This document shows, piece by piece, positions 1 through 64,000 of a DNA stretch of 64,000 bases (position 1 is its first letter; every line of letters begins with the position of its first letter). The notes under the pieces are model-generated. The model did no database searches and was not told the origin of the DNA. It saw only the letters and a list, made by a program, of their open reading frames with translations. Origin of the DNA: Pseudarthrobacter sp. NamE5 (GTDB lineage: Bacteria; Actinomycetota; Actinomycetes; Actinomycetales; Micrococcaceae). The stretch is from positions 186,001 to 250,000 of the forward strand of contig NZ_VAHO01000001.1 of assembly GCF_005796225.1 (NCBI RefSeq), written 5' to 3'. The position numbers and the translations under genes were made by a program.

Positions 1-88
1 AGACGGAGCAGGCCGGCCTTCCGCCGGCGGTTAAGGCAGCAGTCAATGCAGCCGCCAGGCGGTCACCGAAAAAGCGGTAACCCCCGGC

Positions 89-1108
89 TCAGGCCACCTT
101 GCCAGGGTTCTCCCGCCGGCGTTCGGAACGCGCTGCCTGGCCCGGCTTTTCCACATGGACAGATGGGAACTGTTCCCTTCCCTGCAGCCTCCCGGCGGGA
201 TGGCCGGGAGGGAACGGTCCCGGCCGGCCCAGTCCGAACACCGGGGAGGGCTGCGGCCGCTTTGCCACCAATGCGTCCTCATCCACGCTGTGCGGCCGGA
301 GGCGCTTTAACACCCACGGAACAAAATACTGCCGCGCCCACACCAGGTCCTCGGCCCTGGCCTGTTTCCATCCGTGCGCGGGAAGCGGCCGCGGTTGCAG
401 GGGGTGGAGGGGATGGTCCACGCCGAGGGCGTTGAGGGTGGCGACGGCTACGCTGTGGTGACCCAGCGGCGAGAGGTGCAGCCGGTCCGGGTCCCACATC
501 AGGGCATGCTGGAGTTCCGGCAGGCACCACAGATCCACCATGATGGCGTGCCGCCGCGCTGCGATGGCGTGGAGGTGTTCGTTGTAGACAGCCATGCGCC
601 CGCGGATCTTGCTGAACACCGGCGTATTGCCCCAGTCAGGCCCGGCAAAGAGGAGCACGGTAGCCCCGGTCCCGGCCAGTACCTGCACCGCGTGGTCCAT
701 TTTGTCGGCAAGCTTGTCCGGGTCACCGCGCCGGAAGATGATGTCATTTCCGCCGCCGGACATAGCCACGAGGTCCGGCCGCAGGGCCAGCGCCGAATCC
801 AGCTGCCGGTCCAGAATCTGCTGGAGCAGCATTCCCCGGACCGCAAGATTGGCATAGGCGAAGTCCGGCTGGCCGGCGCTCAGTTCCTCCGCCACCCGGT
901 CGGCCCAGCCCCGGAGCCCGCCCAGGCTGCGCGGTTCCGGGTCGCCCACGCCTTCGGTATACGAATCCCCCAGCGCCACAAAACGGCGCCACGGATGCTG
1001 CCAGGTTCCAAACTCCGGATCCGCACGCCGCACCTCCGGATCCCCACATTGCCCGTGCAGCTGCACGCGAACTTCTTCCGGCCGCTGCTCCTGCTTCTCC
1101 GCAGTCAT
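89..1108 (-). CDS. SGNH/GDSL-family hydrolase
   Basis: Predicted 339-aa esterase/lipase-like hydrolase. The block I GDS motif (FVALGDSYTEG) lies near residue 47, the GGND oxyanion block near residue 117, and a D-x-x-H pair (DRLHLS) near residue 210, which together give the SGNH catalytic set. No signal peptide is visible, so it is probably cytoplasmic. The substrate cannot be told from sequence. The ATG overlaps the stop of the upstream GAF-ANTAR gene (ATGA), so the two are probably translationally coupled. Oddity: the catalytic domain ends near residue 265, and about 70 extra Pro/Arg/Gly-rich residues follow. This suggests a read-through extension compared with usual family members of roughly 260-270 aa. 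Confidence 0.8.
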   Translation of the reverse strand: MTAEKQEQRPEEVRVQLHGQCGDPEVRRADPEFGTWQHPWRRFVALGDSYTEGVGDPEPRSLGGLRGWADRVAEELSAGQPDFAYANLAVRGMLLQQILDRQLDSALALRPDLVAMSGGGNDIIFRRGDPDKLADKMDHAVQVLAGTGATVLLFAGPDWGNTPVFSKIRGRMAVYNEHLHAIAARRHAIMVDLWCLPELQHALMWDPDRLHLSPLGHHSVAVATLNALGVDHPLHPLQPRPLPAHGWKQARAEDLVWARQYFVPWVLKRLRPHSVDEDALVAKRPQPSPVFGLGRPGPFPPGHPAGRLQGREQFPSVHVEKPGQAARSERRRENPGKVA

Positions 1109-2010
1109 GCCGTCCTCCCTTCCGCCGTCGGCGGCAGGTCCGTGTCCGCTCCGCCTCCTGCGCGGCGCAGCTCGTCCGCCTCGTGGTCCAGTTCGGCAGG
1201 AGGCACCACGCGGAAGTCCGCCACTCCCTCGGGGCTTCCTGGCCCCAGCCCGGAGGGCTCACTGCCCGCATCCGCGGCCCGGGCCCGCTGCTCACGCCCG
1301 GGACCGGGCGCGACGATGTTCAGGGCAGCACCCCGAAGGTCAAGCTCGTGGTGCAGTGCCTGGGTCTGCAGGAACCGGAGGGCGCCTTCGCGGCTGAGCC
1401 CGTACTCATCCATAAGGCTGCGCACCGCCAGGTCCACCAGGACCAGGGAACTTTGCACGACGGCGATTCCCGCCGTCGCCTCGGCCCGCTCGGCAACCCG
1501 GACCACCACGCGCAGCGCACGTGCCACCTGCCGCGCATAACTGCGGCTACGGAGCAGGTCGTCACTGGAAAAGGCGTGCGGAAAGGCTGCATACAGGTTG
1601 ATGGCGGCACTGGTTCCACCTTCGGACGCGATGGGCACCGACAGGAGCGACTGGACACCGTGGCCGGCGGCCGCATTGGCGTAGCCGGGCCAGCGGCGGT
1701 CCCGGCTGACGTCGGACAACAGTACGAATTCGCCGCTGCGGAGGGCCTCCATCACGGGCCCGTCAGCGAAGGAGCACTGCTCCCGGTCCGCCTCGCGTGC
1801 CTTTTCCGTACCGGCGGCAACGGTGCGTGCCTGTCCCAGCCGGAAGAGAGTGGCGGCCCAGCTGATGCCGCGCTGGTCACCCTTGATGTCCGCCATGAAG
1901 TCGCGCGTGACCTCCCAGAGGTAGGTTTCGACATCCTTGCTGTCGAACACCTGCTCCGGGGGTACTGGAAGGGGTTTCCAGCCGAGCTGCCCTGCGGGTT
2001 CAGCGGCCAT
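1105..2010 (-). CDS. GAF and ANTAR domain protein (putative RNA-binding antiterminator)
   Basis: A 301-aa cytoplasmic regulator. Residues about 40-165 look like a GAF sensor domain, with the typical segment LLSVPIASEGG and following beta strands. Residues about 180-235 form a three-helix ANTAR-like region (SLMDEYGLSREGALRFLQ). In this family ANTAR binds paired hexaloop hairpins in mRNA to prevent termination. The C-terminal 60 residues are low-complexity Gly/Pro/Ala. The gene is first in a two-gene unit, and its stop overlaps the start of the SGNH hydrolase by 4 nt. The ANTAR match is somewhat degenerate, so RNA binding is inference. The ligand is unknown. Confidence 0.75.
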   Translation of the reverse strand: MAAEPAGQLGWKPLPVPPEQVFDSKDVETYLWEVTRDFMADIKGDQRGISWAATLFRLGQARTVAAGTEKAREADREQCSFADGPVMEALRSGEFVLLSDVSRDRRWPGYANAAAGHGVQSLLSVPIASEGGTSAAINLYAAFPHAFSSDDLLRSRSYARQVARALRVVVRVAERAEATAGIAVVQSSLVLVDLAVRSLMDEYGLSREGALRFLQTQALHHELDLRGAALNIVAPGPGREQRARAADAGSEPSGLGPGSPEGVADFRVVPPAELDHEADELRRAGGGADTDLPPTAEGRTA

Positions 2011-2105
2011 GTTCCACGCCTTGTTGGGAGCGCCGCGGCCTACTGCAAAACCTTGTATTTACAGAATACGTCCCGTGCGCCCTTCAAGGGAGGGGCAGTG
2101 CGGAA

Positions 2106-2978
2106 TCAGCCCGCCTGCTCCCGGTTCAGCACGATGTCGTACGCCTCCACCCGCCGGTCCGTCACCGTGGTGGGCGCCTCGAGGTGGACGGCGCCGGACG
2201 GCAGGATCCCGGCGCCGCCGAACCTTTCCATCACCTGCCACTGCGCCACGACATCTTCGCCTGCGTGGTTCGCAGGCAGCATGGTCCAGAAGCTGAATCC
2301 GCCGGCGGCGTTGAGCGCGTCCCGCCGGTACATGGCGCAGCCACCCAGCCAGGCCACCCGGTAGGGAACCCACTCGCCGGGCTGCAGGGACAGGTCGGCG
2401 CCCAGGTGGCTGAGGTTCGCCGCGCTGTGAAGTGGCCAGCGGTCAAAGCCCGGTTCACCGGGGCGGATGCGTTCCGGCGTAACAGGGCCGTCCCAGGCTT
2501 CGAAGACCGCCGTCTGCTCCGGCCTCCTGTCGTCCAGGTAGGACAGGCCCTGGGGTGCCATTCCCACGAAACCGCAGTCCAGCTTGTCCAAGGCGATGCT
2601 GAGCCGGTCCAGCGCTCCGGGTTCCAGCCAGACGTCGTCGTCCAGGAACAGGCATTTCTCCGCGGTTGACTGCTCCAGCAGGAACTGGCGGTGTTCCGCC
2701 AGCCCCCGCCGCGGCAGGTGGCGGAGAAGGGTGACCGGACGGCCCTGGGCTTCGAGGACCCGCACCATGGCGGCAGCAGCAGGGTGTTCCCAGCCTGGTG
2801 CGCCGGTTGACTGGTCACTGATAACGACGGCGAAGGCCGGCTCGGTCTGTCCGGCAAGTCCCGCCAGGGTCACGGCGAGTTCCGCCGGACGGTTGCAGGT
2901 GGGCAGCAGCACGTCCACGTCTACCTGGCCCGGCACGCCACTACGGCGCGCCCATTGTTCTGAAGATCTTGCGCTCAC
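2106..2978 (-). CDS. Family 2 glycosyltransferase
   Basis: A 290-aa GT-A fold glycosyltransferase from the GTG at 2976-2978. That start is chosen because AGGAGG lies 6 nt upstream; the open frame runs on to an ATG at 3065, but no good ribosome site precedes it. Near the N-terminus DVLLPTCNRP starts the nucleotide-binding Rossmann half, and FLDDDVWLEPG carries the metal-binding DxD motif. Acceptor-side motifs include GGCAMYRRD and AGEDVVAQW (ED acid pair). There are no transmembrane helices. It could transfer a sugar to a cell-surface glycan or small molecule, but no neighbouring polysaccharide genes narrow this down. Confidence 0.82.
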   Translation of the reverse strand: MSARSSEQWARRSGVPGQVDVDVLLPTCNRPAELAVTLAGLAGQTEPAFAVVISDQSTGAPGWEHPAAAAMVRVLEAQGRPVTLLRHLPRRGLAEHRQFLLEQSTAEKCLFLDDDVWLEPGALDRLSIALDKLDCGFVGMAPQGLSYLDDRRPEQTAVFEAWDGPVTPERIRPGEPGFDRWPLHSAANLSHLGADLSLQPGEWVPYRVAWLGGCAMYRRDALNAAGGFSFWTMLPANHAGEDVVAQWQVMERFGGAGILPSGAVHLEAPTTVTDRRVEAYDIVLNREQAG

Positions 2979-3157
2979 GCCCACCCTCCTGGCGCCTGCA
3001 TCGGCATAGCTAGCGAATGTGTTCGTCGTTCCTGTACCCACGTGGCCCGGATGTATGCCCGGCACGCCGAAGGCCTCCGCCCTGGGATTCCTAACGGATC
3101 GGGACGGAGGCCTCCTGGTGTGCAGTTCAGCAGGCGCGCTGGCAGCCCGGCTCCTGC

Positions 3158-3529
3158 TTAGCCGGCGTCAAAGCTTTCACCGCCGTCGTCGTTCGGTGAC
3201 TTCTCCTCAGGGAGGTCATTGCCGCTGCCGTCAGGAATCCCCGCAGCTTCCTGCCCTGGTTCAGAGGACACCGGAGCAGATCCCTGGGAGTCGTCGTTGG
3301 ACTCGTCGAGGTCGGCTTCACCGGAGGGAAGGTCCACGTCGCGGGGCACCGGGTCCCCGCTGGTTTCCTGCTGCGGCTCGTTGGTTCCCACGCTGTCCGA
3401 GTCACTGGCGCCGCCCGCCTGTGTGCTGTCTGCCGAGTCCTGGATTCCGCCCATTTCCTGCTCGGCGGTGGGAGTGCCGTAACCGCCCGAGTCCGTTTCC
3501 GGCTGTGCGTGCTGGTTTTCCTGCGTCAT
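3158..3529 (-). CDS. Small acidic disordered protein, unknown function
   Basis: A 123-aa protein, rich in Asp, Glu, Ser, Gly, Pro and Gln, with no Cys, no hydrophobic core and no membrane segment. It is predicted to be intrinsically disordered, like several other small proteins in this window. CAGGAGGAATT lies just upstream of the ATG, a strong ribosome site that supports it being a real gene. It lies downstream of, and in the same direction as, the short-chain dehydrogenase at 3578-4477 (48-nt gap), so the two may be co-transcribed. The family is not recognised. A hydrophilin-like role in desiccation or osmotic stress is only a guess from composition. Confidence 0.6.
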   Translation of the reverse strand: MTQENQHAQPETDSGGYGTPTAEQEMGGIQDSADSTQAGGASDSDSVGTNEPQQETSGDPVPRDVDLPSGEADLDESNDDSQGSAPVSSEPGQEAAGIPDGSGNDLPEEKSPNDDGGESFDAG

Positions 3530-3577
3530 AATTCCTCCTGTTGTGCGTTGGATTGAGCTGAACTGGGAGCTGGCCTG

Positions 3578-4477
3578 TCAGAGCGCCTTGCCGCCGGTGA
3601 CCGGCAGCACTGCCCCGGAGATGTAGGAGCCGTCCTCCGAGGCCAGCAGCACGTATGCCGCGGCCAGTTCGGCGGGCTGGCCCGCGCGCTCCAGCGGCGT
3701 GTCCTGGCCGAACTTGGGAAGTTTTTCCGGCCATTCCGTGGCGGGAATCAACGGTGTCCAAATGGGCCCCGGAGCCACCGCGTTGACCCTGATCCCCTGG
3801 GGACCAAGTTCCTGTGCCAGTGCCTTGGTGAACGCCACCTGCGCGGCCTTGGTCATTGCGTAGTCGATCAGGCCCGGGGAGGGATTGAAGGCCTGGACCG
3901 ATGACGTGGTGATGATCGAGGCGCCTGGCTTGAGGTGCGGAACAGCGGCCCGCGCCGTCCAGAGCAGCGAGTACAGGTTCGTCTTGAAAACCCGGTCGAA
4001 CTCCTCGGTGGGCAGGGTCTCCAGGCTTTCACGGTTCTTTTGGTATGCGGCGTTCAGCACCACGACGTCAAGCCGGCCGAACTCGGACACGGTTTCCTCG
4101 ACGATGCGCGTGCTGAATTCCTCCTCACGCCCGTCCCCGGCGAACAGGAGGGCACGCTGGCCGGCCTTCCGGATCCAGTCGGCGGTGTCCTGGGCGTCCT
4201 CCTCTTCTTCAGGGAGGTAGGAGATGGCGACGTCGGCCCCCTCGCGTGCAAAGGCTATGGCTGCGGCCTTGCCAATGCCGGAATCACCGCCGGTAATAAG
4301 CGCGGCCTTGCCCTGCAGCTTTCCGTGGCCCTCGTAGCTGAGTTCTCCATGGTCAGGCTTGGGTTCCATCGGCGCCGTGAGGCCGGGCTGCTTCTGTTCC
4401 TGTTCCGGGAACGGGCCCGAGTGGTAGCCGCCCCGCGGGTCCTTTGGCTGGTCTGTTTGCTTCTGTGTGTCGCTCAT
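3578..4477 (-). CDS. SDR family oxidoreductase (general-stress type)
   Basis: A 299-aa NAD(P)-dependent short-chain dehydrogenase with the long N-terminal extension (about 50 residues, DPRGGYHSGPFPEQ) typical of the YhdF/YhxC (GSP39-like) subgroup. The cofactor motif TGGDSGIG is at residues 62-69; the NAA motif, the catalytic Ser in TTSSV and YAMTK follow. The start ATG at 4477 is chosen because the upstream 16 codons look non-coding and homologues begin with a similar hydrophilic leader. Members of this subgroup are often in stress regulons. The substrate is not predictable. Confidence 0.85.
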   Translation of the reverse strand: MSDTQKQTDQPKDPRGGYHSGPFPEQEQKQPGLTAPMEPKPDHGELSYEGHGKLQGKAALITGGDSGIGKAAAIAFAREGADVAISYLPEEEEDAQDTADWIRKAGQRALLFAGDGREEEFSTRIVEETVSEFGRLDVVVLNAAYQKNRESLETLPTEEFDRVFKTNLYSLLWTARAAVPHLKPGASIITTSSVQAFNPSPGLIDYAMTKAAQVAFTKALAQELGPQGIRVNAVAPGPIWTPLIPATEWPEKLPKFGQDTPLERAGQPAELAAAYVLLASEDGSYISGAVLPVTGGKAL

Positions 4478-4687
4478 AGTCCGCCTGCTCACTGTGTCGG
4501 TTTTTCGAAGAGCTCCGCCATGCACCGGCTCCTCGAAGCTATCCCGGCCGGAGGAGCAAAGTCCACCGCCCAGTTCGAATAATCAGTAAACTTATCAAAT
4601 GTTGGCTTTGGCGCAACGTCAACCTTGCTTCTGGGTAGGGAAAGAGTAGAAAGAAACCCCCCGGGGGCGGCAGCGGAAGGAGATGCA

Positions 4688-5209
4688 ATGTCCGAGGTGG
4701 AGGATTACACGGGCCGAACGGGCAGGAACGAAACCCGTGAGGAACAGCTGGACCGCAACTGGGCTGAGCTGCTCCAGGAGATGCGGGTCCTGCAGATGGG
4801 CGTGCAGATCCTGGCCGGCTTCCTGCTGACCCTGCCCTTCCAGGAGCGGTTTGAAGACCTGGATGAATTCCAGGTGAACCTTTACCTGACGAACGTCGTC
4901 ATCGCCGCGCTGACTACGGCACTCATCCTCCTGCCGGTCAGCGTGCACCGGCGGCTCTTCCGCAAGCGACTCAAGGAAACACTGGTTTCCAGCGGAGACA
5001 CCATCGCCAAGTTGACCCTTGCCGGCATTGCACTGCTGAGCGCGGGAACGGCAGCCCTGGTCTTTGACGTCACCGCCGGACGTTCGGCAGGGCTCACCGC
5101 CGGCGGAGCGCTGATGGCAGTGATGGTGATTCTCCTCGTTTACGTCCCCATCCACCTGAACAGGCGCGCTGCAGCAGAGGCGGCACCAGCCAATTTCAAA
5201 CAGAAGTGA
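4688..5209 (+). CDS. DUF6328-type membrane protein
   Basis: A 173-aa protein with an acidic N-terminus (about 35 residues) and four predicted transmembrane helices (about 38-58, 69-92, 110-133 and 140-158). It matches the DUF6328 pattern of small actinobacterial membrane proteins, with conserved R-NWAELLQE-R-LQ near residue 25. The ATG at 4688 is preceded by GGAAGGAG. The function is unknown for the family. The next gene starts 43 nt downstream in the same direction, so the two may form a unit. Confidence 0.75.
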   Translation: MSEVEDYTGRTGRNETREEQLDRNWAELLQEMRVLQMGVQILAGFLLTLPFQERFEDLDEFQVNLYLTNVVIAALTTALILLPVSVHRRLFRKRLKETLVSSGDTIAKLTLAGIALLSAGTAALVFDVTAGRSAGLTAGGALMAVMVILLVYVPIHLNRRAAAEAAPANFKQK

Positions 5210-5252
5210 CCCCGGTCAGTTCCGGGTCTGCTCCCAACGAAAGGAAAACTGT

Positions 5253-5597
5253 ATGAGAAACATCCTGAGAAGTGCTCTTTTTGCCCTGCTGGTCATCTCG
5301 GCGCCGGCACTGCCGCTGGGGGCGGCACACGCGTCGCCGGCCGGGGGCTCCGCAACGGCCGCTGTGCAGACGGGTTCGGGATCCTCCGGAGGGGCGTGGG
5401 CGATGACTGCTTCATCTCCCACGCCTTCTCCCGGGGATACCGCCTCCACGGGCCCCGCGAACCCGGGAACCGGCGAATCGGCACAGAATGAGTCCACCCG
5501 GCTCGACTTCGCCCCGTGGGTCATCGGCGGGATAGCCCTGGCAACGCTGATCGTGGTGCTGATCTGGCGGCGCCGCCGCAACACCACCATCGTTTAG
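5253..5597 (+). CDS. Small exported protein with C-terminal membrane anchor
   Basis: A 114-aa protein with a Sec signal peptide (MRNILRSALFALLVISAPA, likely cleaved after AHA near residue 27). A Ser/Thr/Pro/Gly-rich extracellular stalk follows (about 28-85), then one transmembrane helix (about 88-106) and a basic RRRR tail. No LPXTG motif is visible, so it is a membrane-anchored surface protein and not a sortase substrate. GAAAGGAAAAC precedes the ATG. The function is not recognised. It ends 4 nt before the convergent glycerate kinase gene. Confidence 0.65.
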   Translation: MRNILRSALFALLVISAPALPLGAAHASPAGGSATAAVQTGSGSSGGAWAMTASSPTPSPGDTASTGPANPGTGESAQNESTRLDFAPWVIGGIALATLIVVLIWRRRRNTTIV

Positions 5598-5601
5598 CTG
5601 C

Positions 5602-6726
5602 TTACGCGCCCTCAAGTACCTGGCTTGTTGCCCAGGCCAGGTACTTGGCGGCGTTGGCCAAGGCGTCCTGAGGGCTGGGTGCCACGTCCAGCAGCTGCGC
5701 GGCAGCCACTACCCCATGCCCCGCGAGGTCTTCGGGCGTGACCAGGATCCGGCCGGCCACCACAATCACTGGAATTCCGCGCTCCCGGGCGGCGTCAGCC
5801 AGGGCGATGGGAGCTTTCCCGGTCAGGGACTGAGAGTCCATGGAGCCCTCACCGGTGATCACCAGGTCCGCCGCGCCCAGCTGCGAGGCCAAGCCGGTAA
5901 GCCCGGCCACCAGCGCGAAGCCGCCTTCCAGCGTGGCACCGGTAAAGGCAAGGAACGACGCCGGGAAGCCGCCGGCGGCGCCGGCCCCCGGGACGTTCAC
6001 GTCCCGGCCCGTAGCTTGGCGCAGGACGGACGCCCAGTTACGCAGCCCCGCGTCGAGCAATTCTGCTGCGTCCGGGTCCGCACCCTTCTGCGGAGAGAAG
6101 ACGTGCGCCGCGCCCGTTGGCCCGTACAGGGGATTGCGGACGTCGACGGCAATCCGGAAGGTGGTGGCTGCAAGCCGGGGGTCCAGGGCGCTGGCGTCAA
6201 GCGCGACGACGTCGGCCAGTGAGCCGCCGCCCAGCGGAACCACGTTGCCGGCGGAGTCCAGCGGCTTCAGGCCCAGGGCGCGCAGGGCACCGCTGCCGCC
6301 GTCGGTCATCGCTGATCCGCCGAGTCCCAGCACAATTTCCGTGGCCCCGGCGTCCAGGGCAGCTGCGATCAACTGTCCGCAGCCATAGCTGTGTGCGCGG
6401 AGGGCGTTCTCCGGGGTGGGCTCCATGCCTGCAAGGCCGGAGGCCTGCGCCGTCTCGATGACGGCGGTGACCTTTCCGCCGTTATCCTTCCGCAGGGCCC
6501 ACGCGGCACCAAGGGGCGCCAGGATCGGGCCCACGACGGCGTTCAGCCGCTCCTCGTAGCCGGCAGCCACTGCCGCTTCGAGTGTACCTTCGCCGCCGTC
6601 GGCTATGGGGAACTGCGTGGCTACGGCGTCCGGGTAAACCCGCAGCGCGCCCTCGGCGATGGCCGCAGCCGCCTCAGCTGCCGTCAGGGAACCCTTGAAC
6701 TTGTCCGGAGCAATAAGAATGCGCAT
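5602..6726 (-). CDS. glxK: Glycerate kinase (GarK/GlxK type)
   Basis: A 374-aa cytoplasmic enzyme that phosphorylates D-glycerate with ATP, feeding glyoxylate or serine-derived glycerate into glycolysis. It opens with IAPDKFKGSLTA, the hallmark of class II glycerate kinases. Other conserved blocks are PIADGGEGT (about residue 42), LGLGGSAMTDGG (about 132), AGAAGGFPA and ITGEGSMDSQS (about 287). The length is normal for the family (370-385 aa). The ribosome site before the ATG is weak. No other glyoxylate-pathway gene adjoins it, so whether the product is 2- or 3-phosphoglycerate is not decided here. Confidence 0.9.
   Translation of the reverse strand: MRILIAPDKFKGSLTAAEAAAAIAEGALRVYPDAVATQFPIADGGEGTLEAAVAAGYEERLNAVVGPILAPLGAAWALRKDNGGKVTAVIETAQASGLAGMEPTPENALRAHSYGCGQLIAAALDAGATEIVLGLGGSAMTDGGSGALRALGLKPLDSAGNVVPLGGGSLADVVALDASALDPRLAATTFRIAVDVRNPLYGPTGAAHVFSPQKGADPDAAELLDAGLRNWASVLRQATGRDVNVPGAGAAGGFPASFLAFTGATLEGGFALVAGLTGLASQLGAADLVITGEGSMDSQSLTGKAPIALADAARERGIPVIVVAGRILVTPEDLAGHGVVAAAQLLDVAPSPQDALANAAKYLAWATSQVLEGA
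5613..5647. terminator. Hairpin embedded in the 3' end of glxK
   Basis: A perfect 12-bp stem (CAAGTACCTGGC with its complement) and an 11-nt loop lie within the last coding codons of glxK, just past the end of the convergent small membrane-protein gene (5597). It may end rightward transcripts while also being coding on the other strand. No T-run follows. Function is inferred from position. Confidence 0.45.
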
Positions 6727-6810
6727 GCGACCATCATGCCAGCAGCCGCGTGGAAAGCGCTTGCCAAATCCGTAATCCGGACAGGAAGTGAGCCGACTGC
6801 TGGATAGCTC

Positions 6811-7620
6811 CTAGCCCTCGCGCCACTCGTGGCTGGTGATGTGTGATCCTGCCTGCGGCCCCATTTGGAGCATGCCGCCGTCCACAGGCCAGGAGGCGCC
6901 GTTGACGTAGCTGGAACCGGGCGAGGCCAGGAACGCGATCACGGCGGCAATTTCCCGGGCATCACCGGGCCTGCCGACCGGGACGCCCGGCCTGTCCTTG
7001 GACGTTGGATCCTCATCCTCCTGCCCGGTCATGGGGGTGGCGATCTCGCCGGGGGCAACCGTATTGGCAGTAATCCCATATTGGGCAAGCTCGAGGGCCA
7101 GCGTCTTCATGAGTCCACCCAGGCCGTGCTTTGAGGCGTCGTAGGCGGACGATCCCACCCGGGGCTGGAATTCATGCACGCTGGTGACCGCGATAAGCCG
7201 CCCGCCCCTGCCGGCCCGGACCATCCGGCGGGCAGCCGCCTGCAGGCAGACGAAGGCCCCGTTGAGGTTGGTATCCAAGGTTTCCATCCAGCGGTCAATG
7301 TCCATGTCCAGGAACTTGGTGCTCTCGCCGGTGCCCGCGTTATTGACGAAAACGTCAACGCCGCCCAGCTCGGCAGCCAGTTCTTCGATCACGCTGCCAG
7401 CGGAGCGGAGTTCGGTGGTGTCCAGCTGCCGCACCACGGCCTTGCGTCCCAGCCCACGGATTTCTTCGGCCGTGTTTTCCGCCCCGGCCTTGTCCGAGTG
7501 CCAGGTGACGCCCACGTCCATCCCTGCCCGGGCGAGGGCCACGGCGGTGGCCTTGCCGATACCGGAGTCCGACGCGGTGACGATGGCGGTGCTGGGGGTG
7601 AATCCTGCGGTGTCCTGCAT
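6811..7620 (-). CDS. SDR family oxidoreductase
   Basis: A 269-aa short-chain dehydrogenase. The cofactor loop TASDSGIG lies near residue 15, NNAG near residue 90, the catalytic Ser in AVTSV near residue 145 and YDASK near residue 157. The length and motif spacing are classical. The ATG at 7620 is preferred over one 24 nt upstream because AAGGAAAGG lies 8 nt before it. The C-terminus, with GGMLQMGPQAGSH, resembles glucose or 3-oxoacyl-ACP dehydrogenase-like members, but substrate cannot be assigned. It stands between the glycerate kinase and a small hypothetical gene. Confidence 0.85.
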   Translation of the reverse strand: MQDTAGFTPSTAIVTASDSGIGKATAVALARAGMDVGVTWHSDKAGAENTAEEIRGLGRKAVVRQLDTTELRSAGSVIEELAAELGGVDVFVNNAGTGESTKFLDMDIDRWMETLDTNLNGAFVCLQAAARRMVRAGRGGRLIAVTSVHEFQPRVGSSAYDASKHGLGGLMKTLALELAQYGITANTVAPGEIATPMTGQEDEDPTSKDRPGVPVGRPGDAREIAAVIAFLASPGSSYVNGASWPVDGGMLQMGPQAGSHITSHEWREG

Positions 7621-7727
7621 GGTGTCAACCTTTCCTTGGAACAAGCGGGGCAGTCGGTGATGCGTACGGGTTCGTGGCAGCGCCGGTTAGGGTGCGTGGT
7701 GATGGCAGCGTCAGGCAGCGCCGCGTG

Positions 7728-8144
7728 TCACGCAGGACGGCGGAGCTCCGGCGGCGGGTAGCCGCCATCCTGCGAAGGCTGCAGTTCGCTCGGCACGGCC
7801 CTCAGCGGGACGGCGAAGGTTACTACCTGCCGCCCACTCGGATCATCGGCCGACCTCACCGTCAGGCTCCTGGTTCCAGGCGGCACCGAGGGAGTGAACA
7901 CCTGCAGGTTCCGGGATCCCAGGGTGGCGGAATCCCGGAATGAATACTCTGTGCCGAAGTGGTCCTGGAGGATGATTCGTGGTTCCGGACCGCCGCCGGA
8001 CGCCAAGTGGATGTTAACCACCAGGCCGGTGGCCCAGATTTCGACTGAGAGGACGGTGAACTCCGTGGACCGGGTGACATGCCGCCCGTAGGTGGGTGGC
8101 AGCAGCATCTCGCGGAGGTCGCCGGAGGGGATGAGTTCGCGCAT
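7728..8144 (-). CDS. Conserved hypothetical protein, beta-rich
   Basis: A 138-aa protein from the ATG at 8144, with AGGAA 7 nt upstream; an in-frame GTG at 8177 is an alternative. The central part (about residues 25-110) alternates short hydrophobic strands with Gly/Pro turns and looks like a single beta-sandwich domain. The C-terminus is Pro-rich. There is no signal peptide or membrane helix. Similar proteins of unknown function are common in Arthrobacter genomes. I do not recognise a family. Confidence 0.55.
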   Translation of the reverse strand: MRELIPSGDLREMLLPPTYGRHVTRSTEFTVLSVEIWATGLVVNIHLASGGGPEPRIILQDHFGTEYSFRDSATLGSRNLQVFTPSVPPGTRSLTVRSADDPSGRQVVTFAVPLRAVPSELQPSQDGGYPPPELRRPA

Positions 8145-8234
8145 GGCAGTTCCTGTATGTTCTGCGTCCGCCGTCACTGGACCGGCGCCGGCGGGTGGGT
8201 CGGTGCTGGACTGGGGCGGTTGGACGGTTGCGGC

Positions 8235-8684
8235 TTAGGCGTCTTCCCGGCCGGGGTTTTCGAGCCGGAAAAAGTTTGACTGTTGGCCGTCGCTGCGTTG
8301 TTCCTGGTAGATGAAATTCAGCTGGCGGGCGTCGAAGGTTTTGAACCATTCCTCCCAGCTGATGTGGCGGAGCTTGTCATCATCGCCCCCGAAGTCGATC
8401 CGCAGCACTCCCAGGTGGTCACCGTGCTCGGTGCCTTCCACCGTGGCCGGAACGCCGTCGCGCTCTTCAGCCCACTGCCGGATCACTTCGTGGTGCGTGG
8501 TGACCAGGCTCCGGCCCTCGCGCTCGGGTTCGTCCTCCGTTGAGGTGACCTCCTGTGAGTACTTAAGGGACTTGGATGACTCCGGCCCGGTCCGCACCTT
8601 GCCCTCGTCGGGTCCGGCGCCCAGGTCTTCTTCATCCCGGTCCGCTTCAGCTTCGCGGCTCTTGTTGCCCTTGTCCTGCGCCAT
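8235..8684 (-). CDS. Conserved hypothetical protein with WEEWF-type C-terminal domain
   Basis: A 149-aa protein. The first 60 residues are a charged, disordered leader. The last 85 form a compact domain with THHEVIRQWAEERDG, GVLRIDFGG, ISWEEWFKTFD and FIYQEQ. This domain recurs in many bacteria as a small stand-alone protein of unknown function (sometimes mislabelled as a glucan branching enzyme). The start at ATG 8684 has GGAAAGGA 11 nt upstream. A DNA- or stress-related role has been guessed for such proteins, but nothing here tests it. Confidence 0.6.
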   Translation of the reverse strand: MAQDKGNKSREAEADRDEEDLGAGPDEGKVRTGPESSKSLKYSQEVTSTEDEPEREGRSLVTTHHEVIRQWAEERDGVPATVEGTEHGDHLGVLRIDFGGDDDKLRHISWEEWFKTFDARQLNFIYQEQRSDGQQSNFFRLENPGREDA

Positions 8685-8818
8685 GGATGGCCGTCCTTTC
8701 CCCTGGGGCTCCAACTAGTAAGTCTACTTACTATGTAGCCTCCCGGCCGGGCTCCCTGTCAAGGGCCCGCGGGGCTTCCGGCGGCTTCCCGCAGGCGCGA
8801 CACAGGCGGAGCGGCGGA

Positions 8819-9667
8819 TCAGGCCCGCGGGCGCAGCACCGCGAAGTATCCCGGCACCCGGCTTTGCCCGTCAACGCCGGTCAAGGGATTTGTTTCAATA
8901 GCGACCTCACCGTCCACCAGGAGTTCCCAGGTTTCCGGCGGAAGTGCCCGCGAGCGCTCTTCCGGTCCGAAATGGCCGGGCATGGGCAGCCCGCGGATGG
9001 CCCGCTCCAGCGGTGCCGGGATCTTCCGTGCGGTGGCACCAAGGTGGGAAACGTACTCCACCGGGTTGCCCTGGAAATTGGTCTCGGCCAGGAAGACTGT
9101 GCCCCGGCTGCCGGTCAGCAGCCGCAGGTTCTCCACCAGCGCAGCCTGGTCGGCCGGGTCCAGGACATGGAGCACACCCCGGATGAAGACGTTGGCGCCG
9201 CCGTCGCCGGCCAGTCCCTCCGCCGCACCCGTCCGGGTCATGTCCCGGGCCTCGAAACGGATACAGCCCGCGCTCCCACCGGCCGGCGTAATGTCCGCCG
9301 CAGCCTGGGCACTGGCATGGGCAACAGCGTTCGCGGAGACATCCACTCCAATGACCTCGGGAAAGACTTCCGCCAACGCCCTGGTGAAACTGCCGTGTCC
9401 GCAGCCTACGTCCACCACGGGCAGTTCCGGGTCCAGGTACCGCAGCAGCACATCCTTGTAGCCAAGGAACTCATGGTCCGTGCCCGAGTCCCACAGGACT
9501 TCATCACCGGAGCCGGTTCCCCGTATCCCCGCCCAGTAGGTGTCCCACGCCAGTGGCCGGTTCTTGGGGGCAGAGCGGGCCAACCGCATGAGTTTGGGGA
9601 TCATCAGGTACTTCGGCAGGGCGGAAAAGGCTGATTTTGCGGGGGAAGGCTTCGCTGGGGAGGGCAC
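8819..9667 (-). CDS. Class I SAM-dependent methyltransferase
   Basis: A 282-aa methyltransferase with motif I VDVGCGHGSF near residue 83 and the acidic end of strand beta2 in VIGVDVS near residue 105. Later strands FEARDM and FIRGVLHVLD follow. The N-terminus has a basic Ser/Pro/Lys tag. The GTG start at 9667 lacks a ribosome site, but TATATT stands 6 nt upstream, the usual -10 spacing for leaderless actinobacterial mRNAs. The gene diverges from the sensor kinase (139-nt gap). The substrate is unknown. Confidence 0.78.
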   Translation of the reverse strand: MPSPAKPSPAKSAFSALPKYLMIPKLMRLARSAPKNRPLAWDTYWAGIRGTGSGDEVLWDSGTDHEFLGYKDVLLRYLDPELPVVDVGCGHGSFTRALAEVFPEVIGVDVSANAVAHASAQAAADITPAGGSAGCIRFEARDMTRTGAAEGLAGDGGANVFIRGVLHVLDPADQAALVENLRLLTGSRGTVFLAETNFQGNPVEYVSHLGATARKIPAPLERAIRGLPMPGHFGPEERSRALPPETWELLVDGEVAIETNPLTGVDGQSRVPGYFAVLRPRA

Positions 9668-9806
9668 AGATCAAATATAAGTGCCTGATCAAGCGGGAAG
9701 CGGATGGCCGCCCTTTATTGCAGGCGGCGTGCCTGCCTGCCGCTTCGTGAAGCCGACCACACTGTATCCCCCTAGAATGTAGTCAACTGGGAGGGAAGGG
9801 GGGATT

Positions 9807-11465
9807 GTGACAGCTGACATGCCTGGTGGCTTGTCCGCGCCCCGCACCGCCGTCGTGGCAGACCCCGACGGCGCACGGCTGGCAACGAACGCCCAGGCAC
9901 TGCGGGATGCCGGCTACCGGGTGCTGTGCGCGGAAGATGCCGAGGCCCTTGCTGCCGGGCTGGAAGCCGCGGAGCCTTCCGTCGTCGTGGTTGACTCGTC
10001 CCTGGCCACGGTTGAAACCGCCGCGCCGGTGCTGGTGGTGGTGGACCTCGACGACCCCGCGGAGCTGGCGGCCATGAAGCCTTCCGGCATTCATGACTGC
10101 ATCGCCAAGCCGCCGCCGCCCAGGGAGCTTGTCCACCGCGCTGGTGCCCTGATAGATATGGTGGCCCGCCGCAAGGCGGCACGGCAGGAGACCGAGGCAC
10201 TCCGCGAGCAGCTGCGGCAGGTTTCGGCTGCGGTTCGGGCAACGAATGATCCGCAGGAAATAGCCCGGCACGTGGTGGCGGGCTTCGGCCGCACGTTCAA
10301 GGCGGACTATGTCTGGCTGGCGACCTTTGAGGATGACCGGGTTCCGCGCATCAATGCCTCCTGGAGCAGGCCCGGACTTAAACCGCTTGCTCCCGCTTCA
10401 CTGCCGGACGAGCAGCATGCCCGGCAGATGGCCGACCTGCTGTGGGCCGGGGCGGAGACGTCCTCATCCGCCGCAGCCGAGGAGTCGACGGCCGGGGGGC
10501 CGACGGCGGGACAGGCCCCTTCAGCCGGCATCGCGGACGCCGCCTCGTCTCTGGCGGTGCCCATGGGCGAGGGGAATTCCTCGCTGGGCATCATAGTGAT
10601 CGCGATGCTGGAGCAGCAGCGAAGCTGGACGGGCGCAGAGCTGGGTCTTATGCAGCACGTAGCAGGCAATACCGCCTATGGCCTTATCCAGAGCCACCTG
10701 ATCAGCAGCCAGCAGCAGGTGGTGAAGCAGCTTCAGCAGCTGGACAAGGCCAAGACCGACTTCCTGGCCACCGTGAACCATGAGTTGAGGACTCCGCTGA
10801 CGTCCATCATGGCGTACCTGGACATGATCCAGGAGAACACTGAGCAACCGGTCTCCCCAGAGGTCCACCAGATGCTGGACATCGTGGTGAGGAACACGGA
10901 GCGGCTCCGGATCCTCATCGAGGACATGCTGAGCGTTTCGCGCAGCGGCCTTGACGACAGCCTGATGCACCTTACACCGGTGCGGCTGGGACAAACCCTG
11001 GACCTGGTGGCGGCAGCGCTTCGGCCCTTGGCTACGCTGCAGAACGTCACGATCGCCGTGGACCCCGTCCCGGAGGACCCTGAGATCCTTGCCGACGAGG
11101 TGCAGCTGCAGCAGGTGTTCACCAACCTGGTTTCCAATGCCATCAAGTTCACCCCGAGCGGCGGCCGGATTGAGGTGGGCAGCGAGTCCCATGCCGCCGC
11201 CGACGGTACGCGATGGGCCACCGTCAGCGTGGCGGACACCGGAATAGGCATTTCGAGCGACGAAATCGACCACGTCTTCACCCGGTTCTACCGTGCCTCC
11301 AACGCCATGTCCGGGGCCATTCCGGGGACCGGCCTGGGGCTGGCAATCACCAAGGACATCGTGTCCCGCCACGGCGGCCGCATAGATGTGTCCTCCACGC
11401 TGGGTGCGGGCACCACCGTCAAAGTAAGCCTTCCCCTGGGCGCCGACCGCAGCCAGGAGAACTGA
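9807..11465 (+). CDS. Sensor histidine kinase with N-terminal receiver-like and GAF domains
   Basis: A 552-aa soluble kinase. Residues about 12-115 resemble a response-regulator receiver, with a possible phospho-acceptor Asp in VVVDSSL and a Lys-Pro pair in CIAKPPPP. A GAF-like region follows (about 145-300), then a coiled linker, HisKA with ATVNHELRTPLTS (His near residue 325) and a HATPase domain. The ATPase domain carries the N box (FTNLVSNAIKFT), DTGIGI and GTGLGLAI. There are no membrane helices, so the signal is cytoplasmic or comes from partner proteins. The GTG start is preceded by a GGGAGGGAAGGG run. No cognate response regulator is adjacent; a c-di-GMP enzyme gene follows within 17 nt, so output may run through cyclic-di-GMP. 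Confidence 0.88.
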   Translation: MTADMPGGLSAPRTAVVADPDGARLATNAQALRDAGYRVLCAEDAEALAAGLEAAEPSVVVVDSSLATVETAAPVLVVVDLDDPAELAAMKPSGIHDCIAKPPPPRELVHRAGALIDMVARRKAARQETEALREQLRQVSAAVRATNDPQEIARHVVAGFGRTFKADYVWLATFEDDRVPRINASWSRPGLKPLAPASLPDEQHARQMADLLWAGAETSSSAAAEESTAGGPTAGQAPSAGIADAASSLAVPMGEGNSSLGIIVIAMLEQQRSWTGAELGLMQHVAGNTAYGLIQSHLISSQQQVVKQLQQLDKAKTDFLATVNHELRTPLTSIMAYLDMIQENTEQPVSPEVHQMLDIVVRNTERLRILIEDMLSVSRSGLDDSLMHLTPVRLGQTLDLVAAALRPLATLQNVTIAVDPVPEDPEILADEVQLQQVFTNLVSNAIKFTPSGGRIEVGSESHAAADGTRWATVSVADTGIGISSDEIDHVFTRFYRASNAMSGAIPGTGLGLAITKDIVSRHGGRIDVSSTLGAGTTVKVSLPLGADRSQEN

Positions 11466-11482
11466 ACGCATGCCGGAACCCG

Positions 11483-13024
11483 ATGTTTGCGGATAACGAC
11501 CCGCGGCTCTCCCAGCTCCTCGAAGGCATCGTGCGCCTGGCATCCGGAGACCTCAGCTCCCGGATCGAGGTGTCCCCGGCACGCGATGAACTCGATGCCA
11601 TCATCATGGGCACTAACCTACTGGCAGAGGACCTGCAAATTATCTACGAAGAGCTGGAGCAGCGGGTCCAGGTCCGAACCCAGCTGCTGCATGAAGCCCA
11701 TCTGGAAATGCAGAAGATGGCCATGCAGGATCCGCTGACCGGCCTGGCCAACCGCTCCGCCCTCCTTGAGGCGCTGAAGGATGCGCTGGACGCCGACGGC
11801 GGGTCCGGGGACAGCCCCGCCCTCCTGCTGATGGATCTGGATGCCTTCAAATCCATCAACGACAGCCTTGGCCACACGGCAGGGGACCATGTCCTGTCCA
11901 TCGTGGGGCAGAAGATCCGCAGCGCAGTCCGCACCTCCGACGTCGTGGCGCGCCTGGGCGGTGACGAATTCGCGATCGTCCTGCCTGGCGCTTCTGCGGA
12001 CCAGGCCGGCATTGTGGGGCACCGCATCCTGGCGGCCTTGGGCGAGCCCATTGACGTGCCGGGACGCAGCGTCCGCTGCGGGGCCAGTATGGGGCTTAGT
12101 TGCGGCGGCGCGGGGAAGACACCCGAGGACATGCTGATGGAGGCCGACGTCGCCATGTATGCCTCCAAAGCGGAAGGCCAAAACAGGCTTCACCGCTTCG
12201 AACCCGGGCTCCTGCTGGTGCGGAGGCTCCGCAGCCAGCTGGTGGAGGATCTCCGCAGCGCCATCAAATCCGGCGGCCTGATGCTCCATTACCAGCCGGT
12301 GGTGGAGCTCGGCACCGGCCGCATCGAAGGCGTGGAAGCCCTAATCCGCTGGAACCACCCCACCCGGGGCTTCATCATGCCCGATGAGTTCATTCCGCTC
12401 GCCGAAGAGGCCGGCCTGATTTCCGAGCTCGGAAACTGGGTACTCAGGACGGCTGTGCACCGGCTCCGGGACTGGCTTGATGCTTCCGTGGTGGACAGCA
12501 GCTTTTCCGTCAGGATCAATATCTCGGCCACGGACCTGCAGAGCCTCCAGTTCATCGAGGATGTCAGGGCTGTCCTCAAGGAGACGGGCGTGCGCCCGGA
12601 GCAGGTGGTCCTGGAACTGACCGAGGTGGCCATCGTCAAGGGCAACGAGCTGGACCGGTATTCACTGGGCGGGCTGCGCGGACTGGGCGTGGGCATCGAG
12701 ATCGACGACTTCGGCACCGGATACTCGTCCATCAGCTACCTTCGCAGGCTCCCTGTGGACCGGGTCAAGGTGGACCGGTCGCTGATCACGGGACTGGGGT
12801 CAGATCCCAGCCAACCGGCACTGGTGGCAGCTGTCCTGCAACTCGTCAGGGCCTGCGGGCTGGAAGCGGTGTGGGAAGGGGTGGAAACTGCTGAGCAGGC
12901 CGAGATCCTTCGCGGCTTGGGCTGCCTCAGCGCGCAGGGTTACTTCTTCAGCAAGCCCGTTCCGCCGGAACAAATACCGGAACTGCTGGCTGCCAGGCCG
13001 GAAAGCGCCATTGAGCAGGGCTGA
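11483..13024 (+). CDS. GGDEF-EAL bifunctional cyclic-di-GMP enzyme
   Basis: A 513-aa protein. Residues 1-75 form a HAMP-like and coiled-coil input segment. GGDEF follows (about 80-240) with the intact active-site RLGGDEF near residue 157, then EAL (about 255-505) with VEALIRWNHP, NISA, ELTE, DDFGTGYSS, KVDR, EGVE and GYFFSKP all present. Both diguanylate cyclase and phosphodiesterase sites therefore look functional. The start is uncertain. ATG 11483 keeps the frame, but the best ribosome site (AGGAG) is spaced for an out-of-frame ATG at 11470 that ends after 8 codons. The longer open frame upstream is a shadow of the kinase gene. It is probably co-transcribed with the kinase. Confidence 0.88.
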   Translation: MFADNDPRLSQLLEGIVRLASGDLSSRIEVSPARDELDAIIMGTNLLAEDLQIIYEELEQRVQVRTQLLHEAHLEMQKMAMQDPLTGLANRSALLEALKDALDADGGSGDSPALLLMDLDAFKSINDSLGHTAGDHVLSIVGQKIRSAVRTSDVVARLGGDEFAIVLPGASADQAGIVGHRILAALGEPIDVPGRSVRCGASMGLSCGGAGKTPEDMLMEADVAMYASKAEGQNRLHRFEPGLLLVRRLRSQLVEDLRSAIKSGGLMLHYQPVVELGTGRIEGVEALIRWNHPTRGFIMPDEFIPLAEEAGLISELGNWVLRTAVHRLRDWLDASVVDSSFSVRINISATDLQSLQFIEDVRAVLKETGVRPEQVVLELTEVAIVKGNELDRYSLGGLRGLGVGIEIDDFGTGYSSISYLRRLPVDRVKVDRSLITGLGSDPSQPALVAAVLQLVRACGLEAVWEGVETAEQAEILRGLGCLSAQGYFFSKPVPPEQIPELLAARPESAIEQG

Positions 13025-13188
13025 AACTACTGCGCTTTTGTTTCCTGCGATATACGATCATCGTGCGGTGTCTGGTTTTCGTCGCCGCGAAAACAGGTTT
13101 CAGCAGGGACACCGGATTTTAGAGGCATTTAGAAATTGAACAGCTATGGGCCATTGGGTCATTACTTCGTCAACTGGGGGCGTAGTTA

Positions 13189-14286
13189 ATGTTGGTTCGG
13201 ACACAGGCATGGGGAATAATCGCCGCTGTGCTGGCGGACACGGATCCGTCCGGAGCGGCGGTGCGGCAGCGCCTGAGCAACAGGCTGGATGAAAATCCGG
13301 GTGTTCCGGAGCGGGCCTTGCTGGAATACCTGCTGGAGACCCGGCAAAGCGACGCCAATACGGTGGAGACGCTCGAAAGCGCCAGGCAGATGCGCCTCAC
13401 CCCTGCAGCCCTTCCGCCCCAACTGGCCGAACAAATTGACGCCATCCGCAGCGTGTCACGTATCAGCGCGCTTCTCGAGAACAACATGCTCATGACTGCC
13501 TTCCAGCCCATCTACGGCCTGGAAGAAAAAACAGTGGTGGGAGTCGAGGCATTGTCCCGGTTTGTCAGCGATGACGGCGCCGCCGCGGAGCTTTGGTTCG
13601 CCGAGGCAGCTGCAGTGGGGCTGGGTGCCAACCTTGAATTCTCGGCCTTGGGGTCCGCCGCAGCAGCCGCGAAGAATCTTCCGGGAAACCTGTTCGTCTC
13701 CCTGAACATCTCCCCGGCGTCGTGCCTGGACCCGCGGCTGCCGGAATTGTTCGAGCACATCGACCTTCCCATCAGCCGTGTGGTGCTCGAACTGACGGAG
13801 ACGGTCAAGGACGAGGAATATGCGCAGTTTATCTCCGCCATCAACCCCCTGCGCGACAGGGGCCTGCGGATCGCCGTCGATGACACCCACTCAGGCGCCG
13901 GCGCAGTGAGCCGTATGGTCCACCTGCGGCCGGACTTCCTGAAGGTGGGCAGGAACATTATTGGTGACGTGGACAATGACGGGATCCAGCGCGCCCTGGC
14001 GGCCTGCCTGGTGGATTTTGCCGAACAGATCGGAACCACCCTGGTGGCAGAGGGCATCGAGACCGTGGGCGAGCTCAAAGTCCTCACCGAACTGGGGATC
14101 AGTGCCGGGCAGGGCTACCTGCTGGGCAGGCCCTCCGTCATGCCCAAGGACTGGACCAACTGGAACACCCGGCTGGACGTGGACGGGCTCCAGCGGCATC
14201 TCCCGGGACCTGGGCAGGCCGGCACAGCCGCCCAAGCGGGTGCATCGCACTCGGCCACCGCTTTGCACAGGAACGACCAGAGCTGA
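13189..14286 (+). CDS. EAL-domain protein (putative c-di-GMP phosphodiesterase)
   Basis: A 365-aa protein. Residues 1-95 are a helical N-terminal segment of unknown type, and residues about 100-330 form an EAL domain. VGVEALSRF (near residue 118), SLNISP, VLELTE, AVDD, FLKVGR, AEGIE and GQGYLLG retain most catalytic and metal-binding residues. The loop normally reading DFGTGYSS is altered to DTHSGAGAVS, so activity may be lower or the domain may serve only as a sensor. The last 40 residues are an Ala/Gly/His tail. The 164-nt gap upstream allows its own promoter. It is the third c-di-GMP-linked gene in a row. Confidence 0.85.
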   Translation: MLVRTQAWGIIAAVLADTDPSGAAVRQRLSNRLDENPGVPERALLEYLLETRQSDANTVETLESARQMRLTPAALPPQLAEQIDAIRSVSRISALLENNMLMTAFQPIYGLEEKTVVGVEALSRFVSDDGAAAELWFAEAAAVGLGANLEFSALGSAAAAAKNLPGNLFVSLNISPASCLDPRLPELFEHIDLPISRVVLELTETVKDEEYAQFISAINPLRDRGLRIAVDDTHSGAGAVSRMVHLRPDFLKVGRNIIGDVDNDGIQRALAACLVDFAEQIGTTLVAEGIETVGELKVLTELGISAGQGYLLGRPSVMPKDWTNWNTRLDVDGLQRHLPGPGQAGTAAQAGASHSATALHRNDQS

Positions 14287-14325
14287 CGCGGTCCGGCCGG
14301 CAGCAGTGCGCCCTAGCCGGGCCGC

Positions 14326-14544
14326 TTATTCGCTGTGGCCCTGGTCCCCGCTCATCTGGTCTTCCGCTGGCGGGGTTTCCCCGGGAGGCACTCCCCCGCC
14401 CGGCTCCAGCCCTGTGACGTTGCCTTCGGCAGGGTCCGGATTTGGCGAACCCGCAGAGTCCTTGCCAGCCGGCCTGGCGTCAGCTGGGTCCTTGCCCGGC
14501 TGGTCGGGGTTGGCCGGATCATTTTCCGGATGGTAGCTGCTCAT
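14326..14544 (-). CDS. Small Pro/Asp/Gly-rich hydrophilic protein
   Basis: A 72-aa protein, almost without hydrophobic residues, with repeated PxxPDxPGKDPA-like segments; disordered. The ATG at 14544 has GAAGGA about 10 nt upstream. A longer reading frame from 14859 on the same strand is a shadow of the divergent gene. The family is not recognised. Its composition matches other small hydrophilic proteins in this window. Confidence 0.5.
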   Translation of the reverse strand: MSSYHPENDPANPDQPGKDPADARPAGKDSAGSPNPDPAEGNVTGLEPGGGVPPGETPPAEDQMSGDQGHSE

Positions 14545-14685
14545 GATGAGTTGGTCCTTCCCGTCCGGCCGCGGTCCCATGCCCCGGCTCTGGACTAATT
14601 GTAAGCATGCTGATAATTCTGGAAGGGTAATGTTCCGGGGGTCCGCTGCGGGCGCCCGGCACACAATGTCGGAAGGAGCAGTCAC

Positions 14686-15183
14686 ATGGGTATCGGCGAC
14701 AGCATCGGCAAGGCAGCAGAAAACGCCATGGAAGACCTGGCAGGGACATCCAAACCCACAGAGAAAATGAATGTTCCTGACCCCACGGATCCCCAAGACG
14801 ACGTAGAGGTCCACTCCTCCCTCAGCGAGGGATCCAACGCCATGGAGGCGGAGAAGCAAAAGGCTCCGGGGCTCAAGACCGGCGCGGCCCCCGGCCCGGT
14901 GTCCGAAAATCCCTTTGGCGGGGACCAGGACGCTGATGAGTCAGACGGTGGCAGCGGCACGGAAGGCCGCGGCGCTGGAGAGGGCAGTGCTGGACGGGGC
15001 AGTGCCGGACGGGACGACGACGGCGGCCTGGCCGGGAGCGCTTCCGCCCCTGCCGGCGGGGCAGGGGCGGATCCGGGCGGGGTATCGGGCTCGGCGGGCC
15101 TGCCCGACAGCAACCCGGATGAACTGCGCGCGGACCCCACCGAGGGCGACCAGGACCCTTCCACCAGCACGGGCCGGGGCTAG
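14686..15183 (+). CDS. Acidic Gly/Ser/Asp-rich protein with short amphipathic N-terminus
   Basis: A 165-aa protein. The first 20 residues (MGIGDSIGKAAENAMEDLAG) form an amphipathic helix reminiscent of CsbD-like stress proteins. The rest is low complexity and rich in Gly, Asp, Ser and Pro. GGAAGGAG is placed 7 nt before the ATG, strong support for translation. It is divergent from the 72-aa gene, with 141 nt between starts. A stress-protective role is conceivable from composition only. Confidence 0.6.
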   Translation: MGIGDSIGKAAENAMEDLAGTSKPTEKMNVPDPTDPQDDVEVHSSLSEGSNAMEAEKQKAPGLKTGAAPGPVSENPFGGDQDADESDGGSGTEGRGAGEGSAGRGSAGRDDDGGLAGSASAPAGGAGADPGGVSGSAGLPDSNPDELRADPTEGDQDPSTSTGRG

Positions 15184-15203
15184 AAAGGGCTGGCCGGCCG
15201 CAG

Positions 15204-16007
15204 TCAGCCGTGCGGCCACTCTCCCCGCTCAACGAGCACTTCGCGGAGGAGGTCCGCACGGTCTGTCACGAGCCCGTCAACGCCCAGCCCGAGGAGCCGG
15301 CGCATCTCCTCGGGTTCGTTGACGGTCCATACGTGGACCACCAGGCCCAGCGCATGCGCACGCCGGATGGATGCGGGGGTCACCACTTTGACGATGCCGC
15401 GGCGGACCGGAACCTGAAGCGCCTGGACGTCCCGGAGGATCTTCCGCATCAGCCACTGGAAGACAGAGCGCGGAAGCACCGGACCCAGCAGGGTAAAGAG
15501 TGCGATTGACCCCACCCCGGCCGACGCCGCGACCGGCTGGCTCAGCCGCTTCAGCACCGCGCGCCGCCGCCGGTCCGAAAAGCTGGTCACCAGGACCCGG
15601 TGATGCACCTGGCGCTCCTCGATGACCGCGGCGATGCTTGCAACGGAGTTCCAGTCCTTGACATCCAGGTTCAGCCGGACGTCGGGCAGTTCCGCGAGCA
15701 GCTCATCGAGCCGCGGGATGGGCTCGCTGCCGCCGATGCGGGCCTTTGCCGCCTCGGCTGCGGGCAGGCCGGATACCTTGCCGCGGCCGTCCGTAACCCG
15801 GTCAAGGGTGTCATCGTGGAAGAGGAGCACCACGCCGTCCGACGTGGTGTGGACGTCCGTCTCGAGATACCGGTAGCCCAGGCCAACGGCGGCGCGGAAC
15901 GCGGCCATGGAGTTTTCCAGCCCCTCGCCGGAAAATCCGCGGTGGGCCATCGCTATGGGCAGCGGAGACCCGCCACCGGCTGAATTGTCGAAAAACGGCA
16001 GGCTCAC
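15204..16007 (-). CDS. Glycerophosphodiester phosphodiesterase
   Basis: A 267-aa enzyme that hydrolyses glycerophosphodiesters to an alcohol (for example choline or ethanolamine) and glycerol 3-phosphate. Motifs seen: AHRGFSGEGLENS near residue 18, LETDVHTTSDG near residue 48, LFHDDTLDR near residue 63, LNLDVK, and VHVWTVNE near the C-terminus. These give the catalytic His pair and metal-binding Glu, Asp and Glu. The GTG at 16007 is chosen because it gives the usual 15-20-residue lead before the HRG motif; the ribosome site is weak, and an ATG at 15950 is the alternative. There is no signal peptide, so it is probably cytoplasmic. It could supply choline from glycerophosphocholine to the catabolic genes downstream, but that is speculative. 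Confidence 0.85.
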   Translation of the reverse strand: MSLPFFDNSAGGGSPLPIAMAHRGFSGEGLENSMAAFRAAVGLGYRYLETDVHTTSDGVVLLFHDDTLDRVTDGRGKVSGLPAAEAAKARIGGSEPIPRLDELLAELPDVRLNLDVKDWNSVASIAAVIEERQVHHRVLVTSFSDRRRRAVLKRLSQPVAASAGVGSIALFTLLGPVLPRSVFQWLMRKILRDVQALQVPVRRGIVKVVTPASIRRAHALGLVVHVWTVNEPEEMRRLLGLGVDGLVTDRADLLREVLVERGEWPHG

Positions 16008-16047
16008 AGTGTGAGCGTACCCGAGGCTGCCGGCGGGCCCGGGAGTA

Positions 16048-16296
16048 TCAGCTGTCCTCAGGAAGGATGTCCACGCCGTCGCTGCAGTGGAGCAGCGTAC
16101 GTCCGCGGCCGCCGTCGAAATTAATCCACACAGCCGCATGGTCCGCGGTGAGGGCGTCCACCAGTCCGTTGGCCTCGAACTTTGGCGCGAGGAGGACGCG
16201 GACGCGGTCGCCCTGCCGCAGTTTCTTCCAGTGCGGAGCGGGTGTTGCCTGCCGGAGCGGCGCTTCGGTTCCAAGCTTCACTTTTCTTGCCATCAT
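16048..16296 (-). CDS. Small basic conserved hypothetical protein
   Basis: An 82-aa protein with several predicted beta strands (KLRQGDRVRVLLAPKF, HAAVWINFDGG, RTLLHCSDGVDIL), suggesting a small SH3- or Tudor-like barrel. AAGGGG precedes the ATG; a second ATG follows immediately, so the true product may be one residue shorter. It ends 40 nt before the glycerophosphodiesterase start in the same direction, so the two are possibly co-transcribed. No known function. Confidence 0.6.
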   Translation of the reverse strand: MMARKVKLGTEAPLRQATPAPHWKKLRQGDRVRVLLAPKFEANGLVDALTADHAAVWINFDGGRGRTLLHCSDGVDILPEDS

Positions 16297-16418
16297 CTAC
16301 CCCTTGAGCCGGAAAGGAGAGGTTGGCCTCTCCGCCTCCAAAGCTAGGAAGCGAAAGTGAACGCCAGGTGAGCGCAAGCTGTGTAAATGGAGCGACTTTC
16401 CCAGGCCGCCGGCCGGTG

Positions 16419-17237
16419 TCAGGGAAGAGTGACTCCCAGCGAAGCCAGCCTGGCCTCCAGAACCTGGGCCACGCCGTCGTCATCAAAGTGCGGCGCCTGC
16501 TGTCCCGCGGCACGGATCGCGTCCGGATGGCCGCTGGCCATCGCATAACCGTGGCCGGCCCAGCGGAGCATTTCAATGTCGTTTGGCATATCCCCAAATG
16601 CCACCACGTCCTCGGCGCCGATTCCCAGGGTGCCGGCGTATTCGGCCAGCGTGACGGCCTTGTTGACACCGGGCAGGGCAAGTTCGAGCATGGGGACTCC
16701 GGGCGAGGAGTGGGTGGCCGCCGCGAGGTGTCCGACGGCGGGAGCCACCTCTGCGAGGAAGTCGTCCGGAGTGCCCTCACGGACGATGGCGAGGAACTTC
16801 ACCACAGCGTCGTCGCCGGGGAGTGTATCGGCGAGCGCGGCGGGAGTGAACTCGGACAGCAGTTCGCTGGATTCGTTTTCGATGAAGCCGGGCTCGAGGT
16901 GGAACCTCGTTAGTGTTTCGGCGGCAAACAGGGCTGCCGGACGCAGCTGCTTGATTACGCGGCGGACTTCGAGCACCGCGTCCAGGCTCAGTGTCCGGGC
17001 GGACACCAGCTGGTCTGTTTCCAGGTCCCAGACTACGGCGCCGTTGGAGCAGATGACCGTCCCCCTGTGCCCCAGCTGGTCCTGCAGCGGGTGCAGCCAG
17101 CGCGGCGGCCGGCCGGTCACGAAGACCAGTTCGACGCCGGCGTCCCGGCAGGCGTGGAAGGCGCGGACGGTGCGGTCGCTGATTTTTCCGTCGTGTCCGA
17201 GGATCGTCCCGTCGATGTCACTCGCTACCAAACGCAT
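16419..17237 (-). CDS. HAD-superfamily hydrolase, Cof type
   Basis: A 272-aa phosphatase-like protein. Motif I is SDIDGTILG (residues 6-14), with the nucleophile and acid Asp pair. Motif II is VTGRPPRW near residue 40. The cap domain is of the Cof/C2B kind. The late block NKAVTLAEYAG supplies the motif III Lys, and FGDMPNDIEML (near residue 215) supplies the motif IV metal-binding Asp residues. Such proteins dephosphorylate sugar phosphates, pyridoxal phosphate or flavin nucleotides; the substrate cannot be named. It is cytoplasmic and monocistronic as far as can be seen. Confidence 0.88.
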   Translation of the reverse strand: MRLVASDIDGTILGHDGKISDRTVRAFHACRDAGVELVFVTGRPPRWLHPLQDQLGHRGTVICSNGAVVWDLETDQLVSARTLSLDAVLEVRRVIKQLRPAALFAAETLTRFHLEPGFIENESSELLSEFTPAALADTLPGDDAVVKFLAIVREGTPDDFLAEVAPAVGHLAAATHSSPGVPMLELALPGVNKAVTLAEYAGTLGIGAEDVVAFGDMPNDIEMLRWAGHGYAMASGHPDAIRAAGQQAPHFDDDGVAQVLEARLASLGVTLP

Positions 17238-17388
17238 CCTGCCAGTCTACGTGGCGACGTGCCGGAAGCTGGAGGCCGGCTGAGCAGGTGCCTCTCCGCC
17301 GGGGCAATGCACAGCGGCAGTGCGCCCTGCCGCAACGTCAAAGTGCACCTGGCCAGGTCCCTGCGCGACGTAGTACTTGCCCCCGCTA

Positions 17389-17418
17389 TTGACACTCCAC
17401 TGTGACGGCTGACATATT
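17389..17418 (+). promoter_or_regulatory. Candidate promoter of mscR operon
   Basis: TTGACA at 17389-17394 and CATATT at 17413-17418 are separated by 18 nt (or ACATAT with 17), a close match to the housekeeping promoter. It faces the formaldehyde genes. Unmapped. Confidence 0.55.
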
Positions 17419-17443
17419 TCCAGTACGCGCTCTATGCACCGTG

Positions 17444-17458
17444 TTGTGTAATACGCAA
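17444..17458. promoter_or_regulatory. Near-palindromic candidate operator before mscR
   Basis: TTGTGTAATACGCAA: two 7-nt arms around a central A, matching at 6 of 7 positions. It lies about 26 nt past the candidate -10 box, where a repressor could block transcription. The cognate regulator is not identified. Confidence 0.4.
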
Positions 17459-17582
17459 TAACAAACAACCCAGCACACGCCGCCGCGGCCCGGGCGTCGG
17501 CATGAGATCGTTGAACGGGCAGCAGGATTGCCTCAGGTACCGCCGCCACGATTCCCGGGTTTTAGGAAAGGAACACCAGTTC

Positions 17583-18668
17583 ATGGTTCACCAAGTCAAG
17601 GCAGTCATTGCCAAGGAAAAAAACGCTCCGGCGTCAGTGGAGACCATCCTGGTGCCGGACCCGGGGCCGGGCGAGGCCCTGGTGGACATCCTTACCTGCG
17701 GCGTCTGCCACACAGACCTGCACTACAAGCAGGGCGGGATCAACGATGATTTCCCCTTCCTGCTGGGCCACGAAGCAACCGGTGTTGTCTCCGCCGTGGG
17801 TGACGGTGTCACCTCCATCACCCCCGGCGACCGGGTCATCCTGAACTGGCGTGCTGTCTGCGGTGAGTGCCGGGCCTGCGCCAAGGGCCAGCCGCAGTAC
17901 TGCTTCAACACCGCCAACGCCACCCAGAAAATGACCCTGGAGGACGGCACCGAACTTTCCCCCGCATTGGGCATCGGGGCCTTCGCCGAGAAAACCCTTG
18001 TCGCTGCCGGGCAGTGCACCAAGGTGGACCCCGGGGTGGACGCTGCTGCCGTCGGGCTGCTGGGCTGCGGTGTCATGGCCGGCATCGGCGCCGCGATCAA
18101 CACCGGCGAGGTCAAGCGTGGCGAGTCCGTGGCCGTGATCGGCTGCGGCGGCGTGGGCATCGCCGCGATCGCCGGGGCCAAGCTCGCCGGGGCCACCACC
18201 ATCATCGCGGTGGACATCGACGCCAACAAGGTGGAGATGGCCAGGTCCCTGGGTGCCACGCACGGCATCGACTCCAGCAACGAGGACCCGATCGAGGCCA
18301 TCCGGGCCCTCACGGGAGGGAACGGGGCCGATGTGGTGATTGACGCCGTTGGCCGTCCCGAAACCTACAAGCAAGCCTTCTACGCCCGCGATCTCGCCGG
18401 CCGCGTGGTCCTGGTGGGAGTCCCGACGCCGGAAATGCAGCTTGACCTGCCGCTGCTGGACGTCTTTGGCCGCGGCGGGTCCCTGAAGTCCTCCTGGTAC
18501 GGGGACTGCCTGCCCTCCCGCGACTTCCCCATGCTGGTCTCGCACTACAAGCAGGGCAACCTGGACCTGGACGCCTTCGTCTCCGAACGCATCACCATTG
18601 AGCAGGTGGAGGAAGCCTTCGACAAGATGCACGAGGGCAAGGTCCTGCGTTCGGTGGTGGAGCTCTAA
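17583..18668 (+). CDS. mscR: S-(hydroxymethyl)mycothiol dehydrogenase / S-nitrosomycothiol reductase
   Basis: A 361-aa zinc alcohol dehydrogenase that oxidises the formaldehyde-mycothiol adduct to S-formylmycothiol with NAD+. It can also reduce S-nitrosomycothiol in characterised actinobacterial relatives. Catalytic zinc ligands are visible: Cys42 (GVCHTD) and His63-Glu64 (GHEATG). The structural zinc Cys set is 93, 96, 99 and 107. The Rossmann motif [11 protein letters not shown] lies near residue 180. The length equals that of known mycothiol enzymes. The start at 17583 is preceded by AGGAAAGGAA; upstream codons look non-coding. The downstream hydrolase start overlaps its stop (TAATG), so the two are coupled. 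Here it likely removes formaldehyde released by betaine and sarcosine demethylation. Confidence 0.93.
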
Positions 18669-19288
18669 TGGCGGTCACCATCGAGAACCTGGTCACCTCC
18701 GGCACGTTTTCGCTCGACGGCGGCACCTGGGATGTGGACAACAACGTGTGGATCGTGGGCGATGACAAGGAATGCGTGATCATCGATTCCCCGCACGACG
18801 CCACCGCGATCATCAACCAGATCGGTGACCGGAAGGTGCTGGCCATCCTCCAGACCCACGCGCACAACGACCACATCGGCGCCGCGCGAGAGGTTGCAGA
18901 GGCCGTGGGCGCCCCGATCTACCTGAACCCCGAGGACCTGGTCCTGTGGGAGCAGGTCTACCCGGATGCAAAGCCGGACCGGGAACTAACCGACGGTGAC
19001 GTCTTCGAGGTGGCTGGGGCCACCCTGCGGGCCATCCACACTCCCGGCCACTCCCCCGGTTCCACCTGCTTCTACCTTGAGAGCGAAGGAACGGTGTTCA
19101 CCGGGGACACGCTGTTCAACGGCGGTCCCGGCGCCACGGGCCGCTCCTACAGCGACTACCCCACCATCCTCACCTCCATCCGGGAACGGTTGCTCACCCT
19201 CCCGCCGGAGACTGTGGTCCGCACCGGGCACGGAGACAACACCACCATCGCGGCCGAGCAGGAAACCCTGGCCAAGGTCGCCCAGTAG
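18668..19288 (+). CDS. Metallo-beta-lactamase-fold hydrolase, likely S-formylmycothiol hydrolase
   Basis: A 206-aa MBL-fold enzyme with a complete binuclear zinc set: H64-x-H66-x-D68-H69 (THAHNDH), H128 (HTPGHSPGS), D147 (FTGDTLF) and H188 (RTGHGD). It is glyoxalase II-like in size. Its TAATG overlap with mscR makes it the obvious candidate to hydrolyse S-formylmycothiol to formate and mycothiol. Such neighbours have been proposed or shown to do this in mycobacteria (from memory). The assignment to that thioester is inference from gene order; general MBL hydrolase function is certain. A strong terminator follows 46 nt after the stop. Confidence 0.85.
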   Translation: MAVTIENLVTSGTFSLDGGTWDVDNNVWIVGDDKECVIIDSPHDATAIINQIGDRKVLAILQTHAHNDHIGAAREVAEAVGAPIYLNPEDLVLWEQVYPDAKPDRELTDGDVFEVAGATLRAIHTPGHSPGSTCFYLESEGTVFTGDTLFNGGPGATGRSYSDYPTILTSIRERLLTLPPETVVRTGHGDNTTIAAEQETLAKVAQ

Positions 19289-19334
19289 CAGGTCCTGCGG
19301 CAGGCTCAGCCGCAGGGGACAGAGTGCCAGCAGG

Positions 19335-19363
19335 GGCGCGCCGGGAGAGCCCGGCGCGCCTTT
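19335..19363 (+). terminator. Rho-independent terminator after mscR operon
   Basis: A perfect 11-bp GC stem (GGCGCGCCGGG and its complement), AGAG loop, then TTT. It ends the two-gene formaldehyde operon and separates it from the molybdoenzyme gene. Confidence 0.8.
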
Positions 19364-19405
19364 GCCGGGAATCGATCAATTTATGCCGGTAAGGAAGTTG
19401 GAACA

Positions 19406-21760
19406 ATGAAGTTCGGGAAACAGCCCGCCCCCGTGGAGGACATCAACGAGAACAACCTCGAAGTCCACAAACCCAAGACCGAGGCTGCCGGCGTCAAGGC
19501 CGTCATGGTCGCGCTCGAGCGCGCCGTGGCGCAGGCGGGCGTGACCCGCACCGCCCAGTCGCTGCTGCGGCTGAACCAGCGCGGCGGATTTGACTGCCCG
19601 GGCTGCGCCTGGCCGGAATCGGACAAGAAGCGCAAGGCCGCCGAATTCTGCGAAAACGGCGCCAAGGCAGTGGCCGAGGAAAACACCCTCCGCACCGTGG
19701 GCGCCGAGTTCTGGGCCAAGCACTCCATCGCCGAACTTTCCACCAAGACCGAGTACTGGCTGGGCAACCAGGGCCGCCTGAGCGAACCGGTGGTGATCCG
19801 CCCCGGCGACACCCACTACTCACCCATTTCCTGGGCCGAGGCATTCGAGCTGATCGGCGAGCACGTCCGGGCCACCACGGCAGACCGGTGCGTGTTCTAC
19901 ACCTCCGGGCGGACCGCGAACGAGACCGCGTTCATGTACCAGCTCTACGCCCGGGCCATCGGCACCAACAACCTGCCGGACTGCTCCAACATGTGCCACG
20001 AGTCCTCAGGTTCTGCCCTGAACCCCACGATCGGGATCGGCAAGGGCACCGTGTCCCTGGACGACATCCACGATTCCGAACTGATCTTCGTGGTGGGCCA
20101 GAACCCCGGAACCAACCACCCCCGCATGCTGTCCGCGCTTAAGGAATGCAAGGACAAGGGCGGCAAGGTGGTGGCCGTGAACCCGCTGCCCGAGGCCGGG
20201 CTGTTCAACTTCAAGGACCCGCAGACCGTCTCCGGCGTCGTCGGCGGCGGCACCCCGCTCGCTGACGAATACCTGCAGATCAAGGTCGGCGGGGACCTGG
20301 CGCTGTTCCAGGCCCTGGGCCACCTGCTCCTGGAAGCCGAAGAAGCCAACCCGGGGACCGTCGTCGACCACGCCTTCATCGCCGCGCAGACCGACGGGTT
20401 CGAGGCCTACCGCGAAGCCCGCCAGGAGCTGGACTGGGCCGAGACCGAAAAGGCCACCGGCCTCACCCGCGCCCAGATCGAGACCGTGGCCGGGATGCTC
20501 ATCAAGTCCAAGGCCTCTATTTTCTGCTGGGCGCTGGGTGTCACGCAGCAGCCGCACTCGGTGGACACCATCAAGGAAATGGTCAATGTCCTGCTGCTGC
20601 AGGGCAACTTCGGCAAGCCCGGCGCCGGCGCCTGCCCCGTCCGCGGGCACTCCAACGTCCAGGGCGACCGGACCATGGGCATCTGGGAAAAGCCCAAGGA
20701 AGGGCTCCTGGCAGCCCTGGACAACGAGTTCGGCATTACGTCACCGCGGCACCACGGCTACGACGCCGTGGAGGCCATGGAGGCCTTCGAACGCGACGAG
20801 GTGGACGTCTTCGTGTCCATGGGCGGGAACTTCTCCCTGGCCTGCTCAGACACCGAGATGCTCGAGGCGGGGATGCAGCGGATCGGGCTGACCGTGCACA
20901 TCTCCACCAAACCTAACCGCTCCCACATCGTCCACGGCCGCACCTCCCTGATCCTGCCCACCCTCGGCCGTACCGACAAGGACGACAAACACCCCAAGGG
21001 CGCCCAGTTCCTCTCCGTTGAGGACTCCATGTCCGTGGTCCACTCCACCCAGGGCCGCCTCACCCCGGTCTCCGAGCACCTGCTCGCCGAGCCGGTCATC
21101 GTCGCCCGCATGGCCGACGCCACCTTCGGCCCGGACCACCCGGTCAACTGGAAGGCCATGGCCGAGGACTACGACGTCATCCGGGACCACATCGAACGTG
21201 TCCTGCCCGGTTTCGAGGACTTCAACACCCGGGTCCGGACCAAAAACGGGTTCGTGCTGCCCAACCCGCCACGGGACACCCGCTCCTTCGCCACGGACAT
21301 CGGCCGCGGCCGGTTCACCGTCAGCCCGCTGGAATACCTCACCCCGCCCGCCGGGCACCTGGTGCTCCAGACCATCCGCAGCCACGACCAGTACAACACC
21401 ACCTACTACGGCCTGGACGACCGCTACCGTGGCATCTCCGGGGGCCGCCGCGTCATCCTCATCCACCCCGAAGACCTCGAAGAACTCGGGTACCAGGACC
21501 GCGACCTGGTGGACGTCATCAGCACCTTCGGCGGCCACGACCGCAAAGCCGACAAGTTCCGCCTCGTGGCCTACCCCACCGCCAAGGGCTGCGCCGCCGC
21601 CTACTTCCCTGAAGCCAACGTCCTGGTCCACAAAGACAACGTCGCCCGCGAATCCAACACCCCCGGCTTCAAAGCAATGTTTGTCCGCTTCGTCCCGCAC
21701 GTTGCCGAAACGTCGGGCGAGGTTGCATCCGAAGAACTGGAGCCTGCCGCAGCCAGGTAG
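19406..21760 (+). CDS. FdhF/YdeP-family molybdopterin oxidoreductase (formate dehydrogenase-like)
   Basis: A 784-aa molybdopterin-dependent enzyme of the YdeP/FdhF subgroup. Near residues 66-88 it has a CPGCAW segment followed by EFCENG, probably for an Fe-S cluster. The core has YTSGRTANE, NNLPDCSNMCHESSG (likely Mo-ligand region, near 190-200) and QNPGTNHPRM. It ends in a molydop-binding domain (about 660-770). There is no Tat signal, so it is cytoplasmic. Placed directly after the formaldehyde module, it most plausibly oxidises formate to CO2, completing dissimilation; genuine formate activity is not proven for this subgroup. No fdhD or electron-transfer subunit adjoins it. The ATG at 19406 follows AAGGAAG. 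Confidence 0.85.
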   Translation: MKFGKQPAPVEDINENNLEVHKPKTEAAGVKAVMVALERAVAQAGVTRTAQSLLRLNQRGGFDCPGCAWPESDKKRKAAEFCENGAKAVAEENTLRTVGAEFWAKHSIAELSTKTEYWLGNQGRLSEPVVIRPGDTHYSPISWAEAFELIGEHVRATTADRCVFYTSGRTANETAFMYQLYARAIGTNNLPDCSNMCHESSGSALNPTIGIGKGTVSLDDIHDSELIFVVGQNPGTNHPRMLSALKECKDKGGKVVAVNPLPEAGLFNFKDPQTVSGVVGGGTPLADEYLQIKVGGDLALFQALGHLLLEAEEANPGTVVDHAFIAAQTDGFEAYREARQELDWAETEKATGLTRAQIETVAGMLIKSKASIFCWALGVTQQPHSVDTIKEMVNVLLLQGNFGKPGAGACPVRGHSNVQGDRTMGIWEKPKEGLLAALDNEFGITSPRHHGYDAVEAMEAFERDEVDVFVSMGGNFSLACSDTEMLEAGMQRIGLTVHISTKPNRSHIVHGRTSLILPTLGRTDKDDKHPKGAQFLSVEDSMSVVHSTQGRLTPVSEHLLAEPVIVARMADATFGPDHPVNWKAMAEDYDVIRDHIERVLPGFEDFNTRVRTKNGFVLPNPPRDTRSFATDIGRGRFTVSPLEYLTPPAGHLVLQTIRSHDQYNTTYYGLDDRYRGISGGRRVILIHPEDLEELGYQDRDLVDVISTFGGHDRKADKFRLVAYPTAKGCAAAYFPEANVLVHKDNVARESNTPGFKAMFVRFVPHVAETSGEVASEELEPAAAR

Positions 21761-21790
21761 AGACAGCCGTTCAGGCCCCTAGAGGACGGC

Positions 21791-21836
21791 ATGACGACGG
21801 CGACATTCGGCAGGTGCCGGATGTCGCCGTCGTCAT
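21791..21836. terminator. Bidirectional terminator after the molybdoenzyme gene
   Basis: A perfect 16-bp stem (ATGACGACGGCGACAT and complement) around a 14-nt loop that itself can pair, followed by TTTG. It lies between convergent genes. Confidence 0.75.
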
Positions 21837-21873
21837 TTGTTCCTTGGCGCGCGCTGTGCCCGAGGTCCGCTGC

Positions 21874-22092
21874 CTAGATGGGGTTGTTCCCGTCCGGCTG
21901 CGCCTCGGGATCCAGGTCCTTGCCGTAACCGGTGGCCGACGCGAGGCCTGACACCTGCTGGCCGGCGTTAGTTTGTCCAGGCGTAAAACCGGGGTCGGGG
22001 CTGCCCTGGGGCTCACCCTCGGTCTCGGGCGCCACATCCTGCCTCAGGTGCTCGTCGGACGGAATGTTCTTGTAAACCTCTTCATCAGCCAT
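21874..22092 (-). CDS. Small acidic hydrophilic protein
   Basis: A 72-aa protein starting MADEEVYKNI, rich in Gly, Pro, Asp, Glu and Gln, predicted disordered, with no Cys or membrane segment. The frame runs upstream without a stop into the DUF222 remnant, but the composition change marks ATG 22092 as the start; the ribosome site is weak (TTGGA). Similar short proteins are common in Arthrobacter. Function unknown. Confidence 0.5.
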   Translation of the reverse strand: MADEEVYKNIPSDEHLRQDVAPETEGEPQGSPDPGFTPGQTNAGQQVSGLASATGYGKDLDPEAQPDGNNPI

Positions 22093-22231
22093 TCCAACAG
22101 CCAACCACTGAGCGAAGCCAAGGACAAGGGGCAGTCGCGGCACCGGCAAGGCTGTCAGATAAGCACCGTGGGCGCAGGGGCGCAGGAGTGAGGCCGGTCT
22201 GGTCCGGCTCTTGGATATTGCGCAGCGCCCA

Positions 22232-23127
22232 TCATGCCGGCGAGGCGTGCAGGAACCGGGCGTCGCTGTCACCTGCTTCGCTACCGTTGCCTGGTCTGTC
22301 TGTATGGAGGGTTGCACTGGTTCCGCTGGTGAGGATCGCTTCGGCGAATTTGTCGGTCCGGAGTTGGGTGAGGGTGCGGGCTTCGTTGGGTCCTTGTGCG
22401 GCCCGCGCAAGGGCGTTAAGGCGGTTCCAGCCTGCCAGCGCCTGGTCAGCGGGAAGGTAGGCCGAGAGCCATGCCATGCCGTCCTGGTCCGGCCGGCATT
22501 CCACCCTCCGGTCAGCGACCCCCTTGGCATGGCGCTTTTCAATGGATTCGGCGTGGTGGCTTCCCGCCAGGACCTGGCTTTGGCCTTGAACCGGTACGCC
22601 GGCATGTCCCCAATCGTCGCCGCCGCGGGCGGTTCAGGGGTGGCCGGGTCCAGGAAGTGGGCTTCCAGAGCGACGACCCCGGCCGGGTCCAGGGTTGCGG
22701 CCTCGTCCACCATGACCAGGGCGTGCTGCGAGGAGATCGTCCCGGACTGCAGTGCCGATAATGTCCGCGGCAACTCCTTGGTCAGCGCGTGTGACGCGGC
22801 CAGGAAGGAACCCGCTGCCCGCGGCCCCATGGCCAGGAGACAGCCGATTTCCGCCGCGACAGCCATCTCCTGCGCCTGCACCGGCATATCCGGCGCTTTG
22901 GTTTGGACGCTGTCCGCATACTTCGCGGCAGCACGGGCCTTTAGGCCTGCAAAACCGGCCTCCATCTCCCGCATGCCGGCAAGGATGTCCAGGCACCCAT
23001 CCGCCAGCCCCGCCAGTGAATCAGCAGCCGAGAAGGGCTCCAACCCACACCCATCCACCTCGGCATCAAGCACAGTAAGGGCAGCCTTGATTTCCTCAAA
23101 AGCCTTCGCCACCGCTGCCTGTCCCAT
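22232..23127 (-). pseudogene. DUF222 / HNH-endonuclease family gene, frameshifted and lacking HNH part
   Basis: From ATG 23127 the sequence encodes a DUF222 (13E12-type) domain: AEIGCLLAMG, ASHALTKELPRTLSALQSGTIS, HALVMVDEA, YRFKAKARSWRE. Near 22556-22563 the homology jumps to another frame, where HHAESIEKRHAKG, ADQALAGWNRLNALAR and TLTQLRTDKFAEAIL continue the domain and end at 22232. One base has been lost or gained in GGGAAGCC. The C-terminal HNH nuclease (expected about 150 residues later) is absent; the following sequence belongs to a different small gene. Intact family members are usually 450-550 aa. It is therefore a decayed copy. Confidence 0.75.
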
Positions 23128-23202
23128 AAACCCATCATGACAAGGGGGTACGACATTTAGGGTGCCGGACCGTTCAGCTTCGCGGGATGGCCTGCACACA
23201 TG

Positions 23203-23241
23203 AAAAACCGGGGGCCCCCTGTTCGGCGACCCCCGGTTTTT
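23203..23241 (-). terminator. Terminator of the betaine-demethylation operon
   Basis: A perfect 12-bp stem (AAAAACCGGGGG and complement) with a 15-nt loop. On the minus strand it ends in a T run, 19 nt after the dimethylglycine oxidase stop. Confidence 0.85.
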
Positions 23242-23259
23242 GGTTGGACAGGCTCGGCA

Positions 23260-25782
<2,523 letters not shown>

Positions 25783-25803
25783 TTAGCTTTGCGGGCGTTG
25801 GCG

Positions 25804-26733
25804 TTAGCGGAAGACGACGGTGCGGGTGTTGTTGAGCAGGACCCGGTGCTGGCAGTGCCACCTGACTGCGCGGGACAGTGCCTGCGATTCGGCGTCCCGG
25901 CCGACAGTGACCAGTGCATTCGGGTCCAGGCTGTGGTCCACCCGGAACACTTCCTGCTCGATGATCGGGCCCTCGTCCAGGTCTGCGGTGACATAGTGCG
26001 CGGTGGCGCCGATAAGCTTCACGCCGCGGTCATAGGCCTGGTGGTAAGGCTTGGCCCCCTTGAACCCGGGCAGGAAGGAATGGTGGATGTTGATGGCGCG
26101 GCCGCGGAGGGTCTGGCTGAGGCCGTCCGAGAGTACCTGCATGTAGCGGGCCAGGACCACCAGGTCTGCCTGGTACTCCTCCACCAGTTCCAGCAGGCGC
26201 GCCTCGGCCTGCGGCTTGGTGTCCGCTGTAACCGGGACGTGGATGAACGGCAGGCCGGCGGCTTCCGCCATGGGGCGGAGGTCCTCGTGGTTGGACACCA
26301 CGACGGCGATCTCCGCACCCAGGCTGCCGGCGCGCCAGCGGAAGATAAGGTCGTTGAGGCAGTGTCCGAACTTCGAGACCATCACCAGCACGCGCTGGGG
26401 GCGTCCGTCGTGGATGGCGAACTCCATGTCGAATTCATCGGCAATGGCGGCGAACTCGGCGCTGAGGCCTTCCGCGGAAACTTCCTTGTCTCCGGGAGTG
26501 AAGGCCGTGCGCAGGTAGAGCTTGCCGCTCATGTGGTCATCGAACTGCTGGTGTTCAACGATGTCGAAGCCGCGGTCAGCGAGGAATGCGGTGATGGCCC
26601 GGACGATTCCGGGGCGCTCCGGGCACGCAAGGGTGAGGACGTACTGTGCGGTGCCGGTACTGCGGACGCTGGGGACGGCGCCGGCTTCCGCCGTCGCGTT
26701 GCCGGCGGGACGGCCTTCGAGGACTGTGGTCAT
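25804..26733 (-). CDS. purU: Formyltetrahydrofolate deformylase
   Basis: A 309-aa enzyme that hydrolyses 10-formyl-THF to formate and THF. It has an N-terminal ACT domain (about residues 28-105) and a formyltransferase-fold domain with VSKFGHCLNDLIFRW, NIHHSFLPGFKGA and HYVTADLDEGPII, which carry the Asn, His and Asp active-site residues. It lies 36 nt upstream of dimethylglycine oxidase and 9 nt after the BCCT gene in the same operon. It probably regenerates free THF when demethylation floods the folate pool. The first 28 residues are a variable leader. A paralogue ends the sarcosine oxidase operon at 43452-44348. Confidence 0.95.
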   Translation of the reverse strand: MTTVLEGRPAGNATAEAGAVPSVRSTGTAQYVLTLACPERPGIVRAITAFLADRGFDIVEHQQFDDHMSGKLYLRTAFTPGDKEVSAEGLSAEFAAIADEFDMEFAIHDGRPQRVLVMVSKFGHCLNDLIFRWRAGSLGAEIAVVVSNHEDLRPMAEAAGLPFIHVPVTADTKPQAEARLLELVEEYQADLVVLARYMQVLSDGLSQTLRGRAINIHHSFLPGFKGAKPYHQAYDRGVKLIGATAHYVTADLDEGPIIEQEVFRVDHSLDPNALVTVGRDAESQALSRAVRWHCQHRVLLNNTRTVVFR

Positions 26734-26742
26734 GGTTTGCTC

Positions 26743-28683
26743 CTAGGGTGCTGGGGTGGGCTTGGTAGCGACGGCGGAATCCGCCGACATGGAATCAACT
26801 GCGGTGGAGCCGGTCGTACTGGAACCGCCAGGGCACGGCGTGTCCTCTGAACAGCGTTCACCGCATTCATGCTTGGTCACGAGGTCGAACTGGGCGCCGC
26901 CGTGCTGGTCCACGCCCGTGCGGATGGCGCGCTCCACCACCGAGTCCGCCAGCCGCCGTCGCAGGGACAGCGGATCCCGGCGCAGGTCCCTGACCAAGGC
27001 GAAACACAGCAGCAGCATGACCAGCACAAACGGCAGGGCCGCCACGATGGTGATGCGCTGGAGTCCCGACAGGGCTTCGGAGGGCTTGTCACCGCCGGCA
27101 AGCAGCATCACGGCGGCTACCGCTCCGGTGAGGAGGCCCCAGAAGATGACCAGGCCGCGCTTCGGCTCGGCGGAACCGTTGGAGCTCAGGGAGGACATCA
27201 CCAGGGATGCCGAGTCTGCGCCCGTGACAAAGAAGATCGCCACGAGGACCATGGCCAGGACAATGACCGCTCCGGTTAACCAGCCCGGCATGGACAGGTT
27301 GTTCACGAGGTCGAACAGTGCGCCGTCGAAGTCGATGGACGGTGTTCCGTCGGTCATGGCCACCAGTCCGGGCTGGTTGGCCGCGTCGGCGTCCTGCTGG
27401 ACCTTGAAGGCGGTTCCGCCGAAGATGCCGAACCAGAGGACGCTGACGATGCTGGGAACCAGCAGGACGCCGGTCACGAACTGGCGGATGGTGCGGCCGC
27501 GGCTGATCCGGGCAATGAACATGCCCACGAAGGGCGTCCATGATACCCACCAGGCCCAGTAGAAGATGGTCCAGCCGGACATCCAGGTGCGCAGGGCTTC
27601 GTCCCCCACGGCCTCGGTGCGGGATGCCATCGCGGCCAGGTCCCCGGCGTAGTCGCCCACGGCTGCCGGGATGAGGTTGAGGATGAAGAGCGTGGGCCCG
27701 GCGATGAAGACAATGAGCGCAAGGACCACTGCCAGGACCATGTTGATGTTGGACAGCCATTGGATGCCGCGGCTGATGCCGGACACCGCCGAGGCCACAA
27801 AGCAGGCGGTCAGGATGGCCACGATGGACACCAGGACAGGGGTGCCGATCTCACCGACCCAGCCGTTCGAAGTCAGGCCGCTGCCGATCTGGAGGGCACC
27901 CAGGCCGAGCGAGGCCGCCGTGCCGAAGAGCGTGGCGAAGATTGCCAGGATGTTGATGAACTTCCCCACCGGCCCTTCGACGGTCCTGATGCCGAAGAGT
28001 GACGTGAATGCTGCCGAAATCAGCTGCCTGCGGCCCAGGCGGTAGGTACCGTAGGCCATGGCGATTCCCACGACGGCGTACATGGCCCAAGGGTGAAGTG
28101 TCCAGTGGAAGATCGAGGTGGCCATGGCAGTCTGGATGGCCGCCGGCGTCCGTCCGTCAACGGTTCCCGGCGGCGGGGAGATGAAGTGGTAGAGCGGCTC
28201 GGCGACGCCGTAGAACATCAGGCCGATGCCCATGCCGGCCGCGAACATCATGGCAATCCATGAGACGGTCCGGAACTCGGGCTTTTCTCCGTCCTTGCCC
28301 AGCGGGATGTTGCCCCACTTGCCCAAGGCGAGCCACAGGACAAAAACGACAAACAATGAGGCCAGGACCATAAAGAGCCAGCCGGTGTACTCCATGACCC
28401 AGTCGAGGGCGAGCGTTGAGGTGGCGGACAGGCTGTCCCGGCCCAGGAAGCCCCAGGCAACAAAGGCCACGGCGAGGATGCCGGTGATGCCGAAGGTGAC
28501 CTTGTCCAGGGTGAGCTTTCGGTTCCGGCGTTCCGCCACAGCCTGCTCAGCGCGGGTCTGGCGGAGTTCCTGCATAATCTGTTCGGTGTTCTCCACCTCG
28601 GCCTCCGCGTTGTGGTTGGCGGGCTGGAGATCTGGTTCGGCCCGGACGTCATTGTCCGGGCGGATATCGCTGTTCAAAGCCAT
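26743..28683 (-). CDS. BCCT-family glycine betaine (choline/carnitine) transporter
   Basis: A 646-aa sodium- or proton-coupled importer with 12 predicted membrane helices and about 60 hydrophilic residues at each end. Family hallmarks are MMFAAGMGIGLMFYGVAEPL near residue 150 and the Trp-rich box YWAWWVSWTPFVGMFIARISRGR near residues 370-395, which forms the aromatic cage for trimethylammonium groups. The helix 3 segment GMGIG keeps the glycines of betaine-type members. The C-terminal Cys/Gly-rich tail (HECGERCSEDTPC) is unusual. Its position in the gbcAB-dmg operon points to glycine betaine or dimethylglycine uptake for catabolism more than for osmoprotection. Confidence 0.92.
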   Translation of the reverse strand: MALNSDIRPDNDVRAEPDLQPANHNAEAEVENTEQIMQELRQTRAEQAVAERRNRKLTLDKVTFGITGILAVAFVAWGFLGRDSLSATSTLALDWVMEYTGWLFMVLASLFVVFVLWLALGKWGNIPLGKDGEKPEFRTVSWIAMMFAAGMGIGLMFYGVAEPLYHFISPPPGTVDGRTPAAIQTAMATSIFHWTLHPWAMYAVVGIAMAYGTYRLGRRQLISAAFTSLFGIRTVEGPVGKFINILAIFATLFGTAASLGLGALQIGSGLTSNGWVGEIGTPVLVSIVAILTACFVASAVSGISRGIQWLSNINMVLAVVLALIVFIAGPTLFILNLIPAAVGDYAGDLAAMASRTEAVGDEALRTWMSGWTIFYWAWWVSWTPFVGMFIARISRGRTIRQFVTGVLLVPSIVSVLWFGIFGGTAFKVQQDADAANQPGLVAMTDGTPSIDFDGALFDLVNNLSMPGWLTGAVIVLAMVLVAIFFVTGADSASLVMSSLSSNGSAEPKRGLVIFWGLLTGAVAAVMLLAGGDKPSEALSGLQRITIVAALPFVLVMLLLCFALVRDLRRDPLSLRRRLADSVVERAIRTGVDQHGGAQFDLVTKHECGERCSEDTPCPGGSSTTGSTAVDSMSADSAVATKPTPAP

Positions 28684-28830
28684 GTCAAGTCCTTTGGTTT
28701 GAATTCATGGGCGTTGTACTCCGGCGTCCCCAGACCGGGCGGAAGGTTGAACTTCCTTGGATTCAGTTCTTAGAGTCGGCTTCGCTTTGAGCGGTTTCGG
28801 CTGCGCCTTGACAGTGGGCCGGAACAGGGG

Positions 28831-30246
28831 TCAGGCATCAATCACCAGGTCCGTCTGCGCGGTGGAGCAGCAGGGCAGGAACTTGCCTGCAGAAATCTCC
28901 CGTGCCCGGATCCCGCCCTGGTGGTTCATCTCGACGTCCCCTGAAAGCTTGACGACCTTGCAGGAGCCGCACATGCCTTCCTTGCAGTTCGCGCCAATTC
29001 TGACGCCCGCGCGCTGGGCCGCCTCGAGGATATGCTCGGTAGGTTCGATCCGCACATTGATGCCCGTACGCATGAAGGACATGGTGAGGCTGCCTGTTCC
29101 CACCGTGTCGAAGCTCGAGGCATCAGGGGAAGCCGCGTCCGGCTCTTCGCCCGGGATGTCGGCAGAGGGGTCGGAGCCCGGTGCCTCCGGCTGGACGATT
29201 TCCAGCGGCAGCCCTGAGGCCTGCAGGGTTCCGTCCGCGTCGTAACCAGGCTCGTAGAGGCCGAACGCGGCGGGCTGGCTTTCAAAGTAGTCCTCGGCGG
29301 ATTCGGCGATCTCCTCCGCCATCTCCTCCGCGAAGTCGGCGGCAAGTGCCACCTCCGCCTGGTATTCAAGGAGCGTTTGGCGGTCTCCCGAGAAGAACTC
29401 CATGTAGATGGAAGTGTCGTCGACACCGACCTTCTGGAGGAGCTCGGTGGCGGTGTTCAGGTAACCCTCAGGTCCACAGGCGTACACCTGGCGGCCGTTG
29501 GCGTCCGGGGCCACCTCCTCGAGCATGGCCGCCGTCAGCCTTCCGCTGAGCCCTTCCCACCCCTCCGGTATGCTGCGGTCGCCCAGGGAGTAGTAGACCT
29601 TGATGCGTGAGTCCACGGAGGCGATATAGGCCAGTTCCCGGTGGAATGCAAAACCTCCAGCGTCCGAGCCGTGGTAGAGCACCACGACATCGGCGTGTCC
29701 TGGCAGGGAGTGGATGGTCCGCACCATGGACATGATGGGTGTGATCCCTGCACCGGCGGCCAGCAAGAGATACCGTGCCCGCCGGTCGGCATCGGGCAGG
29801 TGGAATGCTCCCACCGGTCCCAGCATCTCAAGAACCGTGCCGGGCTTGACGTTCTCGTGCACCCATGGCGAGACCAGTCCCGTGGAGTCGCACTTGACGG
29901 TGATGCTGAAGGTCCACGGCTCGGTGGGCGAACTGGACAGCGAGTAGCTGCGGTCCACCGGTTCCTGGTCCTCGCCATTGACGGGAAATGCGACGTTCAC
30001 GTACTGGCCCGCACGAAACGCCAGGGGCGCACGGTCGCAGCGGCGGAACACGAAGGTCATCATGGCGCCGGCCTCGGGAACGGTCTCGACACATTCGGCC
30101 ATGAACTCCTGCGGATGCCATGGGTTCAAGGCACGGGCTGCCCGGGCGGGTGTCTCGGTGCTTCCCATCACCCTGTTCCACGGCATCTCAAGTCCGCGGA
30201 TACGCTGTGGTTCCTGGATTGCCGTTTCAGTGAGGAGTTCAATCAT
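28831..30246 (-). CDS. gbcB: Glycine betaine demethylase reductase component (GbcB-like)
   Basis: A 471-aa electron-transfer subunit passing NAD(P)H electrons to GbcA. It has an FAD domain with RSYSLSS (99-105), an NAD domain with AGAGITPIMSM (164-174) and ACGPEGY (256-262), and a C-terminal plant-type 2Fe-2S ferredoxin with Cys421-x4-Cys426-x2-Cys429-x29-Cys459. The start ATG 30246 overlaps the gbcA stop (ATGA), so the subunits are coupled. Odd: about 90 residues (291-383) rich in Glu, Asp, Ala and Pro separate the NAD and ferredoxin domains. This linker is far longer than the short linker I would expect in proteins of this type. Confidence 0.9.
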   Translation of the reverse strand: MIELLTETAIQEPQRIRGLEMPWNRVMGSTETPARAARALNPWHPQEFMAECVETVPEAGAMMTFVFRRCDRAPLAFRAGQYVNVAFPVNGEDQEPVDRSYSLSSSPTEPWTFSITVKCDSTGLVSPWVHENVKPGTVLEMLGPVGAFHLPDADRRARYLLLAAGAGITPIMSMVRTIHSLPGHADVVVLYHGSDAGGFAFHRELAYIASVDSRIKVYYSLGDRSIPEGWEGLSGRLTAAMLEEVAPDANGRQVYACGPEGYLNTATELLQKVGVDDTSIYMEFFSGDRQTLLEYQAEVALAADFAEEMAEEIAESAEDYFESQPAAFGLYEPGYDADGTLQASGLPLEIVQPEAPGSDPSADIPGEEPDAASPDASSFDTVGTGSLTMSFMRTGINVRIEPTEHILEAAQRAGVRIGANCKEGMCGSCKVVKLSGDVEMNHQGGIRAREISAGKFLPCCSTAQTDLVIDA

Positions 30247-31547
30247 GCCAAGTGCTCCTGCACGCGCTGCACGTACCAGTTGATGAAGGCTTCGACCTGG
30301 TATTCGCTCTTCATGTAGGGACCGGGCTCGTAGGCGGGGCTGCCGGCACCCTGCTGGCAAAGCTCCACGAACGCCTTGTCCTGCAGGTTCGTCTGCTTCC
30401 AGGTGTAGGTGAGCTTCTCGAGGTCGTAGTCGACGCCTTCCACGGCGTCGTCGGCCACCAGCCAGGTGGTGCGTACGAGGCTCTGGTGTTCGTTGATGGG
30501 GAAGACAGCGAATGTGATGACGTGGTCGCCCAGGAAATGGAACCAGCTGTTGGGCTGCAGGTGCATGGAGCAGCGGCCAAGGCGGAAGTCGCGCAAGTCA
30601 CCGAGCAGCTTCTTGGACAGCCTGCGCCCGTCGGCGGAGAACGATTCGCCCTCTCCATCGAGTGATTCCCGTGAGATGCGGATTCCCGCGATACGGGTGT
30701 CAAGCTGCTCCACCACCTCGTAGGGAAGTCCATAACGGCGGCAACGCTCCTCGAGGGAGGACTGGGCCTGCTTGTTCCGGTCCCAGACTTCCTCAAGATG
30801 CGGCGGGATCAGGCCCTCCGTCAGGCCCCAGGTGGGGAAGAGGGAGCAAGCGAGCTCGGGGTGGCCGTCACAGTGGTAGCACTCACGGTTGTTCTCCATG
30901 ACGAGCTTCCAGTTGCCCTCTTCGATGATGTTCTGCTGGTAAGCGATCTTCGTCTTCGAAAGATCGTGGGGCGCGAGGTAGGGCTCAAAGATCTTTGCGG
31001 TTTCGTCGAAATCCGTCGGCGGTTCGTCCGCGATGCAGACGAAGATGAGGCCGGCAACCTCGCGGCCATGGGCGCGCTTGAGGGCAAAGCAGTTCTTGTC
31101 GAACTTGGCTTCGCCAGGAGCGGAGGCGTGGATCAGGTTGCCCTCGGGGGAATAGGTCCAGGAGTGGTAGCCGCAGACGAGGTTACCGGTGGAGCCAGCG
31201 GACTCGGTCAGAACGCGGGCACCGCGGTGGCGGCACACGTTGTGCAGGACGTTGACGCCGCCGTCGTCGTTGCGCAGCACAATCAGGGAGTAGGGCCCGT
31301 AGTCCACCGTGACGTAGTCGCCCGGTTCCGGCAGTTCGGCGGTGCTGGCAGCGAAGATCCAGTGCTGGCCGAAAATGGCCTCCATGTCGATTTTGAAGAT
31401 CGCGGGGTCGGTGTAGAAGGGGGCGTCGAGGGAGTAGCCCGTGCGCCGGAACTGAAACAAGGCGGTGATTTCTGCCAGCTGCTCGTCAGGCAACGATGCA
31501 GCGAGTTTTCCGCGTGTATTGAGGGGCGCGTTCACTGAAGCGGTCAT
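30243..31547 (-). CDS. gbcA: Glycine betaine demethylase oxygenase component (GbcA-like Rieske)
   Basis: A 434-aa Rieske non-heme iron oxygenase that removes one methyl group of glycine betaine as formaldehyde, giving dimethylglycine. Rieske ligands are Cys105, His107, Cys125 and His128 (NVCRHRGA, CGYHSW). Mononuclear iron ligands His225 and His229 lie in NNRECYHCDGHPEL. The start is ATG 31547 with GGGAGGAAACCC upstream; an earlier in-frame start lacks support. It is first gene of the operon and divergent from a LysR regulator 149 nt away. Stachydrine demethylases are close homologues, but the dmg neighbour makes betaine the likely substrate. Confidence 0.92.
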   Translation of the reverse strand: MTASVNAPLNTRGKLAASLPDEQLAEITALFQFRRTGYSLDAPFYTDPAIFKIDMEAIFGQHWIFAASTAELPEPGDYVTVDYGPYSLIVLRNDDGGVNVLHNVCRHRGARVLTESAGSTGNLVCGYHSWTYSPEGNLIHASAPGEAKFDKNCFALKRAHGREVAGLIFVCIADEPPTDFDETAKIFEPYLAPHDLSKTKIAYQQNIIEEGNWKLVMENNRECYHCDGHPELACSLFPTWGLTEGLIPPHLEEVWDRNKQAQSSLEERCRRYGLPYEVVEQLDTRIAGIRISRESLDGEGESFSADGRRLSKKLLGDLRDFRLGRCSMHLQPNSWFHFLGDHVITFAVFPINEHQSLVRTTWLVADDAVEGVDYDLEKLTYTWKQTNLQDKAFVELCQQGAGSPAYEPGPYMKSEYQVEAFINWYVQRVQEHLA

Positions 31548-31681
31548 GGGTTTCCTCCCGGGAGGCATGGGTAGTGGGTGCTGCGTGAGACCACGGGTGC
31601 AGGGGCGTGGTGGAAGAACTTGTAGTGATGAGATTAGGGTCACAAGAGCTGCAAAAAAAGCGCAAAATAGTGAAGATAACC

Positions 31682-31698
31682 ATGCACAATAGGTGCAT
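31682..31698. promoter_or_regulatory. Inverted repeat at the LysR start (candidate autoregulatory site)
   Basis: ATGCAC-AATAG-GTGCAT, 6-bp perfect arms with 5-nt spacer, in the LysR/gbcA divergent region and overlapping the LysR initiation codon. LysR proteins often bind such dyads close to their own gene. No binding data. Confidence 0.4.
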
Positions 31699-32632
31699 GA
31701 TCGATCCGAGGCTCATCACACTGCGCGTGTTCGGCCGGTGCGGCACCATAGGCGCGACCGCCGAACTCACCGGGTATTCTCCTTCTGCCGTTTCCGCGCA
31801 ATTGCGGGAGCTCCAGCGAGTGCTTGGAATGCAGCTGCTGACGAAAGACGGCCGGGGCGTGCGGCTTACCGCCACCGGGCGCTTCCTGGTGGCAGGTTCG
31901 GATCCCCTCATTGCCCAGTGGGAGAGCCTGCGCGCCGCAGCCATGGAGGCCGGTGACCAGGTGCAGTCCCACTTTGGCCTCGGCGGCTTCTCCTCTGCGG
32001 CTGCCCAGTTGCTCGCGCCGCTCGCCGCCACCCTGCGCTCAACACACCCCCTGCTCGAGGTGCAGGTTCTTGAGGCTGATCCGGCCCGCTGCTTCGACTT
32101 GTTGATTGCGGAACGAATCGATCTTGCAGTCATCGTCGCCATGCAGTCCGACAGTTACGGTGAGGACGATCCGCGCTTCGAGCAGAAAGTCCTGCTCGAC
32201 GATCCACTGGACGTGATCATTCCCGGTGACCACCCGCTGGCATCAAGGGAAACAGCGACGCTTGAAGAGCTGGCATCGGAACCCTGGATCACGGAGGCCG
32301 CCGGTTCCACCTACCATTCCCTCTTCACCGCGGCGTTCACGGCGGTAGGGGTGACACCGCGGATCGCCCATGAAGCCGTTGAATGGGAAACCCACATCGC
32401 ATTCGTGGGTGCGGGGCTGGGCGTCGGCCTGCTGCCCCGGCTGGCGCCTTTGCATGGTGCCGAAAACGTGGTTCGGTTACGCATCACCGGCAGGACGAGA
32501 CCCACCCGCCGCATTGTCGCAGCGGTCCGCAGGGGCAGCATCGCCTCACCCCTGATCCAGGAGTCGCTGAACATCCTGCAGGTCAACGCCAACCGGATCC
32601 TCACCGAGCGGCTGGAGGAAGAGGACCTTTGA
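31697..32632 (+). CDS. LysR-family regulator of gbcAB operon
   Basis: A 311-aa regulator with an N-terminal winged HTH (FGRCGTIGATAELTGYSPSAVSAQLRELQ, about residues 10-40) and a periplasmic-binding-like effector domain (about 90-300). It is divergent from gbcA and so is the likely activator of betaine demethylation, with betaine or dimethylglycine as plausible inducer. The start is uncertain: ATG 31697 agrees with the usual MIDPRLxTLRxF beginning, while ATG 31682 (five codons earlier) is also possible. Some Arthrobacter betaine regulators are AraC- or GntR-type in other genera, so this assignment rests on position. Confidence 0.85.
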   Translation: MIDPRLITLRVFGRCGTIGATAELTGYSPSAVSAQLRELQRVLGMQLLTKDGRGVRLTATGRFLVAGSDPLIAQWESLRAAAMEAGDQVQSHFGLGGFSSAAAQLLAPLAATLRSTHPLLEVQVLEADPARCFDLLIAERIDLAVIVAMQSDSYGEDDPRFEQKVLLDDPLDVIIPGDHPLASRETATLEELASEPWITEAAGSTYHSLFTAAFTAVGVTPRIAHEAVEWETHIAFVGAGLGVGLLPRLAPLHGAENVVRLRITGRTRPTRRIVAAVRRGSIASPLIQESLNILQVNANRILTERLEEEDL

Positions 32633-32698
32633 GGGCTGCGGTCGTGGGGCGTCCTGGTGTTCAGCGGCTTCCTTATCCTCCCCACGGAAGCTGATGCC

Positions 32699-33511
32699 TT
32701 AGCGGCCGCGGGTGTAGCCCATCCTGGCGCTGACCTGCAGCCCCGCATCTTTGAGGGCTTCGATCAGTCCCGGTGTCTTCTCCGGGTCAAAGCGGAAGGC
32801 CGGGCCGGAGATGCTGATGGCCCCGATCACGGCACTAAGGTGGTTGTAGACCGGGACGGCAACAGCAGTCAGCCCGATCTCGAACTCCTCCCGCACCAGG
32901 CCGTAACCCTCGCGGGCGACGTCGATCAGCTGGGTTTCAAGCTCTTTGCGGTTGGTGATGGTCCGCGGAGTCCTGGGCGGCAGGCCGGTCTCCTTCAAAA
33001 TGCGGTCCCGCTCCTCGGCCGGCAGTGCAGCCAGCAGGACCTTGCCGCTTGAGGTGGCATGCAGCGGGGTCAGGTTGCCCACCCAGTCATAGGTGGCCAA
33101 GGTGGACGGGCCCATCGCCTGGTCCACGTTCACTGCGTAATTGGAGCGGAGGACGGCAAGGTTCACCGTCTCCTTGAATTCCTCCGCCAGCGCTTCCAGC
33201 ACGGGCCGGGCCTCGCGCACCAGGCTGAGCCGCCCGGGAATGGAGCTCGCCAGGCGCAGGATGCCGAAGCCCAGCTGGTACTTGCCGCGGTCGCTGTTCT
33301 GTTGGACCATCTCGCGACTGACCAGGGAACCGAGCAACCGGGACACGGTGGACTTGTGAATCCCTATTTCTTCTGCGATCTCGCTGACGCCGGCATGGCC
33401 GTCCCGCGCCAGGATCTCCAGTACTGTGAGGGCACGGTCAACAGACTGGACGCCGCCGGACTGACCCGGTTCAGCATCGATCTCGGGTTCGCGCTCATCG
33501 TTTGAAGCCAT
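32699..33511 (-). CDS. IclR-family transcriptional regulator
   Basis: A 270-aa regulator. The winged HTH is at about residues 20-80 (SVDRALTVLEILARDG, SEIAEEIGIHKSTVSRLLGSL), followed by an IclR effector domain (about 95-260) with NLTPLHATSSGKVLLA and REEFEIGLTAVAVPVYN. The first 18 residues are an acidic leader. It sits between the LysR gene (convergent, 66 nt) and the remains of LuxR/hexulose-phosphate synthase genes. Its target is probably one of the flanking betaine or sarcosine operons; the actual target is unknown. Confidence 0.9.
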   Translation of the reverse strand: MASNDEREPEIDAEPGQSGGVQSVDRALTVLEILARDGHAGVSEIAEEIGIHKSTVSRLLGSLVSREMVQQNSDRGKYQLGFGILRLASSIPGRLSLVREARPVLEALAEEFKETVNLAVLRSNYAVNVDQAMGPSTLATYDWVGNLTPLHATSSGKVLLAALPAEERDRILKETGLPPRTPRTITNRKELETQLIDVAREGYGLVREEFEIGLTAVAVPVYNHLSAVIGAISISGPAFRFDPEKTPGLIEALKDAGLQVSARMGYTRGR

Positions 33512-33530
33512 GATTCATACTCTCAAGTAG

Positions 33531-33553
33531 GTTGCGGCCCGCGCTCCCGCAAC
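33531..33553. promoter_or_regulatory. Inverted repeat upstream of IclR gene
   Basis: GTTGCGG and CCGCAAC, 7-bp perfect arms with a 9-nt spacer, 19 nt before the IclR start. It could be an autoregulatory operator or a leader hairpin. Confidence 0.3.
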
Positions 33554-33639
33554 TAGGTACCGAGGGAGCCTCCGGTTACTCCACGGTTCCGATCCTAGAC
33601 CGCGGACTGTGACGGAGCCGACATTGCACTCAGCGCGCG

Positions 33640-33867
33640 TCAGCGCAGGCCGTTGCTGTGGGCGAGCGCCATGGCTTCCGTGCGGGACGACGCACCAATC
33701 TTTCGGTAGAGGTTGCGGAGGTGGAACTTCACGGTGTTCTCGCTGATGTGCAGTTTGGCGGCAATGCCGCGGTTCCGCTGGCCCGCCGCCAGCAGCTGCA
33801 GCACCTCCAGCTCCCGCTCCCCAAGGTTCCAGTCCGCCGCTTCGGCTAGCGGGCGGCCCGGCGGGTC
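33640..33867 (-). pseudogene. C-terminal fragment of a LuxR-type regulator
   Basis: About 75 residues ending at 33640 form a nearly complete LuxR/GerE DNA-binding domain: GERELEVLQLLAAGQRN, IAAKLHISENTVKFHLRN, YRKIGASSRTEAM. Upstream of about 33866 the frame stays open but becomes the antisense of hexulose-phosphate synthase, and no sensor domain exists. The 5' part has been deleted. A short HTH-only protein could still be made from an internal start, but none with a ribosome site is evident. Confidence 0.75.
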
Positions 33868-34369
33868 CAGCGCCGTCACCGCCGTCAAGACCGCCCACCC
33901 GGACAAGATCGTGTTCGCGGACATGAAGACCATGGATGCCGGCGAACTGGAGGCCGACATCGCCTTCACCGCCGGCGCGGACCTGGTCTCTGTCCTGGGC
34001 AGCGCCGACGACTCCACCATCGCCGGTGCCGTCAAGGCCGCAAAGGCACACAACAAGGGCATTGTGGTGGACCTGATCGGCTTTGAGGACAAGGTGGGCC
34101 GCGCCAACAAAGCCCGCGCCCTGGGCGCGAAGTTTGTCGAAATGCACGCCGGCCTGGACGAGCAGGCGAAGCCCGGCTACAACCTGGACGTGCTCCTGAG
34201 CGCCGGCGAAAAAGCCCGCGTCCCGTTCTCCGTCGCCGGCGGCGTGAACCTCTCCACCATCGAGGCCGTACAGCGCTCAGGTGCCGACGTGGCCGTCGTC
34301 GGCGGTTCCATCTACAGCGCCGACGATCCCGCCGTTGCCGCCAAGGAACTGAAGGCCGCGATCGTCTAG
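33866..34369 (+). pseudogene. hps: Hexulose-6-phosphate synthase, N-terminally truncated
   Basis: About 167 residues clearly from 3-hexulose-6-phosphate synthase, the formaldehyde-fixing enzyme of the ribulose monophosphate pathway. Visible blocks are SAVTAVKTAHPDK, FADMKTMDAGELEAD (the DxKxxD catalytic motif), GADLVSVLGSADDSTI, EMHAGLDEQA, VPFSVAGGVN and AVVGGSIYS. Roughly 40 N-terminal residues (first beta strand with its catalytic Asp) are missing. The sequence left of about 33866 is LuxR DNA in antisense. No start codon with a ribosome site precedes the fragment. Full-length enzymes are about 207-212 aa. Confidence 0.85.
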
Positions 34370-34400
34370 CCCCAGGGCCCTATATGTCCCGCAACCGCAG

Positions 34401-34426
34401 CGGCCCCCACTTTCTGGTGGGGGCCG
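34401..34426. terminator. Hairpin after the hps remnant
   Basis: A perfect 10-bp stem (CGGCCCCCAC and complement) with TTTCTG loop, 31 nt after the hps stop, no T tract. Probably the original hps terminator. Confidence 0.65.
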
Positions 34427-34443
34427 CCGTCGCACCTGAAACC

Positions 34444-34625
34444 CTCTCTCACTTGCTGCGGCCTTTTGGCGATCCCTTTATCACTTGCTGCGGCTTCTAA
34501 GGAAACCCTCTTTCACATCCCGCGGCAGTCTTAGACCCGCCTCCTGTCGACTGAGAGAGGGTTTTGGATTTTGCGGCGGTAAGTGATAGAGCGTTTCGGC
34601 TGAAGCCCCGGTAAGTGATGGAGCG
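34444..34625. repeat. 32-bp repeat array, three forward and three reverse units
   Basis: Forward cores begin at 34444, 34476 and 34508 (CTCTCTCAC, CTTTATCAC, CTCTTTCAC). Reverse cores (GTGAGAGAG-like) belong to units beginning at about 34549, 34581 and 34613. Spacing is exactly 32 bp in both sets. The rest of each unit is partly conserved (TTGCTGCGGC, then TTTTGGC). The array lies between the convergent hps remnant and GntR gene, ending 9 nt before the GntR stop. Confidence 0.8.
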
Positions 34626-34634
34626 CCCTGGCGT

Positions 34635-35306
34635 CTAGAGGATCTTGCGGATGGTTTCCTCGAAGCTCGTGACGTGGTGCAGGGCAAGTTCCCCTGCCTT
34701 GTCCGCGTCGCCGGCCGCCACCGCTTTGAGCAGGTCCACGTGTTCAGTGATGTGGCCGGTCACGGAGGGAACCTTGTCCAGCACCACGCACCAGATGCGG
34801 GTGGCGAGGTTGTCGTAGCGGATCAGGGTGTCTTCCAGGTGCGGGTTGGCTGCCGCCTTGTAGATCAGCCGGTGCACCATGAGGTCATAGCGCATCAGGT
34901 CCCGGGACTCGCCCGTGCCCGGATCGATGCCGGCAATAGCGTCCGCCACTTTCAGTAGTTCCCGGCGCATGCTCTCATTGGCACGGTCTGCAGCCCGGCG
35001 GGCGGCGAGGGGCTCCAGCAGTTCCCGGATTTCCGACACGTCCGCCAGCTCCGTGAAGTCCACATTGGTGGCAAACGTGCCCCGGCGGGGATAGGAAACC
35101 ACCAGGTGGTCCACCTCAAGCCGCTTGATCGCCTCGCGCACCGGAGTGCGGCTGAAGCCGAGCTCCACCGCCAGCCGGCCGTCATTGATGGGCTCACCCG
35201 GGCGGATCTCCAGCATAATCAGTTTGTCACGCAGCTGCCGGTATGCGGCCTCCGCCTGCGAGGGGGCCTCCTCCTCCGCAGGGGCCAGGGCAAGAAGTGC
35301 ATTCAA
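34635..35306 (-). CDS. GntR-family (FCD) regulator, likely of the glyA-sox operon
   Basis: A 223-aa regulator. The N-terminal winged HTH (about residues 18-80: AYRQLRDKLIMLEIRPGE, LAVELGFSRTPVREAIKRLE, YPRRGTFA) is followed by an all-helical FCD ligand domain (about 90-215) with Asp and His residues (DLMVHRLIYKAAAN, HITEHVDLL) that bind metal in this subfamily. It is divergent from glyA with 154 nt between starts, and a perfect palindrome stands in that gap. It probably represses sarcosine oxidation genes until sarcosine or a related acid binds. Confidence 0.9.
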   Translation of the reverse strand: MNALLALAPAEEEAPSQAEAAYRQLRDKLIMLEIRPGEPINDGRLAVELGFSRTPVREAIKRLEVDHLVVSYPRRGTFATNVDFTELADVSEIRELLEPLAARRAADRANESMRRELLKVADAIAGIDPGTGESRDLMRYDLMVHRLIYKAAANPHLEDTLIRYDNLATRIWCVVLDKVPSVTGHITEHVDLLKAVAAGDADKAGELALHHVTSFEETIRKIL

Positions 35307-35413
35307 GGCATCGCTCCATTCTTCGAAACCCGCTGAGATCCAAGCGGTAGCTTCCAGCCGCTTTCGGTCCAGCTATTGACTCTGCTGTGATCGCAATCAT
35401 ACCATTGTTCCCA

Positions 35414-35429
35414 CACTGATATATCAGTG
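35414..35429. promoter_or_regulatory. Perfect 16-bp palindrome, candidate GntR operator
   Basis: CACTGATATATCAGTG is fully symmetric and includes TGATATATCA, a typical GntR-FCD type site. It lies 31 nt before the glyA start and 107 nt before the GntR start, fitting repression of both. Confidence 0.65.
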
Positions 35430-35460
35430 ATTGAACAAGTGGTATTTCAAAGGAGCATCC

Positions 35461-36816
35461 GTGGTTGAGCAGTTGAACGAGCGACTTTCCGCAGTCGATC
35501 CCGAGGTCCAGCAGGCCATCGCCCAGGAGCTGGTGCGCCAGCAGTCCACGCTGGAAATGATTGCCTCCGAGAATTTCGCCCCGTCCGCCGTCATGGAGGC
35601 GCAGGGTTCGGTCCTCACCAACAAGTACGCCGAGGGCTACCCAGGCAAGCGCTACTACGGCGGCTGCGAACACGTTGACGTGGTGGAGCAGCTGGCCATC
35701 GACCGCGTGAAGTCACTGTTCGGCGCCGAGTTCGCCAACGTCCAGCCGCACTCCGGCGCCCAGGCCAACGCCGCCGCCATGTTCGCCCTGCTGAACCCGG
35801 GCGACACCATCATGGGCCTGGACCTGGCCCACGGCGGCCACCTCACCCACGGCATGCGCATCAACTTCTCCGGCAAGCTCTACAACGTGGTTCCCTACCA
35901 CGTCCGCGAATCGGACCTGCGGATCGATATGGCCGAGGTTGAAGCCCTGGCCCTCGAGCACCGCCCCCGCCTGATCGTGGCCGGCTGGTCCGCCTACTCC
36001 CGCCAGCTGGACTTCGCCGAATTCCGCCGCATCGCGGACCTGGTCGACGCCTACCTCATGGTGGACATGGCACACTTCGCCGGCCTCGTGGCAGCAGGCC
36101 TGCACCCTAACCCGGTCCCGTACGCCGATGTTGTCACCACCACCACGCACAAGACCCTAGGCGGCCCGCGCGGCGGCGTGATCCTGGCCAAGGAGCAGTA
36201 CGGCAAGAAGATCAACAGCGCCGTTTTCCCCGGCCAGCAGGGCGGCCCGCTGGAGCACGTCATCGCCGCCAAGGCCGTAGCCTTCAAGCTTGCCGGCAGC
36301 CCGGAGTTCAAGGAACGCCAGGAACGCGTCCTTCAGGGGTCCAAGCTCCTGGCGGAGCGGCTCCTCCAGGACGACGTTGCCGCGGCAGGAATTTCCGTGG
36401 TCAACGGCGGCACCGACGTCCACCTGGTCCTGGTGGACCTTCGGAACTCCGAACTGGACGGGCAGCAGGCCGAAGACGCCCTGCACAAGATCGGCATCAC
36501 CGTGAACCGCAACGCCGTTCCCTTCGACCCCCGCCCGCCGATGGTCTCCTCCGGACTCCGGATCGGCACCCCGGCCCTTGCCACCCGCGGTTTCGGCGCC
36601 ACGGAATTTGCGGAGGTTGCGGACATTATTGCGACGGCGCTCATCGCCGCTGCCGGCAACGGCACCGACGGCACGGGCACCCTGGCCGGGGACACCGCCG
36701 TCGAACTCCGCGCCCGGGTGGCGGCCCTTGCCGAACAGTTCCCCCTCTACCCCCACCTCAACGGCGACGCCGAGGTTGCCGCCTTTGAAGCAGACATGAT
36801 TGGAGCGGCCCAGTGA
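35461..36816 (+). CDS. glyA: Serine hydroxymethyltransferase
   Basis: A 451-aa PLP enzyme interconverting glycine plus 5,10-methylene-THF with serine plus THF. Conserved segments: [19 protein letters not shown] near residue 36, [26 protein letters not shown] and [12 protein letters not shown] with the PLP-binding Lys231. The start is GTG 35461 with AAAGGAG 5 nt before; a TTG 30 nt upstream is not needed. As first gene of the sarcosine oxidase operon, it consumes both products of that reaction (glycine and methylene-THF). A housekeeping glyA is likely elsewhere. Confidence 0.95.
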
Positions 36817-38033
36817 GTGCAGATCTCCTCCCCGAGCACCCGGACTTCCTCTGGCGCAACCCCGAGCCCAAGTCCTCTTATGACGCTGTGGTCGTGGGTG
36901 GCGGCGGGCACGGCCTGGCCACCGCGTACTTCCTGGCCAAGAACCACGGCATGACCAACATCGCCGTGCTGGAAAAGGGCTGGCTGGCCGGCGGCAACAT
37001 GGCCCGGAACACCACCATCATCCGCTCCAACTACCTTTGGGACGAGAGCGCGGCCATCTACGAGCACGCACTCAAGCTCTGGGAAATCCTGCCGGAAGAG
37101 CTCGAATACGATTTCCTCTTCAGCCAGCGCGGCGTGATGAACCTCGCCCATACCCTGGGTGACGTGCGCGAAAGCATGCGGCGCGTGGGGGCGAACAAGC
37201 TCAACGGCGTTGACGCGGAATGGCTGGACCCGAAGCAGGTCAAGGAACTCTGCCCCATCCTGAACATCAGCGACAACATCCGCTACCCCGTCATGGGCGC
37301 CACCTACCAGCCCCGCGCCGGGATCGCCAAGCACGACCACGTGGCCTGGGCCTTCGCCCGCAAGTGCGACGAGATGGGCGTGGACATCATCCAGAACTGC
37401 GAAGTCACCGGCTTCGTCAAGGACGGCAACCGCGTGGTGGGCGTCAAGACCAACCGCGGCACCATCAACACCGAAAAGGTGGGCCTCGCCGCCGCTGGCC
37501 ACAGCTCCGTCCTGGCCGAAATGGCCGGCTTCCGCCTCCCCATCCAGTCCCACCCGCTGCAGGCCCTGGTTTCAGAACTGCACGAGCCCGTCCACCCCAC
37601 CGTGGTGATGTCCAACCACGTGCACGTGTACGTCTCCCAAGCCCACAAGGGCGAACTGGTGATGGGCGCCGGCGTGGACTCCTACAACGGCTACGGCCAG
37701 CGCGGCTCCTTCCACGTGATCGAGCACCAGATGGCCGCCGCCGTCGAGCTGTTCCCGATCTTTGCCCGGGCCCACGTGCTCCGGACCTGGGGCGGCATCG
37801 TGGACACCACCCTGGACGCCTCCCCGATCGTGGGCAACACCCCGGTGGAGAACATGTTCGTCAACTGCGGCTGGGGTACCGGCGGCTTCAAAGCCACTCC
37901 GGCTGCCGGCATGACCTTCGCCCACAACATTGCCACGGGCTCCCCGCACAGGCTGAACCAGCCGTTCGCCCTGGAGCGCTTCGAAACCGGTGCCCTGATC
38001 GACGAACACGGCGCTGCCGCCGTCGCCCACTAG
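36813..38033 (+). CDS. soxB: Sarcosine oxidase beta subunit
   Basis: A 406-aa subunit of heterotetrameric sarcosine oxidase, which binds FAD and, covalently in this family, FMN. The dinucleotide motif [16 protein letters not shown] lies near residue 25, followed by [22 protein letters not shown]. The C-terminal block [16 protein letters not shown] is characteristic. It is the site of sarcosine demethylation to glycine. GTG 36813 overlaps the glyA stop (GTGA), so translation is coupled. The length equals known subunits. Confidence 0.95.
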
Positions 38034-38065
38034 CTGCCCGAGCACTTTAGAAAGAAGACGCACAC

Positions 38066-38485
38066 ATGCTGCTCATCTCCTGCCCCAACTGCGGCTCCCG
38101 GGACGAGACCGAGTTCCACTACGGCGGCCAGGCCCACGTAGCCTACCCCGAAAACCCGAACGAACTCACGGACCGCGAATGGGCCGAGTACCTGTTCTAC
38201 CGCGACAACACCAAGGGCGCCTTTGCCGAACGCTGGCTGCACAGCACCGGCTGCCGCCAGTGGTTTAACATGCTCCGGGACACCGTCACGTATGAGATCC
38301 AGGCGGTCTACCCGATGGGTTCACCCCGTCCCGATGCCGCCGGCAAGGTCACCGCCGACACCGGCACTGCCAGCACCGCCGCTGACAGCACCACCACGGG
38401 AAACGCTTCTCCGGATATCTCGGGCACCAGCACCTCCCCCACCAGCATCTCCAGCACCACCGCCCCGGAAGGAGCAACCCCGTGA
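38066..38485 (+). CDS. soxD: Sarcosine oxidase delta subunit with long C-terminal tail
   Basis: A 139-aa small zinc subunit. Cys6, Cys9, His59 and Cys63 match the zinc ligands of the known delta subunit, and [22 protein letters not shown] is the conserved core. Residues beyond about 92 are a Ser/Thr/Pro/Gly-rich tail of some 45 residues that ordinary delta subunits (about 90-100 aa) lack. The tail lies right before the soxA start, which overlaps the stop (GTGA). RBS AGAAAGAAG precedes the ATG. Confidence 0.93.
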
Positions 38486-41442
38486 CTTCCCAGAATCCCG
38501 CGACTTCCCAGAACGCCCGCCTCGCCGCCGGCGGACGCATCGACCGCACCATCTCCTGGCGTTTCACGGTGGACGGCGAAGAATTCTCCGGCCACCCGGG
38601 CGACACCGTCGCCTCCGCCCTGCTGGCCAACGGCCGCGTGGCCGCCGGCAACTCCCTTTATGAGGACCGTCCTCGCGGCATCATGTCCGCCGGTGTGGAG
38701 GAAGCCAATGCACTGGTCAAGGTGCAGCCACGCTTTCCCGGCCACGTGGCCGAGTCCATGCTCCCCGCCACCACCGTCACCCTGGTGGACGGCCTGAAGG
38801 CGGATTTCCTGAGCGGCCTGGGCAAGCTGGACCCGGCCGATGACCAGGCCGAGTACGACAAAAAGTACGTCCACACCGATGTTCTGGTGATCGGCGGCGG
38901 CCCCGCCGGCCTGGCCGCAGCCCGCGAGGCTGTCCGCACCGGCGCCCGTGTGATGCTCCTGGATGACCAGCCCGAACTGGGCGGATCCCTCCTCTCCGGT
39001 TCCACGTCCCCTGAAATGGCGGAGACCATCGAAGGCAAGCCGGCCCTGGAATGGGTGGCTGACGTCGAGGCGGAGCTCGTTTCGGGCGCTGAGTCCACCG
39101 TCCTGAACCGCACCACGGCCTTCGGTGCCTACGACGCCAACTACGTCATCGCCGTCCAGAACCGCACCGACCACCTGTCCTCGCCCGCAGCTCCGGGAGT
39201 TTCGCGGCAGCGTATTTGGCACATCCGTGCCAACCAGGTGGTCCTGGCTCCCGGCGCCCACGAACGCCCGCTGGTGTTCGAGAACAACGACCGCCCCGGC
39301 ATCATGCTCGCCTCGGCCGTCCGCAGCTACCTGAACCGCTATGCCGTGGCCGCGGGCAAGCGCGTGGTCATCAGCACCACCAACGACAGTGCCTACGCCC
39401 TGGCGGCTGACCTTCGCGCTGCCGGCGTCAAGATCGCTGCGGTGGTGGACGCCCGACCGCAGCTCACCGAAGTCGCTGCCGCCGCCGTCGAGGCCGGCAC
39501 GCGGGTGCTGATCGGCAGCGCGGTGGCCAACACTTCCGGTGGAAGCGACGGCCGCGTGGACGGCGTCACCGTCCGCAGCATCAACGACGACGGTGAACTC
39601 ACCTCGGGCATCGAGCAGTTCGCCTGCGACCTGCTGGCTGTGTCCGGCGGTTGGAGCCCGCTGGTGCACCTCCACTCCCAGCGGCAGGGCAAGCTGCGCT
39701 GGGACGATGAACTGGCCGCTTTTGTGCCCAGCACCGTGGTCCCCAACCAGCAAATCGTGGGTTCGGGGCGCGGCAGCTTTGAGTTGGCCGTCTGCCTCGC
39801 CGAGGGCGTCTCCGCGGGCCTTACGGCGGCCCGCGCTGCCGGCTTCAGCACCGCCGTCGAACCTTCCCCGCTGGGCGAGCCGAAGGCCGCCGCCCCCACC
39901 CGCCAGCTGTGGCTGGTTCCCGGCGAGCAGGGCACCCCGGACGGCTGGCACCACCACTTCGTGGACTTCCAGCGCGACCAGTCCGTGGCTGACGTGCTGC
40001 GCTCCACGGGAGCCGGCATGCGGTCGGTGGAGCACATCAAGCGGTACACCTCCATCAGCACCGCCAACGACCAGGGCAAGACCTCCGGCGTAAATGCCAT
40101 CGGCGTTATTGCTGCTGCGCTCCGGACCGCCGGCGAGGCCTCCCGCGGCATCGGTGACATCGGCACCACCACCTACCGCGCCCCGTTCACCCCGGTGGCG
40201 TTCGCGGCACTGGCCGGCCGCCAGCGCGGCGAACTGTTCGACCCCGCCCGCAAAACCTCCATCCACCCGTGGCATGTTGCCAAGGGTGCCCTGTTCGAGG
40301 ACGTCGGGCAGTGGAAGCGGCCGTGGTACTACCCGCAGGACGGGGAAGACATGGACACGGCTGTGCTGCGCGAGTGCGCCGCCGTCCGCGAATTCGTGGG
40401 CTTCATGGACGCCACTACCCTGGGCAAGATCGAGATCCGCGGCAAGGATGCCGGTGAGTTCCTGAACCGGATCTACACCAACGCGTTCAAGAAGCTCGCC
40501 CCGGGCTCGGCCCGCTACGGCGTGATGTGCACCCCTGACGGCATGATCTTCGACGACGGCGTGACCCTGCGCCTGGACGAGGAAACCTACTTTATGACCA
40601 CCACCACCGGCGGCGCCGCGAAGGTGCTCGACTGGCTGGAGGAATGGCTGCAGACCGAGTGGCCGGAACTGGACGTGCACTGCACCTCGGTGACGGAGCA
40701 GTGGAGCACCATCGCCGTCGTCGGACCCAAGTCCCGCGAAGTCATCGCCAAGGTGGCGCCGGAACTGGCCGCCAATGGCGGGCTGGAAGCCGAAGCCTTC
40801 CCCTTCATGACCTTCCGCGAAACCACCCTGGCCTCCGGCGTCCGCGCCCGGGTCTGCCGGATCTCCTTCTCCGGCGAACTCGCCTACGAGATCAACGTGC
40901 CGTCCTGGTACGGGTTGAACACGTGGGAAGCCGTGGCAGCTGCCGGGGCCGAGTTCAACATCACCCCCTACGGCACGGAAACCATGCACGTGCTCCGCGC
41001 CGAAAAGGGCTACCCGATTGTCGGGCAGGACACGGACGGCACCGTCACCCCGCAGGACGCGGGCATGGAATGGATTGTCTCCAAGGCCAAGGACTTCATC
41101 GGCAAGCGCTCCTACTCCCGCAGCGACGCACAGCGCGAGGACCGCAAGCACCTGGTGAGCGTCCTGCCGGTAGATGGCGGATTCAGGCTTCCCGAAGGCA
41201 CCCAGCTCGTGGAGAAGGGCCGTTCCACCAACCCGGCCTACGGCCCGGTTCCGATGGAGGGCTTTGTCACCTCCAGCTACCACAGCGCCGCGCTTGGCCG
41301 GTCGTTCGGCCTGGCATTGATCAAGAACGGCCGCAACCGGATCGGTGAAACCCTGGTGGCCGCTGCCGGCGATCAGCTCGTGGACGTCGTCGTCGCCGAA
41401 ACCGTACTTTTTGACCCCGAAGGGACCCGCAAAGATGGCTGA
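38482..41442 (+). CDS. soxA: Sarcosine oxidase alpha subunit
   Basis: A 986-aa subunit. Residues 1-110 resemble a 2Fe-2S-like fold ([29 protein letters not shown]). Residues about 130-480 bind NAD through [15 protein letters not shown]. The C-terminal 400 residues form a GcvT folate domain with [33 protein letters not shown] and [15 protein letters not shown]. It captures the C1 unit from sarcosine as 5,10-methylene-THF. The start GTG 38482 overlaps the soxD stop. The length is standard for the family. Confidence 0.95.
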
Positions 41443-42073
41443 AACAGCAGCACCCGCAACTTCCGCCCAGAAGAACCTCTCCCTGCGCGTGAGCCCGGCA
41501 GCCCCGCTGGGCGCAGCTTTTGAAGCCGGCTCCGTCCAGGGCGTTGTGGAACTTCGTGAAGTACCGTTCCTGACCATGGTGGGCCTGCGGGTCAACCGGA
41601 ACAGCGGGGCCGGGGAGCGCGTGGCTTCCGTCACCGGCGGCCTGCCCGCAGGCTGCGGCAGCGTCAGCGGGACCGGAAACACTTCGGTCCTCTGGCTCGG
41701 ACCCGAGGAGTTCCTGGTGGTGGCGCCCACCGAGGCCCACGAATCCCTGGGCGGTGACCTGATCCAGGCACTGCGCGAGGCACTGGGCGGCGAGGCTGGG
41801 CAGGTGGTGGATCTCTCCGCCAACCGCACCACGTTTGAGCTCACCGGCCCGCGGGCCCGGGCCGTCCTCGAAAAGGGCTGCTCGCTGGACCTGCACTCCC
41901 GTGTCCTGCAGGCCGGTACGGCCCTGTCCACGGAGATCGGCAACATCCCGGCAGTGCTGTGGAAGACCGGCGACGAGTCGTTCCGGATCTTCCCCCGCGC
42001 CTCCTTCGCCGATTTCCTGGGCCGCTGGCTCCTGGACTCAATGCGGGAGTACGCCTCCCCCGAGGTCCCCTGA
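41435..42073 (+). CDS. soxG: Sarcosine oxidase gamma subunit
   Basis: A 212-aa subunit of the heterotetramer with a fold related to GcvT-like domains ([69 protein letters not shown]). ATG 41435 overlaps the soxA stop by 8 nt; codons upstream of it belong to soxA in another frame. It has no catalytic role known; it stabilises the complex. Confidence 0.93.
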
Positions 42074-42074
42074 C

Positions 42075-43448
42075 ATGGCGCTCAGCGTCCTGGACCTGTT
42101 CTCCGTTGGCATCGGGCCGTCGTCGTCACACACGGTTGGCCCGATGCGGGCAGCAAAGCTGTTCGCCGACGGGCTGAAGGGCGACGGACACCTGAGCTCC
42201 ACCACCCGGGTCCAGGCCGAACTGTTCGGCTCGCTGGGAGCCACCGGTCGGGGCCACGGCTCGGACAAGGCCGTGGTCCTGGGTTTCAAGGGCCTCGACC
42301 CCGAAACGGTGGACACCTCCACAGCCGATGACCAGGTTGCAGCCGCCGCGCTCGACGCCGAACTGTGGATCTGCGGCGACCACCGGGTGGACTTCAACTG
42401 GGACGAGGACGTGGTGCTGCACCGGCGCAAATCCCTCCCGGCCCACCCGAACGGCATGACCTTCCGGGCGCTGAACCACACCGGCACGGTCCTCAGCGAA
42501 CGGAGCTTCTATTCAATTGGGGGCGGCTTCGTGGTTGATGGGGACGCCGACGCCGGCGACCGCGTGGTGGCTGACTCCACTGCCCTGCCGTACCCGTTCA
42601 ACACTGCCGACGAGCTCCTGGCCATCTGCAGCCGCGAGGGCATGTCCATCTCGGATGTGATGCTGGCCAACGAGCTGTCCTGGCGGTCCGAGGCGGAACT
42701 GCGCGAGGAACTCCTGAAGCTGTGGGCCGTTATGCGCGAATGCGTACACAACGGCTGCACCGCGGAAGGAATCCTTCCGGGCGGACTCAACGTCCGCCGC
42801 CGCGCGCCGTCGTTATTCCAGACCCTGGCCGCGGATACCGGCGAGACCGACCCGCTGCGGGCCATGGAATGGGTGAACCTGTTCGCGCTGGCCGTGAACG
42901 AGGAGAACGCCGCCGGCGGGCGGATCGTCACCGCCCCCACCAACGGCGCGGCGGGGATCGTCCCGGCGGTGCTGCACTACTACGTGAAGTTTGTCCCCGG
43001 CGCCAACGACGACGGCGTGGTCCGCTTCCTGCTGGCCGCGGCCGCCGTCGGAATCCTCTTCAAGATCAACGCCTCCATCTCCGGTGCCGAGGTTGGCTGC
43101 CAGGGCGAGGTGGGCTCCGCCTGCTCCATGGCCGCCGCAGGACTTTGCGAGGTGTTGGGCGGGACGCCGGCGCAGGTGGAAAACGCCGCCGAGGTGGGCA
43201 TTGAACACAACCTGGGCCTGACGTGCGACCCGGTGGGCGGGCTGGTGCAGATTCCCTGCATCGAGCGTAACGCCATCGCCAGCGTCAAGGCCATCAACGC
43301 CGCCCGCCTTGCCCTGCACGGCGACGGCAGCCACAAGGTATCCCTCGACAAAGCCATCAAGACGATGCGCGAAACAGGGGCTGACATGAAAACCAAGTAC
43401 AAGGAAACCTCCCGCGGAGGCCTTGCCGTCAACGTGATCGAGTGCTGA
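42075..43448 (+). CDS. sdaA: L-serine ammonia-lyase (iron-sulfur type)
   Basis: A 457-aa single-chain serine dehydratase converting serine to pyruvate and ammonia. The N-terminal beta domain starts [20 protein letters not shown]. The alpha domain has the [4Fe-4S] cysteines in [12 protein letters not shown] and [15 protein letters not shown]. The length fits the one-chain form. ATG 42075 starts one base after the soxG stop. It finishes the route from sarcosine via glycine and serine to central metabolism. Confidence 0.95.
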
Positions 43449-43451
43449 GCC

Positions 43452-44348
43452 ATGACTGCAATTGAGACTGAAACCGCTGTTTCCCAGCCGCTGACCACCG
43501 TGGAGCATGTCCTGACCCTGGACTGCTCCGAGTCGCCCGGCATTGTCCACGCCGTGTCCGGCTTCCTGCTGGAGCACGGCTGCGACATCATCGACAACCA
43601 GCAGTTCGGTGAGCGTTCCGAAGGGCATTTCTTCATGCGGGTGCATTTCGCGTCCGACGGCGATGCCTCCACAGTGGACACGCTGCGGGCCGCTTTCGGT
43701 CCGGTCGCGGAGCGCTTCGGGATGCGCTGGCGGCTGGAGCGGCAGGGTTCCAAGCGGCGGGTGCTGATTATGGTATCCAAGTTCGGGCACTGCCTGAACG
43801 ACCTGCTGTTCCGGGCGCGGATTGGTGAACTGCCCGTGGACGTGGTGGCCGTGGTGTCAAACCACACCGACCACCAGGCCCTGGTGGAATGGCACGGGAT
43901 TCCGTTCTTCCACGTGCCGGTGACGCCGGAGACCAAGCCGGCGGCTGAGGCGCGGCTGCTGGAACTGGTGGACGAGTTCGACGTGGAGCTTGTGGTGCTG
44001 GCCCGCTACATGCAGGTCCTCAGCGACAACCTGACCCGGAAGCTGGACGGGAAGGCGATCAACATCCACCACTCGTTCCTGCCCAGCTTCAAGGGGGCCA
44101 AGCCGTACCACCAGGCTTACGCGCGCGGCGTGAAGACTGTTGGTGCCACTGCGCACTACGTCAACGCGGAACTCGACGAAGGGCCAATTATCGCCCAGCA
44201 GGTGGTGGAAGTGGACCACACCTACGGACCCGAGGAGCTGGTGGCTGCCGGCCGCGACACCGAGTGCAAGGCCCTGTCCAACGCGGTCCGCTGGCACTGT
44301 GAGGGCCGGGTGATCCTGCAGGGCAACCGCACGGTGGTCCTCCGCTGA
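43452..44348 (+). CDS. purU: Formyltetrahydrofolate deformylase (second copy)
   Basis: A 298-aa PurU with ACT domain (about residues 18-95) and formyltransferase domain (VSKFGHCLNDLLFR, NIHHSFLPSFKGA, HYVNAELDEGPII). It is last gene of the glyA-sox-sdaA operon, starting 3 nt after the sdaA stop. It shares most conserved blocks with the 25804-26733 copy but differs at the N-terminus. Its job here is presumably to turn excess C1-folate into formate so that sarcosine oxidase has free THF. The formate may go to the FdhF-like enzyme at 19406. Confidence 0.95.
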   Translation: MTAIETETAVSQPLTTVEHVLTLDCSESPGIVHAVSGFLLEHGCDIIDNQQFGERSEGHFFMRVHFASDGDASTVDTLRAAFGPVAERFGMRWRLERQGSKRRVLIMVSKFGHCLNDLLFRARIGELPVDVVAVVSNHTDHQALVEWHGIPFFHVPVTPETKPAAEARLLELVDEFDVELVVLARYMQVLSDNLTRKLDGKAINIHHSFLPSFKGAKPYHQAYARGVKTVGATAHYVNAELDEGPIIAQQVVEVDHTYGPEELVAAGRDTECKALSNAVRWHCEGRVILQGNRTVVLR

Positions 44349-44368
44349 TTCCGCCCTCCCCACGGGCC

Positions 44369-44507
44369 CTCTCTCACTCGATGTGGCTTTTGGCCTGACG
44401 CTCTCTCACTCGATGTGGCTTTTGGCCTGACGCTCTCTCACTTAACGTGGCCTTTCCAGTGACGCTCTCTCACCCCGGTGGCCAGTTCAACGGCGAGGGA
44501 GCGTCAC
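44369..44507. repeat. 32-bp repeat array, four forward units plus one reverse core
   Basis: CTCTCTCAC cores at 44369, 44401, 44433 and 44465, spaced exactly 32 bp. The first two units are identical over all 32 bp. A reverse core (GAGGGAGCGTCAC, 44495-44507) pairs 12 of 13 with 44459-44471, giving a hairpin between the convergent purU and endonuclease genes. Confidence 0.85.
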
Positions 44508-44545
44508 GGCTTTAAGGGGCTACTGAACGAAATTTCTGCCGCCGC

Positions 44546-45499
44546 TTAACCGCTGGCAAACCCTGATGCCTGCGGATGGTCTAGCCAGCCGTTCCGCAGT
44601 GCCCGTTTTATTCGTTGCACCGCACGCTGAAAATCGTCGGCAAGGTCTTCCTTATCAAATACAAGCACCGTCCAGCCAGCTGATTCGAAGGCCTTATTCC
44701 GGCTCCTGTCACTAAAGATCTGCGCCTCAGCGAGGTGATGTCCGCCGTCGTACTGGATTGCAAGGTGGCGATGACGATAGCCGAGATCGGCTGACGGCGA
44801 CCTCGTGTCGCCGGCGCGCAACGGCACCTGAAGTTCCGGTTCGGGTAAGCCCGCGCTGACGATAGCCAGCCGGAGCAGCGATTCCGGGGCAGAATCGGCA
44901 CCCACCCGCATCAGCTCCAACGCTTCGCGGGCCCTGACGATGCCTTGGAGATTCGGGTGGCGCCCCACCAGGACGCGCAGTCCCGGCAAGGTGTCATAGG
45001 GCTGCGTCCTTCCCTCGAAATCCACCCGCGGGATGCGGATCAGTTCGTCACCCATGCTCACCAGATCATTGAGCGGCAGCATCCGTGCCAGATCGAGCCA
45101 GGTGCGGGACCGTGTGCTCAGGCTGATCCCGTCAACCTCTTCAACCTCATCTTCAAGGGCCAGGACGGTATGCCCGAATATCCCCTTTCGGCGGACCGAC
45201 GGCAGCACACGCGGCTTGCTGAGATGCAGCTCTGTGGAATCTGCCAGCCACGGCGGCAGCACTTGGCACCGGAGCCGCGCCGCGGTCACGTGTGAGATCC
45301 AGGCTCCGGGAGACGCAGCGGACAACGCCCTGGCGGCGCCTTCCAGATCGAAGTCCCAGTCCGCCGGGCGGTAAAGACCTCGGCCCACGTTGACCACATC
45401 CTTGCGGCGGAGTCTATCCAGTGTGAGGCCGGAAGCCCTGGCAGAGCTGAACGTGAACGGATCCTTCGCCAAGGGCGGGGGCAGGACTTGCTTTCGCAT
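44546..45499 (-). CDS. AbiEi-like / DUF559 (Vsr-fold) putative endonuclease
   Basis: A 317-aa protein. The N-terminal part (about residues 10-75: ARASGLTLDRLRRKDVVNVGRGLYR) resembles the AbiEi-type winged-helix antitoxin domain, the middle is family-specific, and the C-terminus (about 205-305) is DUF559, related to very-short-patch-repair nucleases. Putative catalytic residues are Glu206, Asp238 (ADLGYR) and the YDG-x-H block at 250-254. Such fusions are abundant in actinobacteria; function is unproven. The gene is flanked by inverted 32-bp repeat arrays (44369-44507 and 45571-45645). The start ATG has no strong ribosome site. Confidence 0.75.
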   Translation of the reverse strand: MRKQVLPPPLAKDPFTFSSARASGLTLDRLRRKDVVNVGRGLYRPADWDFDLEGAARALSAASPGAWISHVTAARLRCQVLPPWLADSTELHLSKPRVLPSVRRKGIFGHTVLALEDEVEEVDGISLSTRSRTWLDLARMLPLNDLVSMGDELIRIPRVDFEGRTQPYDTLPGLRVLVGRHPNLQGIVRAREALELMRVGADSAPESLLRLAIVSAGLPEPELQVPLRAGDTRSPSADLGYRHRHLAIQYDGGHHLAEAQIFSDRSRNKAFESAGWTVLVFDKEDLADDFQRAVQRIKRALRNGWLDHPQASGFASG

Positions 45500-45570
45500 G
45501 CTGGCATTGTGCCCCGGGACGGTAGGAAGTTGCAGAAGTTATCCACAGGTCTGCCGCTGGGCGTTCAGAG

Positions 45571-45645
45571 GTGTAAGAGGGATGCCGGAAAACCCGCGTT
45601 AAGTGAGAGAGGATCGCCGGAAAACCGACGTCAAGTGAGAGAGCG
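45571..45645. repeat. 32-bp repeat array, three reverse units
   Basis: Reverse cores begin at 45571 (GTGTAAGAG), 45603 (GTGAGAGAG) and 45635 (GTGAGAGAG), exactly 32 bp apart, with shared GGAAAACCG-CG between them. It is oriented opposite to the array at 44369-44507, so the two enclose the endonuclease gene. Confidence 0.85.
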
Positions 45646-45740
45646 TGGGAGGGGGACGATTGCCCACCGCGTGCCGGCTGGTGCTGCGGTCCGGGGCGTG
45701 GCAGTACCGGTTGTCGGAGGGCGGGGCTACACTGAAGTAA

Positions 45741-45756
45741 TCGAACATATTTTCGA
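45741..45756. promoter_or_regulatory. LexA (SOS) box upstream of umuDC
   Basis: TCGAACATATTTTCGA matches the actinobacterial LexA consensus TCGAAC-N4-GTTCGA at 11 of 12 defined positions, ending 13 nt before the umuD start. It implies induction by DNA damage. Confidence 0.8.
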
Positions 45757-45769
45757 ATAAGGGTGTGTT

Positions 45770-46201
45770 GTGGGCGTTATTGTCGGTCCCCGCGTGATAG
45801 ATGCGGGCGCCTCGTTGTTCTCCGTGCCGATCTCCCCTGTGGCCGTTGCCGCGGGGTTCCCATCACCGGCACAGGACTACTTCGACGGCCGGATTGACCT
45901 GAATGCCCACCTGATCAAGGACATCACCAGTACTTTCGTGGTCCGGGTTACCGGAGATTCCATGGAAGGGGCCGGAATCAGCGACGGCGACGAACTGATC
46001 GTCAACCGCGCCCTCGAGCCCAAGGACGGATCCGTGGTGATCGCCGTGCTGGACGGCGAACTGACGGTCAAGCGCCTGCGCATCACCGCAGCCGGAGTAG
46101 TGCTGCAGGCGGAAAACCCCAAGTATCCGGACATCAGGGTTTCTGCCCTGTCCGACCTCACCGTGTGGGGTGTGGCCACGAGGTGCCTCCATCATGTCTA
46201 A
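45770..46201 (+). CDS. umuD: UmuD-like S24 self-cleaving protein
   Basis: A 143-aa S24 peptidase-fold protein. The Ser-Lys dyad is Ser64 (VTGDSMEGAGI) and Lys101 (GELTVKRL), with a probable autocleavage site at Ala28-Gly29 (AAGFPSP). It becomes active as UmuD' after RecA-stimulated cleavage and partners UmuC in translesion synthesis. The GTG start follows TAAGGGTG. It overlaps umuC by 8 nt. The length matches UmuD (about 139-145 aa). Confidence 0.9.
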   Translation: MGVIVGPRVIDAGASLFSVPISPVAVAAGFPSPAQDYFDGRIDLNAHLIKDITSTFVVRVTGDSMEGAGISDGDELIVNRALEPKDGSVVIAVLDGELTVKRLRITAAGVVLQAENPKYPDIRVSALSDLTVWGVATRCLHHV

Positions 46202-47492
46202 ACCGGTCCTGATGCGGCAGATGCCGCAGATCGCCCATGTGGACGTGAACTGTTTTTATGCCTCAGCCGAGCGGGCGTTCGATCCCTCGCTTGAGGGGCG
46301 GCCGCTGGTGGTCCTTTCCAACAACGACGGCTGTGCCGTCACCCGCTCCCCCGAGGCCAAAGCCCTGGGAATCCCTACCGGTGAGCCCTGGTTCAAGCTT
46401 GCGCCCAGGGCAAAGGAATGGGGCCTGGTGGCGAAATCGAGCAACTACGAACTCTACGGGGACATCAGTGCCAGGGTCATGGAACTGCTGGGCAGGCATT
46501 CCGCCTGGATGGAGGTCTACAGCATCGACGAGGCCTTCCTGGGCGTGAAAGGCGAACCGGAACAGCTGCTGGCCTTGGGCCGCAGAATCAAAGACGCAGT
46601 GCGGCGGCACGTGGGAGTACCTGTCTGTGTGGGAATTGCCCCCACCAAAACTTTGGCGAAGCTGTGCAACAAATGGGCCAAGAACAACCCGGCGTTCCGC
46701 GGAGTGTGCCACTGGGACGGTGTTCCGGGCCCGGCGCGCGAAGCGCTGCTGGCCCGGCTGTCCGTGGAGGAGGTCTGGGGCATCGCCGGCAGGCTCACCA
46801 GGCGCCTGAACCTCCTGGGCATCTTCACGGTCCTGGACCTTCTCCGCGCCGACCCCGTGGCCATCCGGGACAAGTTTTCGGTGGTTCTCATGCGCACCGT
46901 CCTGGAACTGCGCGGCACTCCGTGCATCCCCATGGAGGAGGAGCGCATTGGCCGGGACCAGCTCATCTTCTCGCGATCCTTCTCCACTCCGGTCACCAGC
47001 GTGGAAGGCCTCCGGCAGGTGCTGGGCATCTATGGCCAGCAGGCGAGTGCGAGGCTCTCCAAACACGGGCTCCAGGCGAAGGTCCTTACCGCTTTCGCGG
47101 CCACTTCCCCGTTCCGGCAGCATGAACAGGCCTATCCCTCAGTGTGCGTGTCGTTGCCGATGCCCACGGCGGATCCACTCCTGTTGACCAAAGCCGCGCA
47201 TGCGCTGCTGCCCCACATCCGGGATGGACTCAGGTACGCCAAGGCCGGGCTCATGCTCACGGACCTTCGTCCCACGGGCAACCAGCCGCCGCTGAAACCG
47301 TTCGAGAACCGTCATGAGGAGCGGGGCATCGGGCCCCTGCTGGAGGATGTCAGCCGCCGCTTCGGCCGCGGCTCCATCGGTCTGGGCCATGCCGGCATCA
47401 AGACCGGGCTGGACTGGACCATGAAACGGGACATGCGCTCGCCGCGGTACACCACCCACTGGGACGAGCTCCCCCTGGTCAGAGCTGCATGA
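46194..47492 (+). CDS. umuC: UmuC-like Y-family DNA polymerase
   Basis: A 432-aa error-prone translesion polymerase. Catalytic acids are Asp17 (HVDVNCFYAS) and the Asp-Glu pair of YSIDEAF (near residue 111). The DUF4113-like C-terminus (RYTTHWDELPLV) is typical of UmuC. Thumb and little-finger regions are complete. ATG 46194 overlaps umuD; upstream codons are umuD in another frame. The SOS box before umuD should control both. Confidence 0.93.
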   Translation: MSKPVLMRQMPQIAHVDVNCFYASAERAFDPSLEGRPLVVLSNNDGCAVTRSPEAKALGIPTGEPWFKLAPRAKEWGLVAKSSNYELYGDISARVMELLGRHSAWMEVYSIDEAFLGVKGEPEQLLALGRRIKDAVRRHVGVPVCVGIAPTKTLAKLCNKWAKNNPAFRGVCHWDGVPGPAREALLARLSVEEVWGIAGRLTRRLNLLGIFTVLDLLRADPVAIRDKFSVVLMRTVLELRGTPCIPMEEERIGRDQLIFSRSFSTPVTSVEGLRQVLGIYGQQASARLSKHGLQAKVLTAFAATSPFRQHEQAYPSVCVSLPMPTADPLLLTKAAHALLPHIRDGLRYAKAGLMLTDLRPTGNQPPLKPFENRHEERGIGPLLEDVSRRFGRGSIGLGHAGIKTGLDWTMKRDMRSPRYTTHWDELPLVRAA

Positions 47493-47528
47493 GATCCCGC
47501 CAAGGACCTCGGCTAAGAGATGAACGAC

Positions 47529-47574
47529 GACGGGCATCCCTTCGCCCGGGAGGGTTGGCGAAGGGATGCCCGTC
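47529..47574. terminator. Strong bidirectional terminator between umuC and the permease
   Basis: A perfect 18-bp stem (arms 47529-47546 and 47557-47574, starting GACGGGCATCCC) with a 10-nt loop, between convergent genes. The longest stem not built from repeats in the window. Confidence 0.85.
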
Positions 47575-47595
47575 CAGGGTGGCTGCGGGTTGGGC

Positions 47596-49239
47596 CTACC
47601 TGGCCACGTCCACCACCGACTTCGACACCGCGGCAGGGACAGATGCCGGTACCGGAGCGGTGGGAGCCTCAGTCTGCGCCGGGGCGGAGGGCACCTCGGG
47701 ATCTCCCGGAACGGCCGTGGCTGCATGCTCGGCCAGGACGCCCGTCTGGTGCCTGATCTTCAGGCGGTACAGGAGGGCGCCGCCCACGGTGACTGCGGTG
47801 ACGAAGAGGACCCCGCCCCACTGCAGGTACCACTCGAACGGCGGCACCGAGTTGTAGATCTCCGGCCGGGGCCAGACCAGGTTCAGCGTCATCGCTCCGC
47901 CCCACAGGACCGCGAGGATATTCACCGGGACACCCCACTTGCCGAGGCTGAACCCGGATTCTCCGTGGCTTTCGTCGGACAGCGGCCATTTCTTCAGGAA
48001 GCGCCGCCGCAGCAGCGGGACGGTGACCAGCAGGTAGGACAGGTAGATCAGGACGATGCTGATGCTGGACAGGATGGTGAAGATCGCCGGCTGGGATACG
48101 TTGACGATCAGCGGAATGATGGCGATGAGTCCGATGACGATGGCCGCCACCGTGGGCGTCTTCCGCTCGGGATGCACTTTGCTCAGCTGGCGGCTGAAGG
48201 GCAGGTTGTTGTCCCGGGCCATGGCGAACATCATGCGGATGGCGGCAGCGTGGACGGCGAGGGTGCAGACGAATACAGCCACCACGATGCACACCAGGAA
48301 GGCCTTGCCGAACGGGCCTCCCAGCACCGACAGCACGATGTACTGCAGCCCGCCGTCGGCACTTCCCAGCTTGGGGTCGTTCAGGTCCGGGGCGGCCAGG
48401 AGCCCGCCGAGGAGAATCAGTCCGCCGAGGATAAAGGACGCGGTGATTGCCCGAAGGATGGCCCTGGGAGCGGTCTTCTTCGGGTCCTTCGTCTCCTCGC
48501 CCAGGGAACTGGCGGTGTCAAAGCCGTACATCACGTACCCCGATGCCATGGCGCCGATGAGGAACACCCCGAAGAAGCCGAGGTCATGGTCCATGCCGTA
48601 GCCTGCGGTGCTGAAAAGGACCTCCGGGCCCCGCACCACATGCCAGGCCAGGGCCAGAATGAGGAGCACGGCGGCAGCGAGTTCCACGAAGACGCCGATG
48701 CTGTTGATTTTGGTCATCAGCTTCACGCCGAAGGCGTTGATAAGGGTGGAAATGGAAATCATGATGCTGGCGAGCAGGACGCCGTTGAGGGCGAAATCGT
48801 AGGTGCCGGTGCCGTCACCGATGATCTGGAAACCGGACCAGATCTGGGGGAGAGTGAGCTGCAGCGCCAGGGCCACGGCCCCGAGCGCCACGATCGAGGA
48901 AATGAGCAGCAGCCAGCCGGCCAGCCAGGCGAACGTACCTGAGGAGAGCTGTTTGGCCCAGTTGTAGACGGACCCGGCCACGGGATAGCGCCCGGCGAGC
49001 TCGGCGAAGCAGAGCGCCACCATGAGCTGGCCGGCGAAGACGATCGGCCAGGACCAGGCGTAGGCCGGTCCGGCCATGGAGAAGCCAAAGTAGAACAGCT
49101 GAAAAACGCCGGTAAGGATGGAGATATAGCTGACACCTGCCGCGAAACTGGCAAACTTGCCGATGCTGCGGTCCAGGGTCTGGGCATAGCCGAACTCGTC
49201 CATGCCACTTGAATCAGTACTCTTGCTGGGTTCCAACAT
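47596..49239 (-). CDS. APC-superfamily amino acid/choline permease
   Basis: A 547-aa permease with 12 predicted helices. It resembles the amino acid/choline transporter family (relatives include GABA permeases and yeast choline permease). Clues are GYAQTLDRSIGKFASFAAGVSYISILTG at the start and FAELAGRYPVAGSVYNWAKQL. The C-terminus is an Ala/Pro-rich tail. The start ATG 49239 has AGGAG 5 nt upstream; a long upstream extension is a shadow. It is third in the betA-aldehyde dehydrogenase unit, so choline uptake is the best guess, but amino acid transport cannot be excluded. Confidence 0.82.
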   Translation of the reverse strand: MLEPSKSTDSSGMDEFGYAQTLDRSIGKFASFAAGVSYISILTGVFQLFYFGFSMAGPAYAWSWPIVFAGQLMVALCFAELAGRYPVAGSVYNWAKQLSSGTFAWLAGWLLLISSIVALGAVALALQLTLPQIWSGFQIIGDGTGTYDFALNGVLLASIMISISTLINAFGVKLMTKINSIGVFVELAAAVLLILALAWHVVRGPEVLFSTAGYGMDHDLGFFGVFLIGAMASGYVMYGFDTASSLGEETKDPKKTAPRAILRAITASFILGGLILLGGLLAAPDLNDPKLGSADGGLQYIVLSVLGGPFGKAFLVCIVVAVFVCTLAVHAAAIRMMFAMARDNNLPFSRQLSKVHPERKTPTVAAIVIGLIAIIPLIVNVSQPAIFTILSSISIVLIYLSYLLVTVPLLRRRFLKKWPLSDESHGESGFSLGKWGVPVNILAVLWGGAMTLNLVWPRPEIYNSVPPFEWYLQWGGVLFVTAVTVGGALLYRLKIRHQTGVLAEHAATAVPGDPEVPSAPAQTEAPTAPVPASVPAAVSKSVVDVAR

Positions 49240-49356
49240 CCGAACTCCTAGATGAGAAAAGCACGATGGTGATGCCCCGCGGCCGCCATTGGACGCGGGT
49301 GATATCGGCGGCCGGGCGCCACGCCTGCGGCGCCCGGCCGTTTCCCCCAAATGCTG

Positions 49357-50910
49357 CTAGCCGGCGGCCCCCACCCCGGCGTCACCGGCAGGTGAACCAA
49401 ACCAGCCGCTGGATGCGGGCTGGATGTTCTGCCAGATATGTTTTGCCTCGCGGTACTCGTTGAGGCCCGCGCTGCCAAGCTCCCGGCCAATGCCGGACTT
49501 CCCGAAGCCGCCCCACTCCGCCTGCGGGACGTACGGGTGATAGTCGTTGATCCATACTGTTCCGTGCCGGAGGGCGCCCGCAACACGCTGCGCTTTGGAC
49601 GCGTCCGACGTCCAGACCGCACCCGCCAGGCCGTACTCCGTGTCGTTGGCGATGGTCACGGCCTCGTCCTCGGTCCGGAACGTCTCGACCGTCAGTACAG
49701 GCCCGAAGGACTCCTCCTGCAGCACGCTCATGCCCGAGCGGCAGTTGGCGAGGACCGTGGGCGGGTAGAAGTAGCCGTCCGCGAGCGGCCCCTCGTCCGG
49801 GATGAACCCCCCGCACAGCAGCTCGGCGCCCTCGGCAATCCCGGCCTGGACGTAGGCGTGGACCTGGTCACGGTGCTTCGCGGAGATCAGAGGCCCCGTC
49901 TCCGCTTCCGGATCGAACGGTCCGCCCATCCGGATTTTCCTTGCCCGTTCCACCACTTCGGCCACGAAGCGTTCCGCGATGGACTCTTCGACGACGAGCC
50001 GCGCCCCCGCCGAGCAGACTTGGCCGGAGTGCAGGAACACGGCAGTCAGGGCATTGTCGACGGCGGCGTCCCAGTCCGCGTCCGCGAAGACGACGTTGGG
50101 GTTCTTTCCGCCGAGTTCGAAGGCGACGCGCTTCACCGTCTCTGCGGCAGCGGCCATGATCGTCTGGCCGGTGGCCAGGCTCCCGGTCAGGGAAACGAGG
50201 TCGACGCGCGGGTCCGAGCTGAGCGGTCCGCCCACCCTGGAGCCAGGTCCGGTAACGAGGTTCGCCACACCGGCAGGAACGCCGGCTTCTGCGAGGGTCT
50301 CCATGAGCAGGATGGAGGTCGACGGCGTGAGTTCGCTGGGCTTGAGTACGAACGAGTTTCCCGCAACGAGTGCCGGGGCCACCTTCCACGCTGCCTGCAG
50401 GAGCGGGTAGTTCCAGGGCGCGATGAGGGCGCACACGCCGAGCGGTTCGTAGACCACGCGGCTGATGGCGTTCGGCCTGCCGGTGTCGATCACCCTGCCG
50501 GCATCGAGGCCTGCGATCTTCCCGTAGTAACGGAAGCAGGCGGCAATGTCGTCAATGTCGTACTCGGCCTCGACGATTCGCTTGCCCGTATCGAGCGCCT
50601 CCGCACGGGCGTATTCGGCTTTGTCCCGTTCAAGCAGGTCGGCTACCCGGAGCAGGACAGCTCCCCTTTCCAGGTCGCTGAGCCGCCGCCATGGACCGCT
50701 GTCGAAAGCTGAGCGTGCGGCCGCGATCGCCCGCTCGGCGTCGCCCGCCGTGGCGGATACCACCACCGCCACCTCACGCCCGTCCGCAGGGCAGCGCACA
50801 ACTGTTGTTCCGCCGTCGGACGCTTCCTGCCAGGTGCCGTCAATGTAAAGGCCCTTGATCACGTCCCCGGTTTTACCGGCCTGGTGAAGCCGCTCAGCGG
50901 TGGCGGTCAT
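49357..50910 (-). CDS. betB: Betaine-aldehyde dehydrogenase (aldehyde dehydrogenase family)
   Basis: A 517-aa NAD(P)-dependent aldehyde dehydrogenase. The catalytic Cys lies in LHSGQVCSAGAR and the general-base Glu in AFELGGKNPN; cofactor-binding APWNYPLLQAAWKVAP and TGSLATGQTI are present. GTAGGAGATACG precedes ATG 50910. It sits 56 nt downstream of choline dehydrogenase in the same direction, so it probably oxidises betaine aldehyde to glycine betaine. Family members are promiscuous; the call rests on neighbours. Confidence 0.85.
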   Translation of the reverse strand: MTATAERLHQAGKTGDVIKGLYIDGTWQEASDGGTTVVRCPADGREVAVVVSATAGDAERAIAAARSAFDSGPWRRLSDLERGAVLLRVADLLERDKAEYARAEALDTGKRIVEAEYDIDDIAACFRYYGKIAGLDAGRVIDTGRPNAISRVVYEPLGVCALIAPWNYPLLQAAWKVAPALVAGNSFVLKPSELTPSTSILLMETLAEAGVPAGVANLVTGPGSRVGGPLSSDPRVDLVSLTGSLATGQTIMAAAAETVKRVAFELGGKNPNVVFADADWDAAVDNALTAVFLHSGQVCSAGARLVVEESIAERFVAEVVERARKIRMGGPFDPEAETGPLISAKHRDQVHAYVQAGIAEGAELLCGGFIPDEGPLADGYFYPPTVLANCRSGMSVLQEESFGPVLTVETFRTEDEAVTIANDTEYGLAGAVWTSDASKAQRVAGALRHGTVWINDYHPYVPQAEWGGFGKSGIGRELGSAGLNEYREAKHIWQNIQPASSGWFGSPAGDAGVGAAG

Positions 50911-50966
50911 CGTATCTCCTACACGTTGTGATGCACTGTCCAGGGAGTCCTTTATACCCAGCATGC

Positions 50967-52679
50967 CTAGGCCTGCACTGCCGCGGCTGCTGTTTCCCTG
51001 CCACTGTTACGCTCGAGCGGGCTGACACCGTGCCGGTAGAACTCTGCCTGCTGCGGCGCCAGGGGGGCTTTTCCGGCGATGAGGTCGGCGGCCTTTTCGG
51101 CGAGCATCATGACGGGGGCGTAGATGTTGCCGTTAGTGACGTACGGCATGGCGGAGGCATCCACCACGCGGAGGCCGCTGGTGCCGTGGACTGTCATGTC
51201 CAGCGGGTTGACCACGGCCATGGGGTCGGAGTCCGGGCCCATCTTCGCCGTGCAGGACGGGTGAAGTGCCGTTTCGGCGTCACGGGCAACCCAGTCAAGG
51301 ATCTCGGCGTCCGTTTGTACGGACCGGCCCGGGGAAAGCTCCCCTCCGTTGAACGGCGACATGGCGGATTGGCCCAGAATGTCGCGGGCAACATGGACTG
51401 CCTCGACCCATTCGCGCCGGTCCTGGTCCGTGGACAGGTAGTTGAACACCATGGACGGGTGGACCGTTGGGTCCGTGGACTTGATCTTCAGGGTGCCGCG
51501 GGCGTCGGAGTACATGGGGCCGATGTGCACCTGGTAGCCGTGCTTCGCGTCGGCCTTCTGGCCGTCGTAGCGGACGGCAACCGGCAGGAAGTGGAACATC
51601 AGGTTGGGGTAGGCAACGTCCTCGTTGGAGCGGACAAAACCGCCTCCCTCGAAGTGGTTGGTGGCTGCAGGGCCCTTGCGGCCGAAGAGCCACTGCATGC
51701 CGATCCACGGCATGCGCCAGACGTCCAGGGCCGGCTGCATGGAGACCGGCTGGGTGCAGGCATGCTGGATGTAGACCTCGAGGTGGTCCTGGAGGTTTTC
51801 GCCGACGCCGGGCAGGTTGGCCACGGTGTTGATGCCCAAGGTGTTCAGGTGTGCTGCGTCGCCGATGCCGCTGAGCTGCAGCAGCTGCGGGGTGTTGATG
51901 GCGCCGCCGGCCAGGATCACCTCACCCGCGTTCACCTGGTGGGTCTGGCCATTGCGCCGGTAGGTGACACCCGTTGCCACGTTGCCCTTGAAGTTGACCT
52001 TGGTGGCGAGCGCCCGGGTCAGGACCGTGAGGTTCTTGCGGGAGGAGTTGGGGCGGATGTGTGCCCTGGAGGCCGAGAGCCGCTGGCCCTTGTGGACGTT
52101 GCGGTCAAAGGGTGCGAAGCCTTCCTGGCGGTAGCCGTTGACGTCGTCGGTCATTGGGTAGCCGGCCTGCTGGGCGGCCATGAAGAATGCCTGGAAGAGC
52201 GGGTTGGTGGCCGGACCCCGCTCAAGGACCAGGGGGCCGTCGTGCCCGCGGAGCTCGTCGTCGGGATCCGCTGCCAGCGCGTTTTCCATCTTGTTGAAGT
52301 ACGGAAGGCAGTGGGCGAAGTCCCAGGTCTCCATGCCGGCATCGGCGCCCCAGCGCTCGTAGTCGAGGGGGTTTCCGCGCTGGAAGATCATGCCGTTGAT
52401 CGAGCTGGAGCCGCCCAGGACCTTGCCGCGGGCATGGGCAACGCGGCGGCCGCCCATATACGGCTCGGGATCCGACTGGTAGCGCCAGTCGTAGAGCGGG
52501 TTACCGCTGGGAAAGGTCAGCGCGGCGGGCATCTGGATGAACAGGTCCCAGGGGTAGTCGCTCCGTCCCGCCTCGAGAACCAGGACGCTGCTCTGGCCTC
52601 CTTCGCTCAGCCGGTTGGCGAGTACCGAACCCGCGCTGCCGCCGCCGACGATGACGTAGTCGTAATGGGTTTTAGACAT
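50967..52679 (-). CDS. betA: Choline dehydrogenase (GMC flavoprotein)
   Basis: A 570-aa FAD enzyme of the glucose-methanol-choline family. It has an N-terminal [24 protein letters not shown] signature 1 near [18 protein letters not shown], signature 2 near [16 protein letters not shown], and the active-site His in [11 protein letters not shown] near residue 480. It oxidises choline to betaine aldehyde. The ATG 52679 follows AAGGAGAGT. The upstream 359-bp gap has two BetI-like boxes. No signal peptide; membrane-associated in relatives. Confidence 0.92.
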
Positions 52680-52827
52680 GCTGCAAACTCTCCTTCTACC
52701 TGGTGCCCGTCACTGGCCCAGGGCGGGGCGTCGTTCTTTCGGAAGCGAAAGGGTTGACCGTGTTAGCCGGAGAATCCGCGGTATTCCCTGGTGTGGCGTA
52801 GGTCATATTCAAGGAGAGTAGTGCAAG

Positions 52828-52843
52828 TTGAACGAGTGTTCAA
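52828..52843. promoter_or_regulatory. BetI-like operator, box 1
   Basis: TTGAAC-GAGT-GTTCAA, 6-bp perfect arms with 4-nt spacer, 149 nt upstream of betA. It resembles dyads bound by choline-responsive BetI repressors. The TetR gene upstream is the likely ligand sensor. Confidence 0.65.
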
Positions 52844-52851
52844 TAGGAAAA

Positions 52852-52867
52852 CTGGACAAACGTTCAA
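52852..52867. promoter_or_regulatory. BetI-like operator, box 2
   Basis: CTGGAC-AAAC-GTTCAA, same layout as box 1 with one degenerate arm (4 of 6), centred 24 bp from box 1, suggesting two repressor dimers on neighbouring faces. Confidence 0.5.
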
Positions 52868-53038
52868 AATTTACGACGGCGAAACATGAGTCCCGTGATG
52901 AGCCGCAGGAATGTGCCCCCGGCCTTAGAAAGATGTCACGCTTCCGCCCGAATGTGACAGGGAGTTGGGCCACAGGGCGGGCCTTGTGAGAAGGGCGGTG
53001 CACTGCCGCCGCCCCGGAGTAGTGGCCACGCCCGGCCG

Positions 53039-53632
53039 CTACGCGGCGAAGGCGATCTCTTCGGTGCGGGCGATGCTCCGCCGGATGGATTCCTTGTCCA
53101 CGCCAAGGAGCGCGGTCAGCCACATGCCGTTCTGTACGACGACGATATCGGCCGCCCGCTCCCTGCATTCCTTAGCCGACAGTTCCGGCCTGGCGTTCCC
53201 GATCAGGGCCGCAAGCCCGTCCAGGTAGCGGTCGAACGCCGCCGCATTGATCAGGGCGAAATCCTCATCCGCCCGCGCGAGCGCCCAAAGATGCAGGCGA
53301 AGGGACAGGTACCGCGTGGTCAGGAGTTCCGGACCCGCAACCCGGCGAAGGGCATTCCGCAACTGCTCCTCCGGGGACAGGCCGGGATCCTGCGCAACCA
53401 ATGCGAGGTCGTGTTTGTCAACGCTGTGCAGTGCCGCACGGATCAGGCTCGATTTGTCCTCGTAGTAGTAGTTCACCAGGCCGAGGGCGACTCCCGCCTC
53501 ACGGGCCACCGCACGCATGCTGACACCCGAGATCCCATGGCGCGACAGCAGTTCCAGCGCTGCTTCAAGAATGCGCGACTGCCTGTCAACCTGCTCGCCC
53601 TGTTCACGGGTGTTCACGGTGCCTGTATCCAC
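53039..53632 (-). CDS. TetR-family regulator, BetI-like
   Basis: A 197-aa repressor. The N-terminal HTH (residues about 18-65: ILEAALELLSRHGISGVSMRAVAREAGVALGLVNYYYEDKSSLI) is followed by a helical ligand domain (about 80-195) of BetI-like layout. It lies upstream of betA-betB-permease in the same direction. A GTG at 53632 starts the longest frame; GTG 53617 is an alternative with a slightly better ribosome site. Choline is the expected inducer, by analogy with BetI. Confidence 0.85.
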   Translation of the reverse strand: MDTGTVNTREQGEQVDRQSRILEAALELLSRHGISGVSMRAVAREAGVALGLVNYYYEDKSSLIRAALHSVDKHDLALVAQDPGLSPEEQLRNALRRVAGPELLTTRYLSLRLHLWALARADEDFALINAAAFDRYLDGLAALIGNARPELSAKECRERAADIVVVQNGMWLTALLGVDKESIRRSIARTEEIAFAA

Positions 53633-53704
53633 TCCGCCAGCCTATGGTGAAAGCGGTGCCGGTGCATCCCGCCCCGCCCGCCGGTGAGCGTAGGGGCTGC
53701 GCCG

Positions 53705-53850
53705 CTAATGTGCGTGGCTGGCTCCGATCTCGACGATGAGTACTCCCGCGGAAATGAGCAGGATCCCGCCTGCCATCGTCTTCGTCAGGGGTTCCTGGAA
53801 CAGGACCCTGCTGGCGATTGCTGTCGCAGGAACAAGACGTCCTGCGACGT
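53705..53850 (-). pseudogene. C-terminal fragment of a DMT-superfamily (SMR/EamA-like) transporter
   Basis: About 45 residues ending at the TAG at 53705-53707 resemble the end of a small multidrug-resistance or EamA transporter: VLFQEPLTK, then a hydrophobic helix GGILLISAGVLIVEIG and a short tail. Upstream of about 53850 the membrane-protein pattern stops and no start is found. It appears to be a remnant left by a rearrangement. SMR versus EamA cannot be settled from so short a piece. Confidence 0.45.
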
Positions 53851-53979
53851 TTCTTGACGCTCCGCTACGCCGCGTTGAGCCTTCGCGTCGTCCCGTGAAC
53901 CCCTGCTACACGGATGATTGTCCGGCTGCCGGCGGCTCCGTACTCTCGACTCAGCATCCGCCCCAACAAAGGAATCCCC

Positions 53980-55164
53980 ATGGCAGAACCACAGGACAAG
54001 AGTCCGCAGAGCCAGGCAAGCTCAACCCGCATCGTTGCCGGCCAGTCCGGCAAACCCAGGCGCTCCCTGGGCCAGAAGATCGGCATCACGGCCGCCCTGC
54101 TTGCCCTCCTGGGAGGCGGCGGCACCCTGGCCTCTGCCGTCAACGCGGCTAACCCGGGCACGGCACCTGCCGGCGGAAGCGCACCTGCCGGCAATCCCGC
54201 CGTCGAACTCAAGCTCGGCTACTTTGGCAACGTCACGCACGCGCCCGCCCTGGTGGGGGTAAGCCAGAACTACATCGCCGATGCACTTGGCGGCACCAAG
54301 CTCAGCACCCAGGTGTTCAACGCCGGCCCGGCCGCCATCGAGGCACTCAACGCCGGCGCTATCGACGCCACCTACATCGGCCCCAACCCCGCCATCAACT
54401 CGTTCGTCAAGAGCAAGGGTGAGTCCGTCAACATCATCGCGGGTGCGGCCGCCGGTGGCGCCCAGCTGGTGGTGAAGCCGGAGATCAGCTCCGCGGCGGA
54501 CCTCAGGGGCAAGACGCTCGCCTCGCCGCAACTCGGCGGCACACAAGACGTTGCGCTCCGCGCCTGGCTCGCCTCGCAGGGTTACAAAACCAACGTTGAC
54601 GGCAGTGGTGATGTCGCCATCAACCCGACCGAGAACGCCCAGACCCTGAAGCTGTTTCAGGATGGAAAGCTCGACGGCGCGTGGTTGCCTGAGCCTTGGG
54701 CCTCGCGCCTGGTGCTGACGGCCGGAGCCAGGGTGCTGGTGGACGAAAAGGACCTGTGGGACGGCTCGCTGTCCGGGAAGCCGGGCGAGTTCCCCACCAC
54801 CATCCTGATCGTGAACCAGAAGTTCGCCGCCGAGCACCCGGACACTGTGAAGGCGTTGCTGAAGGGCCATGTGAAGTCGGTGGAATGGCTCAAGAGCGCA
54901 TCGGACTCCGAGAAAGCCACCGTCATTAACGCCGCCCTCAAGGAAGCAGCAGGTGCGGAACTGAAGGCGGACGTCATCGACCGCTCCCTGAAAAACATCG
55001 TCTTCACCGTGGACCCCCTGGCCGGCACCTACAACAAGCTCCTGGAGGACGGCGTCACTGCCGGCACCACCCAGCAGGCAGACATCACCGGCATTTTCGA
55101 TCTGCGCGCCCTCAACAGTGTTTCCGGCGAAAAGACCTCGGCCGCGGGGCTGGGCCAAGAGTAA
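53980..55164 (+). CDS. Aliphatic sulfonate/nitrate-type ABC substrate-binding protein (orphan)
   Basis: A 394-aa periplasmic-type binding protein of the SsuA/TauA/NrtA class. A cytoplasmic leader of about 30 residues precedes a Sec signal or anchor (IGITAALLALLGGGG) without a lipobox Cys. The binding domain has LGYFGNVTHAPALVGV, YIGPNPAI, LRGKTLASPQLGGTQDVALRAWL and DGAWLPEPWASRL. The ATG 53980 follows AAAGGAA. The usual permease and ATPase genes are not downstream; a repeat array and convergent genes follow directly. It may serve a transporter encoded elsewhere or be left from a broken operon. Sulfonate versus nitrate cannot be told. Confidence 0.85.
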   Translation: MAEPQDKSPQSQASSTRIVAGQSGKPRRSLGQKIGITAALLALLGGGGTLASAVNAANPGTAPAGGSAPAGNPAVELKLGYFGNVTHAPALVGVSQNYIADALGGTKLSTQVFNAGPAAIEALNAGAIDATYIGPNPAINSFVKSKGESVNIIAGAAAGGAQLVVKPEISSAADLRGKTLASPQLGGTQDVALRAWLASQGYKTNVDGSGDVAINPTENAQTLKLFQDGKLDGAWLPEPWASRLVLTAGARVLVDEKDLWDGSLSGKPGEFPTTILIVNQKFAAEHPDTVKALLKGHVKSVEWLKSASDSEKATVINAALKEAAGAELKADVIDRSLKNIVFTVDPLAGTYNKLLEDGVTAGTTQQADITGIFDLRALNSVSGEKTSAAGLGQE

Positions 55165-55177
55165 CCCGCCCAGCACG

Positions 55178-55272
55178 CTCTCTCAGTTGATGCGCCATTT
55201 TGGCCATCGCTCTCTCACTTTCCACAAGGAAGTGAGAGAGCGATGGCGTGAAACACGCTTTAACTGAGAGAG
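55178..55272. repeat. 32-bp repeat array, two forward and two reverse units, nested palindrome
   Basis: Forward cores at 55178 and 55210, reverse cores at 55232 and 55264, each pair exactly 32 bp apart. The inner pair forms a perfect 18-bp hairpin (55203-55220 with 55230-55247, 9-nt loop). The outer pair matches over at least 11 bp. It lies between convergent genes and probably also terminates transcription. Confidence 0.85.
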
Positions 55273-55293
55273 GGTCGAAGGGCAAGGGATGGG

Positions 55294-56238
55294 CTACTCC
55301 TCCAGATGCCCGTTCAGCTCAGCCCGAGTGGGCGGGTTTGCGCCAGGCCGGGAAACCGTCACCGCAGCAGCCCGTGCAGCGTGGGCGAGGAGCTCCCCCA
55401 AACCCTCGGCTGGAAGCTCGCGCAGGTCCTTGCGGTTTTGTGCCCCATCCAGGCCACGGTCCACCAAGCCTGAGAGCAGGGCTGCCATGAACGAATCTCC
55501 GGCGCCGACAGTATCCGCCACTTCAACCCTCGGCGCAGGCACCTTCGCTTCACCGGCCCGGCAGACTCCCCACGGCCCTTCTGCTCCGCGGGTAACCACC
55601 ACCATGGCCGGCCCCTCGTTGCCGCCCAGCTCCAGCCACCGCCGGGCAGCATCAAGGATGTCCACGTCAGGGTAGAGCCATGCCAGGTCCTCGTCGGAGG
55701 CCTTCACCACGTCGGACAGCGAGACGAACTTCTCCGCATGCCGCCGCGCATACGCAACGTCGGAGATGATGCTGGGCCGGCAGTTGGGGTCGAAGCTGAT
55801 GGTGGCGCGCGGGTGGGCATATTCGACGGCGGCGAGCACCTCGGTGGCGCCCGGTGCCAGCATGGTGGCGATGGAGCCGGTGTGCAGCAGGGTGGTGCCC
55901 TGCAGCATGAAGGCGAGCCTGTCGGCGATACCGGGAAGCTCCCAGGCGAGGTCGAAGGTGTAGGTGGCGGCGCCGTCGTCGTCAATCAGTGCGGTGGCCA
56001 CGCTGGTGGGAAGGTCGTCCGGGCCGATCGGAAGCATCACGGAACTGGCACGGAGGTGCGCGGCCACGGACTCGCCGTAGGCGTCCCGGCCGTAGCGTCC
56101 GATGAACTGCACCGGGTGGTCCAGGCGGGCCAGCCCCACCGCAACGTTCAGCGGGCTGCCGCCCACGTGGGCCTCGACGCCGGAAGCGCGCTGGACAACG
56201 TCAACAAGACCTTCGCCAATAACAGTGAGCATGGTCAT
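55294..56238 (-). CDS. PfkB-family carbohydrate kinase (fructokinase-like)
   Basis: A 314-aa sugar kinase. The N-terminal signature VGGSPLNVAVGLARLD lies near residue 26. The C-terminal catalytic block DTVGAGDSFMAALLSG (near residue 245) has the anion-hole glycine pair and base Asp. The length and motif set fit fructokinases, but ribokinase-like specificities cannot be excluded. No sugar transporter or hydrolase adjoins it. The last residues lie 22 nt from a repeat array. Confidence 0.85.
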   Translation of the reverse strand: MTMLTVIGEGLVDVVQRASGVEAHVGGSPLNVAVGLARLDHPVQFIGRYGRDAYGESVAAHLRASSVMLPIGPDDLPTSVATALIDDDGAATYTFDLAWELPGIADRLAFMLQGTTLLHTGSIATMLAPGATEVLAAVEYAHPRATISFDPNCRPSIISDVAYARRHAEKFVSLSDVVKASDEDLAWLYPDVDILDAARRWLELGGNEGPAMVVVTRGAEGPWGVCRAGEAKVPAPRVEVADTVGAGDSFMAALLSGLVDRGLDGAQNRKDLRELPAEGLGELLAHAARAAAVTVSRPGANPPTRAELNGHLEE

Positions 56239-56299
56239 ACTCTGCCAGAAGAGGCCCGGTCAGGCGGAGCCGTTGCGCTGTCGCGGGCACTGGATGACG

Positions 56300-56875
56300 C
56301 TAGTGCAGGGCGCGGTCAGGCTCTACCACGCGCCAGGCATGGAAGGGAACTGTCAAGCCAGCCCTGGTTGGAGCGCAGGTGAACGGACCCGCGTAAGCGT
56401 CAGCGGCAGGATGCAGCGGGATCAGGCGGACCAGTTGCAGCCTGCCGTCATCTGCCCTTGCCCGGATGGTGAGCGCATCGCCGGCACGACTGATCCGGAT
56501 GAGCACGCGGCTGCCCTTCCATCCGGGGACGGGGGCGACGGACCAGTCGGAGTGCCCGTTGGTGACTACGGCCCCAAGCTGGCATGCTCCGTCCGCGAAC
56601 TCGACGCCCGCCTTGACCCACTTGTCCGCAGCGAGTCGAACAAAGATTCCGGCCTGGTCAAACTGTTCCGAGAACTCCGCCGTAAACTCCACCTCCATGG
56701 CGGAGCCCTCGGGAAACGGGACCAGAAGTGCGTGCTCACTGTCGTGCACAAAGCCGTACGACGTGTGGCGCCACGCATCGCTGCCTTCCCGGGCCGTCAC
56801 CAGCAGGTCAGCGCCGAGTTCAACGGCAGAAACAGGGGGATGTGTCCAGGTGCCGCTCGACCAAGGGATGTCCAT
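56300..56875 (-). CDS. DUF1349 domain protein
   Basis: A 191-aa protein of the DUF1349 beta-sandwich family (concanavalin-like fold). It begins MDIPWSSGTWTHPP, close to the common start of the family, with AGIFVRLAADKWVKAGVEF in the core and PFHAWRVVEP at the end. ATG 56875 is preferred over ATG 56884 by homology. Such proteins are cytoplasmic, often next to sugar genes, and of unknown function; carbohydrate binding is suspected. Confidence 0.8.
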   Translation of the reverse strand: MDIPWSSGTWTHPPVSAVELGADLLVTAREGSDAWRHTSYGFVHDSEHALLVPFPEGSAMEVEFTAEFSEQFDQAGIFVRLAADKWVKAGVEFADGACQLGAVVTNGHSDWSVAPVPGWKGSRVLIRISRAGDALTIRARADDGRLQLVRLIPLHPAADAYAGPFTCAPTRAGLTVPFHAWRVVEPDRALH

Positions 56876-56924
56876 GGGCGCCATGCTACGACAGGGTGGG
56901 TCTGCGCCGTCGTGGGCACCGTTT

Positions 56925-57719
56925 TCAGGCCAGCAGTCCCAGCACCAGGTCGCGGCACTTCCGGTAGGCCTCGGCTCCAGGATCAATCAGGGCGAAGTGG
57001 TCACCCGGCACCATGACCAGCTGTGCGGGCACGGAACCACACCTGCTGGCGTCCACATAGGACGTGGACATGCTGAGCGGAACGTCTTCGTCTCCCTCCG
57101 CGTGAACCGCGTAGACGGGAACACCCAGAGGCAGCGCGGCCATGGGGTCCGCGTACCGGTACCTCCCCGGGAATTCCGACGACGGTCCGCCCAGCAGGTT
57201 GGCCACCGCACCGTTGCTGAGGTTGAGCCTTTCAGCTTCGCCCAGGTCCAGGACGCCCGACTGGCTGACCACCCCGGCAAGCCGAACGCCGCCGGCATTG
57301 GGTTCCAACTCACGGTGCTCCGCCTGCAGCCCCAGTCCGCCCAGCCGGTCCCGGCCGGCTGCCCAGACGGCGAGTTGCCCGCCTGCGGAATGTCCCAGTG
57401 CCACTACCCTGGTCAGGTCCAGTGCATGCAGGGGAGCAATCTCCCGCAGTTTGTCGATCCCCGCCAGGACGTCGGAAAAGGTATGGGGCCAGCCCCCGCC
57501 GTTTCCCGCGCGCCGGTACTCAAGGTTCCACGCCGCGACGCCGTGGGCAGCCAGGTCCGATGCCAGCGGCTCCCCCAGCTCCGCGCCGTACCGCGGGCGC
57601 CAGTAGCCCCCGTGGATGACCACTGCAACGCCCTGGTGCGTCCCGCCGTCGGGCAGTTCCGGCAGGAAAAGCTCGCCCCACTGGCTGGAATCTTCGCCGT
57701 ACTGATACCGGTGCCGCAT
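56925..57719 (-). CDS. Alpha/beta hydrolase, kynurenine formamidase-like
   Basis: A 264-aa serine hydrolase. HGGYWR near residue 36 forms the oxyanion hole and is typical of formamidase/BD-FAE members. The nucleophile Ser is in LGHSAGGQ (near residue 110), the acid Asp probably in EGDEDVP (near residue 210), and the catalytic His in VPGDHFALI (near residue 241). Arylformamidase activity is possible but no tryptophan-degradation genes are near. It is cytoplasmic. Gene order gives no further clue. Confidence 0.85.
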   Translation of the reverse strand: MRHRYQYGEDSSQWGELFLPELPDGGTHQGVAVVIHGGYWRPRYGAELGEPLASDLAAHGVAAWNLEYRRAGNGGGWPHTFSDVLAGIDKLREIAPLHALDLTRVVALGHSAGGQLAVWAAGRDRLGGLGLQAEHRELEPNAGGVRLAGVVSQSGVLDLGEAERLNLSNGAVANLLGGPSSEFPGRYRYADPMAALPLGVPVYAVHAEGDEDVPLSMSTSYVDASRCGSVPAQLVMVPGDHFALIDPGAEAYRKCRDLVLGLLA

Positions 57720-57772
57720 GTGCCGAGACTACAGCGACCAGGCAAGCCACGTCCTTGCCGGACAGCCGGCAG

Positions 57773-59155
57773 CTAGGCGGCTTCGAGTTCCAGGTCAGGC
57801 GTTGGCCGGCGGAACCCGCGCGTCAGGACGGCCAGGTACACGAGCCCAAGCGCCGCCCAGGAGAGGCCAAGCGAGAAGGACAATCCGCTCAGGCTCGTCC
57901 AAAGCCAAACTGTCAGGATAAGGCCGGCGCCGGGCAGCAGAAGGTTGTTGACCACGCCCTTGGGCCCTCGCTGGTTCTCATCGATGAAGTGATGCTTGAT
58001 GACGGATACGTTGACCACCGAGAAGGCAACGAGGGCGCCGAAGCTGATGAGCGAAGTGACGGTTGTCAGGTCAAGGACCAGGGCAAGCAGCGCCACCGCT
58101 GAAGTCAGGATGATCGGCACCGCCGGGGTGCCAAGCCGGGGGTGGAGCCGCCCCAGGACCGCGGGAAGGACCCGGCCTCGGCCCATGGAATGGATGATGC
58201 GCGACACAGAGGCTTGGGAGGTCAGGGCGGAGCCGAGGCTTCCTGCGATATAGGCGGCGGTAAAGAATGCGACAAGGAGGTTCCCGCCTGCGGCGCCGAC
58301 GACCTCGATCGCGGCGGAATCCGGGCTGGCGAAAGTCCCCACCGGCAGCAGCTGGTGGCTTATGTAGGCGAGTGCCAGGAAAATGAGGCCGGCAAGGACA
58401 GTGGTGAGCATGATGGCCTTGGGAATGGTCCGCCTCGGGTCTTTCGCCTCCTCCGCGAAGGTGGAAACGGCGTCGAAACCGAGGTAGGACAGGCAGAGGA
58501 TGGCAGCGCCGGCCATGATCGGAGGTAAGCCTTCGGCGCCATCTGCTCCCCTGAAGGGAGCCAGGAGATCCACAGCGCCCGAGCCGCTGATCGATACGCA
58601 GGCGAGGACGACGAACAGCACGATGAACAAACCCTGGAGTCCCACCACCACATAATTCGCCCTGGCTACGGCCGTGATGCCGACGAGGTTCAGCACAGTC
58701 ACTGCCACGATGGAAACGACAATGAACAGCCATGCAGGAACGGCCGGGAATGCCGCGTTGAGGTAGATGCCAATCAGCAGATAATTGATCATCGGCAGGA
58801 GCAGATAGTCGAGCAGCAACGACCAGCCCGCCAGGAAGCCGAAACCGGCGCCGAACGAACGTGTCGCGTAGGTATAGGCCGAGCCTCCAAACGGGAACGC
58901 CTTGGCCATCCGCCCATAGGACCGGGCAGTGAAGAGCATGACGACCAGGGCGGCGGCGTAGGCTGCCGAGAGCCGGCCGCCGGTGAGTTCAACCACAATC
59001 CCGTAGGTGCTGAAGATGGTGAGGGGCACCATGTAGACGAGGCCCAGCAGGACCAGTGACGGAACCCCCAGGACTCGGCGCCAGCCGCTGCCAGCAGCTT
59101 CAGGACTTTGGCGGTTTCCCTCAAGCGGGGCTCGGGTGTCAGATGCGGAGCTCAT
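57773..59155 (-). CDS. APC-family permease (PuuP/YeeF-like)
   Basis: A 460-aa transporter with 12 predicted helices. It contains TYGIVVELTGGRLSAAY, AFPFGGSAYTYATRSFG, the conserved SYLGFDAVSTFAEEAKDPRRTIPKA segment (near residue 205), and a Pro-rich C-terminus. It resembles putrescine/amino acid importers. The start ATG 59155 has AGGA upstream. A perfect 8-bp-armed inverted repeat lies in its promoter region. No polyamine genes adjoin it, so the substrate stays open. Confidence 0.83.
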   Translation of the reverse strand: MSSASDTRAPLEGNRQSPEAAGSGWRRVLGVPSLVLLGLVYMVPLTIFSTYGIVVELTGGRLSAAYAAALVVMLFTARSYGRMAKAFPFGGSAYTYATRSFGAGFGFLAGWSLLLDYLLLPMINYLLIGIYLNAAFPAVPAWLFIVVSIVAVTVLNLVGITAVARANYVVVGLQGLFIVLFVVLACVSISGSGAVDLLAPFRGADGAEGLPPIMAGAAILCLSYLGFDAVSTFAEEAKDPRRTIPKAIMLTTVLAGLIFLALAYISHQLLPVGTFASPDSAAIEVVGAAGGNLLVAFFTAAYIAGSLGSALTSQASVSRIIHSMGRGRVLPAVLGRLHPRLGTPAVPIILTSAVALLALVLDLTTVTSLISFGALVAFSVVNVSVIKHHFIDENQRGPKGVVNNLLLPGAGLILTVWLWTSLSGLSFSLGLSWAALGLVYLAVLTRGFRRPTPDLELEAA

Positions 59156-59305
59156 GGTGGTTCCTAGGAGTTCGGGCCTCCGGTGCGGGGGCGGCACAGG
59201 CAGGTGAAACGGATTGGTGACGGTGGCGAAAAGGCGGCCACGCCGTTGTTGGCCGCTCCCTTGCTGATGGCCCGATGCTTGCTTAGGCCCAACCGCCGGT
59301 TCCGA

Positions 59306-59326
59306 TAAATGAATGGGGTTCATTTA
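59306..59326. promoter_or_regulatory. Inverted repeat upstream of APC permease (candidate operator)
   Basis: TAAATGAA-TGGGG-TTCATTTA: 8-bp perfect arms, 5-nt spacer, AT-rich in a GC-rich context, 150 nt before the permease start. On the minus strand TTTACT and TTTATC flank it with a 16-nt spacing, so it may overlap the promoter. Confidence 0.55.
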
Positions 59327-59383
59327 GTAAAGCAGTGACGGCGCTCACGGTCAAGGGCCGTTGTTGTGTTACGCCGGGCAGCA

Positions 59384-59418
59384 AAAAGCCCCGGCTGCGT
59401 GCAGCAGCCGGGGCTTTT
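59384..59418. terminator. Rho-independent terminator of the adenylation-acyltransferase gene
   Basis: A perfect 15-bp stem (AAAAGCCCCGGCTGC and complement), GTGCA loop, and a U-run on the minus strand, 11 nt after the stop at 59430. Likely works in both directions. Confidence 0.85.
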
Positions 59419-59429
59419 GGTACAGGAAT

Positions 59430-62033
59430 TCAGCTGGCGTTGCGGACCCCGGAAGAGCCAGGGGTTCGCCGCAAAACCGCTTCCCGCCTGGCCCACGCAG
59501 CCGCAGCAGCCCCGGGCAGCCACCGGCACAAAGCCCAGTAACCGACACCGAGCACCAGCGAACCCGCCACCGCCAGGAGCGGATTGATCGGCAGCAGGAC
59601 CGGGTAAATCAGCCAGTGCGTCAGGTAGATGTACAGCGACGCCGCGGCAAGCCAGCCTGTGACCTTGCGCAGGACGGCGGGCACGGGCAGCGCCGGCACC
59701 CAGACCAGCAGCAGGATGCCCGCGGCCACGGTGGTCTCCCGCACGGTGCTGTTGAAGAAACCGGGCAGGGTCAGCAGGGTGATGGCGGAAACGGTCAACC
59801 GGTGCACGTTGGTGCGGGCGCGGGCTAGCGCCCAGCCCAGCGCGAAGATCCAGAACACCGGCGGAGGCTTGGGCAGGCCGGGGTCCACGATGTCGTAACG
59901 GGCCAGCAGGGCGATGGCTACCAGGCCCAGGGCGAAGGCGAACGGCGCACGGCGCTCCCACCGGTCAACCCACGGCACGGCCATGAACGCTGCCATGGCC
60001 AGCAGGATGTACACCAGCAGTTCCACGAACCAGAAGTGCCACTGGGTGGTCACCTCCTGCGGCCCCACCATGGCATTGAGCAGGAAGATGTTGGCAAGCG
60101 TGTAATGGTCCGTGAGCAGGTAGGCCAGGGCAATGAACGCCACCGACGGCACTACGATCCGGGCTGCGCCGCGAAGCTGGCGGCGCAGCCTGGGGCGACG
60201 CGCTTCTGCAAGCTGGAACCGGGCGAAGTTGTAGCCCGCCACCGCGAAAAGCAGGTGGGCGGTCTGGAACATGAACAGCTCAACGTGGGTGGCCACAATG
60301 CACACGATGGCCGCTGCACGCACCACGATCGAGGTCTCCAGGAAGGAGACGAACCGGCGCTGCTTCGGCTTCCGGCGGCGTTCCAGTTCCTGCACCGGAA
60401 TGAGGTGCCAGTCCGGCGGCAGCTGCCCCAGGACCTGTTCCAGCCGCACGGACACCGCCACGTAGGACAAAGAATCCCCGTCCAGGGAGACGAACGTGTC
60501 ATCGTCAGCAACGGAGGAACATTCCAGGGCATCCATGAAGATGCGCCGGATGTCTGTGTCCGCGGCAGCGCGGCCGGCAGGAGCGGGGCCGTCGGCAGTA
60601 TCCGCGGGCGCAGCCGGGCCGGCACGCCCGGCGGCGGGGGCGGCAGCGGAAGCGTCCGTTACGGCGAGCAGAAGCACTGCGGGATAGTCCACCTTGCCGG
60701 TGGCCAGGCGCGGCAGGGCCTCCACCGTGTGGATTACGACGGCGGCGCGGGGCAGCCCAATCATGCCGGCGAGGGCTTTGGCGAGCATTCCGCCGTCGTG
60801 GTCGCCTTCAACGGCGACCACCAGCCCGTCGTCGGATCCTGCCGCGGCGGCGGTGATGCCCATCTCGGCGAGGATCTTCTCCACCTGCCCGAGGTCCACG
60901 CGCAGACCCACGATCTTCACGAACCTGCTGCGCCGGCCCACCACCTGGTACAGCCCGTTGGCACGCTGCCGGGCGAGATCGCCGGTGCGCAGTTCGTGGA
61001 CTTCCCGGCCCAGCGCCAGGTCCGCCGGCTGCTCCGCGTAGCCCAGCATGACGTTGGGGCCGGTGTACACCAGTTCGCCGTCCGCCAGGTCCTCCACGGG
61101 TTCAATCCGGAACATCCCGCCCGGCACCGGCACGCCGATGCTTTCCGGGTGGTCCACGGCGAGGTCCGGCGGCAGGTAGGCCATCCGGGCAGTGGCCTCG
61201 GTTGCCCCGTACATGACGAAGAAGTCCCAGCCGCGGCGCTGACCCGTTTCCGCCCAGGAGCGTACCTTTTCCGGCGCAAGCCGCCCGCCGGCCTGGGTGA
61301 CATAGCGCAGGTGCGGCAGGTCCTTGCCGGCGAAACCCACCCGCTCCAGGAGGTCGAACGTGTAAGGCACGGCCGCGAAGGAAGTGGCCCGGCGTTCCTG
61401 GAAGAGGTCCCAGAAGCAGGGGTCCACCACCGAAAGGTCGGTGAGCACCAATCCTGCCCCCCGGGCCAGGTGGCTGTTGATGACGGACAGGCCGTAGCAG
61501 TAGTGCAGCGGGAGCGTGGTGGCGGCCCGGTCTTCGGGTCCGATGTGCAGGTATTCGGCTATCGCCTCGGCGTTGGCCGTGAGGTTGGCCTGCGAGAGCC
61601 GGACCAGTTTCGGGGAGCCGGTGGAACCCGAGGTGCTCAGCAGCAGCGCCAGTTCGGGATGCAGTTCGTGCCTGGTCCCACGGCGGCGCTCCTCCAGCAG
61701 CGGGGTCCCGCCGCCGTCGCCCGGGCGCAGGAGCACGTCCGGGTCGTAGGCGTCCAGCAGGGATGCCAGGGCGTCGGGCTTGTCCGCCGGTGCCAGCAGC
61801 AGGGGATGCCCCGCCGAGAGCGCCGCAAGGTAGCCCACCAGCGAGTCCAGGTCATTGCGCGCGGCCAGCACCACCAGCCGGCGCTCCGTGCCGAGCCGTG
61901 CGGCGACGTGGTCCACGAGGGAGGCAAGTTCCCGGTAGGAGAGGACGCCGTCGGGGGTGTAGACCGCGGGGCGGTCTCCGTGGCGGGCCAGGTCCGCGAA
62001 CGCGACGCGGGCCAGCCCGGGCTGCGCGGTCAA
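59430..62033 (-). CDS. Adenylation domain - carrier protein - membrane acyltransferase fusion
   Basis: An 867-aa three-part enzyme. Residues about 1-480 are an ANL adenylation domain with STSGSTGSPK (near 133), YGATEATARM (near 275), RTGDLA, KIVGLRVDLG and LATGKVDY. Residues about 490-560 are a carrier protein with LDGDSLSY; the phosphopantetheine Ser is near 521. Residues about 570-835 are an acyltransferase-3/OafA-like domain with roughly 9-10 helices. It should activate a carboxylic acid, hold it on the carrier arm and transfer it across or at the membrane, in one polypeptide, comparable in logic to the DltABC route for D-Ala. The acid and acceptor are unknown. The GTG/ATG at 62033 fits the domain start. 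Confidence 0.85.
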   Translation of the reverse strand: MTAQPGLARVAFADLARHGDRPAVYTPDGVLSYRELASLVDHVAARLGTERRLVVLAARNDLDSLVGYLAALSAGHPLLLAPADKPDALASLLDAYDPDVLLRPGDGGGTPLLEERRRGTRHELHPELALLLSTSGSTGSPKLVRLSQANLTANAEAIAEYLHIGPEDRAATTLPLHYCYGLSVINSHLARGAGLVLTDLSVVDPCFWDLFQERRATSFAAVPYTFDLLERVGFAGKDLPHLRYVTQAGGRLAPEKVRSWAETGQRRGWDFFVMYGATEATARMAYLPPDLAVDHPESIGVPVPGGMFRIEPVEDLADGELVYTGPNVMLGYAEQPADLALGREVHELRTGDLARQRANGLYQVVGRRSRFVKIVGLRVDLGQVEKILAEMGITAAAAGSDDGLVVAVEGDHDGGMLAKALAGMIGLPRAAVVIHTVEALPRLATGKVDYPAVLLLAVTDASAAAPAAGRAGPAAPADTADGPAPAGRAAADTDIRRIFMDALECSSVADDDTFVSLDGDSLSYVAVSVRLEQVLGQLPPDWHLIPVQELERRRKPKQRRFVSFLETSIVVRAAAIVCIVATHVELFMFQTAHLLFAVAGYNFARFQLAEARRPRLRRQLRGAARIVVPSVAFIALAYLLTDHYTLANIFLLNAMVGPQEVTTQWHFWFVELLVYILLAMAAFMAVPWVDRWERRAPFAFALGLVAIALLARYDIVDPGLPKPPPVFWIFALGWALARARTNVHRLTVSAITLLTLPGFFNSTVRETTVAAGILLLVWVPALPVPAVLRKVTGWLAAASLYIYLTHWLIYPVLLPINPLLAVAGSLVLGVGYWALCRWLPGAAAAAWARREAVLRRTPGSSGVRNAS

Positions 62034-62069
62034 AGCGCCACCAGGGTGGGAAGGATAAGCATGGGGTGC

Positions 62070-63223
<1,154 letters not shown>

Positions 63224-63227
<4 letters not shown>

Positions 63228-64000
63228 GCCGGGACCTTTCCAGAGGTTTCAACACTTCGGGCCTGCCGGACCAGGACCAGGACGGGGAGGATGGCCGCTG
63301 CCACGATCACCAGCGCAGGCAGCGACGCCTTCTCCCAGAAGTTCTCGCGTGCCAGCTCATAGACCCACACGGACGCCGTCGTAAACCCGAAGGGCCGCAG
63401 CAGCAGCACGATGGGCAGCTCCTTGACGGCGTCGATCGCCACCAGCATCAGGGCCACCGCGATCCCGGACCTGGCCAGGGGTACGTGCACCCGTGCGAGG
63501 ATCCGGCGGGGCGCGGCGCCCAGGCTCAGGGCGGAGAAGGTTAGGGTCATCGGAATTTTCGCGAAGCTGGAGTCCACTGCCTGGTAGGCCGGCGCCAGGA
63601 ACCGGATGACGTAGGCGTACAGAATGCCGAGCACCGAACCGGTGATGAGCAGTCCGGTGCCGCCGGGAACACCTGCCGCTTCCAAGGCGTCATCCAGGGC
63701 AGCAAAGGAGATCAGCACGCCGATGCCCACCACGGCACCCGGCACGGCGTAACCGAACGTGGTCAGTTGTGCCGCAGAGGACACGAACCTTCCCCCGCTC
63801 AGCCGGACTCCGTGTCCCACCGCCACGGCGATGAGCACGCAGGCAGCGGCGGTGACTGCCGCCACCAGGAGCGTGTTGACGATGTACTCGCCAAAGCGGG
63901 GGTCGGCGAGGAACCCGGGGTTCCTGGCAGCTCCCCCGGCCGCCCATGCCAGCAGCTGGATTACGGGAATAAGGAAGCCCGTGCTGACAGCCGCCGCACA
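63224..64000 (-). CDS. ABC transporter permease (Fe3+/thiamine type), 5' end outside window
   Basis: The C-terminal 258 codons of a permease; the frame stays open to the window edge, so the start lies beyond 64000. It has about six helices and the EAA-like loop SFAKIPMTLTFSALSLGAAPRRILARVHVPLA that contacts the ATPase. The pattern of two permease halves fits FbpB/ThiP. It is the gene before the ATPase in the same operon (overlap ATGA). A GTG at 63865 in frame is an internal codon, not a start. Confidence 0.85.

Follow-up and report, generated by a model that had tools for sequence, protein, structure and literature searches.

A putative AbiEi-headed nuclease lies between inverted arrays of a dispersed 32-bp repeat in Pseudarthrobacter

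In the genome of Pseudarthrobacter sp. NamE5, a putative nuclease gene is enclosed by inward-pointing arrays of a dispersed 32-bp repeat, and comparison with related loci leads us to conclude that nuclease and repeats very probably form a partnership. This conclusion is supported by most scorable members of the gene family sitting between inward repeats, by repeats whose type differs from one nuclease subfamily to the next and which are scattered through the genomes of the matching subfamily, and by sites that exist both with and without the gene. Our best explanation, to which we assign a probability of roughly 0.55, is a repeat-recognising nuclease with the 32-bp units as its cognate sites, working in a REPIN-RAYT-like manner but with an unrelated enzyme; binding, cutting and spread are inferred. 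A first-pass annotation had suggested, as a hypothesis, that a nuclease of its own serves the repeat family, much as RAYTs serve REP elements, but with a different kind of enzyme. Flank enrichment and a unit type that follows the nuclease clade lend support to that proposal, albeit without binding or cleavage data.

The locus was found in a stretch of 64,000 nucleotides (the window; G000:C2:186001-250000) of the 4.06-Mb genome. From purU (43452-44348) to umuDC (from 45770), it comprises, in this order, forward 32-bp units, a hairpin, the minus-strand nuclease gene, its promoter region (which includes a perfect DnaA box) and the reverse units; read in gene direction, inward units are followed by promoter, gene, hairpin and again inward units. 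The gene (44546-45499, minus strand) encodes 317 amino acids, and its closest named homologue, at 93%, is from Pseudarthrobacter sp. NamB4. On its 3′ side lie three tandem forward units (44368-44463, plus strand; cores at 44369, 44401 and 44433) and on its 5′ side the reverse units (45571-45644, minus strand; cores at 45571, 45603 and 45635). The layout initially annotated—four forward and three reverse cores with a 32-bp period on both sides of the open reading frame—is present, but only three of the forward units are full ones, the fourth core (44465) being the left arm of the hairpin (44461-44505). Likewise, the description as an exact 32-bp repeat is true of the first two forward units, which are 100% identical over 41 nt, but not of the third, at 80% identity, nor of the reverse units, two of which are 75% identical to each other. 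The hairpin, recognised by sequence at the gene’s 3′ end and seen again in homologous loci, carries an intact core, CTCTCTCAC, in its outer arm and an altered core (CTCCCTCGC, other strand) in its gene-proximal arm.

Two further window loci, noted before for a forward-plus-reverse layout without a gene, do exist, with diverged units. One is an array at 34443-34619, identified by sequence; the other is a palindrome at 55177-55280, composed of a unit, the hairpin centre CTCTCTCAC-N13-GTGAGAGAG and an inverted unit, and identified by sequence plus RNA folding (55170-55280: -67.6 kcal/mol, z -10.9). Chance repetition was rejected: with up to one mismatch, GCTCTCTCAC matched the window 12 times versus 5.05 ± 1.92 times in shuffled sequences, none of 100 shuffles reaching 12. 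Genome-wide, 29 exact tandem pairs of the unit were counted, compared with none for the pattern read backwards. A CRISPR array was set aside without a dedicated search, the units being near-identical tandem repeats that lack unique spacers. Arrays are located at gene ends, several of them between convergent genes, and a rough ORF estimate placed 18 of the 21 array sites of this genome in intergenic regions.

Upstream of the nuclease gene, a -10-like CACAAT (45506-45511, minus strand) ends 6 nt before the ATG; a similar AAT-containing hexamer precedes the start in other loci displayed, and the element is a possible leaderless promoter, an inference from sequence. It is accompanied by a perfect DnaA box at 45539-45547 (TGTGGATAA on the gene’s strand, TTATCCACA on the plus strand). 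Of the 80 homologous loci, 77 carry the same TGTGGATAA no more than 130 nt upstream of the gene, and so do 56 of the 60 paralogues; elsewhere in the first locus set, it does not occur on either strand in 592,515 bases, the gene excluded. Among distant homologues, only 6 of 20 had the box. That DnaA acts at this site is inferred.

The encoded protein had been called AbiEi/DUF559-like, a designation borne out by a PADLOC match to AbiEi in residues 15-140 (E 3.2e-7) and a Pfam match to DUF559 (PF04480) in residues 242-301, at 25.2 bits against a cut-off of 20.6. REase_MTES_1575 (PF18741) remained under its cut-off of 38.2 with 22 bits, and the Pfam search returned no transposase match. An AlphaFold2 model from 70 aligned sequences (the window gene, 68 of the 80 homologous loci and L031, a further homologue described below) reached a mean pLDDT of 89.7. 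VIA-align placed the AbiEi antitoxin 6y8q on residues 2-198 of this model (Z 11.1, rmsd 5.3 over 177 residues) and the catalytic domain of the homing endonuclease I-Bth0305I, 3r3p, on residues 203-306 (Z 11.4, rmsd 2.5 over 96 residues), followed by Vsr (1cw0, Z 9.3). Foldseek found no match to the model at E 0.001 or better; the fold assignment therefore rests on VIA-align, Foldseek alone being weak. As predicted by the model, the gene product joins an AbiEi-like DNA-binding head to a tail with the Vsr/homing-endonuclease (EDxHD-type) fold.

Four residues, E206, D238, H255 and D264, are invariant in all 70 aligned rows and correspond, by an inferred mapping, to the EDxHD motif. One motif residue is glutamate in 3hrl and 3r3p and glutamine in 78 of 78 members of the window gene’s subfamily; distant homologues have glutamate at this position in 18 of 20 cases, and a simple pattern applied to 60 paralogues returned 28 with glutamine, 26 with glutamate and 6 with another residue. 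Judging from sequence, a nuclease with glutamine here may nick, cut weakly or only bind, and the conserved exchange weakens our inference of cutting and recombinational spread. Comparison of the window gene with five relatives yielded dN/dS values of 0.08-0.15.

Our search found 130 relatives, the best 80 of which were taken as homologous loci, and inward-pointing arrays recur at the gene edges across them. With five loci excluded for short flanks, 48 of the 75 scorable loci carried at least three inward copies of one 9-mer (1 mismatch) on each side, as compared to 2 of 268 dummy intervals from the same DNA. A looser criterion of at least two copies per side discriminated poorly (66/75 loci versus 68/268 dummies). 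The expectation that arrays would flank the DUF559/AbiEi family more often than chance intervals was thereby met, and the paralogues described below (45/58 versus 8/268) met it as well.

Grouped by neighbour clusters, the 80 loci occupy three places: purU-umuD (16), fhs-ino1 (51, requiring only that one or both neighbours could be identified) and HAD-hydrolase/DAHP-synthase (13). Four fhs-ino1 loci are inverted (L067, L071, L078 and L083). The name ino1 rests on PF01658; the other neighbour we take to be fhs from its C-terminal sequence, recognised by eye. A general rule placing the nuclease behind formyl-tetrahydrofolate genes (purU, purN, fhs) fails for other paralogues. Phage or plasmid cargo was likewise rejected, as just one phage record of 50,697 and six plasmid records of 72,556 contained a relative, none of these relatives reaching 60% identity. 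One contig labelled Sporosarcina beigongshangi (L105) contains an Arthrobacter-like nuclease with the downstream neighbour seen in Arthrobacter; this assembly is possibly mislabelled or contaminated.

The units follow a frame of roughly ACGC, four variable letters, TCAC and then type-specific letters, the variable letters of the core being TCTC, TCCC, TCGC, CCGG, TTCC, CCGC, GCGC, GCCA and others. Mapped onto the nuclease tree, core type required 15 changes over 65 tips and 11 states, versus a mean of 29.5 and a minimum of 27 in 300 shuffles. Two loci with broken reading frames (L107 and L110) had been dropped from tree and alignment alike, and of the 79 tree rows, 14 were left out for lacking three copies of any one core. 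For 38 loci, an fhs tree fits the core types nearly as well (13 changes versus 11 on the nuclease tree), implying that shared descent accounts for part of the match.

Units were then counted in 50 genomes, which cover 50 of the 80 loci; all contain some family member, leaving no family-free control. For four unit types, presence in a genome largely coincides with that of the matching nuclease clade, the exceptions being few. TTRAYG units, the type of the window (A), amounted to 10-81 copies in 12 of 12 genomes with an A-clade nuclease and to at least 10 in only 2 of the 38 others, G037 (22) and G044 (29); smaller counts without an A-clade nuclease came from G036 (9), G047 (6), G014 (4), G015 and G050 (3 each), G016 (2) and G019 (1). 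In G037, an A-type array behind purU is followed by what look, by eye, like nuclease gene remnants. All five genomes with the CTTTGG-type nuclease have CTTTGG units outside the nuclease locus (2, 1, 1, 3 and, in the fifth, most of 31), compared with 2 of 45 genomes without it (13 in G048, one in G019); within A-clade genomes, they accompany a CTTTGG-type nuclease in 2 of 2 cases and are missing from all 10 genomes that lack it. TATG units number 9-30 in 5/5 genomes with the matching nuclease versus 4, 1 and 1 in 3/45 others, and TTCC units 11, 4 and 4 in 3/3 versus a single copy in 1/47. The exceptions, in which a unit type lacks its nuclease, are G044 and G048 and, with fewer copies, G036 and G047.

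Two observations stand beside these counts. Besides its 29 A-type units, G044 (L205) has an array of the CCCA type behind purU; a matching nuclease was not found there, and the case is unexplained. In G021 (C46:66077-70183), three forward and three reverse TTCC-type units surround ~3.9 kb outside the known nuclease locus.

One chromosomal site can carry either a bare palindrome or a palindrome with the gene inside. Behind purU, orthologues at 83% identity or above could be read in 17 of the 22 genomes without the gene at this place (five had no such match, and 23 loci beyond match L221, with weaker purU-like matches, were left unread). A script detected an array in 7 of these 17, inspection by eye added two further units in G021, and the other nine had none. 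At the fhs site, a gene-less array was present in 10 of 16 genomes, and the fhs-ino1 place of the window genome itself is a gene-less palindrome of the window type (L244). Across 17 gene-less arrays, the own-type rank among 49 was 1-10 in 14 cases, 20 in G020 and 43 in G044, with one array not rankable; this is weak evidence, many types sharing the TCTC core.

Intact centres of the TCTC type, CTCTCTCAC-N3..30-GTGAGAGAG, totalled 162 in 25 genomes (forward counts summed) against 0 in the control. None of 36 TCTC-type nuclease loci had one, versus 6 of 20 gene-less palindromes (Fisher 0.0012), which is what would be expected if the gene or an altered hairpin spoils the target. These 20 palindromes had been chosen by eye via their outer units, from the rows displayed, and in another 6 of the 20 the centre was symmetrical but altered (GCTCTATCAC), rendering the idea of immunity only suggestive. 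Applied to 73 loci, a generic hairpin finder located the unit core in both arms in 4, in the outer arm only in 12 and in neither arm in 57, although several hairpins it picked were not the relevant one; where the relevant hairpin was picked, at 13 purU-site loci, the gene-proximal arm was altered in all 13. Hairpin-based immunity of the occupied copy is therefore upheld only in part.

A second pairing of gene and palindrome was found in the window genome. The next homologue, L031 (G000:C46:137925-138842; 38% identity to the window nuclease), sits between two copies of another dispersed palindrome of 58 bp, given by CCCAACTAGGTAGCAGCAGATGTC plus its inverse and showing ACTAGGTAGCAGCAGATGTC on both sides of the gene, whose stop codon lies inside the downstream copy. 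Allowing up to three mismatches, half-sites of this palindrome occur 26 times in the genome, compared with 0 in the control. Beyond this genome, the 50 genomes contained 182 family matches, of which 54 are closely related to the window gene. From 60 lower-scoring matches in 37 genomes, we obtained 58 paralogues after leaving out two with short flanks. Both flanks shared an inverted word of at least 12 letters in 45 of the 58. By comparison, such a word occurred in 8 of 268 dummy intervals and, among 290 controls of each kind, in 17 mismatched pairs and 2 shuffles. Few of them show 32-bp tandem periodicity; single palindromes mostly take its place, and 32-bp arrays typify the first locus set. 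In L189 and L201, paralogues lie in opposite orientations between the same two genes, presumably glpX-like and FemX-like.

With respect to known systems, the repeats resemble REPs and REPINs in being dispersed, mostly intergenic palindromes of matching type, and the enzyme resembles RAYTs in being chromosomal, flanked by repeats in inverted orientation and tied to a repeat type. The window repeats differ in forming 32-bp tandem units, and the enzymes differ in kind: RAYTs are IS200/IS605-like Y1 HUH tyrosine transposases, whereas the window protein combines an AbiEi head with a Vsr-fold nuclease. Having no Y1 transposase, the system is not a member of the REPIN-RAYT group. In its accessible sections, Di Nocera 2013 (PMC3733652) describes RAYTs and gives no dedicated transposase for CGTC REPs; the RepRanger paper (PMC12306157) reports palindrome counts for Arthrobacter livingstonensis, and its main text mentions neither RAYT nor nuclease. 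Closest in fold, I-Bth0305I was among the two best model matches and shares the Vsr-like catalytic fold; it forms a dimer on a very long target, nearly 60 bp in length (PMC3943268), and a gene that interrupts its own target follows a homing pattern. Unlike I-Bth0305I, the window system is chromosomal, has many dispersed sites and an AbiEi head, and has glutamine where 3r3p has glutamate. As far as the model goes, the protein has the fold, but not a demonstrated activity, of EDxHD homing endonucleases. The head, in turn, resembles the AbiEi antitoxin of type IV toxin-antitoxin systems, with 6y8q matching residues 2-198, and AbiEi binds promoter inverted repeats extending to 23 bp, TGTTGCTTTTA-N27-TAAAAGCAACA (PMC3985639). 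In contrast to AbiEi, the window gene is fused to a nuclease, and its repeats flank both gene sides and are spread genome-wide. No AbiEii nucleotidyltransferase lies beside the gene, the neighbours being purU and umuDC, so it is not part of an AbiE toxin-antitoxin pair. The C-terminal domain falls above the DUF559 and under the MTES_1575 cut-off, but Pfam lists DUF559 as of unknown function and names no repeat partner. A literature search of titles and abstracts, with most subscription journals outside its coverage, returned nothing linking dispersed repeats to DUF559 or AbiEi nucleases.

A cut-and-repair mechanism could accommodate these data. The AbiEi heads of a dimer would bind inverted units, and the Vsr-like tail would nick or cut the intact palindrome of unit, hairpin and inverted unit; AbiEi binding to inverted repeats and I-Bth0305I dimerisation on nearly 60 bp make a dimer on the intact palindrome plausible. 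Repair from another array would copy units, keeping them alike while changing their number, and might occasionally carry the gene into or out of a palindrome. An occupied copy would resist cutting, given that the gene parts the inverted units by ~1.1 kb and that the core of the neighbouring hairpin is altered, and the DnaA box might couple expression to replication, a time at which a template for repair is at hand. Such a model would account for the uniformity of units within each genome and for their varying number, and would explain why a site may be bare or occupied and why the gene is found in either orientation at a single place. Cutting, repair and recombinational spread all remain inferences, with no binding, cutting or movement observed.

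Other readings of the locus deserve consideration. The protein might be a repeat-binding regulator or chromosome organiser with a weakened nuclease, in which case the palindromes would serve it as operators, as terminators or as sites of DNA folding, and the gene would be autoregulated through the arrays at its flanks. We regard this as unlikely, though not to be dismissed: the universal glutamate-to-glutamine exchange in the subfamily fits it, as do the intergenic position of most arrays, the strong RNA hairpin at 55170-55280 and the repression by AbiEi of its own promoter via inverted repeats (PMC3985639). The four invariant residues argue instead for a retained active site; genomes with the same clade differ in copy number, from 10 to 81, and no terminator-like site was found in 43800-46300. 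It is rather doubtful that the enzyme moves the repeats by true transposition, with RAYT-like hairpin excision and insertion in place of cutting and recombinational repair. Such movement would suit a genomic picture much like that of REPIN-RAYT systems, with chromosomal genes mostly at few conserved places and dispersed hairpins (PMC8049555), but the predicted fold is Vsr-like rather than Y1 HUH.

Two further readings fare worse. A solitary defence or toxin-antitoxin gene, composed of an AbiEi head and a restriction-like nuclease and using the repeats as operator or decoy sites, is suggested by the PADLOC hit and the weak REase_MTES_1575 match; we consider it improbable given purU and umuDC as neighbours in the absence of AbiEii, the scarcity of relatives in phage and plasmid records, and the dispersed cognate repeats that it leaves unexplained. 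Hardly tenable, and already disfavoured, is the notion of ordinary terminator-like intergenic repeats with the gene as a passenger and the type match reflecting shared ancestry. Arrays at gene ends, several between convergent genes, and the near-equal fit of the fhs tree speak for it, but it is contradicted by the excess of flanked loci over dummy intervals, by paralogues that have other palindromes on both sides, and by CTTTGG units restricted, within the A clade, to the genomes with that nuclease.

For some of the palindromes dispersed in bacterial genomes, no enzyme that spreads them is known. Should the nuclease indeed drive the arrays, Actinomycetes would possess a REPIN-RAYT-like system of their own, based on an unrelated enzyme; a function could then be assigned to part of DUF559, and nature would have supplied a series of nucleases whose changing target specificities are readable. 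More tentatively, and at somewhat less than even odds, AbiEi-headed Vsr-fold nucleases across Actinomycetes might be selfish or domesticated systems, each driving and homogenising its own palindrome by cutting and recombination, with the gene homing between palindromes and the head switching specificity—a second, independently evolved counterpart of REPIN-RAYT. At E 1e-25, homologues turned up in 61 of 197 genomes of the class, representing 30 of 90 genera. Of 20 distant homologue loci, a small sample chosen from the better-scoring rows, 9 shared an inverted word of at least 12 letters between their flanks, such as GTTGATCATGGAGAAATCGGCC.

Palindromes containing GATCATGG recur by distant actinobacterial homologues (L276, L279, L284, L285, L287, L288 and L291).
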